Of a stretch of 37,719 nt of DNA, positions 1 through 37,719 are shown piece after piece. The notes below the pieces were generated by a model. The model was not told the origin of the DNA, ran no database searches, and saw only the letters and a program-made list of their open reading frames with translations. Source of the stretch: an uncultured Pseudorhodobacter sp. (GTDB taxonomy: Bacteria > Pseudomonadota > Alphaproteobacteria > Rhodobacterales > Rhodobacteraceae); assembly GCA_913062925.1 (NCBI GenBank), contig CAJXWJ010000035.1:1-37719 (forward strand). Reading direction: 5' to 3'. Both the position numbers and the translations under genes were made by a program. Each line of letters begins with the position of its first letter. Within the stretch, counting starts at the first letter, position 1.

Positions 1-3
1 TTT

Positions 4-78
4 TGGCTCCGGCGGTAGGGATCGAACCTACGACCAATTGATTAACAGTCAACTGCTCTACCGCTGAGCTACGCCGGA
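4..78 (-). tRNA. tRNA-Asn (anticodon GTT), CCA encoded
   Basis: Read on the minus strand the segment folds as a complete tRNA. The acceptor stem pairs bases 72-78 with 8-14, the anticodon loop contains GTT between GACT and AATC, the T-loop has GGTTCGATCC, and CCA is encoded at bases 4-6. GTT decodes asparagine codons. The gene begins only four bases from the window edge. A promoter-like pair of hexamers lies 11 bases upstream. Confidence 0.97.
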
Positions 79-89
79 ACACGAGGGGG

Positions 90-118
90 TCTATAGCAAG
101 GGGTTTCGGGGGCGTAAA
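90..118 (-). promoter_or_regulatory. Putative promoter of tRNA-Asn
   Basis: On the minus strand a -35 like TTTACG (bases 113-118) and a -10 like TATAGA (bases 90-95) are separated by exactly 17 bases. The -10 ends 11 bases before the mature tRNA. The same geometry recurs before the tRNA-Thr at 36276, which supports the reading. Assignment rests on sequence pattern only. Confidence 0.5.
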
Positions 119-148
119 GGGGGGGCGTGAAGAAAAATGATGTCGCGG

Positions 149-1039
149 TTAAATCAATTCGAAAACCGTCTCACTGGTCAGTGCGCCTTGGGGGCGAATA
201 AGGTTTCTTTCATGCAGATCAATAAGATGCGCAAGGATGTTGCGGCTTGCGGCTGGCAAGAGCGCAGGCGGGGTCTGGGTGTAGATTGCTTGGGCAAGTG
301 CCGCTGCGGTATTGGGGGCTTGGGCAAGGCTTTCCAGGACTGCGCGCTCGCGGGCTTGGCGGTGGGCGATCAGCTCGGCCAGCCTCGCGGCGGGGTCGCT
401 AACGGGGGCGCCATGGCCGGGCAGAAACACCTGCCAGCCTTGGGTTTGCAGCTTGGCAAGCGAGGCCATATAGGCCCTCATATCGCCGCTGGGTGGCGAG
501 ACCAGCGAGGTCGACCAGCCCATCACATGATCGCCGCTGAACAGCGTTTGGCCAAGGGCAAAGCTGAGATGCCCCGAGAGATGGCCGGGCGTGGCGATGA
601 CGGTTATGTTTAGTCCGGCAAGGTGCAGCGTTTGGCCGTCGCGGATGCGTTGATCGGGCACAAAGCTGTGATCCAGCCCTTCGCCCGCCTCATCCAGCCC
701 CAAGGCGGCAAGACGCTGCATCATGTCAGAGCGTCCTTCCCAGACTGCGCCCGCTGCAAGCATCGGCGCGCCGCTGATTTTGGCAAGGCGGGGGGCAAGT
801 GCGCTGTGGTCCAGATGCGCATGGGTGATCAGAATCGCCACAAGTCGCGTTTCGCCAATCTGGTGCAGAATCGCCTCAAGATGGGGATCAAGATCGGGGC
901 CGGGGTCGATCAGCACCGCGCCCTCTGGCCCATCCAGCAGATAGCTATTGGTCCCAGTGCCCGTCATCGCCGAGGCATTGGCGGCGCGCAGGCAGGTGAT
1001 CTGCGGGCTGATCTTGGTGATTTGGCTTTTGCGCTGCAT
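149..1039 (-). CDS. MBL-fold metallo-hydrolase
   Basis: 296 codons. The metal-binding signature of the metallo-beta-lactamase fold is visible as HAHLDH at residues 73-78. It is followed by ATPGHLSGHLSF, the aspartate of FSGDH and the late histidine of FLPGHG, so the full set of zinc ligands is present. A C-terminal helical region after about residue 220 resembles the winged-helix-like tail of LACTB2-type hydrolases (inference). The start at 1039 was chosen because it gives a normal N-terminus leading into the first beta strands. The open frame continues upstream only as the antisense of the kinase gene. It is divergent from that kinase with 42 bases between the starts. The substrate cannot be told from sequence. 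Confidence 0.9.
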   Translation of the reverse strand: MQRKSQITKISPQITCLRAANASAMTGTGTNSYLLDGPEGAVLIDPGPDLDPHLEAILHQIGETRLVAILITHAHLDHSALAPRLAKISGAPMLAAGAVWEGRSDMMQRLAALGLDEAGEGLDHSFVPDQRIRDGQTLHLAGLNITVIATPGHLSGHLSFALGQTLFSGDHVMGWSTSLVSPPSGDMRAYMASLAKLQTQGWQVFLPGHGAPVSDPAARLAELIAHRQARERAVLESLAQAPNTAAALAQAIYTQTPPALLPAASRNILAHLIDLHERNLIRPQGALTSETVFELI

Positions 1040-1081
1040 GCGGACTTTCCTTGCGGCTGGGCTGGCGCTAGTGTTGCGCGC

Positions 1082-2401
1082 ATGCATCCGCGCCTCAAGT
1101 CCCTTCTTCCGCGAAGCCTGTTTGGTCGGGCTGTTCTGATTCTGGTTCTGCCAGTGATCGTGGTGCAGGTGACGGTTTCGATTGCCTTTATCCAGCGTCA
1201 CTTTGAAGCGGTGACCGAGCAGATGACCTCGGGGGTCGCCATCGAGATCAGCGCGCTGCTGGACCGCGTTGCCAAGGCGCCGGATATGACCACCGCACAG
1301 GCGGCGATTGCGCAACTGGCGTCGGATTTGCAGCTTCAGGTCAGCTTGCCCGCCGAGGCGGTGCCCGCAGCCGACAGCCGCGGGTTTCTGGATTATTCCG
1401 GTAGGCGGGTGATCTTGACCCTGCGCGCGCGGCTGGGTGGGGTTTTTGCCGTGGATCTGACCTCGAACTCGGCCTTGGTGCAGGCCTATTTCGATACCAA
1501 ATGGGGCCCCGTGCGGGTGTCCTTGGCGCGGACGCGGGTTTCGGCGACCAATCCGCATCAGCTTTTGGTCTGGATGGTGTTCACCTCGGGGTTGATGACC
1601 TTTATCGCCTATATTTTCTTGCGCAATCAGCTGACGCCGATCACGCGTCTTGCACTTGCAGCCGAGGCCTTTGGTAAGGGGCAGACCCTCCCCTATAGCC
1701 CGCGCGGGGCGACCGAAGTGCGTGCAGCGGGGGTGGCGTTTTTGAACATGCGCGCCCGGATCGAGCGGCAGATCGAGACCCGCACGCTGATGCTGTCGGG
1801 TGTCAGCCATGATCTGCGCACGCCTTTGACGCGGTTAAAGCTGGGGCTGTCGTTCCTGCCCGAAGACGAGGAAACCCGCGCCCTGCAACAAGATGTGCAG
1901 GATATGGAGCGGTTGGTCAGCGAGTTTCTGGCCTTTGCGCGCGGCGATGCGATGGAAGAGACCGAATTGGTCGATCCTGCAACGCTGGTGCAGCGCTTGG
2001 TCGAGAATGCGCGGCGGATGCAGCAGCCGGTCGATCTGGGGCAGGTGCAGTCACCCGGCGCGATGAAGCTGCGGCCGCAAGCGGTGACGCGGGCGCTGGA
2101 GAATCTGCTAGGCAATGCAGTGCGCTATGGCAAGCGCGCTGAGGTGAGTGTGATCTTCACCGATCGCTCGCTGCGGTTTGTGGTGGAAGATGACGGGCCG
2201 GGGATTGCGGCAGATCGACGCGAGCTGGCGCTGGAACCTTTTGAGCGTTTGGATGCCGCGCGCGACCCTAATAAGGGCGGCGGTGTCGGCTTAGGTCTGT
2301 CGATTGCCGCCGATATCGCGCGCAGCCATGGCGGCGAATTGCGCCTAAGCAAAAGCGAGGCTTTGGGCGGCCTGCGCGCCGAACTTTCTCTGGCGCGATG
2401 A
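1082..2401 (+). CDS. EnvZ-like two-component sensor histidine kinase
   Basis: 439 residues. There are two membrane segments, about residues 15-37 and 160-180, enclosing a periplasmic domain of some 120 residues, then a HAMP region. The HisKA H-box is SHDLRTPLTRLKL with phospho-acceptor His243. The ATPase domain has the N-box NLLGNAVRYG (Asn345), the G1 box DDGPGIA and the G2 box GVGLGLSIA. The short H-box and order match the OmpR-partner EnvZ class. No response regulator is adjacent, so the partner must be encoded elsewhere. The ATG at 1082 sits just before the first hydrophobic segment. A longer upstream frame runs through the antisense of the MBL gene and is not credible. Confidence 0.92.
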   Translation: MHPRLKSLLPRSLFGRAVLILVLPVIVVQVTVSIAFIQRHFEAVTEQMTSGVAIEISALLDRVAKAPDMTTAQAAIAQLASDLQLQVSLPAEAVPAADSRGFLDYSGRRVILTLRARLGGVFAVDLTSNSALVQAYFDTKWGPVRVSLARTRVSATNPHQLLVWMVFTSGLMTFIAYIFLRNQLTPITRLALAAEAFGKGQTLPYSPRGATEVRAAGVAFLNMRARIERQIETRTLMLSGVSHDLRTPLTRLKLGLSFLPEDEETRALQQDVQDMERLVSEFLAFARGDAMEETELVDPATLVQRLVENARRMQQPVDLGQVQSPGAMKLRPQAVTRALENLLGNAVRYGKRAEVSVIFTDRSLRFVVEDDGPGIAADRRELALEPFERLDAARDPNKGGGVGLGLSIAADIARSHGGELRLSKSEALGGLRAELSLAR

Positions 2402-2476
2402 CAAATGTGATCGCTTGGGCGGTTGCATCCCCCCGCTGACCGCGCCATTGTCAGAAAACTTCGCGACAAGCTGCCC

Positions 2477-2505
2477 TTGCACCCTCTGGCGCGCGCAACT
2501 AAGAC
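2477..2505 (+). promoter_or_regulatory. Possible clpP promoter
   Basis: TTGCAC (2477-2482) and TAAGAC (2500-2505) are 17 bases apart, and the second ends 54 bases before the clpP start. The -35 begins within CTTG, as in many alphaproteobacterial sigma-70 and sigma-32 promoters, but the -10 is poor. Heat-shock control is plausible for clpP but is not demonstrated by this match. Confidence 0.3.
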
Positions 2506-2559
2506 TCTGGAAACCATCCAGCGTTAATACCACTTTCACGGACCAAAGAGGCAAGTTTT

Positions 2560-3189
2560 ATGCGCGATCCTGTTGAACACTACATGAACACCCTCGTGCC
2601 TATGGTGGTTGAACAGACCAGCCGCGGCGAGCGGGCCTATGATATTTTCAGCCGCATGCTGAAAGAGCGGATCATTTTTCTGGCAGGCCCTGTGCATGAC
2701 GGCATGTCGAGCCTGATCTGCGCCCAGCTTTTGTTCCTCGAGGCCGAGAATCCCTCGAAGGAAATCTCGATGTATATCAACAGCCCAGGCGGCGTTGTGA
2801 CCTCGGGTCTGTCGATCTATGACACTATGCAATACATCCGCCCCAAGGTTTCGACGCTTGTGATCGGGCAGGCGGCCTCGATGGGGTCTTTGCTTCTGCA
2901 AGCGGGCGAAAAGGGCATGCGTTTTTCGCTGCCAAACAGCCGCGTCATGGTGCACCAACCTTCGGGCGGCTATCAGGGCCAAGCGACAGATATCATGATC
3001 CACGCGCGCGAAACCGAAAAGCTGAAGCGCCGTTTGAACGAGATTTATGTCAAACACACCGGCAATGATTATGACACGGTCGAGGCAGCCCTTGAGCGGG
3101 ATAATTTCATGTCGGCCGAAGATGCCAAAGCTTGGGGTCTGATTGACGAGATTTTGGAAAACCGCACCAAAGTTGACGAAGTGAAATAA
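2560..3189 (+). CDS. clpP: ATP-dependent Clp protease proteolytic subunit
   Basis: 209 residues, the usual length. The Ser-His-Asp triad of the ClpP family is intact: Ser107 in GQAASMGS, His132 in VMVHQPSGG and Asp181 in RDNFMS. The oxyanion region INSPGG is at about 74-78. ClpP forms two stacked heptamers in the cytoplasm and degrades proteins delivered by ClpX or ClpA. AAAGAGG lies eight bases before the ATG. clpX follows after a terminator, so the two are adjacent but probably only partly co-transcribed. Confidence 0.98.
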
Positions 3190-3196
3190 GGCTTTT

Positions 3197-3224
3197 GCCC
3201 CCGATGCAAATCGGGGGCGTTTTC
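3197..3224 (+). terminator. Rho-independent terminator after clpP
   Basis: A 9-bp perfect stem (3197-3205 with 3210-3218) closed by the loop GCAA is followed by GTTTT. It starts seven bases after the clpP stop codon and lies 75 bases before clpX. Confidence 0.8.
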
Positions 3225-3298
3225 GGATTGTAGAGGGGCGGGCCTTGGCCTAAACTTCCCAAAGATCGCCTCTTATAGGCGCAGGTCAGAGGATACCC

Positions 3299-4564
3299 AT
3301 GGCGAATACCACCGGCAGCGACAGCAAAAACACGCTTTACTGTTCCTTCTGCGGCAAAAGCCAGCATGAGGTTCGGAAGCTGATCGCCGGTCCGACGGTT
3401 TTCATCTGCGATGAATGCGTCGAACTGTGCATGGATATCATCCGTGAAGAAACCAAGACAGCAGGGATGAAAACCACGGATGGCGTGCCGACACCGCGCG
3501 ACATCTGCAAGGTGTTGGACGATTATGTGATCGGTCAGATGCATGCCAAGCGCGTGCTTTCAGTCGCGGTTCATAACCATTACAAGCGTCTGAACCACGC
3601 TAGCAAAACCGATATCGAACTGGCAAAATCCAACATCTTGCTGATTGGCCCGACCGGCTGCGGCAAGACTTTGCTTGCCCAAACGCTGGCGCGGATTTTG
3701 GATGTGCCCTTCACAATGGCAGATGCAACCACGCTGACCGAAGCGGGCTATGTGGGCGAAGACGTTGAAAACATTATCCTAAAGCTGTTGCAGGCTTCGG
3801 AATATAATGTTGAACGCGCCCAGCGCGGCATCGTCTATATCGACGAAGTTGATAAGATCACCCGCAAATCTGACAACCCCTCGATCACCCGCGATGTCTC
3901 GGGCGAGGGCGTGCAGCAAGCGCTGTTGAAGATCATGGAAGGCACGGTTGCTTCGGTGCCGCCGCAGGGCGGGCGCAAGCATCCGCAGCAAGAATTCCTG
4001 CAAGTGGACACCACCAATATTCTTTTCATCTGCGGTGGGGCTTTTGCTGGTCTGGAAAAGATCATCGCACAGCGCGGTAAGGGCTCGGCTATTGGTTTTG
4101 GCGCTGATGTCAAAGACCCAGAGGCGCGCGGTGCTGGCGAGTTGTTCATGGAGCTGGAGCCGGAAGATCTGCTGAAGTTCGGCCTTATCCCCGAATTTGT
4201 CGGCCGTTTGCCAGTGATTGCGACCCTGACCGATTTGGACGAATCTGCGCTGATGATCATTCTGACCGAGCCGAAGAACGCTTTGGTCAAACAATATCAG
4301 CGCCTGTTCGAGATCGAGGGCACCAAGCTGACCTTTACCGCCGATGCGCTGACTGCGATTGCGAAACGGGCGATTGCGCGCAAAACCGGCGCGCGTGGCC
4401 TGCGCTCGATCATGGAAGATATCTTGTTGGACAGCATGTTCGAACTGCCGGGCATGGAAGGCGTCGAAGAGATCGTGGTTAATGAAGAATGCGTGAACAA
4501 AGGTGCAAAACCCTTGTTGGTGCTGACCGAAACCGAGAAGAAAAAACCCGCAACGGCAGGCTGA
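3299..4564 (+). CDS. clpX: ClpX, ATP-binding unfoldase of the Clp protease
   Basis: 421 residues, normal for ClpX. The N-terminal zinc-binding domain has Cys15, Cys18, Cys37 and Cys40. The AAA+ domain shows Walker A GPTGCGKT (117-124), the pore loop GYVGEDV (150-156), Walker [10 protein letters not shown] (178-186) and the RKH pore loop in GGRKHPQQ. The C-terminal sensor-2 region [10 protein letters not shown] is present. ClpX unfolds tagged substrates and feeds them to ClpP. AGAGGA precedes the ATG with normal spacing. Confidence 0.98.
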
Positions 4565-4585
4565 CACCTGACGCTGCGAAAAACA

Positions 4586-4618
4586 ACGGCGGGCCATTGG
4601 CTCGCCGTTTTGTTTTTT
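4586..4618 (+). terminator. Rho-independent terminator after clpX
   Basis: A stem of about 10 bp with one G-T pair (4586-4595 with 4599-4608) has a three-base loop and is followed by TTTGTTTTTT. It begins 21 bases after the clpX stop. Confidence 0.85.
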
Positions 4619-4723
4619 AAATTTAGGCTGCATTTGCAGCGGTTCTTTGCGCCAAAGTGCCAAGGCCACTGGACCTCTGCCGCAGTTTCGGCCATATCAA
4701 GGCAAATGATATCGGAGGCTCTG

Positions 4724-5098
4724 ATGTATTTCCTCAAGCGACTGCTGACCTGGTGGAACAGCCAAACCCTTGGCACCCAGATCTATACCGCGCGCAAAGG
4801 CCAAAAGGTCGGCGAGGATGAGCAGGGCAATATCTATTACCAGACCGCAGATACCAAGCGTCGTTGGGTGATCTATAACGGCGAATCCGAGGCAAGCCGG
4901 GTCTCGCCCGACTGGCACGGCTGGCTGCATTTTACTTGGGATCAGCCGCCCACCAAAGCCCCGCTCAAGCATAAAGCTTGGGAAAAGCCGCATTCTGAAA
5001 ATCTGACCGGCACCGCTGCGGCCTATGCGCCGGCTGGCTCGATCCGTGCCGCGGCTCCTGCGCGCCGGCAGGATTACGAGGCGTGGCAGCCCGAATAA
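4724..5098 (+). CDS. NDUFA12-family protein (complex I accessory subunit)
   Basis: 124 residues. The family core is clear: [17 protein letters not shown] at 23-39, then RRWVIYNGE and [13 protein letters not shown] at 64-76. In alphaproteobacteria this family supplies the B17.2/NDUFA12 supernumerary subunit on the peripheral arm of NADH:ubiquinone oxidoreductase. CGGAGG (4714-4719) precedes the ATG by four bases, which decides this start over the longer frame beginning at 4610. It overlaps the next gene by one base (TAATG), indicating an operon. Confidence 0.92.
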
Positions 5099-5556
5099 TG
5101 GCCGAGAATCGCGCAGAGATTTTGGCAGGAGCGGCTGTTCTGGCGGCGGCTATCGGATTTTTGGTCTATGCAAGCGGCGGGCGCGGTGCGGCCTCAGGCG
5201 GCACTTACGAGCTGCACGCCTCATTCCGCTCGGTTGAAGGCATCACGCCGGGTTCGGATGTGCGGCTCGCGGGGGTCAAGATCGGCAGCATCACCAAGCT
5301 GACGTTGAACCCGCAAAGCTTTTACGCCGATGCCACCATCGCAATAGATAAATCCATCCAACTGCCCGACGACTCGGCGATTTTGATTTCCTCGGAAGGT
5401 TTGCTGGGCGGCAATTTTGTTGAAATCCAGCCGGGCGGGTCGTCAGACAATCTTGTCGCTGGTGCGTCAATCGAAGACACTCAGGGCTCTGTCAGCCTGA
5501 TCAGCCTGCTGATGAAATTTGTCTCTGGCGGCAAGTCAGACCCCGCCGCGCCATGA
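5098..5556 (+). CDS. mlaD: MlaD-family (MCE domain) lipid-transport protein
   Basis: 152 residues. One N-terminal membrane anchor (about residues 8-24) is followed by a single MCE/MlaD domain with the signature ASFRSVEGITPGSDVRLAGV. MlaD forms a periplasmic hexamer that passes phospholipids between the inner-membrane MlaFEB complex and MlaC. The mlaE, mlaF and mlaC genes are not here, so this copy is separate from its usual operon. It overlaps the NDUFA12 stop by one base and the next start by four bases (ATGA), so translation is probably coupled. Confidence 0.88.
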   Translation: MAENRAEILAGAAVLAAAIGFLVYASGGRGAASGGTYELHASFRSVEGITPGSDVRLAGVKIGSITKLTLNPQSFYADATIAIDKSIQLPDDSAILISSEGLLGGNFVEIQPGGSSDNLVAGASIEDTQGSVSLISLLMKFVSGGKSDPAAP

Positions 5557-5957
5557 CGCGACTTTTGGCGCTTTTGCTGCTGGTTGCCACGCCTGCCCTT
5601 GCGCAAGAGGTCGCAGATGCGGCGGCTGCCAAGCTGCGGGTGCTGGACAAGCTGACTGGAGAGGTCAGCGATCTGACGCTGGCGCAGGGGCAATCCAAGA
5701 CCATCGGTCGTTTGACGGTGCGGATGGATGACTGCCGCTACTATCCTGAAAACCCCGCCCAAGAAGCCTTTGTGCATCTGACAATTCTGGATGCCGCATC
5801 GACCACGCCAGATTTTGACGGTTGGATGACCGCCTCAAGCCCCGCGCTTTCGGCGCTGGATCATCCGCGCTACGACGTTTGGCCCCTGCGCTGCGATGTC
5901 GCCGATCTGGTCTTGCCCGATGTGGAAACTGCCCCTGCGGATGGCAGCGGCGGATAA
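5553..5957 (+). CDS. DUF2155-domain periplasmic protein
   Basis: 134 residues. A signal peptide ends at ATPALA|QE (cleavage near residue 17). The mature part matches DUF2155: KLRVLDKLTGEVSDLTLAQG, then DDCRYYPENPAQEAFVHL and a tryptophan-rich end DVWPLRCD. Cys61 and Cys114 could form a disulfide. The function of the family is unknown. Its start overlaps the mlaD stop. The last 88 bases run convergently into the 3' end of aat, so the two C-termini are encoded on opposite strands of the same DNA. Confidence 0.85.
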   Translation: MTRLLALLLLVATPALAQEVADAAAAKLRVLDKLTGEVSDLTLAQGQSKTIGRLTVRMDDCRYYPENPAQEAFVHLTILDAASTTPDFDGWMTASSPALSALDHPRYDVWPLRCDVADLVLPDVETAPADGSGG

Positions 5958-6547
5958 CCTACGGGGTCAAAGCTGGCGGTTGCCGCCAGCGCCGCGCGCA
6001 GCTGGCGCTGATAGGCGGCGCGGCTGATCTCGGTTGCACCCAGCGAGGCCAGATGCGGCGTCAGAAACTGGGTGTCAAACAGCGTAAAGCCACCCGCCCG
6101 CAGCCGATGCACCAGATAGGCCAGCGCGGTTTTCGAGGCATTGGTGCGGCGCGAAAACATGCTTTCGCCAAAGAACGCAGCCCCCAGCGTTACGCCGTAA
6201 ACCCCGCCAATCAGCGCGTCGTCCTCCCAGACCTCAAGACTATGGGCGTGGCCCATGTGGTAAAGCGCTTGATACAGCGCGGTAATCTCGGCGTTGATCC
6301 AGGTTTCGGGGCGGTCAGCGCAGGCGGCGACGGTCTGGGCAAAAGCGCTGTCGGTGCGGATCACCCAATCGCTGCGCTGAATATGGCGGGCAAGGCTGCG
6401 CGAGATGTGAAAGCTGTCTAACGCGAACACCCCACGCTGGCGCGGCTCGACCCAGCGAATGTCCGTCGAGGTGCTGCTTTCGGCCATGGGAAACACCCCC
6501 ATCGCATAGGCGCGCAGCAAAATCTCGGGGGTGATGCTTTGGGTCAT
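5870..6547 (-). CDS. aat: Leucyl/phenylalanyl-tRNA--protein transferase
   Basis: 225 residues. The family hallmark is present near the N-terminus: AYAMGVFPMAE, then IRWVEPRQRGVFALDSFHISRSL, and later GGVYGVTLGAAFFGESMFS and LFDTQFLTPHLASLGA. The enzyme adds Leu or Phe to N-terminal Arg or Lys, feeding the N-degron pathway of ClpAP. The start at 6547 gives MTQSITPEILLRAY, the normal beginning. The last 25-30 residues are low-complexity, lie within the overlap with the DUF2155 gene, and extend beyond the conserved fold. A terminator separates it from accC. Confidence 0.95.
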   Translation of the reverse strand: MTQSITPEILLRAYAMGVFPMAESSTSTDIRWVEPRQRGVFALDSFHISRSLARHIQRSDWVIRTDSAFAQTVAACADRPETWINAEITALYQALYHMGHAHSLEVWEDDALIGGVYGVTLGAAFFGESMFSRRTNASKTALAYLVHRLRAGGFTLFDTQFLTPHLASLGATEISRAAYQRQLRAALAATASFDPVGYPPLPSAGAVSTSGKTRSATSQRRGQTS

Positions 6548-6552
6548 GGCTG

Positions 6553-6576
6553 CAAAAGGGCGCCCGAAGGCGCCCT
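6553..6576 (-). terminator. Rho-independent terminator after accC (UUCG tetraloop)
   Basis: Read on the minus strand, AGGGCGCC (6576-6569), the loop TTCG and GGCGCCCT (6564-6557) form a perfect 8-bp stem, and the next bases are TTTGC. The stable UUCG loop and position nine bases after the accC stop make this a good terminator. It separates accBC from aat. Confidence 0.8.
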
Positions 6577-6584
6577 GTGCAAGA

Positions 6585-7931
6585 TCAACCGAACTGTTTT
6601 TCCAGCCATTTTTCCAGCCAGTGAATGTTGTAATCGCCCGATTGGATGTCAGGTTCAGCCAAAAGCGCATCAAACAGCGGCACGGTGGTCTCGACACCAT
6701 CCACCACCAATTCGCCCAAAGCGCGGTGCAAACGCGCCAAAGCCTCGGGGCGGTCGCGGCCATGCACGATCAGCTTGCCAATCAAACTGTCGTAATAGGG
6801 CGGGATCGAATAGCCGGAATAAAGCGCCGAATCCATCCGCACGCCATAGCCGCCGGGCGCATGGAACATCTTGACCTTGCCGGGGCAGGGCGAGAAGTTC
6901 GGCAGCTTTTCGGCGTTGATGCGCACCTCGATGGCGTGGCCGTTGATTTCCAGCTCGTCTTGCGTAAAGGACATCGGCAGGCCAGCGGCAACGCGGATCT
7001 GCTCGCGCACCAGATCGACACCAAAGATCGCTTCGGTCACCGGATGTTCGACCTGCAAACGCGTGTTCATCTCGATGAAAAAGAACTCGCCGTCTTCATA
7101 CAAGAACTCAACCGTGCCTGCGCCGATATAGTTGATTTTCGCCACAGCATCGGCGCAGACCTTGCCGATTTTGGCGCGCAGCGCAGGGGTGATCGCGGGG
7201 CCCGGAGCCTCCTCAAACACTTTCTGGTGGCGGCGCTGCAACGAGCAGTCGCGCTCGCCCAGATGCACCGCATTGCCTTTGCCATCGCCAAAGACCTGAA
7301 TCTCGATGTGACGCGGCTTTTGCAGATATTTCTCGATATAGACTTCGTCGTTGCCAAAAGCCGCTTTCGATTCCGCGCGGGCGGTGCGGAAGGCAACCTC
7401 CAGCTCTTCGGCGTTTTTGGCAACCTTCATGCCGCGCCCGCCACCGCCTGCGGTGGCCTTGATGATCACCGGAAAGCCAATGGCTGCGGCGACCCCAATT
7501 GCGGTTTCAAAGTCTGGCACGCCACCTTCCGAGCCGGGCACCACGGGAATGCCAAGCGCTTTGACGGTTTCCTTGGCGGTGATCTTATCGCCCATAATGC
7601 GGATATGTTCCGCCGTTGGGCCAATAAAGGTGATGCCGTGATCGTGCAAAGCCTGCGAAAACGCAGCGTTTTCCGACAAAAAGCCATAGCCCGGATGCAC
7701 AGCCTGCGCGCCGGTAATCTCGCAAGCCGAGATGATCGCCGCCTTGTTCAGATAGCTGAGGGTCGAAGAGGCAGGGCCAATGCAAACGGATTCGTCGGCC
7801 ATGCGCACATGCATTGCATCCGCGTCGGCAGTGGAATGCACGGCGACCGATTTGATCCCCATTTCCCGCGCGGCGCGGATCACGCGAAGGGCGATTTCGC
7901 CCCTATTGGCGATCAGGATTTTATCGAACAT
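6585..7931 (-). CDS. accC: Acetyl-CoA carboxylase, biotin carboxylase subunit
   Basis: 448 residues, the standard length. The N-terminal biotin-carboxylase fold starts [17 protein letters not shown]. The ATP-grasp glycine loop is GGGGRGMKV (162-170), [10 protein letters not shown] lies at 79-88, and the catalytic stretch [14 protein letters not shown] is at 287-300. It carboxylates biotin on AccB with bicarbonate and ATP, the first half-reaction of malonyl-CoA synthesis. It starts four bases after the accB stop, so the two are co-transcribed. Confidence 0.98.
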
Positions 7932-7935
7932 GCGC

Positions 7936-8421
7936 TTACTCGATGATCATCAGCGGTGCGCCGAATTCCACGGCGGTGCCATCGCCAACCAAAATCCGCT
8001 TGACCGTGCCAGCGCGCGGAGCAGGGATGTGGTTCATGGTTTTCATCGCTTCGATGATCAACACGGTCTGGCCTTCGGTCACGGCCATGCCAATGCTTGC
8101 AAAAGGCGTGGCGCCAGGCTCGGCGGCCATATAGCAGGTGCCAACCATAGGCGACGTCACCGCACCAGGATGCTGGGCAGGATCGTCATTTACAGCGGCC
8201 GCCGCGGCTGCGGGGGCTGCGGCCGCGCCTGCCGCTGCGTATTGCACGGGGGCTGCTTGCGCCATCTGCACCACGGTCGATTGCTTGACCACGCGCACAT
8301 TCAGGCTGTCCGCCTCGCCGTATTCGCGCTTTACCGAAATCTCGGTCAGCTCATTTTTGTTCAACAGCTCTGCCAGAGCCGAGATAAACGCTACGTCTGC
8401 GTCGGAAGATTGTTTGCTCAT
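7936..8421 (-). CDS. accB: Acetyl-CoA carboxylase biotin carboxyl carrier protein
   Basis: 161 residues. An N-terminal region is joined by an Ala/Pro-rich linker (about 56-77) to a biotinyl domain that carries EAMKTMN, with Lys127 as the biotin attachment site. AGGGGA stands four bases before the ATG at 8421, which favours it over the upstream in-frame start at 8442. It is the first gene of the accB-accC pair. The other carboxylase subunits are not in the window. Confidence 0.96.
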
Positions 8422-8640
8422 GCCGTCCCCTGTTGGCGTCATTGCTCTCTCGCGGAAGGGGCCAACCTCCGCAATTTCTATCCTTCCTATACGTCAGGCT
8501 GGCGGCAGAAAAAAGGCCCAAGATTTCAGCAGCGGATTTTCAGGGTAATAAATCTGGCAAAAATCAAAATTTACCATTTGATAAAAAAATAAAGCTGTGC
8601 CAGCCTTTCTGAAATGAAAGATGCCAAGGGAGGCTTTGTC

Positions 8641-9957
8641 TTGTCTAACAGCCCTTTGACGGCAGGTGTTGCGGCCCAGCGTTTGGGTGCCGAGGCCTAT
8701 GCCCAGAATTTTGCCGACCTTCAGCCGGTTTTGGCCCCGCACGAGGCGCGGGTGGCAGCTGATCGCTGCTATTTCTGTCATGACGCGCCTTGCATGACGG
8801 CCTGTCCGACCTCGATCGACATTCCGCTGTTCATTCGCCAAATCGCGACGGGCACCTCGGATGCGGCGGCTAAGACGATCTTTTCGCAAAACATTCTGGG
8901 GGGCATGTGCGCGCGGGTTTGCCCGACCGAACAGCTGTGCGAAGAGGTCTGCGTCCGCGAAGTGGCCGAAGGCAAGCCGGTGGAAATTGGTCGTCTGCAA
9001 CGCTTTGCCACCGACGGGCTGATGGCAAAGGGCGTGCATCCCTTTGCCCGCGCGGCGCCTACGGGCAAGCGGGTTGCCGTGGTGGGGGCGGGGCCTGCGG
9101 GGCTTGCCTGCGCGCACCGCTTGGCGCTGCGCGGCCACGAGGTGGTGATTTTTGAGGCGCGTGAAAAGGCTGGCGGGCTGAATGAATACGGCATCGCCAC
9201 CTATAAAACGGCAGATGATTTTGCCGCGCGTGAGGTGGCATGGCTGCTGCAAATCGGGGGAATCACTGTGAGAACCGGCATGCGGCTGGGGCGCGACATC
9301 GAATTGGCGAATTTGCAGGCCGAGTTTGACGCGGTGTTTTTGGCGATAGGTTTGGGCGGCGTCAATGCGCTGCACGCTGTGGGCGAAGATCTGCAAGGTG
9401 TGCGTACTGCCGTCGATTTCATTGCCGAGTTGCGCCAGACTGCTGATAAATCCAGCCTTCCCATCGGTCGCGATGTGGTGGTGATTGGCGGGGGCATGAC
9501 GGCAGTGGATGCGGCGGTACAATCCAAGCTTTTGGGCGCAAATTCGGTCACAATGGTCTATCGGCGCGGCAAAGATCGGATGAGCGCAAGCGCTTATGAG
9601 CAAGACCACGCCACGGCGGCTGGGGTGCGGATTATCTATGGCGCGGCGCCGGTACGGCTGATGGGTGAGGGCAACGTGCAGGCGGTAGAATTTGCCTACA
9701 CCCATCAGGGAGCAAACGGCTTGGAGCTGGGCGAACGCTTTATTTTGCAAGCCGATCAAGTGTTTAAGGCGATTGGCCAGACTTTGACAGACAGCTTTAT
9801 CGCCAAGGATGGCGCAAAACTGGTCAAGCGGGCCGGTCCGGTGTGGGCGGGCGGCGATTGTGCCACAGGGGGCGAAGATCTGACCGTGACGGCGGTGGCC
9901 GAGGGCCGCGACGCCGCCGAAGAGATCAGCGCCTATTTGAAGGGGGCGATGCGCTAA
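8641..9957 (+). CDS. preT: Dihydropyrimidine dehydrogenase small subunit (PreT-like, NAD(P)H/FAD)
   Basis: About 438 residues. The N-terminal Fe-S domain has CYFCHDAPCMTAC (cysteines 43, 46, 51, 55) and CARVCPTEQLCEEVC (90, 94, 100, 104). An FAD Rossmann motif GAGPAG is at 149-154, and a second dinucleotide motif VVVIGGGMTAVDAA lies near 280. The GGDCATGG segment near the C-terminus completes the GltD-like fold. With PreA it reduces uracil and thymine to dihydropyrimidines. A TTG start at 8641 is preferred because AAGGGAGG (8626-8633) lies seven bases upstream of it. The in-frame ATG at 8614 has no such site. preA follows after 23 bases. Confidence 0.9.
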   Translation: MSNSPLTAGVAAQRLGAEAYAQNFADLQPVLAPHEARVAADRCYFCHDAPCMTACPTSIDIPLFIRQIATGTSDAAAKTIFSQNILGGMCARVCPTEQLCEEVCVREVAEGKPVEIGRLQRFATDGLMAKGVHPFARAAPTGKRVAVVGAGPAGLACAHRLALRGHEVVIFEAREKAGGLNEYGIATYKTADDFAAREVAWLLQIGGITVRTGMRLGRDIELANLQAEFDAVFLAIGLGGVNALHAVGEDLQGVRTAVDFIAELRQTADKSSLPIGRDVVVIGGGMTAVDAAVQSKLLGANSVTMVYRRGKDRMSASAYEQDHATAAGVRIIYGAAPVRLMGEGNVQAVEFAYTHQGANGLELGERFILQADQVFKAIGQTLTDSFIAKDGAKLVKRAGPVWAGGDCATGGEDLTVTAVAEGRDAAEEISAYLKGAMR

Positions 9958-9980
9958 AGCGCGTTGAAAAGGGTTTTGAC

Positions 9981-11282
9981 ATGGCAGATCTGACAACAAA
10001 CTTCATCGGAATTAAGTCGCCCAACCCGTTCTGGCTCGCCTCTGCGCCGCCGACGGATAAGGAATATAACGTCCGCCGCGCCTTTGAGGCCGGTTGGGGC
10101 GGCGTGGTTTGGAAAACCCTTGGCTCTGAGGGGCCGCCGGTGGTGAACGTCAACGGCCCGCGCTACGGCGCGATTTGGGGGGCCGATCGCAGGCTGCTTG
10201 GGCTGAACAACATCGAGCTGATCACCGACCGCCCGCTGGAGGTGAACCTGCGCGAGATCAAATCGGTCAAGCGCGACTACAAAGACCGCGCAATGATCAT
10301 CAGCCTGATGGTGCCTTGCGATGAGGAAAGCTGGAAGGATATTCTGGCGCGGATCGAGGATACCGAGGCCGATGGGGTCGAGCTGAACTTTGGCTGCCCG
10401 CATGGCATGGCCGAACGCGGCATGGGCTCGGCTGTGGGGCAGGTGCCTGAATATATCGAGATGGTGACGCGCTGGGTGAAAACCCATTCGCGCATGCCTT
10501 GTATCGTGAAATTAACGCCTAATATCAGCGACATCCGCAAACCGGCCGAGGCGGCAAAGCGCGGCGGGGCGGATGCGGTCTCGTTGATCAACACCATCAA
10601 TTCGATCACTTCGGTCAATCTGGATGATTTCAGCCCCGAGCCGATGATTGACGGCAAGGGCACCCATGGCGGCTATTGCGGCCCTGCGGTCAAGCCGATT
10701 GCGCTGAATATGGTGGCCGAGATTGCCCGCAGCGAGGCGACGCGCGGCCTGCCGATTTCGGGCATTGGCGGCGTGACAACTTGGCGTGATGCGGCTGAAT
10801 TTATGGCGCTGGGGGCGGGCAATGTGCAGGTTTGCACAGCGGCGATGACCTACGGCTTTAAGATCGTGCAAGAAATGATCTCGGGCCTGTCGCAATATAT
10901 GGACGAAAAGGCGATGCACTCGACCGCCGATCTGATTGGCCGCGCGGTTCCCAATGTCACCGATTGGCAGTTCCTGAATCTGAATTACGTCACCAAGGCC
11001 CAGATTTCGCAAGACGATTGCATCAAATGCGGCCGCTGCTATGCCGCTTGCGAAGACACCAGCCATCAGGCGATTGCGATGTCAGAGGATCGCACCTTTA
11101 CCGTCAAGGACGACGAATGCGTTGCCTGCAACCTTTGTGTGAACGTCTGCCCGGTCGAGAATTGCATCACCATGGTCGAGCTGCCAAAGGGAGCTGTTGA
11201 TGCGCGCACGGGGCGCAAGGTTGGCGATTATGCCAATTGGACCACGCACCCCAATAACCCTTCGGTTACGGCGGCAGAGTGA
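9981..11282 (+). CDS. preA: NAD-dependent dihydropyrimidine dehydrogenase subunit PreA
   Basis: 433 residues. A dihydroorotate-dehydrogenase-like FMN barrel occupies about 1-320, with NFGCPHGMAERGMG at 136-149 as the substrate-loop signature. Two C-terminal 4Fe-4S clusters follow: CIKCGRCYAAC (347-357) and CVACNLCVNVC (380-390). It is the catalytic subunit that reduces the 5,6 double bond of pyrimidines. Its neighbour preT supplies electrons from NAD(P)H. Together with the dihydropyrimidinase and amidohydrolase further on it completes the reductive route. Confidence 0.96.
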   Translation: MADLTTNFIGIKSPNPFWLASAPPTDKEYNVRRAFEAGWGGVVWKTLGSEGPPVVNVNGPRYGAIWGADRRLLGLNNIELITDRPLEVNLREIKSVKRDYKDRAMIISLMVPCDEESWKDILARIEDTEADGVELNFGCPHGMAERGMGSAVGQVPEYIEMVTRWVKTHSRMPCIVKLTPNISDIRKPAEAAKRGGADAVSLINTINSITSVNLDDFSPEPMIDGKGTHGGYCGPAVKPIALNMVAEIARSEATRGLPISGIGGVTTWRDAAEFMALGAGNVQVCTAAMTYGFKIVQEMISGLSQYMDEKAMHSTADLIGRAVPNVTDWQFLNLNYVTKAQISQDDCIKCGRCYAACEDTSHQAIAMSEDRTFTVKDDECVACNLCVNVCPVENCITMVELPKGAVDARTGRKVGDYANWTTHPNNPSVTAAE

Positions 11283-11798
11283 TTAAACCTTAGCAGGCGG
11301 CGCAACCGTCGCCTGCTGATCCGCTGAAATTAGCGGTTGCGCTGCTGGGGCTTGGCCTGCGACCTCGCGGCCCATCAGATAGGCCTGTGCTGCGGCCTGC
11401 GCCAATTTGCTATCGGGCGAGACTGGATCCTTGATCTCTTCCTCGGGCTTTGGCGGGCCCTCTGCCTCTGCTTGTGGCTTGGCAGCAGTGGCGGGCGGGA
11501 TATCTTCTGGCGCTTTGGGGGCGGGCAGATCATCAATCAGCACGGCCGCATCGCCGACAAAGGGGATATGATCCAGCTCGATGCCATCGACGCTTTCCAC
11601 AGACATTCGGGCAGCCAAGGCCTTGGGCAATTCAGTGGTCGAGGTATGGGCCAATCCGGCCTGTCGTGTAGGGAAATCAGACCTTGCGCTGGAATTGGCG
11701 AAATCTGCCACCAGCGCGGGTTTGCCAACATCGGCTGACGCAGGGCGCACAGCTGCATAGCCCCCCGGTGGCGCAGCAATTGACGGTGAAATACCCAT
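11283..11798 (-). CDS. Hypothetical Ala/Pro-rich protein
   Basis: 171 residues, not recognised. It has no signal peptide or membrane segment. The first 60 residues are Ala/Ser/Gly-rich, the middle contains MSVESVDGIELDHIPFVGDAAVLIDDL, and residues about 90-130 are rich in Pro, Glu and Lys and look disordered. AAGG precedes the ATG at 11798 by about eight bases, which favours it over the TTG at 11828. The stop is directly adjacent to the end of preA, and the two genes converge. An 8-bp inverted repeat (11292-11299 with 11310-11317) inside its 3' end might serve preA. Confidence 0.6.
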   Translation of the reverse strand: MGISPSIAAPPGGYAAVRPASADVGKPALVADFANSSARSDFPTRQAGLAHTSTTELPKALAARMSVESVDGIELDHIPFVGDAAVLIDDLPAPKAPEDIPPATAAKPQAEAEGPPKPEEEIKDPVSPDSKLAQAAAQAYLMGREVAGQAPAAQPLISADQQATVAPPAKV

Positions 11799-11948
11799 AA
11801 CCAGCCCTTCCCACGAAGATGCCCCCAAGGAAGATGTTTAACACAGATCGCAACTTCGGGCATGGCAATAGTCCTGAAAGTTTTATCAAAGCCCAAGCGC
11901 TTCTCGAAGGGCCTTGGCGCGGCGGCCTTGTCGGCTTAGGTAAAGGGG

Positions 11949-12929
11949 ATGAAATATTCCCTGCTTGATCTTTCCCCCGTCGCCGAAGGCCAGACCTCGC
12001 GCGAGGCGCTGGCCAATACGCTTGACCTTGCTCGCCATGCCGAGGCCGCAGGCTATCACCGCTTTTGGCTGGCCGAGCATCACAACATGCCCGGCATCGC
12101 TTCGGCGGCAACATCGGTGGTGATTGGCCATGTGGCGGGCGGCACCAAGACCATTCGGGTGGGCGCAGGCGGCATCATGCTGCCCAACCACGCGCCCTTG
12201 GTGATTGCGGAACAATTTGGCACCCTTGCCAGCCTTTACCCCGACCGGATTGATCTGGGGCTTGGCCGCGCGCCGGGCAGTGATATGACCACCGCGCGGG
12301 CTTTGCGGCGGCATATGCAATCCTCTGACCAATTCCCCGAAGATGTGCTCGAGCTGCTGGGCTATCTTGGCCCCGCCGATCCGCAGGCCCCAGTGCGCGC
12401 TGTGCCGGGTGAGGGCACCGAGGTTCCGGTCTGGATCTTGGGATCAAGCCTTTATGGCGCGCAATTGGCGGCCTATCTGGGCCTGCCCTATGCCTTTGCC
12501 AGCCATTTCGCGCCTGCGATGCTGGCGGATGCGCTGGCGACCTATCGCGCCACCTTCCGCCCGTCGCAGTGGTTGGAAAAGCCCTATTTCATGTTGCTGG
12601 CAGGGGTTTGCGCCGCTGACACTGACGGCGAGGCGGACTATCTGCGCTCGTCGCAGATCCTTGCCTTTGCGCGGTTGCGCGCGGGTCGGCCGGGCAAGCT
12701 GCCGCGCCCTGTGCAGGATCTGTCCGAGGTGCCTGCCGCGATGCGGGCGCAGGTCGATCAGGCGCTGTCTTGTGCGGCGGTGGGCGGTCCGGTGGCGCTG
12801 CGGGCGGGCCTTGGCCACCTGATGCAGACCTACGCCCCGGACGAGATCATGCTGACCGGCATGATACATGACCATGCCGCACGGCTGCATAGCTTTGCAC
12901 TTGCTGCTAAGGCGCTGCAAAGCCTGTAG
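11949..12929 (+). CDS. LLM-class (luciferase-like) flavin-dependent oxidoreductase
   Basis: 326 residues. The bacterial-luciferase-like barrel is recognisable from [37 protein letters not shown] and [11 protein letters not shown], which belong to the YhbW-like subgroup that uses FMN or F420-type cofactors. The substrate is unknown. It lies inside the pyrimidine region, and RutA is a distant luciferase-like enzyme. This protein does not look like RutA, and preT/preA already provide the first step. The stop is only four bases from the convergent kup stop. Confidence 0.88.
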
Positions 12930-12933
12930 CGCC

Positions 12934-14862
12934 TCAGATCGCCAGCTGCTGGCCCAATTCCACCACGCGGTTCGACGGCAGGCAGTAAAACGCCGTCGCA
13001 TCCGAGGCCGATTTCGTCATCGAGACATAGATCCGCTCTTGCCAGAACGGCAGGCCCTGCTGATTGCTGGCCGAGCGGAAAGTGCGCCGATTGAGGAAGA
13101 ACGAGGTGGTCATGATGTCAAACTTCTCGCCCCGCCGCCGCGCCAGCGCCAAGGCGCGCGGCACGTTTGGCGTCTCCATATAGCCAAACATCAGCTTGAT
13201 GCGGACAAACTTATCCGAAAGCCGCTCCATCGACAGCCGGTTTTCATCGGCCACTTTTGGCGTATCGGCAACAGCGACCTGAACGATAAAGTTCTGGCTG
13301 TGCAAAACCCGATTGTGTTTCAGGTTATGCAGCAGGGCCGAGGGCGCAATATCAAGGTCTTGGGTCAGGAACACCGCCGTGCCCGGCACTTCGATCGGAT
13401 GCGATTTTTGCAGCATCTCGATCAGCTTGGGCAGGGAAACCGCTGAATCATGCGCCTTGCGCTTCACATGGGCCGTGCCACGCACCCATGTCCAGATCAG
13501 CGTGCAGGTCGAGATCGCCATCAGCACCGGCACATAGCCGCCTTCGGGGATCTTGATCATATTGGCCGAAAGGAACAACAGCTCGATGCTCAGGATCGGC
13601 AGCAACACCGCGGCCACCATCCACAAAGGCCATTTCCAGGATTTGTAGAACAAGAACGATGCAAGGATGGTGGTGATCACCATATCGCCCGTCACCGCGA
13701 TGCCATAAGCCGAGGCAAGGCTGGAAGAAGAGCCAAAGGCCACCACAAGGCACAAGACCCCGACCATCAGAATGGTATTGACCTTGGGCAGATAGATCTG
13801 GCCCAATTGGGTTTCCGAGGTGTGGCGAATTTCCAGACGCGGCAGCAGGCCCATTTGCACCGCTTGTTGCATCATCGAAAACGCGCCCGAAATCACCGCT
13901 TGGCTGGCGATGATGGTGGCCATCACCGACAAAAGCACCAGCGGCAGCAGCAGATAATCTGGTGCCATCAGAAAGAACGGGTTCTCGGCGGTTTCAGGAT
14001 GCGCCAGCACCAAAGCGCCTTGGCCCAGATAAGACAGCGTCAGCGCCGGAAACACCAAAAACGCCCAAGCCAGCCGGATCGGACGGCGGCCAAAATGGCC
14101 CATATCGGCATAAAGCGCCTCGCCGCCGGTCACGGCCAGAAACACCGAGCCCAGCACAAAGAACGAGGCCGTGCCGTTGGCGATGACGAAATGCCCCGCA
14201 TAATAGGGGTTAAAGGCCGCCAGAATCGATAGATCGTCACTGAGATGGTAAATCCCCATCACCGCCATCACCGTGAACCAAACCAGCATGATCGGGCCAA
14301 ACAGGATCGAAACCCGCTCGGTGCCCTGCGATTGGAACAAAAACAGCGCAAGGATAATCACCAAAGTCACCGGCAGCACATAATCGCCAAAAGCAGGGGC
14401 TACCAGATCAAGCCCCTCTACCGCCGAGAGCACCGACATCGCCGGCGTGATCATGGCATCGCCAAAGAACAGCGAAATCCCCACCACGCCAATCGCCAGC
14501 AGCCAGCCCGGACGGCGCGCCAAGGATTGCTGCACCAAAGCCACCAGCGACAGCGTGCCGCCTTCGCCCTTGTTGTCAGCCCGCATGATCAGGGCCACAT
14601 ATTTCAGCGTCACAATCAGGATCAGCGTCCAGATCAGCAGCGAGATCACCCCCACCACATCATCGCGCGACAGCCCGTCATAGCTTGCAGCATGCAGCGA
14701 TTCCCGCATCGCATAAAGCGGGCTGGTGCCGATATCGCCGTAGACCACACCAATGCAGCCCAAAACCAGTTTTCCTAGGTTTTTGCCGTGGTTGTGATCG
14801 GTATTTGGGGGAAGCGGAGTCGGGTCTTGCGACCGGACCGACGTTTCGATGGGTTGGTTCAT
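12934..14862 (-). CDS. kup: KUP/HAK potassium uptake permease
   Basis: 642 residues, normal for Kup. The family signature VYGDIGTSPLYA is at 40-51 and about twelve membrane segments follow, including FFGDAMITPAMSVLSAVEG and VTGGEALYADMGHFGR. A cytoplasmic tail begins near 470. Kup carries K+ into the cell with protons. The ATG at 14862 begins a polar N-terminus of 30 residues before the first segment. Nothing in the sequence ties it to pyrimidine use. Confidence 0.96.
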   Translation of the reverse strand: MNQPIETSVRSQDPTPLPPNTDHNHGKNLGKLVLGCIGVVYGDIGTSPLYAMRESLHAASYDGLSRDDVVGVISLLIWTLILIVTLKYVALIMRADNKGEGGTLSLVALVQQSLARRPGWLLAIGVVGISLFFGDAMITPAMSVLSAVEGLDLVAPAFGDYVLPVTLVIILALFLFQSQGTERVSILFGPIMLVWFTVMAVMGIYHLSDDLSILAAFNPYYAGHFVIANGTASFFVLGSVFLAVTGGEALYADMGHFGRRPIRLAWAFLVFPALTLSYLGQGALVLAHPETAENPFFLMAPDYLLLPLVLLSVMATIIASQAVISGAFSMMQQAVQMGLLPRLEIRHTSETQLGQIYLPKVNTILMVGVLCLVVAFGSSSSLASAYGIAVTGDMVITTILASFLFYKSWKWPLWMVAAVLLPILSIELLFLSANMIKIPEGGYVPVLMAISTCTLIWTWVRGTAHVKRKAHDSAVSLPKLIEMLQKSHPIEVPGTAVFLTQDLDIAPSALLHNLKHNRVLHSQNFIVQVAVADTPKVADENRLSMERLSDKFVRIKLMFGYMETPNVPRALALARRRGEKFDIMTTSFFLNRRTFRSASNQQGLPFWQERIYVSMTKSASDATAFYCLPSNRVVELGQQLAI

Positions 14863-14962
14863 AGGCCTCGACCAGAAACATTCTCGCTGGCCTTGGATAT
14901 ACCCAGTGGCGGCAAAGGTCCAGCGCCTGAAACGTCTAAGCCTGCGAAAGCCTGCTTTGGCG

Positions 14963-15568
14963 TCAGGGGGTCAGCAGCTTGTCGAACAACAGGTCAAGAA
15001 AATCACCCGCCTCGGTAAAGGGATCATGGCCCTCGCCTAGAACCGCGCGGACCTGCACATCAAAATCGGCATAATGTTGGGTTAGCGCCCAGATTGAGAA
15101 CAACAGATGCACCGGCGGCATCTTGGCGATGCGGCCTTCCTCCATCCAGCGGGTCAGCACGACGGCTTTTTCATCGACCAGCGTTTTCAGATCGCCTTCG
15201 ATCACCGCGCGCAACCGGGGGGCGCCTTGCAAAATCTCATTGGCAAACAGCCGGCTTTCCCGCGGGAAGTCGCGCGCCAGTTCCAGTTTGCGCGCCACAT
15301 AGCCCATAATCTCGGGCTTGGGGTCGCCCAAGGGATCCATCGCGCGCAAAGGATCAAGCCATGTTTTCAGCAATTGCGCCAAAAGCGCCTCGTGGACGGC
15401 TTCTTTCGAGGGGAAGTAATACAGCAGGTTGGGCTTGGACAGCCCCGCCACTTCGGCAATCTGATCCAACGTCGCGCCACGAAAGCCATGGGCGGCAAAG
15501 ACCTCAAGCGCGGCTTCCAAGATCGCAGAGCTGTTCATCGCTTGGATCCGTGTCAAAGGTTTGTTCAT
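14963..15568 (-). CDS. TetR/AcrR regulator, RutR-like (copy 1)
   Basis: 201 residues. The N-terminal TetR helix-turn-helix reads ATLDQIAEVAGLSKPNLLYYFPSKEAV (about 31-57). The C-terminal domain includes TQHYADFDVQVRAVLG, typical of the RutR/YcdC subgroup that binds uracil or related pyrimidines. It is a paralogue of the second TetR gene at 16106-16738, with the same ALxQHYADF-type segment. It lies downstream of that gene and the UPF0303 gene on the same strand, with 71 bases before it. Ligand specificity is inferred from context. Confidence 0.9.
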   Translation of the reverse strand: MNKPLTRIQAMNSSAILEAALEVFAAHGFRGATLDQIAEVAGLSKPNLLYYFPSKEAVHEALLAQLLKTWLDPLRAMDPLGDPKPEIMGYVARKLELARDFPRESRLFANEILQGAPRLRAVIEGDLKTLVDEKAVVLTRWMEEGRIAKMPPVHLLFSIWALTQHYADFDVQVRAVLGEGHDPFTEAGDFLDLLFDKLLTP

Positions 15569-15639
15569 CGGCTTCTGCCTTTCGAGGAGGTCTTTCTGGC
15601 GCTCTAAGGTGGCGCAAGCATGCCCGACTTGTAAAGCCC

Positions 15640-16098
15640 TTAGCCGCCAGAGGCTTGCTGCTGCATCAGCGCGCGCAGGCCAGCGACCACCAAAGCGTGA
15701 TCCTCGATCGAGGCCAGACCCGAAATCACCGCCACGCCCACAACCCCGACACCGGCCACGCGGATCGGCACAGCGCCGCCGTGATCGGCATAGTCTGCTT
15801 CCGAAAGTCCGTGGATGCTCAGGCTTTGCCCCTTGGCGCGATTGCGCTCTCCCACCAGCATCGAGGGCAGCTGAAACATCAGCGCGGTATTGCCTTTGCG
15901 CTTGGCCCAAAGATCAAAATGGGGCGCGGAATTTGGCTGTGCGGCATGAAAAAACACCCGCATCGCGTTGCGGATATTGATCACCACGGCCTTGCCCTGC
16001 GTCAGCCCCAGCAAGATCTGGCCCAAGGCCAAAGCCTCGGTCTCGTCAAAGCGCTGCAAGCTTAGGCTTGCGAATTCGGTTTCCAATTCGGTGATCAT
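15640..16098 (-). CDS. UPF0303/heme-degrading-domain (DUF336-like) protein
   Basis: 152 residues. It resembles the UPF0303/YBR137W family of the GlcG-HbpS fold: ALALGQILLGLTQGKAVVINIRN, then MRVFFHAAQPNSAPHFDLWAKRKGNTALMF and a C-terminal GGAVPIRVAGVGVVGVAVISGL. Members are often annotated as heme-degrading-domain proteins, but activity is unproven for most. It starts seven bases after the RutR-like gene 16106-16738, so it is co-transcribed with a pyrimidine regulator. Its role here is unknown. Confidence 0.82.
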   Translation of the reverse strand: MITELETEFASLSLQRFDETEALALGQILLGLTQGKAVVINIRNAMRVFFHAAQPNSAPHFDLWAKRKGNTALMFQLPSMLVGERNRAKGQSLSIHGLSEADYADHGGAVPIRVAGVGVVGVAVISGLASIEDHALVVAGLRALMQQQASGG

Positions 16099-16105
16099 GC
16101 TGCCC

Positions 16106-16738
16106 TCACTCTATCGCGCCAATGCCGCGCAGGATCATGGATTTGACGCTGTGTTTTGCGGCTTGCCAATCGCTATCTGTCATTGGCGCGCCGTTCAAGG
16201 TTTCAATCTGATGGCCGAAATCGGCATAATGCTGGGTGGTCGCCCAAAGCATATAAAGCAGATGTTCGGGGTTCACCGGCGCCATCTTGCCCTCATCAAT
16301 CCAGCGCTGGATCAAGCCGACGCGCCCCGTTGTCCAATCCCGCAGCGTGGTTTCCAGATAATCCTGAATGACCGGCGCGCCGTGCATCACCTCTGAGGCC
16401 CAAACTTTGGAGCCATCGGCATGACGGCGCGAGATTTCCATTTTGGCGTCAATATAGGCGCCGATGCCTTCGATCGGGCCAGAGGCCTGATCCATCGACT
16501 CCGCCGCATGTAGCCAGATGTCGAAGATGTTTTGCACCACTTGGCGGTAAAGATCTTCCTTGCTGGCAAAGTAGTAATGCAGGTTCGCCTTGGGCAGGCC
16601 CGCCAGATCTGCGATCAGCTGCATGGTGGCGCCGCCAAAGCCTGCCTCGGCAAAAACTTTTTCCGCCGCCTGCAAAATAAGCGTTTCATTGTGCTGGCGG
16701 ATCTCGTTTCGGCGCAGGGGGCGGACATTATCGGCCAC
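16106..16738 (-). CDS. rutR: TetR/AcrR regulator, RutR-like (copy 2)
   Basis: 210 residues beginning with GTG at 16738, with AGAGG about nine bases upstream. The helix-turn-helix is ATMQLIADLAGLPKANLHYYFASKEDL. The C-terminal domain contains WASEVMHGAPVIQDYLE and ATTQHYADFGHQIETLNG, as in RutR, the uracil/thymine-responsive regulator of E. coli pyrimidine use. It is divergent from the ureidopropionase-type gene, and two RutR-like boxes lie between them. This supports control of both its own operon and the catabolic operon (inference). Confidence 0.9.
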   Translation of the reverse strand: MADNVRPLRRNEIRQHNETLILQAAEKVFAEAGFGGATMQLIADLAGLPKANLHYYFASKEDLYRQVVQNIFDIWLHAAESMDQASGPIEGIGAYIDAKMEISRRHADGSKVWASEVMHGAPVIQDYLETTLRDWTTGRVGLIQRWIDEGKMAPVNPEHLLYMLWATTQHYADFGHQIETLNGAPMTDSDWQAAKHSVKSMILRGIGAIE

Positions 16739-16762
16739 GGGGGCTAACCTCTCAGATTTTTA

Positions 16763-16778
16763 TTGACCGCTTGGTCAG
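16763..16778. promoter_or_regulatory. RutR-like operator, box 1
   Basis: TTGACCGCTTGGTCAG is a dyad that matches the E. coli RutR box TTGACCAnnTGGTCAA at all but two defined positions. It lies 24 bases before the GTG start of the RutR-like gene and 89 bases before the amidohydrolase start. Confidence 0.7.
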
Positions 16779-16795
16779 GTTCTATAGCCTTCAAG

Positions 16796-16811
16796 CTGAC
16801 CATAGGGTCAG
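16796..16811. promoter_or_regulatory. RutR-like operator, box 2
   Basis: CTGACCATAGGGTCAG has perfect 6-bp inverted arms (CTGACC and GGTCAG) around a four-base spacer, the same architecture as box 1. The two centres are 33 bases apart, close to three helical turns, so dimers could bind the same face of the DNA. Confidence 0.65.
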
Positions 16812-16867
16812 GAAAAGATTCGCAACAGAGTCAATTCGGGGGCAAAGACCCTCAAGGGGAGTTTAAG

Positions 16868-18115
16868 ATGTCAGCAGCCGGTGCAAACCTGCGGATTGAT
16901 TCCGCGCGTCTTTGGGATGCCTTGGAACAGATGGCTTTGATCGGCCCCGGGGTGGCAGGCGGCTGCAATCGACAAACCCTGACCGATGCTGACAGCCAAG
17001 GACGCCATCTGTTTGCCGATTGGTGCAAAGCTGCCGGCATGAGCATGGGCGTGGACACCATGGGCAATATGTTTGCCACCCGTGCCGGCACCGACCCAGA
17101 GGCGCTGCCGGTCTATATGGGCAGCCATTTGGACACCCAACCCACTGGCGGGCGCTATGATGGTGTGCTGGGGGTTTTGGGCGCGCTGGAAGTGGTGCGC
17201 AGCCTGAACGACACCGGCGTGCAGACCAAACATCCAATCGTGGTGACCAATTGGACCAATGAAGAGGGCGCGCGCTTTGCGCCTGCGATGCTGGCCAGTG
17301 GTGTCTTTGCGGGGCTGCATAGCCAAGACTACGCCTATAACCGCACCGATATGGAGGGCAAACGCTTTGGCGACGAGCTGGCGCGGATTGGCTGGGTTGG
17401 CACCGAGGTGGTGGGGGCGCGCAAAATGCAGGCGATGATCGAGCTGCATATCGAGCAGGGCCCGATTTTAGAGGCCGAGGGCAAAGAAATTGGCGTTGTC
17501 ACGCATGGCCAAGGCCTGTGGTGGCTAGAGATTACGCTGACCGGGCGCGATGCCCATACCGGCTCGACCCCAATGAATATGCGGGTGAATGCAGGGCTGG
17601 GCATGGCGCGGATCACCGAGCGGGTGCATCAGATCGCGATGAGCCATCAGCCCGGTGCTGTGGGGGCGGTGGGGCAGGTGCAGGTCTTTCCCAACAGCCG
17701 CAATGTCATCCCCGGCAAGGTGGTCTTTACCGTCGATATCCGCAGCCCCGACCAGGCCAAGCTGGACGCCATGCGCGCCGAAGTCGAGCGCGCCGCCCAA
17801 GCCGTGGCCGCAGAGCTTGGGCTTGGCTGCGCGATTGAGGCGGTGGGGCATTTCGACCCTGTGACCTTTGATGCAGGCCTTGTCAAAGTGGTGCGCGGGG
17901 CTGCCGAACGCTTGGGCCACAGCCATATGGATATTATTTCGGGCGCGGGCCATGATGCCTGCTGGATCAATCGGGTGGCGCCGACGGTGATGATTATGTG
18001 CCCTTGTGTCGGCGGGCTGTCGCATAACGAGGCTGAAGAGATCACCCCCGCTTGGGCGGCAGCGGCGACGGATGTGATGTTGCAGACGGTTTTACAGGTG
18101 GCGGTGGTGGTTTAG
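16868..18115 (+). CDS. Zn-dependent amidase, beta-ureidopropionase/N-carbamoylase (hydantoinase-carbamoylase family)
   Basis: 415 residues of the M20-related carbamoylase family. Binuclear metal ligands are in place: His87 (GSHLDTQ), Asp98 (GGRYDGV), Glu133 (NEEGARF), His194 (ELHIEQGP) and a late histidine in GGLSHNEAE. It should hydrolyse N-carbamoyl-beta-alanine to beta-alanine, CO2 and NH3, the last step of reductive pyrimidine breakdown. AAGGGGAG (16853-16860) stands seven bases before the ATG, which excludes the earlier in-frame starts. It heads an operon with hydA and an ABC importer behind two RutR-like boxes. Confidence 0.93.
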   Translation: MSAAGANLRIDSARLWDALEQMALIGPGVAGGCNRQTLTDADSQGRHLFADWCKAAGMSMGVDTMGNMFATRAGTDPEALPVYMGSHLDTQPTGGRYDGVLGVLGALEVVRSLNDTGVQTKHPIVVTNWTNEEGARFAPAMLASGVFAGLHSQDYAYNRTDMEGKRFGDELARIGWVGTEVVGARKMQAMIELHIEQGPILEAEGKEIGVVTHGQGLWWLEITLTGRDAHTGSTPMNMRVNAGLGMARITERVHQIAMSHQPGAVGAVGQVQVFPNSRNVIPGKVVFTVDIRSPDQAKLDAMRAEVERAAQAVAAELGLGCAIEAVGHFDPVTFDAGLVKVVRGAAERLGHSHMDIISGAGHDACWINRVAPTVMIMCPCVGGLSHNEAEEITPAWAAAATDVMLQTVLQVAVVV

Positions 18116-18119
18116 CGCG

Positions 18120-18199
18120 CAAGGGGGCCAGCCCCCTTGACCCGATTTGCCTTGCGGCCAATCGGGTCTACCCCCGGGATATTTAGAGACAGATGAACC
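18120..18199 (+). repeat. REP-like intergenic element of Rhodobacteraceae type
   Basis: Two hairpins follow one another: an 8-bp perfect stem (18120-18127 with 18132-18139), then a 9-bp stem (18139-18147 with 18160-18168) with a smaller inner GCC/GGC stem. After them comes TACCCCCGGGATATTTAGAG and AGACAGATGAA. Intergenic elements of a hairpin plus a CCCCCGRGGATATTT-like tail are familiar to me from many Rhodobacteraceae genomes. It fills the gap between the amidohydrolase and hydA. Only one copy was seen in the window. Confidence 0.6.
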
Positions 18200-18214
18200 A
18201 AGCAGAGGTGCATG

Positions 18215-19666
18215 ATGGCGACGGTGATTAAGGGCGGAACAATCGTGACGGCGGACCTGAGCTATCAGGCGGATGTGCTGATTGACGGTGGCAAGATTAT
18301 CGAGATTGGCCAGGGCTTGACGGCGGATCGGGTGCTGGATGCCACGGGCTGCTATGTGATGCCGGGCGGGATTGATCCGCATACGCATCTTGAGATGCCG
18401 TTTATGGGCACCTATTCGGCAGATAATTTCGAGAGCGGCACGCGGGCGGCGCTGGCGGGGGGGACGACGATGGTCGTCGATTTTGTCTTGCCAGGGCAGG
18501 GACAGGGGCTGATGGATGCCGCAGCGATGTGGCACAACAAGTCAGGCCGCGCCTCTTGCGATTATTCCTACCATATGGCGATCACCTGGTGGGGGCAGAA
18601 GGTTTGGGAGGATATGGAGCTGTCGGTCAAAGCCGGCATGACCAGTTTCAAGCATTTCATGGCCTATAAGGGTGCGCTTATGGTCAATGACGACGAGATG
18701 TATCAATCCTTCAAGCGGGTGGGCGATCTGGGCGGATTGGCTATGGTGCATGCCGAGAATGGCGATGTGGTGGCAGAGTTGACCGCCAAGCTGATCGCCG
18801 AGGGCAACACCGGACCCGAGGCGCATGCCTATTCGCGCCCGCCGCAGGTTGAGGGCGAGGCCACCAATCGCGCCATCATGATTGCCGATATGGCGGGGGT
18901 GCCTTTGTATGTGGTGCATACCTCTTGTGAAGAGGCGCATGAGGCGATCCGGCGCGCGAAACAGGCGGGCAAGCGGGTTTGGGGCGAGCCTTTGATCCAG
19001 CATCTGACCTTGGATGAGAGCGAATATTTCCATCCCGATTGGGACCATGCCGCGCGCCGGGTGATGAGCCCGCCGTTTCGCGACAAAAAGCACCAAGACA
19101 GCCTTTGGGCGGGCTTGCAATCGGGGTCTTTGTCGGTGGTGGCCACCGATCACTGCGCCTTTACCACCGAGCAAAAACGCTTTGGCTTGAAGTCATTCGC
19201 GCAGATTCCGAATGGCACTGGCGGGCTTGAGGACCGCATGCCGATGCTTTGGAGCTATGGGGTGAACACTGGGCGGCTGACGCCGAATGAATTTGTCGCC
19301 GTGACCAGCACCAATATCGCCAAGATCTTGAACTGCTATCCGCAAAAGGGGGCGGTTCTGGTCGGAGCGGATGCGGATTTGGTGGTTTGGGATCCTGAAA
19401 AGACCAAGGTGATTTCGGCAAGCAATCAGCAATCTGCGATTGATTACAATGTGTTTGAGGGCAAAGCTGTGAAGGGTCTGCCGCGCTACACCCTATCGCG
19501 CGGCGTCGTCTCGGTGGAGGATGGTGAGATCAAGGCGCGCGAGGGTCATGGGTTGTTCGTGCCGCGCGCGCCGCGCCCTGCTGTCAATCGGGCGCTGTCG
19601 GCGTGGAAAGATCTGACCGCACCGCGGCCGGTTGCGCGCTCGGGTCTGCCGGCGACGGGGGTGTGA
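18215..19666 (+). CDS. hydA: Dihydropyrimidinase (D-hydantoinase)
   Basis: 483 residues. Amidohydrolase metal ligands: GGIDPHTHLEMP with His56 and His58, the carboxylated lysine in FKHFMAYKG (Lys152), then histidines in MVHAENGD and VVHTSCEEA, and aspartate in SVVATDHC. It opens dihydrouracil or dihydrothymine to the N-carbamoyl amino acid. The second ATG of ATGATG (18215) is six bases from AGAGG and is preferred. Its TGA overlaps the ATG of the ABC ATPase (TGATG), so uptake and breakdown are translationally linked. Confidence 0.95.
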   Translation: MATVIKGGTIVTADLSYQADVLIDGGKIIEIGQGLTADRVLDATGCYVMPGGIDPHTHLEMPFMGTYSADNFESGTRAALAGGTTMVVDFVLPGQGQGLMDAAAMWHNKSGRASCDYSYHMAITWWGQKVWEDMELSVKAGMTSFKHFMAYKGALMVNDDEMYQSFKRVGDLGGLAMVHAENGDVVAELTAKLIAEGNTGPEAHAYSRPPQVEGEATNRAIMIADMAGVPLYVVHTSCEEAHEAIRRAKQAGKRVWGEPLIQHLTLDESEYFHPDWDHAARRVMSPPFRDKKHQDSLWAGLQSGSLSVVATDHCAFTTEQKRFGLKSFAQIPNGTGGLEDRMPMLWSYGVNTGRLTPNEFVAVTSTNIAKILNCYPQKGAVLVGADADLVVWDPEKTKVISASNQQSAIDYNVFEGKAVKGLPRYTLSRGVVSVEDGEIKAREGHGLFVPRAPRPAVNRALSAWKDLTAPRPVARSGLPATGV

Positions 19667-20457
19667 TGAAGGATAGTTTTGGCGCCCCGGTGATTGTGGC
19701 GCAGAATTTGGATCTGGTGTTTCAGACCGCCGACGGGCCGGTGCAGGCCTTGCGCGATGTCAGCCTGACCATCAACAAGGGTGAGTTTGTGTCTTTCATC
19801 GGGCCAAGTGGCTGTGGCAAGACAACCTTTCTGCGCGCGATTGCGGCTTTGGAGCATCCCACGGGCGGGGCGTTGAGTGTCAACGGCATGACGCCGGATG
19901 AGGCGCGGCGCAAGCGCGCCTATGGCTATGTGTTTCAGGCCGCAGGGCTTTATCCTTGGCGCACGATTGCCGGAAACGTCGGCCTGCCGCTAGAGATCAT
20001 GGGGTTTTCCAAGGCTGATCGCATGAAGAAAATCGAGGAAGTTCTTGAATTGGTAGAGCTTTCTGGATTTGGCAATAAATTCCCCTGGCAGTTGTCGGGA
20101 GGCATGCAGCAGCGCGCCAGCATTGCCCGCGCGCTGGCCTTTGATGCCGATATTCTGCTGATGGATGAACCCTTTGGGGCGCTGGATGAGATCGTGCGGG
20201 ACCGCTTGAACGAAGAGCTGCTAAAGCTTTGGGCGCGCACCGGAAAGACCATTGGCTTTGTCACCCATTCGATCCCCGAAGCGGTGTATCTGTCGACCAA
20301 GATCGTGGTGATGAGCCCGCGTCCGGGGCGGATCACCGATGTGATCGACAGCCCTTTGCCGAAAGATCGCCCCTTGGACATCCGCGATACGCCCGAGTTC
20401 ATTGCCGTAGCGCACCGTGTGCGTGAGGGCTTGCGGGCGGGGCATGGCGATGTCTAA
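19666..20457 (+). CDS. ABC transporter ATP-binding protein (nitrate/sulfonate/NMT1 class)
   Basis: 263 residues. Walker A GPSGCGKTT is at 46-54, the Q-loop lies in YVFQAAGLYPWRT, the signature is LSGGMQQR, and Walker B is DILLMDEPFGALDE followed by the switch histidine of FVTHS. This is the SsuB/TauB/ThiZ-like class that serves NMT1-type substrate-binding proteins. It is in the hydA operon, overlapping hydA by one base. It energises the two permeases encoded downstream. Confidence 0.93.
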   Translation: MKDSFGAPVIVAQNLDLVFQTADGPVQALRDVSLTINKGEFVSFIGPSGCGKTTFLRAIAALEHPTGGALSVNGMTPDEARRKRAYGYVFQAAGLYPWRTIAGNVGLPLEIMGFSKADRMKKIEEVLELVELSGFGNKFPWQLSGGMQQRASIARALAFDADILLMDEPFGALDEIVRDRLNEELLKLWARTGKTIGFVTHSIPEAVYLSTKIVVMSPRPGRITDVIDSPLPKDRPLDIRDTPEFIAVAHRVREGLRAGHGDV

Positions 20458-20493
20458 GCTGTTCAGTCCGATCTGTTTCAACGAGGTCTTGCA

Positions 20494-20823
20494 ATGAATG
20501 CGGTGATATTTGGCTGGCTTGCAGGATCGACGGCGGTGTTCATGGCGGCCAATTCGGCGCTGAAGCTTTATGCGCAAAATGGTGGGCTTTGGATGCTGAC
20601 GCTGGCGCTGGCGCTGTTTTGCGTGGGCAACGCCTGCATGGTGCAGGTGATGCGCGCCAATGGCTTAGGGATCGCACTGTCGCTGTCGCTGGTGTTTCAG
20701 CTGATCGCGATCACGCTTGTGGCGCTGGTGGTGTTTGGCGAAAGGCCCACGGCGATGCAGCTTGCGGGCATGGCTTTGGGCGTGGTTGCAGTTGGTTTGA
20801 TTGCCATTGGGGGGCGGGGATGA
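20494..20823 (+). CDS. Small four-TM SMR/EamA-like membrane protein
   Basis: 109 residues, four predicted membrane helices, matching the size and layout of small multidrug-resistance proteins. The last helix has the typical FGERPTAMQLAGMALGVVAVGLIAI ending, here split as FGERPTAMQLAG and MALGVVAVGLIAI. The first helix contains GWLAGSTAVFMAANSALKL, lacking the usual membrane glutamate of EmrE in WxE context as far as I can see. It lies between the ATPase and first permease of an ABC importer and overlaps that permease start. A role as an exporter of a pathway product or an accessory protein is inference. Confidence 0.8.
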   Translation: MNAVIFGWLAGSTAVFMAANSALKLYAQNGGLWMLTLALALFCVGNACMVQVMRANGLGIALSLSLVFQLIAITLVALVVFGERPTAMQLAGMALGVVAVGLIAIGGRG

Positions 20824-21680
20824 GGCGGTTTTTGCCGGTCTTGAGCGTTCTGCTGGCACTGGTGCTGGTCTGGTATGGCGCGGCGGTCAAGCTGAACGCG
20901 CAATGGGAATATGACCAAGCCGCACGCGCAGGGGCTGCGGCCCCCGAGTTTGGCCAATTGGTGGCCCTGACCATGGCGCAGAAAAGCCCGGTGCTGCCTG
21001 CGCCGCATCAGGTGGTGGTGGGGCTTTGGCAGGGGCTGACGGGGCAAGCGATCACCTCGAAACGCTCGCTTGTCTATCATGCTTGGGTGACGCTTTCGGG
21101 CACATTGGCGGGATTTGGCATTGGCACCGGGCTGGGGGTGCTGCTTGCGGCGGCGATTGTGCACAACCGCGCCATGGATATGAGCGTGATGCCTTGGGCG
21201 ATTGCCAGCCAGATGGTGCCGATTGTGGCGCTTGCGCCGATGCTTGCGGTGGTGATGAATGCGCTGGGGGCTTCGGGGGCTATGACCAAGGCGGTGATCT
21301 CGGCCTATCTGAGTTTCTTTCCGGTGGTGGTGGGCATGGTCAAAGGCCTGCGCAGCCCCGAGGTCAGCCAGTTGGACCTGCTGACCACCTATGCCGCCAA
21401 CAAGGCGCAGGTGTTTTGGAAGCTGCGCCTTCCCGCCTCGATGCCCTATTTCTTTGCCAGCCTAAAGGTGGGGATTGCGGCGGCCTTGGTGGGGGCGATT
21501 GTGGCCGAGTTGAACCAGCCGGTGGGCTTGGGTGCGCGGCTGTTGCAGGGGTCTTACTATAGCCAGACCGTGCAAATCTGGGCGGCGCTGTTTGTGGCGG
21601 CCAGCATGGCTGCGGTTTTGGTGGCGCTGATGGCGCGGGTCGAGACGCGGGTGTTGTTGCGAATGGGAATGTCACGATGA
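20820..21680 (+). CDS. ABC transporter permease 1
   Basis: 286 residues. One N-terminal helix is followed by a periplasmic segment and a BPD_transp_1 domain with the coupling loop TTYAANKAQVFWKLRLPASMPY at about 185-206 (shown in two parts: TTYAANKAQ and FWKLRLPASMPY). The ATG overlaps the stop of the SMR-like gene (ATGA). It pairs with the second permease and the ATPase to form the importer channel. The ORF frame extends further upstream, but only through the preceding gene. Confidence 0.9.
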   Translation: MRRFLPVLSVLLALVLVWYGAAVKLNAQWEYDQAARAGAAAPEFGQLVALTMAQKSPVLPAPHQVVVGLWQGLTGQAITSKRSLVYHAWVTLSGTLAGFGIGTGLGVLLAAAIVHNRAMDMSVMPWAIASQMVPIVALAPMLAVVMNALGASGAMTKAVISAYLSFFPVVVGMVKGLRSPEVSQLDLLTTYAANKAQVFWKLRLPASMPYFFASLKVGIAAALVGAIVAELNQPVGLGARLLQGSYYSQTVQIWAALFVAASMAAVLVALMARVETRVLLRMGMSR

Positions 21681-22510
21681 TGGCTCTGGAGCTGATCGCG
21701 CTGTGGCTGGCGGCTTGGGCGGGCAATGCTTGGTTGGCCAAGCAACGCTTTGCCGGGGTGCGCTATATCGTGCCGGCGCTGTTTGGCGTCACGGTCTTGG
21801 TGATCTGGCAGCTGGCGGTGCAGAGTTTTGCGATCAGCCCCGCGATCTTGCCACCGCCTTCAGCGATCTTTGCGCGGGCGATGGGGTCTTTGCCGGTGCT
21901 GTGGGGCGATTTTGTGCAGACCTTTTTGCGCGGTGCGCTGTCGGGCTATCTGATCGGCTGCATGGCTGCGGTGATCGTGGCGGTGCTGATCGACCGCAGC
22001 GCGTTTTTGCAAGCGGGTCTGCTGCCGATTGGCAATTTCGCCGCCGCCTTGCCGATTGTGGGCGTGGCCCCGATCATGGTGATGTGGTTTGGCTTTGATT
22101 GGCAATCCAAGGCCGCGGTTGTGGTGATTATGGTGTTCTTTCCGATGCTGGTGAACACCATGGCGGGCCTGCGCGCCAGCGAGGCGATGCAGCGCGATCT
22201 GATGGCGACCTATTCGGCGGGCTATTGGACATCGCTGCTGAAACTGCGCTTGCCTGCCGCGATGCCCTTTATGTTCAACGGCTTAAAGATTTGCAGCACG
22301 CTTGCGCCGATTGGCGCGATTGTGGCCGAATTCTTTGGCAGCCCAACGCAGGGCATGGGCTTTCGGATCAATGCCGAGATTGGCCGCACCGGATTGGATA
22401 TGATCTGGGCGACGATTGCGGTGGCGGCTTTGGCGGGCTCTGGCTTTTACGGGCTGGTCGCGCTGATCGAGAAACGGGTGACTTTCTGGCATCCGTCACA
22501 ACGGGGTTAA
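21677..22510 (+). CDS. ABC transporter permease 2
   Basis: 277 residues with six or seven membrane segments and the BPD_transp_1 coupling loop MATYSAGYWTSLLKLRLPAA, the EAA-like motif that contacts the ATPase. SsuC/ThiX type. It starts at an ATGATG that overlaps the stop of permease 1 by four bases. Two different permeases imply a heterodimeric channel. Context in the dihydropyrimidinase operon suggests a pyrimidine, hydantoin or ureido substrate. Confidence 0.92.
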   Translation: MMALELIALWLAAWAGNAWLAKQRFAGVRYIVPALFGVTVLVIWQLAVQSFAISPAILPPPSAIFARAMGSLPVLWGDFVQTFLRGALSGYLIGCMAAVIVAVLIDRSAFLQAGLLPIGNFAAALPIVGVAPIMVMWFGFDWQSKAAVVVIMVFFPMLVNTMAGLRASEAMQRDLMATYSAGYWTSLLKLRLPAAMPFMFNGLKICSTLAPIGAIVAEFFGSPTQGMGFRINAEIGRTGLDMIWATIAVAALAGSGFYGLVALIEKRVTFWHPSQRG

Positions 22511-22545
22511 ACAGCTCGAAAACGGGCATCAACTTGGAGGTTGAG

Positions 22546-23520
22546 ATGAAAAAGCTACTGACTTCTGCGGTTCTTATGGCGATGGCATCGGCGGCGCAGG
22601 CGGCCGATGATGTGACCTTGCAGCTGAAATGGGTGACCCAAGCCCAGTTTGCCGGCTATTATGTGGCCGCAGCCAAAGGCTTTTACGAGGAAGAGGGTCT
22701 GAATGTGACCATCCTTCCCGGCGGCCCCGATGTGGCGCCCACGCAGGTGATTGCGGGCGGCGGTGCTGATGTGGTGATCGACTGGATGCCCTCGGCCTTG
22801 GCTGCGCGCGAAAAGGGGCTGGCCTTGGTCAATATCGCCCAGCCGTTCAAATCCAGCGGCATGGAGCTGACCTGCCTGAAAGAAAGCGGCGTCGCATCGC
22901 CTGCTGATTTCAAGGGCAAGACCTTGGGCGTGTGGTTTGGCGGCAATGAATATCCCTTCTTGAACTGGATGAACAAGCTGGGTCTGAAGACTGATGGCAG
23001 CGATGTTACCGTTCTGAAACAGGGCTTTAACGTTGATCCCTTGCTGCAAAAACAGGCGGCTTGCATCTCGACCATGAGCTATAATGAATATTGGCAGGTG
23101 ATTGACGCAGGCATCAAGCCCGACGATCTGACCGTGTTCAAATATCAAGACGAGGGCGTGGCGACCTTGGAAGACGGGCTGTACGTCATGCAAGACAAGC
23201 TGGCCGATCCTGCCTTTGAAGATAAGATGGTGCGCTTTGTGCGCGCCTCGATGAAGGGTTGGAAATATGCCGAGGGCAATGTCGACGAATCCGCCAATAT
23301 CGTGATCGAAAACGATGCCACCGGCGCGCAGACCATCGAGCATCAGACCCGCATGATGGGCGAGATTGCCAAGCTGACCGCAGGCTCGAACGGCGCTTTG
23401 GACGAGGCTGATTATCAGCGCACCGTCGAGGCGCTGATGTCGGGTGGCTCGGATCCGGTGATCACCAAGGCGCCAGAGGGCGCTTGGACCCATGCGGTGA
23501 CCGACAAAGCGCTGAACTAA
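22546..23520 (+). CDS. ABC transporter substrate-binding protein, NMT1/THI5-like
   Basis: 324 residues. A Sec signal peptide ends at SAAQA|ADD (about residue 19). The mature protein opens VTLQLKWVTQAQFAGYYVAAAKGFYEEEGL, written in parts as LKWVTQAQFAGYY and AAAKGFYEEEGL, typical of the NMT1/SsuA/ThiY fold. Family members bind thiamine pyrimidines, riboflavin precursors or sulfonates. Here the operon carries pyrimidine-ring degradation genes and no thiamine gene, so a pyrimidine or its ureido derivative is the best guess. GGAGG precedes the ATG by seven bases. A strong hairpin closes the operon. Confidence 0.92.
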   Translation: MKKLLTSAVLMAMASAAQAADDVTLQLKWVTQAQFAGYYVAAAKGFYEEEGLNVTILPGGPDVAPTQVIAGGGADVVIDWMPSALAAREKGLALVNIAQPFKSSGMELTCLKESGVASPADFKGKTLGVWFGGNEYPFLNWMNKLGLKTDGSDVTVLKQGFNVDPLLQKQAACISTMSYNEYWQVIDAGIKPDDLTVFKYQDEGVATLEDGLYVMQDKLADPAFEDKMVRFVRASMKGWKYAEGNVDESANIVIENDATGAQTIEHQTRMMGEIAKLTAGSNGALDEADYQRTVEALMSGGSDPVITKAPEGAWTHAVTDKALN

Positions 23521-23538
23521 GCGCGGCGCAACAGTCTG

Positions 23539-23570
23539 AAGGGGCGCGGTTTTTGGCCGCGCCCCTTTGC
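23539..23570 (+). terminator. Terminator closing the pyrimidine operon
   Basis: An 11-bp perfect stem (23539-23549 with 23557-23567) around a seven-base loop begins 19 bases after the binding-protein stop. The T-run after it is short, so termination may be partial. Confidence 0.7.
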
Positions 23571-23589
23571 ATTTGCGGCTTGTGAAGAT

Positions 23590-23617
23590 TTTGTAAATCT
23601 GTAAATTTATTTGCAAA
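23590..23617. promoter_or_regulatory. ScfR/PccR-like operator before the regulator gene
   Basis: TTTGTAAA (23590-23597), TCTGTAAA (23598-23605), the spacer TTTA and TTTGCAAA (23610-23617) lie in a row. The reported target of PccR, an ScfR protein of Rhodobacter sphaeroides, is TTTGCAAA-N4-TTTGCAAA. The right-hand pair fits with two mismatches, and an extra half-site lies upstream. It overlaps the ribosome binding site of the regulator, pointing to autorepression. Confidence 0.6.
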
Positions 23618-23628
23618 AGGAGCCGCCG

Positions 23629-24858
23629 ATGCCGATGTCTGCCCTGACCGGAAGCCGCCTGCGGGCGCGGCGCGTCGCCTTGGGGCTGCGCCAAGCCGAT
23701 TTGGCCGAGCGGGTGGGGATTTCGGCCAGCTACCTGAACCTGATCGAACACAACCGCCGCCGCATCGCCGATGCGCTTTTGGAACGCTTGGCCCAAGTGC
23801 TAGAGCTGCCGATGCAGGCGTTTCAAGAAGGCGTCGGCGGCGCTGTGATTGACGAGTTGCGCGCGGCTGCTGCGCGTCTGCCGGGGGCAGAGCTGGAGCG
23901 GACCGAAGATTTCGCCGGCCGCTATCCCGGTTGGGCAGCCTTGGTGACCGGCCTGCATCAGCGCGTGGTGGGGCTTGAACGCGCGCTGGAAGAGGTCAGC
24001 GACCGCATGAGCCACGACCCGCATCTCTCGGCCAGCCTGCACGAGGTGCTGTCGGCGGTGTCCTCGGTGCATTCAACGGCTGCGATTTTGGCCGATACCG
24101 ATGATATCGAACCCGAATGGCAAAAGCGGTTCTTGGTCAACTTACAAAGCGATTCCAAGCGTTTGGCCTTGGGGGCCGAGGCTTTGGTGCGCTATCTGGA
24201 CAGTGCCGGTCAGGCCGAAGAGCGCGGCTTTGCCTCGCCGCAAGAAGAGGTCGAGGCTTGGCTTGCCAGCAGCGATTGGCAGGGCGGTGATCTGGCGGGC
24301 GTCGCCTCTTCGGCGGGGCGGGTGATGGCGCGGGGTTTTTTGGCGCAGGCGCAGGCGGATGCGCAGGCACTGCCCGATGCCGCTTTGGTGCGCGCCTTGG
24401 CTGAACTGGGGCCGGATCCGATGCGCTTGGCTGCCCGTTTTGGCGCGGATGTGATGGCGGCGTTTCGGCGCATCGCTTTGCATCCGGCGGCGCAAGCCGG
24501 GCTGGTGTGCTGCGATGCCTCTGGCACCTTGACGCTGCGCAAACCGGTGGCGGGCTTTGCGCTGCCCCGCTTTGGCGCGGCTTGTCCGCTTTGGCCGCTG
24601 TTTACCGCCCTTGGGCGGCCAATGACCCCGATCGAGACGGTGATCGAGGTTGCAGGCGGCGCGCGGTTTCGGGTGCTGGCCTTTTGCCAGCCGCGCTATC
24701 CTGCGGGCTTTCGCGGGCCAGAGCTGCGCGAGGCCGCGATGCTGATCTTGCCCGATGCCGATTTTGCCGCCGAGGTGGTGGCGGTGGGCTCAACTTGCCG
24801 GATCTGCCAGCGCGCGGGCTGTGCGGCGCGGCGCGAGCCCTCTATTCTGACCGCCTGA
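23629..24858 (+). CDS. Short-chain fatty acyl regulator family (ScfR) XRE-type transcription factor
   Basis: 409 residues. An XRE helix-turn-helix at about 7-60 includes GLRQADLAERVGISASYLNL, then a long regulatory region and a C-terminal domain ending in the cysteine cluster STCRICQRAGC. This layout belongs to the ScfR group, whose members respond to acyl-CoA or short-chain fatty acids. AAAAGGAG (23615-23622) gives six-base spacing to the ATG at 23629. The next genes encode a receiver and a symporter-kinase, so acetate or propionate sensing is likely for the cluster (inference). Confidence 0.88.
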   Translation: MPMSALTGSRLRARRVALGLRQADLAERVGISASYLNLIEHNRRRIADALLERLAQVLELPMQAFQEGVGGAVIDELRAAAARLPGAELERTEDFAGRYPGWAALVTGLHQRVVGLERALEEVSDRMSHDPHLSASLHEVLSAVSSVHSTAAILADTDDIEPEWQKRFLVNLQSDSKRLALGAEALVRYLDSAGQAEERGFASPQEEVEAWLASSDWQGGDLAGVASSAGRVMARGFLAQAQADAQALPDAALVRALAELGPDPMRLAARFGADVMAAFRRIALHPAAQAGLVCCDASGTLTLRKPVAGFALPRFGAACPLWPLFTALGRPMTPIETVIEVAGGARFRVLAFCQPRYPAGFRGPELREAAMLILPDADFAAEVVAVGSTCRICQRAGCAARREPSILTA

Positions 24859-24918
24859 CGCTGGGGCTTTGACTTGGCCAAGCTTTGGCGTGATAGTCGC
24901 ACAGCGGGGGGGGACACC

Positions 24919-25284
24919 ATGCGCCATGTGCTGTTGATTGAAGACGAGGCCAATATCGCCGAGGCGTTGCGCTTTATTCTGTCGCGCGATGGCTGGTCGG
25001 TTTCGGTGGTGGCAGACGGCGCTTTGGGGCTGGCTGCGGTGGCCGAGCTGCACCCCGATCTGGTGATCTTGGATCTGATGCTGCCCAGCCTCAGCGGGCT
25101 TGAGGTCGTGGCGGCCCTGCGCGCCGATGCGGCCACGGCGGCGCTGCCGGTCCTGATGCTGACCGCCAAGGGTCAAGAGCGCGACCGCGCCGCCGCCGAG
25201 GCCGCAGGCGTGTCTGATTTCATGACAAAGCCCTTTGACAATGCCGAAATCCGCGCGCGGGTGCGGGCTTTGCTGGGGGCTTGA
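24919..25284 (+). CDS. Single-domain response regulator (receiver only)
   Basis: 121 residues, a complete CheY-like receiver without an output domain: acidic pocket in LLIEDEA, phospho-acceptor Asp52 in VILDLMLPSLSG, the threonine of MLTAKG and Lys104 in FMTKPFD. The ATG at 24919 begins right at the first beta strand. The longer frame starting at 24874 adds 15 residues with no matching signal. The next gene starts directly after its stop. The obvious partner is the symporter-kinase encoded two genes on. Confidence 0.93.
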   Translation: MRHVLLIEDEANIAEALRFILSRDGWSVSVVADGALGLAAVAELHPDLVILDLMLPSLSGLEVVAALRADAATAALPVLMLTAKGQERDRAAAEAAGVSDFMTKPFDNAEIRARVRALLGA

Positions 25285-25581
25285 ATGCTGCGACCGCGTG
25301 CGCCTTTGTTTCTGGCCCGTTCGGTCTACCGCCGCCGGCGTCTTCGCGATGCGGCGCGGATGCTGCCGCTGTTGGGAGTGTTCTTGCTGCTGATCCCCTT
25401 GCTGTGGGGCACGCCGGACGGCAAGGGCGCGGGGGCGATGGTGGTCTATGTCTTTGCGATCTGGGCAATGCTGATCGGGCTTGCGGCCTATCTGGCACCG
25501 GGGCTTGCGCGCCCTGAATCAGATGCCGAGACGCGGATAGATCCGGTCCTGCCCAAGCCGGAGGGCGAGGATGCCGTTTAA
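25285..25581 (+). CDS. Small two-TM hypothetical protein
   Basis: 98 residues. A basic N-terminus (SVYRRRRLRDAAR) is followed by two hydrophobic helices, MLPLLGVFLLLIPLLW and VVYVFAIWAMLIGLAAYL, and an acidic tail. Positive charges before the first helix place both ends in the cytoplasm. No family is recognised. The ATG follows the receiver stop without a gap, and the end overlaps the symporter-kinase start by 11 bases. It may be a membrane partner of that kinase. Confidence 0.75.
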   Translation: MLRPRAPLFLARSVYRRRRLRDAARMLPLLGVFLLLIPLLWGTPDGKGAGAMVVYVFAIWAMLIGLAAYLAPGLARPESDAETRIDPVLPKPEGEDAV

Positions 25582-28276
25582 CCTTTTGGTGCTGGTCTGT
25601 CTGGCCTATGTCGCCTTTCTGTTCGCGGTGGCGTTTGCCGGAGAGCGCCGCGCATCCTCGGGCAAGCGCCGGTTTTTGCGCGCGCCGATTGTCTATACGC
25701 TGTCGCTCTCGATCTATTGCACCGCTTGGACCTTTTACGGCGCGGTGGGCTATGCGGCGCGCTCGGGGCTAGAGTTCTTGACCATCTACATGGGGCCGAC
25801 GCTGGTCTTTGTCGGCTGGTGGTGGATTTTGCGCAAACTGGTGCGGATCGGGCGCCAGCAAAGGGTGACCTCGATCGCCGATCTGATTTCCAGCCGTTAC
25901 GGCAAAAGCAATACTTTGGGCGTTTTGGTGACGCTGATCGCGGTGCTGGCGGCGACGCCCTATATTGCGCTGCAACTGCAATCGGTGACGCTGTCCTTTG
26001 GGGTCTTTGCTTCAGAGACGCCCGAGAATTGGGCGCTGCCCAATCGTGATGCGACGGTGTTTTGGGTGGCGGCGGGGCTTGCACTGTTCACAATCGTCTT
26101 TGGCACCCGCAATCTGGACGCCAAGGAACAGCACCACGGCATTGTCATCGCGATTGCGGTCGAGGCGGTGGTCAAACTGGTGGCGCTGCTGGCGGTGGGG
26201 ATCTTTGTGGTCTGGGGCCTTGGCGGTGGTGCCATGGCGATGATTGATCGTATTGAAAACATCGCCAATCCGGCTTGGGAGATGCGCCCAAGCCGTTGGG
26301 CTGGCTTGATCTTTCTCTCTGCCGCGGCCGTGATCAGCCTGCCGCGGATGTTCCAGGTTATGGTGGTCGAGAATATCGACGAAGGCGATCTGGCGCGGGC
26401 GTCTTGGGCCTTTCCGCTTTATCTGTTCTTGATGAATATCTTCATTCTGCCAATCGCAGTGGTGGGGATGGATCTGATGCCAAAAGGGGCCAATCCCGAT
26501 ATGCTGGTGCTGACGCTGCCTTTGTCGCAGGGCCAAGGTGGGCTGGCGATGTTGGCCTTTCTGGGCGGGTTTTCCAGTGCCACCTCGATGGTGATTGTCG
26601 AGACGATTGCGCTGGCGACCATGGTCTCGAACCATATCGTGATGCCGCTTTGGCTGCGGCTGCGGCCTGCAACGGCGCTTTCGGGTGATCTGCGGGTGGG
26701 GATCTTGCTGTCAAGGCGGCTGTCGATCATGGCGGTGCTGGCGCTGGGGGTGGGGTATTTCCGGCTTTCTGGCGGCTCAAACGCACTGGCCGCGATTGGG
26801 CTGATTGCCTTTGCAGGCATGGCGCAGGTCTTGCCAGCGCTGCTGGGCGGGATTTTCTGGCGCGGCGGCACCAAACTTGGTGCTGGTCTGGGCATGTCGA
26901 TTGGCGTTGTGATCTGGGCCTATACCCTGTTCTTGCCGTCTTTTGGCGAGGGTGCGGCACTTTCGGCGCAGGTCTTCCGCGAGGGGCTGTTTGGCTGGCA
27001 CTGGCTGCGCCCGCAGGCGCTGTTTGGCACCGAGGGCATGGATCCGCTGATCCACGCGCTGTTTTGGTCGTTTTGCCTGAACACGGCCGCCTATGCGCTG
27101 GGGTCGATGCTGTCTTTCCCCGATCCGGTCGAACGGGTGCAGGGCGCAAGTTTCGTTAATGCCTTTGACAACGAGCAGCAGGCCGAACGCTTGGGTTGGA
27201 GCCAAGGCCAAGCCGAACCCGAAGCCTTGTTGAACATGGCGCAGCGGATTTTGGGCGACGAGGCGGCGCTGTCATTCTTTGAAGCCGAAACCGCGGGGCA
27301 GGGCAAGGCGGGCTATCTGCCCGATCTGACGCCTGCGTTTCTGGCGGCCCTCGAGCGGCGCTTTGCGGGCTCGGTGGGGGCGGCCACGGCGCATGCAATG
27401 ATCAGCCAGCTTTTTGGCCGCGCCACGGTGACGGTCGAAGATCTGATGGCGGTGGCCAATGAAACCGCGCAGATCATGGAATATTCGGCGCGGCTGGAAA
27501 GCCAGCAAAGCGAGCTGTCGCGCACCGCACGGCAATTGCGTGATGTGAATGAAAAGCTTACACAAATCTCGGCGCAAAAGGATGCTTTCCTCAGCCAGAT
27601 CAGCCATGAGTTGCGCACGCCGATGACCTCGATCCGCGCCTTTTCCGAGATCTTGACCGAAGGCGATCTGCCCGCGCAGCGCGTCGCCGATTATGGTCAG
27701 ATCATCCATACCGAAGCGCAGCGGCTGACACGGCTGCTGGATGATCTGTTGGATATCTCGGTGCTAGAAAACGGCGCGGTGCAGCTGACGCTTGGCACGG
27801 CGAACCTTTCGGATATGATCGAACGCGCCTTGGCCTCGGCCAGCCAGACCCGCCCCGAACGCCGCTTTGAGATCCGCCGTGACGTCGCGCAAGAGGCGAT
27901 ATTTTTGCGCACGGATTCAGACCGTCTGGTGCAGGTCTTTATCAATCTTATCTCAAATGCCCGCAAATATTGTGATGCGGCCGAGCCTGTGCTGCGCATT
28001 GCTGTGCGCCAAAAGGGCGGGCGGATCATGATTGATTTCATTGACAATGGCGCGGGGATTCCAAAGCCGGCGCAGGCGCTGATTTTCGAGAAATTTGCGC
28101 GCCTTAGCGACGAGTCGCGGGCAGGGGGCGCGGGGCTGGGCTTGGCGATTTGTCGCGAGATCATGGCCAATTTGGGCGGCACTGTTGCCTATCTGCCCGG
28201 ACAAAAGGGCGCCGCATTTCGTGTCAGCCTGCCGCTGCGCTTTGATCCTGGCTTGGCGATAAATCTGCCGGCGTAA
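25571..28276 (+). CDS. Hybrid sodium:solute symporter-sensor histidine kinase (CrbS/CbrA-like)
   Basis: 901 residues. About thirteen membrane helices of the SLC5/SSSF fold fill the first 530 residues (for example STLVF-type packing around YTLSLSIYCTAWTFYGAVG and FSSATSMVIVE). A linker and coiled coil lead to HisKA with SHELRTPMTSIRAF (His679). The HATPase has NLISNARKY, DFIDNGAGIP and GAGLGLAICREI. The type is known from CbrA and the acetate sensor CrbS. No extra C-terminal receiver is present. The single-domain receiver of the operon is the probable partner. Confidence 0.93.
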   Translation: MPFNLLVLVCLAYVAFLFAVAFAGERRASSGKRRFLRAPIVYTLSLSIYCTAWTFYGAVGYAARSGLEFLTIYMGPTLVFVGWWWILRKLVRIGRQQRVTSIADLISSRYGKSNTLGVLVTLIAVLAATPYIALQLQSVTLSFGVFASETPENWALPNRDATVFWVAAGLALFTIVFGTRNLDAKEQHHGIVIAIAVEAVVKLVALLAVGIFVVWGLGGGAMAMIDRIENIANPAWEMRPSRWAGLIFLSAAAVISLPRMFQVMVVENIDEGDLARASWAFPLYLFLMNIFILPIAVVGMDLMPKGANPDMLVLTLPLSQGQGGLAMLAFLGGFSSATSMVIVETIALATMVSNHIVMPLWLRLRPATALSGDLRVGILLSRRLSIMAVLALGVGYFRLSGGSNALAAIGLIAFAGMAQVLPALLGGIFWRGGTKLGAGLGMSIGVVIWAYTLFLPSFGEGAALSAQVFREGLFGWHWLRPQALFGTEGMDPLIHALFWSFCLNTAAYALGSMLSFPDPVERVQGASFVNAFDNEQQAERLGWSQGQAEPEALLNMAQRILGDEAALSFFEAETAGQGKAGYLPDLTPAFLAALERRFAGSVGAATAHAMISQLFGRATVTVEDLMAVANETAQIMEYSARLESQQSELSRTARQLRDVNEKLTQISAQKDAFLSQISHELRTPMTSIRAFSEILTEGDLPAQRVADYGQIIHTEAQRLTRLLDDLLDISVLENGAVQLTLGTANLSDMIERALASASQTRPERRFEIRRDVAQEAIFLRTDSDRLVQVFINLISNARKYCDAAEPVLRIAVRQKGGRIMIDFIDNGAGIPKPAQALIFEKFARLSDESRAGGAGLGLAICREIMANLGGTVAYLPGQKGAAFRVSLPLRFDPGLAINLPA

Positions 28277-28334
28277 ACGCTTTTTTAGCAAGCTGCGGTC
28301 TAGTCTGGGCAAAAGCTGCTCGATGGGGAAGCAT

Positions 28335-29351
28335 ATGGCAGAAGCTGGACGAAATGCGGTGTTGCGGCGCAGGCTTGCGGCGCAGCGCGCAGCCTTGGCC
28401 GAGGGGAGCCCCGGCGCAGATCGCTCTTGGCGGATGGCTTTGGCACGTTCTGCGCGTGACAGGTTGGGCTTGGTGCTGGATGTGACGGGGCTGCGGATCA
28501 AGGCGCAATCCTTGGCCGAGGTGTTGGAACTGCCCTTTGAATATGCCCTGATCGCGGTTTTGCAGGGTCCGGCAGAGGGCATGGGGCTGATGGTGCTTAG
28601 TGCCGACGTTCTGGCGGCGCTGATCGAGGTGCAGACCTATGGCCGCGTCGGCACTGCGCCAGTCGATCCGCGCAAACCCACCCGAACCGATGCCGCGATG
28701 GTGGCTCCGCTGCTGGATGCAGCGCTGATCGAATTGGAACAGCAACTGGCTGAAGAGGCCGATCTGATCTGGGCTGGCGGCTTTCGCTATGCCTCTTTCC
28801 TTGATGATGCTCGCCCCTTGGGCCTCTTGATGGAGGATGTCGGTTATCGCTTGTTGAGTGCCGAGGTGTCTTTGGGCATTGGCGCGCGCAAGGGTATGAT
28901 TTATATGGTTTTACCCGCCAAAGGTCGTGGGGTTAGTCCCAGCTATGCCAGCCCCGCGCTGCAAGAAGAGGCGTCGGGCGCGCAAAGCTTTACCCATGAT
29001 TTTGCCGCACAGGTCGAGGCGTCAAGCTGCATCCTAGAGGCGGTTTTGGCACAGGTCTCGCTGCCTTTGGCGCAGGTCATGGCGCTGGATGTGGGGGCGG
29101 TGGTGCCGCTGGGACGGGCCGCGATCGACAAGTTGCAGCTGATGGGTTCAAATGGTCTGACGCTGACCGAGGGCAAGCTGGGTCAGCAGCGCGGCATGCG
29201 GGCAATCAGGCTGTCTTTACCCCATGCCGAAGCAGGCTTTGCCGCGCAGGTGCCAGATCTTGATCAGGGTCTGCCGCTGCAACCCATGTTTGCAGCAGAC
29301 CCAGAGGAGGAGGCCTCAGCCTATGGCCTGCCTATGGCGCAAGCCGGCTGA
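28335..29351 (+). CDS. Stand-alone FliM/FliN-family (SpoA domain) protein
   Basis: 338 residues. The C-terminal 80 residues form a SpoA/FliN surface-presentation domain: LPLAQVMALDVGAVVPLGRA, then KLQLMGSNGLTLTEGKLGQQ. The middle resembles the CheC-like domain of FliM in a diverged form. The N-terminal CheY-binding peptide of FliM (EIDALL-like) is absent. No other flagellar gene is nearby. GGGGA lies five bases before the ATG at 28335. The earlier ATG at 28323 is possible. The stop touches that of the convergent sulfurtransferase-like gene. Confidence 0.8.
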   Translation: MAEAGRNAVLRRRLAAQRAALAEGSPGADRSWRMALARSARDRLGLVLDVTGLRIKAQSLAEVLELPFEYALIAVLQGPAEGMGLMVLSADVLAALIEVQTYGRVGTAPVDPRKPTRTDAAMVAPLLDAALIELEQQLAEEADLIWAGGFRYASFLDDARPLGLLMEDVGYRLLSAEVSLGIGARKGMIYMVLPAKGRGVSPSYASPALQEEASGAQSFTHDFAAQVEASSCILEAVLAQVSLPLAQVMALDVGAVVPLGRAAIDKLQLMGSNGLTLTEGKLGQQRGMRAIRLSLPHAEAGFAAQVPDLDQGLPLQPMFAADPEEEASAYGLPMAQAG

Positions 29352-29786
29352 TCAGGCTTGGCTTTGCGCCGCAAGCGCATCCAACTGCGCGCGCAAAGGC
29401 TCGAGGTTATAGCCGTAACGTGCCGGAATCGCGATCAAATCATCGGTAGACAGTCGACCTGCCTGCGCAAGCGCCCAAACCACCGAGCTGCGGTTGCCAG
29501 AGGCGCAATAGGCAAAGACAGGGGTTTGCGCCGCCGCCAAAACCTCGGCTTGGGTGGTGACATTGGCCATGGTGATCGCGCCACCAATCACTGGATTGGC
29601 GACAAAGATCAGCCCCAAAGCCTCGGCCGCGGCGCGCATCGCATCAGTCTGGAGATCGTTTGGAATTTCGCCATCGGGACGATTGTCGATCACCACACCA
29701 AAGCCTGCGGCCTTAACTGTGGCCAGATCGGCAATCTCGATCTGGGGCGAGACTGCATAGCTTGGGGTCAGGGCACGAAATTCCAT
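29352..29786 (-). CDS. TIGR01244/DUF442 sulfurtransferase-phosphatase domain protein (Blh N-domain homologue)
   Basis: 144 residues. The active-site P-loop is YCASGNRSSVVW with Cys94 and Arg99, the hallmark of DUF442 proteins that share the dual-specificity phosphatase/rhodanese-like fold. In rhizobia and Xylella this domain is fused to an ETHE1-like MBL domain in Blh. Here the MBL partner is encoded immediately upstream as a separate gene with 67 bases between them, so they form a two-gene operon for sulfide or persulfide handling. Confidence 0.9.
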   Translation of the reverse strand: MEFRALTPSYAVSPQIEIADLATVKAAGFGVVIDNRPDGEIPNDLQTDAMRAAAEALGLIFVANPVIGGAITMANVTTQAEVLAAAQTPVFAYCASGNRSSVVWALAQAGRLSTDDLIAIPARYGYNLEPLRAQLDALAAQSQA

Positions 29787-29853
29787 GGTATCCTCGGGTT
29801 TGGGCGATGTTGCGACCAGCTTACCGCCGCTATCACCGCGATAAAAGCCCTGA

Positions 29854-30717
29854 TCACAGCCGATTCAGCGGCACTTTCAGATAGGACTGCCCATCGTCCT
29901 CGGGTTCGGGCAGATGTCCTGCGCGCATGTTGATTTGCAGCGACGGAATGATCAGCCGTGGCATGGCCAGCGTCGCATCGCGCTTTTCGCGCAGGGCGAT
30001 GAAATCGGATTTTTCTGCACCGCCGCCGACATGGATGTTGCGCGCCTTTTGTGCGCCAACTGTGGTTTCCCAAGCATAGTCCTCGCGGCCGGGAGCTTTG
30101 TAGTCGTGGCCAACAAAGATGCGGGTGGCATCGGGCAGAGCAAGAATACGCTGTACGCTGTCAAACATCACTTCAGCCGACCCACCGGGGAAATCGCAGC
30201 GCGCGGTGCCAAAGTCGGGCATGAACAGCGTATCCCCAACAAAGGCCGCATCGCCAATCACATAGGTCAGGCAGGCGGGGGTATGGCCGGGGGTATGCAT
30301 GACATCGACACGCAATTGCCCGATCATCAGCGCATCGCCCTCGTGGAACAGCTGATCGAATTGCGAACCGTCGCGGGCAAAGCGGGTGCCCTCGTTAAAG
30401 ATCTTGCCAAAGGTGGTCTGAACAGTGGTGATCTGGTCGCCAATGCCGATCTTGCCGCCCAGCCGCTCTTGGATATAGGGTGCGGCCGAGAGGTGGTCGG
30501 CATGAACATGTGTTTCCAAAACCCATTGCAGATCAAGCTCTTGCTCTTTGATATAGGCGATCACAGCATCGGCCGATCGGGTGTCGGTACGCCCCGAAGC
30601 ATAGTCGAAATCCAGCACAGAATCGATCACCGCACAGCCACGCCCCTTGGGCTCGCGCACCAGATAGGTGATGGTGTTGGTGGCCTCATCAAAAAACGCA
30701 TGCACGGCGGGGGTCAT
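29854..30717 (-). CDS. MBL-fold persulfide dioxygenase-like protein (ETHE1/Blh type)
   Basis: 287 residues. Metal ligands: THVHADHLS with His70, His72, Asp74 and His75, then HTPGHTPACL (His145), FVGDTLF (Asp162) and FVGHDY (His204). The segment GTARCDFPGG is the ETHE1/Blh-type signature. Family members oxidise glutathione persulfide to sulfite with O2, although Blh-like members can differ. GGAGAC stands four bases before the ATG at 30717. The promoter shows a dyad in its spacer and an FNR-type box upstream. Confidence 0.9.
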   Translation of the reverse strand: MTPAVHAFFDEATNTITYLVREPKGRGCAVIDSVLDFDYASGRTDTRSADAVIAYIKEQELDLQWVLETHVHADHLSAAPYIQERLGGKIGIGDQITTVQTTFGKIFNEGTRFARDGSQFDQLFHEGDALMIGQLRVDVMHTPGHTPACLTYVIGDAAFVGDTLFMPDFGTARCDFPGGSAEVMFDSVQRILALPDATRIFVGHDYKAPGREDYAWETTVGAQKARNIHVGGGAEKSDFIALREKRDATLAMPRLIIPSLQINMRAGHLPEPEDDGQSYLKVPLNRL

Positions 30718-30756
30718 CGCAGTCTCCTTTGCTTTGGTGTCAAGATAGGGCGTGGG

Positions 30757-30785
30757 ATAATATATTTCAATAACAGAATGTGTAA
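30757..30785 (-). promoter_or_regulatory. Promoter of the MBL-sulfurtransferase operon with SqrR-like dyad
   Basis: On the minus strand TTACAC (30785-30780) and TATTAT (30762-30757) are 17 bases apart; the -10 is good and the -35 weak. The spacer holds ATTC-N8-AAAT (30779-30764), one base from ATTC-N8-GAAT, the dyad described for SqrR, the persulfide-responsive repressor of Rhodobacter capsulatus. A repressor bound there would block RNA polymerase. Confidence 0.5.
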
Positions 30786-30790
30786 TAGTT

Positions 30791-30804
30791 TTGATGTGGA
30801 TCAA
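30791..30804. promoter_or_regulatory. Perfect FNR/FnrL-type box
   Basis: TTGATGTGGATCAA matches the FNR-family consensus TTGAT-N4-ATCAA at every defined base. It lies in the divergent region between the MBL operon and the 57-residue gene at 30880. For the plus-strand gene a TAGGCT hexamer at 30827-30832 would put the box near -41.5. For the MBL promoter it would be near -47. Confidence 0.65.
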
Positions 30805-30879
30805 AGCCGCCGGCGGGGGGGCGGGCTAGGCTTGGGATAAGATGCGCTTGCCGCAGTTCCGCGGCGCAAGGAGGCGAAG

Positions 30880-31053
30880 ATGGCCGAAACACTTCCCCAA
30901 ATCCCTGACCCCCGCAACCGTCTGGCGCAGCTTTTTGCGCAGATGCAGGATCTTGCGGCGGTGATTCCCGCCTGGGATGTGCCGCCACTGCGACCGGTTG
31001 GCCCTGATGTTGGGTCTGATTTTGAAGCGAAATTCGACAATATACCTGTTTGA
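30880..31053 (+). CDS. Small hypothetical protein, 57 residues
   Basis: A short gene with a strong AAGGAGG (30868-30874) five bases before its ATG. The translation starts MAETLPQIPDPRNRLAQLF and continues with AQMQDLAAVIPAWDVPPLRP, ending in DNIPV. It has no membrane segment, no cysteine, and a short amphipathic helix region around residues 13-29. No family is recognised. It stands behind a perfect FNR-type box and 79 bases before the crotonase-HAD gene. Confidence 0.6.
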   Translation: MAETLPQIPDPRNRLAQLFAQMQDLAAVIPAWDVPPLRPVGPDVGSDFEAKFDNIPV

Positions 31054-31132
31054 ACCGCGGCAAGACCGCCTGATGGGATTGCCTTGAGCCGCAACTGACC
31101 GCTTAATGGGGTATCGGTCGATGGAGCAGGCG

Positions 31133-32962
31133 ATGGATCAAGAGACCCAATTCGGGCTGGTGCGGCACGAGCGGCGTGGTGGCGTGGTGCTGCTGAAGAT
31201 GGCGCTGCGGCCGGTGAATGCGCTGACGGCGGCGCTGCGTCAGGCCTTGGCGCAGGCTTTGGCCGAGGTCGAGGCCGATCCGGCGGCACAGGCTGTGGTG
31301 ATTTGTTCAGACATCGGGGTGTTTTCGGCGGGCGGCGATCTACCAGAGGCTGCCAAGACCAATGCATCTGCGCTGACGCTTGCCGATCTATGTCTGGCGG
31401 TTGAAGCTTGTGCGAAGCCTGTGGTTGTGGCGCTGAATGGTCGGGCTTTGGGTGCGGGGCTCGAGTTGGCTTTGGCGGCGCATCGGCGGGTGGCATTGGC
31501 GGGCACGGTGTTGGGCCTGCCCGATATCAGGCTTGGCGCGGTTCCAGGGGCGGGGGGCACGCAGCGTTTGGCGCGGCTGGTCGGTGCGCAGGTGGCGCTG
31601 CGGATTTTGCTTGAGCCGGGCAGTCTGACGGCATCACAGGCGCTGACAATCGGCTTGGTCGATCAGGTGGTCGAGCAAAAGCTGCTAGAGGCTGCGGTCG
31701 AGGCCGCAACTTCTCTGATCGGCGCGGCGCAGCCGGATGGTCTGCCGCGCAGCATGCAGCGGCGCGAGGGGTTGCGCGACGGCAAGGCCTTTCATGCCGC
31801 GGTGATGGCGGCGCGCGCAAAATTCGAGGGCGCGCTCTTGCCCGCCCCGCAGCGCGCCATTGATTGTGTCGAAGCCGCACAGCTTTTGCCGCCAGATCAA
31901 GCGCTTGCCTTTGAGGCCGCCGCCCATGCCGAGCTGATCCACAGCCCCGAGGCGCAGGGTCTGCGTGCGGCGTTCTTGGCCGAGCGGCGGGCGCTGATGT
32001 TGCCAAAAGATTTGGCGCAGCTGGGGCTTGCGCGGCTTGCGTCGGTGACGATCTGGGGTTCAGATGCCAGTGTCGGCGAGGTGGCGGTGCAGGCTTTGGC
32101 GGCGGGAATGCAGGTTTGCATCGTCGAGCCGCAGCACGAGGCGCTGAGTGCGTGTCTTAAGCAGATTGCTGTGCGCCAAGCCGAGGCGGTCAGCGCGGGG
32201 CGACAAAGTGCCGAGGCCCGTGACGCCGATTGGGCGCGGTTGCAAGGCTCGCAAGACCCCGAGCGGCTGCGAGGCGCCGCACTTTTGCTGGTTGGAAAGA
32301 CCGCGCCCGCGTTGCCGCTGCCTCTGGCGCAGTCGGTGTTGCTGGGGGCCTTGCCCGCCGCGGGCGAGGGCGCACGGGTGGCTTTGACACCGGCACAAGC
32401 GGGGCAGTTTTCCGAACTGGGCCACAACGGTCAGGCCGCTCCTGAGTTGCTGGCGCGGGTGTTGAGTTTTGGCCGCCAGCTTGGCTGGCGGGTGATGCTT
32501 GTTGGTGCCGGAGGCTCGATTGATCAGCGCCTGCGCGCGACGCTGGCCACCGTGATCGCCGCGCTCGAGGCGCAGGGCTTGGCGCGGGCGGTGATTGTGG
32601 CGGCTCTTGGCTCTTATGGGTTGGGGCATGATGGCAGCAAGACGCTGCCGGCGCGGCCACCGGAAGCTGAACAGATTTTCAGCACCTGTGTCGCGGCGCT
32701 GTGCAATCAAGGCGCGCGGCTGGTCGAGGAAGGTGTGGCGTTTCAGCCCTCGGATGTCGATGCGGTCAGCGTGATGTCGGGGATGTTTCCACGCTGGCTG
32801 GGCGGGCCGATGTTTCTTGCCGACCGCAAGGGGCTCTTGGTCATGCGCGCAGAGCTGCGCCAGCTGGTGCCGCAAAAACCTAAGCTTTATGCGCCAAGTG
32901 CTTTGTTTGACACGCTTATTTCGGAAGGCCGCAGCTTTGCAAGCCTGAACCGGGCAGGCTAG
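31133..32962 (+). CDS. Enoyl-CoA hydratase/isomerase fused to a degenerate 3-hydroxyacyl-CoA dehydrogenase region
   Basis: 609 residues. The N-terminal crotonase domain has the oxyanion region FSAGGDL and LGAGLELALAAH with catalytic Glu111. The second catalytic Glu is replaced by Asp131 in GLPDIRLGAVPGAGGTQR. A HAD-like layout follows, but the NAD-binding glycine motif is lost: VTIWGSDASVGEVAVQ lacks GxGxxG, and the expected SPA-type histidine motif is not recognisable. The C-terminal helical domain still ends DAVSVMSGMFPRWLGGPMF. GGAGCAGG (31124-31131) lies just before the ATG at 31133; starts at 31106 and 31121 are possible. Hydratase or isomerase activity is possible; dehydrogenase activity is doubtful. 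Confidence 0.85.
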   Translation: MDQETQFGLVRHERRGGVVLLKMALRPVNALTAALRQALAQALAEVEADPAAQAVVICSDIGVFSAGGDLPEAAKTNASALTLADLCLAVEACAKPVVVALNGRALGAGLELALAAHRRVALAGTVLGLPDIRLGAVPGAGGTQRLARLVGAQVALRILLEPGSLTASQALTIGLVDQVVEQKLLEAAVEAATSLIGAAQPDGLPRSMQRREGLRDGKAFHAAVMAARAKFEGALLPAPQRAIDCVEAAQLLPPDQALAFEAAAHAELIHSPEAQGLRAAFLAERRALMLPKDLAQLGLARLASVTIWGSDASVGEVAVQALAAGMQVCIVEPQHEALSACLKQIAVRQAEAVSAGRQSAEARDADWARLQGSQDPERLRGAALLLVGKTAPALPLPLAQSVLLGALPAAGEGARVALTPAQAGQFSELGHNGQAAPELLARVLSFGRQLGWRVMLVGAGGSIDQRLRATLATVIAALEAQGLARAVIVAALGSYGLGHDGSKTLPARPPEAEQIFSTCVAALCNQGARLVEEGVAFQPSDVDAVSVMSGMFPRWLGGPMFLADRKGLLVMRAELRQLVPQKPKLYAPSALFDTLISEGRSFASLNRAG

Positions 32963-32974
32963 CTTTGGCTTGGC

Positions 32975-33190
32975 TTAGGCAAGGATCACGCCGACCAAAA
33001 CCGCCATCAGGCCCAGAAACGACACCGCTAGGGCTGCCATATTCAGCACCACCACGCGCTGCATCTTTGCCCGTGCCTCGGCATCGGGCAAATTGGCGCG
33101 CTTGATGCCCAGCACGATCCAGATGCAACCTAAAAGCCCAAAAATGCCCAAAATCGTAAGGGCTGCACCGCCCCAGATCACGAATTGCAT
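32975..33190 (-). CDS. Small two-TM hypothetical membrane protein
   Basis: 71 residues, two hydrophobic helices (about 4-29 and 47-70) separated by a charged loop KRANLPDAEARAKMQR. The loop has net positive charge, so both termini are predicted to face the periplasm. No family is recognised by name. It is convergent with the crotonase-HAD gene (12 bases between stops) and divergent from gapR. Confidence 0.75.
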   Translation of the reverse strand: MQFVIWGGAALTILGIFGLLGCIWIVLGIKRANLPDAEARAKMQRVVVLNMAALAVSFLGLMAVLVGVILA

Positions 33191-33312
33191 AAGGATTTCC
33201 TCGTTTTTGCCTTCTGCGGGGTAGCGTGATCGGCGCGTGCTTGCAAGGCCCGCTTGATCCTGCGCCGCGAGGGCTATAGGAACGGGGCAATCCTTGCAAA
33301 GCGAGTTGTCAA

Positions 33313-33558
33313 ATGAATGATGCCTATAGTGTAACCGCCGACGAATTGCGCCAATTCATCGAAAGGTTCGAGCAGCTGGAATCCGAGAAAAAGGATGTCA
33401 GCGAGCAGCAAAAAGAGCTGATGGCCGAGGCGAAGGGCCGTGGCTATGACACCAAGGTGATGAAAAAGGTCATCGCATTGCGCCGGCGCAAGCCCGATGA
33501 GATTGCCGAAGAAGAGGCGATCATCGAGATGTATAAGTCTGCCTTGGGTATGCAGTAA
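33313..33558 (+). CDS. gapR: GapR nucleoid-associated protein (DUF2312/UPF0335)
   Basis: 81 residues. It matches DUF2312 across its length: SVTADELRQFIERFEQLESE, then GYDTKVMKKVIALRRRKPDE and EEEAIIEMYKSALG. In Caulobacter this family, GapR, encircles overtwisted DNA ahead of polymerases and supports chromosome replication. The protein is mostly helix, with a charged coiled coil followed by the basic segment RRRK. It has its own terminator and is monocistronic. Confidence 0.93.
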   Translation: MNDAYSVTADELRQFIERFEQLESEKKDVSEQQKELMAEAKGRGYDTKVMKKVIALRRRKPDEIAEEEAIIEMYKSALGMQ

Positions 33559-33567
33559 GTCAGATTT

Positions 33568-33590
33568 GGGGGGCATTTGCCCCCCTTTTT
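33568..33590 (+). terminator. Rho-independent terminator after gapR
   Basis: GGGGGGC (33568-33574) pairs with GCCCCCC (33579-33585) around the loop ATTT, followed by five T. It lies between gapR and the convergent gene at 33592, and could act on both strands, although the minus-strand side has fewer T. Confidence 0.85.
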
Positions 33591-33591
33591 C

Positions 33592-34464
33592 TTAGGGCGC
33601 GATAAAGCGCACACCGGGCATTTGTGCAATGCGGGCAACGTCTTGGGCGTAAAGCTGCGACAGCGCGTCCACAACCTCTTGGGTCCAACCTGGCATCTCG
33701 ACCTCGGCCTCCAGCCGCTCGGGCAGGGCGAATTTCTCTAAAAACGCCGTGACAATCTTGCGCCGCTGCGCCACCGAGCCGGGGGGGTGATTGGCAAGAT
33801 AGCCTTGCAGCCGCGTTAAGCCCTCGGGCGCCATCAGCGTAGCCAAAAGATCGTCATCCCCCCGCAGCGCGACATCTTCGGGCAAATCGGCCACCGCGCG
33901 CAGCACCTCGGGCCAGATCAGCGGCGTATCCTCATCACACCAGACCGTAAGCGGCACACCTGGCGAAAGTTTCATAATCCGTTCAAGGGTTTCCGACCAT
34001 CTTAGCGTGAAAAGGTCTGTAGCGCCGATAAAGTCGTCATAGGTTTTATCCTCGATTCTTTGCAGCAGCATCGGCAAAAACGTCGCTGGATTGCGGATGG
34101 CCAAAAAGAATTCGGCCTCGATCTCGGGAAAAATCTGGTTAAAAGCCTGCACCCTTTCGCCCGCCACTGGATAAAGTTTCTTATCCAAAACCCAAGGCGG
34201 CAACGACAAAAAGCTGTCCCATGACAGGATCAGCCGGTCGGCAAGGGCTTCTTCCATGATCTTATCAAGGATAAGCGCTTGGGTGTCGCGATCGGCCTGC
34301 CCGCCCTTTAGCTCTTTGACAGTATCGCGCAGCAGATGGCGATAGCGTTTCGGGCCGGGGACCGAGACGGCATGTTGGGTTAAAATGTCGCGATCTTTCA
34401 GCAGGGATTTCAACAGACGCTCTTCGTCGGTGAAATGCGCGCCAAGGTGGTAAACGATCCGCAT
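33592..34464 (-). CDS. Conserved-looking hypothetical protein, possibly sulfotransferase-related
   Basis: 290 residues. It opens MRIVYHLGAHFTDEERLLKS, a beta strand and loop like the start of P-loop sulfotransferase-fold proteins, followed by VSVPGPKRYRHLL. The middle has FLAIRNPATFLPMLLQ, similar in pattern to the RNP segment of sulfotransferases, and VPLTVWCDEDTPLIWPEVL. A canonical PAPS-binding loop is not visible. No signal peptide. I infer the fold only. The gene is divergent from the permease at 34555 with 90 bases between them. Confidence 0.75.
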   Translation of the reverse strand: MRIVYHLGAHFTDEERLLKSLLKDRDILTQHAVSVPGPKRYRHLLRDTVKELKGGQADRDTQALILDKIMEEALADRLILSWDSFLSLPPWVLDKKLYPVAGERVQAFNQIFPEIEAEFFLAIRNPATFLPMLLQRIEDKTYDDFIGATDLFTLRWSETLERIMKLSPGVPLTVWCDEDTPLIWPEVLRAVADLPEDVALRGDDDLLATLMAPEGLTRLQGYLANHPPGSVAQRRKIVTAFLEKFALPERLEAEVEMPGWTQEVVDALSQLYAQDVARIAQMPGVRFIAP

Positions 34465-34554
34465 AAGTTACTGTACCTGATGACTGCTTTGTTCTTTGCG
34501 CCACTATAGCCGCTTTTCTTTACAGGGAAACCGGTTTCGGATAAGTCGATCTAT

Positions 34555-36219
34555 ATGATGTCCGATAAAAACACTCAGATACCACGACGGCGTTGGCCAA
34601 GCTGGTTGGATGGCTGGTCGATTGCCGCAGCTGCCGTGGCCATGGTGGTGTTGGCGCCGATGCTCTCGGTGGTTTGGCTGGCGCTGACGGCAACGGGCAA
34701 TATCTGGCCGCATCTGTTGTCGACCGTGCTGCCGCGCTATCTGGCGGCCACGCTGCGGCTGATGCTGGCCGTGGGGGTGCTGACAGCGGTGATGGGGGTT
34801 GGCACGGCTTGGCTGGTGACGATGTACCGCTTTCGCGGTGCAAAGGTGATGTCCGCCCTCTTGTTGTTTCCGCTGGCGATCCCGGCCTATGTTGGCGCCT
34901 ATGCCTTGGTCGATTTTCTGGATTATTCCGGCCCCATGCAGCGGGCCTTGCGCGCCGCGTTTGGCTGGACCTCGGCGCGCGATTATTGGTTTTTCGAGAT
35001 CCATTCCGAGCCGATGGCGGCGCTGGTGCTTTCGGCGGCGCTTTATCCTTATGTCTATCTGCTGACCCGGGCTGCGCTGCGCGAGCAATCGGGGGCAAGC
35101 TACGAGGTGGCGCGCGCGCTTGGGCTGGGGCCTTGGGCACTTTTTTGGCGGCTGGGGCTGCCCTTGGTGCGGCCTGCGGTGGCGGTTGGGGTGGCGCTTG
35201 CGATGATGGAGACGGTGGCTGATTTTGGCACTGTGGCGACCTTTGGCGTGCAAACGCTGACCACGGGGGTGTTCTCGACCTGGCTGAACGGCGGCAATGC
35301 AGGCGGGGCTGCGCAGATTTCCGGCGTGATTTTGGCGCTGGTTTTGGGGCTTGTAAGCCTTGAACGCTATAGCCGCAGGAACGCGCGCTTTTACGCCCAG
35401 GCCCGCGCCAGCCGTCCGGTGGTGGCGCAAGATCTGGCAGGCTGGCGTGGCGCGTTGGCGCTTTTGGCCTGCGCACTGCCGTTTTGCATGGGCTTTGTGC
35501 TGCCGGTGGCGGTGATGGCGGGCCATGCGCTGGCCAAGCCCGAGGCTTGGGCGGCGGCAGGGCTGGGGCAGGCGGCACTGAACACGGTTTTGGTGGCGGG
35601 GGTGGCGGCCGTGGTGACGGTTTCCGCAGCCTTGGTACTGGTTTACGCGGCAAAGCTGGCGCGCCGCAGGCTGGCGCAAGCGGTGCTGCCGCTGACGGCC
35701 TTGGGCTATGCGGCCCCCGGCGCGGTGCTGGCGGTGGGGATCTTGCTGCCGCTGGCAGCCCTTGACCACCGGCTGGCCGATCTGGTGCTGGCGATCAGCG
35801 GCACGGATCCGGGCCTGATGCTGACGGGCACTGCCGTGGCGATCATTCTGGCCTATGTGGTGCGGTTTTTCGGCATAGCACAAGGCGCTGTCGACGCAGG
35901 CTTTGGCCGCATCGCGCCCTCGCTGCCGATGGCCGCGCGCGCGCTGGGGCGCGGCCCTGCGGCAACGCTGCGCGCGATCTACCTGCCGCTGATGCGCGGC
36001 TCTGTCGGCTCGGCGCTTTTGGTGGTTTTTGTCGATTGCGTCAAAGAACTGCCCGCAACCTTGCTGCTGAGGCCGTTCAATTTCAACACCCTTTCCACCC
36101 GCGTTTACGAGCTTGCCAGTCTAGAGCGCATCGGCGAGGCCGCCCCCGCCGCCCTGATCGTCACCGCTGTTGGTCTGGTGGCGGTGACACTTTTGGCGCG
36201 CAGCAGTCAATCTGATTAA
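34555..36219 (+). CDS. Fe(3+)-type ABC transporter permease (FbpB/SfuB-like, two-domain)
   Basis: 554 residues with about twelve membrane helices. Two BPD_transp_1 domains are fused, each with an EAA coupling loop: YEVARALGLGPWALFWRLGL in the first half and MAARALGRGPAATLRAIYLP in the second. This layout is typical of FbpB/SfuB/HitB ferric-iron permeases, though some thiamine or phosphonate permeases look alike. No binding protein or ATPase is adjacent. A start at the second ATG (34558) is equally possible, and no good ribosome binding site is seen for either. Confidence 0.88.
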   Translation: MMSDKNTQIPRRRWPSWLDGWSIAAAAVAMVVLAPMLSVVWLALTATGNIWPHLLSTVLPRYLAATLRLMLAVGVLTAVMGVGTAWLVTMYRFRGAKVMSALLLFPLAIPAYVGAYALVDFLDYSGPMQRALRAAFGWTSARDYWFFEIHSEPMAALVLSAALYPYVYLLTRAALREQSGASYEVARALGLGPWALFWRLGLPLVRPAVAVGVALAMMETVADFGTVATFGVQTLTTGVFSTWLNGGNAGGAAQISGVILALVLGLVSLERYSRRNARFYAQARASRPVVAQDLAGWRGALALLACALPFCMGFVLPVAVMAGHALAKPEAWAAAGLGQAALNTVLVAGVAAVVTVSAALVLVYAAKLARRRLAQAVLPLTALGYAAPGAVLAVGILLPLAALDHRLADLVLAISGTDPGLMLTGTAVAIILAYVVRFFGIAQGAVDAGFGRIAPSLPMAARALGRGPAATLRAIYLPLMRGSVGSALLVVFVDCVKELPATLLLRPFNFNTLSTRVYELASLERIGEAAPAALIVTAVGLVAVTLLARSSQSD

Positions 36220-36235
36220 ACCTACGCAATCCGTC

Positions 36236-36264
36236 TTGCACTTGCTGCTGCGACTTGCTAAATC
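36236..36264 (+). promoter_or_regulatory. Putative promoter of tRNA-Thr
   Basis: TTGCAC (36236-36241) and TAAATC (36259-36264) are 17 bases apart, and the -10 ends 11 bases before the tRNA. Spacing and distance equal those before tRNA-Asn at 90-118. Confidence 0.5.
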
Positions 36265-36275
36265 GGCGCTGTGTT

Positions 36276-36351
36276 GCCCTTATAGCTCAGCTGGTAGAGC
36301 ACCTGATTTGTAATCAGGGGGTCTCGGGTTCGAATCCTGATGGGGGCACCA
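36276..36351 (+). tRNA. tRNA-Thr (anticodon TGT), CCA encoded
   Basis: The acceptor stem pairs 36276-36282 with 36341-36347 (two G-T pairs). The D-loop is AGCTCAGCTGGTAGAGC, the anticodon TGT lies in CTGATTTGTAATCAG, the T-loop is GGTTCGAATCC, and CCA is encoded at 36349-36351. TGT reads ACA and related threonine codons. A recombinase element begins 16 bases after it, in keeping with tRNA 3' ends as integration targets. Confidence 0.97.
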
Positions 36352-36367
36352 TTTAGCTTCAGATTCT

Positions 36368-36446
36368 AAGTCCAGCGCTTAGCTAAGCATCTGTTAATAC
36401 ACACATATTGCAACTTGCCTCAGCTTAGGCATCGATTTGTGTGGAC
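36368..36446 (+). repeat. Long inverted repeat, left copy
   Basis: This 79-base segment is the reverse complement of 37641-37719 with a single difference (T at 36371, where the other copy would give C). It ends four bases before the recombinase start codon. It contains a perfect 12-bp palindrome GCTTAGCTAAGC at 36377-36388 and an imperfect one, GCCTCAGCTTAGGC, at 36417-36430, with centres 41 bases apart. The repeat is at least 79 bp long, because the right copy is cut by the window end. Confidence 0.95.
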
Positions 36447-36450
36447 CAAA

Positions 36451-37638
36451 ATGCTGACCAAAAACATCCCTTATACGTTTAACCGTGGCGGTTACTTTTA
36501 CTTTTCGCGTCGTGTTCCATCAGACTTGCTGCATCATTATAGCTACCCCAGAATCGTGCAGGGGCTTCGTACCAAGTCGCAACAAACAGCTAAAACACGC
36601 GCTTTGGTTGCAGCTGCAAAACTCGATGAACGTTGGTCACAATTGCGCTTGGCACATGGCGATGTCTTTGGCGCTAAGCTGCAAAAAGTTGGCACTGAAG
36701 CTGCCCCGCATAGTCGCAGGTATAACGTTGAACCTCAGGTTGCTGAAGCGCTAGGGCCAACACTGGCTGAAGCCTTAAAGCTATATGTGACACAAAAGGG
36801 CAAAGGCCGTGGCAAGACGTTTCAAGCGGGGGCTGAGCGAGCTTGTTCTTACCTTATAGCTGCATGTGGGGTTAAACCTTTGACCAGCTATAGCAGAACA
36901 GATGCCCTGAAGTTTCGAGATTGGCTGATCGCAAAGGGACTTAGCGGCTCCAGTGTCACCCGTGTGATGTCGAGCCTGAAAGCTGTGATAAACTTTGCGA
37001 CTTCAGAACTGGCCTTAGAAACACGAAACCCTTTCATTGGCATTTATCATGATCGCAAAGCAGGTGTGCTAGATCGAAAGCCAATCCCGCTTATCAGCAT
37101 CCGTAAGATTCAAAGCCAATGCGTTAAAGGTGATGATGAAATGCGATGGCTTGCAGCTTTGGTCTCAGACACAGGAATGCGCCTTGCTGAAGCGACAGGA
37201 TTGCTGCGTGAAGACTTTGTGCATGTAGAAGGTGACTTACCATTTATCCGTATAATTCCATATACTTGGCGGACACTTAAGACTGAAAGCAGTAAACGAA
37301 ACGTACCATTAGTCGGCGCATCGCTTTGGGCTGCTAAACGTATCATGTCACAAGAGCCAGTCAGCCGCTTTGCTTTCCCAAGGTACAATAAAACTGCCAT
37401 CACAAATGCCAATTCAGCAAGTGCTGCCCTGAACAAATGGATGAAGCCGATGATACCCGCAGGGTGTTCCATGCATAGCTTTAGGCATTCCATGCGTGAC
37501 AGGCTCAGAGCAGTACAATGCCCTGCTGATATTGTTGATCAGATTGGAGGCTGGCAAACCAATGGTGTTGGGCATGGCTATGGGGAAGGCTACCCAATCG
37601 AGGTTCTGCATGAGTGGTTGTCAAAGGTAAGCCCTTGA
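36451..37638 (+). CDS. Tyrosine recombinase/phage-type integrase
   Basis: 395 residues. The N-terminal segment IPYTFNRGGYFYFSRRVP resembles the DUF6538-like start of many alphaproteobacterial integrases. A SAM-like core-binding domain spans about 100-190. The catalytic set is complete: Arg244 (DTGMRLAEATG), Lys277 (RTLKTESSKRN), His342 and Arg345 (HSFRH), Trp368 (GGWQT) and Tyr377 (GHGYGEGY). A longer in-frame TTG start at 36415 would lie inside the repeat and is not favoured. G+C is visibly lower than in the surrounding genes, indicating transfer. It is framed by inverted repeats 4 and 2 bases away. Confidence 0.93.
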   Translation: MLTKNIPYTFNRGGYFYFSRRVPSDLLHHYSYPRIVQGLRTKSQQTAKTRALVAAAKLDERWSQLRLAHGDVFGAKLQKVGTEAAPHSRRYNVEPQVAEALGPTLAEALKLYVTQKGKGRGKTFQAGAERACSYLIAACGVKPLTSYSRTDALKFRDWLIAKGLSGSSVTRVMSSLKAVINFATSELALETRNPFIGIYHDRKAGVLDRKPIPLISIRKIQSQCVKGDDEMRWLAALVSDTGMRLAEATGLLREDFVHVEGDLPFIRIIPYTWRTLKTESSKRNVPLVGASLWAAKRIMSQEPVSRFAFPRYNKTAITNANSASAALNKWMKPMIPAGCSMHSFRHSMRDRLRAVQCPADIVDQIGGWQTNGVGHGYGEGYPIEVLHEWLSKVSP

Positions 37639-37640
37639 GT

Positions 37641-37719
37641 GTCCACACAAATCGATGCCTAAGCTGAGGCAAGTTGCAATATGTGTGTATTAACAGATGC
37701 TTAGCTAAGCGCTGGGCTT
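37641..37719 (-). repeat. Long inverted repeat, right copy (cut by window end)
   Basis: Reverse complement of 36368-36446 at 78 of 79 positions, starting two bases after the recombinase stop codon. It carries the same 12-bp palindrome at 37699-37710. It continues to the last base given, so its true length is unknown. Confidence 0.95.

Follow-up and report, generated by a model that had tools for sequence, protein, structure and literature searches.

The DNA analysed here (the window) is the entire 37,719 nt contig C35 of a 3.15 Mb, 111-contig genome (G000) of an uncultured Pseudorhodobacter sp., and its right-hand end is probably (we would put it at about two in three) the tRNA-side end of an integrative island in which the integrase gene, int, lies between mirror-image attachment arms. 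A tRNA-Thr (TGT) gene, the integration target, was located by ARAGORN at 36276..36351 (+ strand). It is followed by a left inverted-repeat arm (36368..36446, +), which we read as the P arm of attL between tRNA and int, by int itself (36451..37638, +) and by a right arm (37641..37719, −), which we read as the P arm of a second, inverted site (attP2) that ends before its core. Direct comparison within the window showed the two 79 nt arms to be reverse complements with a single mismatch at 36371 (T, versus C in the inverted copy). The int ATG at 36451 is four bases past the left arm; the stop codon ends at 37638 and the right arm follows two bases on. A preliminary description had reported this repeat, its one mismatch and its spacing of two to four bases to the gene, and all coordinates were confirmed. 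It had also taken the mismatch as a sign of two real copies; the copies are real, as relatives share the frame, but the mismatch, 4 nt short of the contig end, counts for little as evidence. The right arm stops at 37719 because the contig ends there, so that 79 nt is a minimum arm length.

The int gene is intact, with an open frame of 395 residues that matches the Pfam families DUF6538 (N-terminal) and Phage_integrase; beyond these, two SAM-like domains were below the cut-off, and the protein is not of the Flp family. The R, K, HxxR, W and Y columns of tyrosine recombinases, which we take to be the catalytic residues, are invariant in an alignment of five sequences, and the integrase profile gave no match to solved structures at E 0.001. 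The gene adjoins the 3′ end of the tRNA-Thr gene and points away from it. Two GACCA motifs 12 nt apart (36444–36448 and 36456–36460, +) overlap the int start and are putative arm-type sites for Int. The last ∼15 nt of the tRNA-Thr gene would be the crossover core, a position taken from the relatives because the right arm ends before reaching its core. The opposite end of the contig (window 1–78) is likewise close behind the 3′ end of a tRNA gene, tRNA-Asn (4–78, − strand), as if another island had broken the assembly there.

Mirrored P arms are common among relatives of this gene. A second int in the same genome (contig C48), 60% identical in protein sequence and beside a tRNA-Ser (CGA) gene, is framed by its own arms of 98 nt (98% identical), and three more homologues in genomes of the same genus have arms of 105 nt (100%), 98 nt (100%) and 99 nt (99%). 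No second copy of the C48 P′ arm was found in G000. At the end of contig C33 of this genome (L009, 2220–2639) there is a third, truncated int copy with residues 3–88 matched, apparently a remnant, together with a P-arm match and a P′-like stretch. Scanning GTDB contigs with a protein profile yielded 182 relatives, of which the best 80 were used; these are apparently mostly from Rhodobacterales, both isolates and metagenome-assembled genomes, and the loci are partly non-independent, with some pairs closely related. In 69 of the 80 the attL arm recurs, inverted, downstream of int (66 of 77 without three contigs already used as alignment query rows). Among the 11 without one, three have less than 60 nt of sequence upstream, five have less than 650 nt downstream and one has 1.2 kb; the others are L074, with a broken int, and L099, in which int is intact and 10 kb downstream holds no inverted arm. 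A chance origin of the arms is excluded, since an inverted-repeat score of at least 25 within 500 nt of int was reached by 50 of 77 loci, whereas the highest score among 355 random control segments was 15.

Strong matches to the family (E 1e-80) occur in 20 of 394 genomes of the taxonomic family of the window, its own genome included. Thirty loci of DUF6538 integrases served as a further control; three proved to be family members and six had no alignable int, and inverted arms were found at none of the 21 evaluable loci, a weak comparison in which the downstream sequence was often too short. In G075 (C1:1160000–1219999, L143–L145) several islands are apparently stacked behind one tRNA-Ser; a second int copy 33 kb further on is 94% identical over 1.28 kb and has an inverted arm match of 107 nt (78.5%) about 2.5 kb downstream.

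Within an element the two P arms are close to identical. Over 74 loci (the 69 above, the window, C48, two G075 copies and one IMG/VR locus) the median identity is 100% and the mean 97.95%, with a minimum of 79.7% and 42 perfect pairs. The left arm often has an identity of only 45–85% to that of the nearest relative, which partly reflects different targets and arm lengths. The window arms are 98.7% alike, yet only 53% like the arms of the nearest relative, to which the int DNA is 74% identical.

In the relatives checked, the arms start inside the tRNA gene, the last ∼14–17 nt of which belong to the repeat, and end near the int start. Target tRNAs include those for Thr, Ser, Leu, Phe, Arg and Gly. 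A tRNA gene was found near int at 63 of the 80 loci (none was found at the other 17); in 62 of the 63 it is upstream on the same strand with int pointing away, and int flipped relative to its tRNA was seen at none of the 63. The one apparent flip, at locus L036, was rejected: it was judged by eye to be a full tRNA-Leu gene within the inverted site, because the DNA beyond the tRNA-Leu matches the P′ of G075. At L036 (1281–1600) this complete tRNA-Leu gene fills the usual ∼100 nt space between the core and the P′ arm motifs. Some int modules hold extra genes, and the inverted arm is then up to 3.8 kb away. In one subgroup (L083, L091, L100, L106 and L175) the inverted arm extends over ∼60 codons from the start of int, so that a truncated int start is repeated in inverted form.

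Motifs of the GACCA type (GACCA or GACCG) are paired, 12 nt apart, at the int start of many elements and recur ∼95–125 nt past the core on the other arm, again in many elements; from the sequences we infer that they are arm-type Int sites. A survey of 75 elements found 18 with no recognised motif on either side. Exactly two motifs stand at the start of int in 43 elements, and of these two the inverted site retains one in 29 elements, neither in ten and both in four; the remaining 18 of the 75 fall outside the groups of 18, 29 and ten. The window belongs to the ten, with no GACCA-type motif in its right-arm region. This incompleteness of the inverted site would explain why int faces away from the tRNA after integration, and attP2, short of motifs, may therefore be a poor substrate for Int.

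What lies beyond the right arm can be read from islands that are less truncated. The one in the single-contig genome G075 runs from tRNA-Ser through core, P and int, continues with P, core and P′ in inverted form and closes, after the cargo, with P′ and a direct core; its P′ repeat is 729 nt long (95.3%). The complete megaplasmid of Ruegeria sp. TM1040 has the same layout, with P arms of 85 nt (100%) and P′ arms of 1148 nt (100%); a BRO gene is annotated in both P′ arms and type I restriction genes lie between them. The longest P′ repeat is 3183 nt (100%) and the next at least 2316 nt (99.96%), its contig ending at the far core; others are 1053 nt (98.1%), 765 nt (96.9%) and 767 nt (98.3%), with shorter ones of 745 nt (99.1%) and 233 nt (95.7%). 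A far inverted P′ reaching the direct core is present in nine of 20 loci chosen for long downstream sequence and was not found in the other 11 within the sequence examined. L074 and L099, both lacking the inverted arm, were left out of the 20, as was G434_C2_139409 with its 438 nt inverted P′ repeats. Read from these integrated copies, the complete relatives appear to carry paired inverted sites within long inverted repeats that separate two unique regions. The preliminary description had listed paired arm and core sites at one end of an island among its readings, and this comes close to the arrangement in the relatives. For the island of the window itself, a search of its own assembly for attR matched the pattern only at the tRNA, the contig ending within the island, and the flank of a relative's empty site pointed to the interior of a different contig.

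The integrated form would read tRNA – core – P – int – inverted P – inverted core – inverted P′ – cargo – P′ – core – chromosome. Its two outermost cores, as direct repeats, would serve as ordinary attL and attR, and the inner core with its flanking P and P′ would be a second attachment site in the opposite direction. Int would excise the island by attL × attR recombination and, because both P and P′ are repeated in inverted orientation around the cores, the resulting circle would carry two head-to-head attP sites. These sites, inside repeats of ∼0.3–3.3 kb, would separate an int module from a cargo module. Reintegration would use the site at the beginning of int, the one with both arm-type motifs. 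An exchange between the two inverted sites, whether catalysed by Int or homologous within the long repeats, would flip the cargo relative to int, and such an inversion during replication would turn the circle into an amplifying double rolling circle.

Cargo orientation was compared between different elements and not inside one population. Two islands of one single-contig genome, G075_I and G075_2635348, are co-oriented on the int side over 2.2 kb (89.8%), and their cargo is reversed across 5.09 kb (89.6%), ending at the core. The cargo of L035 is oriented as in G075_2635348 and reversed with respect to G075_I (5.10 kb, 86.4%). Similarly, L091 and G434_C2_139409 have co-oriented int genes and 2.48 kb of reversed sequence (86.7%), and the gene for a 512-residue protein in L059 is reversed with respect to both G427 and L076 (about 72%). 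The pair L087 and L141, with ∼270 nt of reversed cargo and ∼60 nt beside the repeat, gives weak support for inversion because most of the reversed match is the P′ repeat itself. Four replication-type gene classes were followed, and each occurs in both orientations among the elements examined. Both inversion isomers thus occur among the relatives, across elements, and the opposite orientations of cargo relative to int argue that inversion happens. Cargo inversion is on this sequence evidence well supported, Int is its likely agent and inversion-driven amplification is a proposal. The invertible recombinase cassette of the preliminary description survives in part: it is the cargo that occurs either way round with respect to int, and int was not seen flipped relative to the tRNA at the 63 loci where one was found.

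The cargo genes are consistent with replication after excision. Among the cargo proteins are a P4-family primase (TIGR01613) and a protein that matches a DNA-primase PHROG and, below threshold, ResIII. A helicase-like cargo protein of 633 residues has a P-loop motif recognised by eye; the members of its family that were tested have no Pfam, PHROG or NCBIfam match, its structure model is poor (mean pLDDT 52.7) and profile comparison found no relation between the helicase-like and primase-like proteins. The 512-residue protein matches a PHROG of unknown function. HsdM/S/R genes are annotated in the TM1040 cargo and were recognised by eye in others, as were TPR-like proteins. Excised or encapsidated forms were looked for in sequence collections. 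A set of 50,697 phage records held no relative of int (E 1e-30), the TM1040 megaplasmid was the only one of 72,556 plasmid records with any (E 1e-60), and IMG/VR contained two int loci. The primase-like cargo was found neither in IMG/VR nor in the plasmid records. Relatives of the 633-residue protein lie near tRNA genes at L211 (13935–15560) and L210 (10001–11767), an Azospirillum plasmid and an IMG/VR contig; the stretches examined there hold no relative of int and no long inverted repeats.

Several cargoes encode primase-like or helicase-like proteins, and a use of the sites like that in the yeast 2-micron plasmid is for this reason the likeliest. We propose, at less than even odds, a widespread family of elements that form a double-attP circle, half of which is inverted by their own Int during replication to give double-rolling-circle amplification, and that integrate at tRNA genes and flip or exchange their cargo. 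A counterpoint is that attL × attP2 recombination would flip int relative to the tRNA, yet no such flip was seen. The 11 long loci in which no far P′ was found, the motif-poor inverted sites and locus L099 also weigh against the reading as a whole.

It is possible, although rather unlikely, that homologous recombination accounts for everything: an old duplication of the site, kept alike by gene conversion, with RecA-driven inversion of the cargo and no function. The P′ repeats of 0.2–3.2 kb would be ample substrates, and the inversion breakpoints lie within near-identical repeats, where they cannot be placed more finely. The P arms speak against this reading: eight of the 11 long loci that lack a far P′ still have pairs 97.7–100% identical, and the other three have pairs at 84.9–90.1%. 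The first 320 nt past the core of G075_I are perfect, its 34 differences falling in the distal P′, and this too argues against homologous recombination alone; G427 and G431 have the opposite pattern, with differences right next to the core, and in L076 they are spread over the whole of the first 460 nt. The recurrence of the inverted site in 69 of the 80 relatives also counts against homologous recombination alone.

Nearly the same low credit goes to natural cassette exchange, in which Int would swap whole cargo modules between elements through the inverted sites, as in engineered recombinase-mediated cassette exchange. The Ruegeria loci L040 and L041 would fit: they are 96% identical through int and ∼115 nt past the inner core and then mostly differ. 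They are, however, a single clear pair that ordinary recombination could also produce, and exchange by itself does not require near-perfect P arms.

An assembly or amplification chimera, folded back at the contig end, would account for a right arm that ends exactly where the contig does and for the many relatives whose contigs end within ∼800 nt of int, but it is very improbable, since the same structure is also seen far from contig ends, and in isolates, a single-contig genome and the complete replicon of TM1040, and a long P′ repeat would by itself be enough to interrupt short-read assembly at that point. Equally improbable is a minimal IS-like element, int plus terminal inverted repeats mobilised by a tyrosine recombinase: the window by itself has exactly this shape and the preliminary description had considered it, but in complete relatives it is the inverted core, P′ and cargo, and not host DNA, that follow the right arm, the arms include the 3′ end of the host's own tRNA, and neither unrelated host DNA on both sides nor independent copies were found. 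Elsewhere in the genome of the window the unit has only diverged partial matches, none of them full-length or near-identical.

The reading as a tRNA-side island end with mirrored attachment arms has consequences beyond this contig. A second site that is near-identical to the first and recurs in many genera argues for a function beyond the integrate-and-excise model. If inversion drives amplification, this would be a 2-micron-type mechanism in bacteria, through which small islands could attain copy numbers high enough to be useful in transfer. The long P′ repeats would explain why many assemblies, the window included, break just past int and hide the cargo with its restriction-modification systems. 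The paired inverted sites might also serve as natural cassette-exchange tools.

Tycheposons and similar integrative elements of the ocean target tRNA genes, use a tyrosine recombinase and carry replication genes and cargo. The present elements are like them in these respects, and we know of no mirrored double attP in them, a distinction drawn from their description as we know it. The fim switch and the Rci shufflon are invertible segments worked by tyrosine recombinases. PsrA is another such recombinase with an invertible segment (PMC7096588). Inversion between inverted sites is common to all of these; unlike them, the present sites would also serve integration, and the cargo has replication and restriction genes. 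Tyrosine recombinases that bind arm sites have likewise been described (PMC8138268). For the 2-micron plasmid, two accounts describe head-to-head FRT sites in 599 bp inverted repeats, two isomers, and amplification when inversion coincides with replication (PMC6594588, PMC3147054). The present elements resemble this Flp/FRT system in having a recombinase gene, head-to-head sites in long inverted repeats, two unique regions and isomers. They differ in being bacterial, in integrating at tRNA genes with attL, attR and arm-type motifs and in using a Phage_integrase/DUF6538 recombinase; the circle is deduced here from integrated copies and amplification is only proposed. A literature search by title and start of abstract found no islands with an inverted double attP, with incomplete coverage, so that a prior report is possible. 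In tRNA islands and P4-like satellites int lies beside the tRNA gene and points away from it, the core is the tRNA 3′ end and some cargoes include a primase. To our knowledge the standard island has one attP, without mirrored arms or a second inverted site. The present elements share with these islands and satellites the position of int, the tRNA-3′ core and the primase of some cargoes, and they are set apart by their mirrored arms and by having, beside int, another attachment site in inverted orientation: the integrase-island side is known, and the recurrent inverted second attachment site is new.
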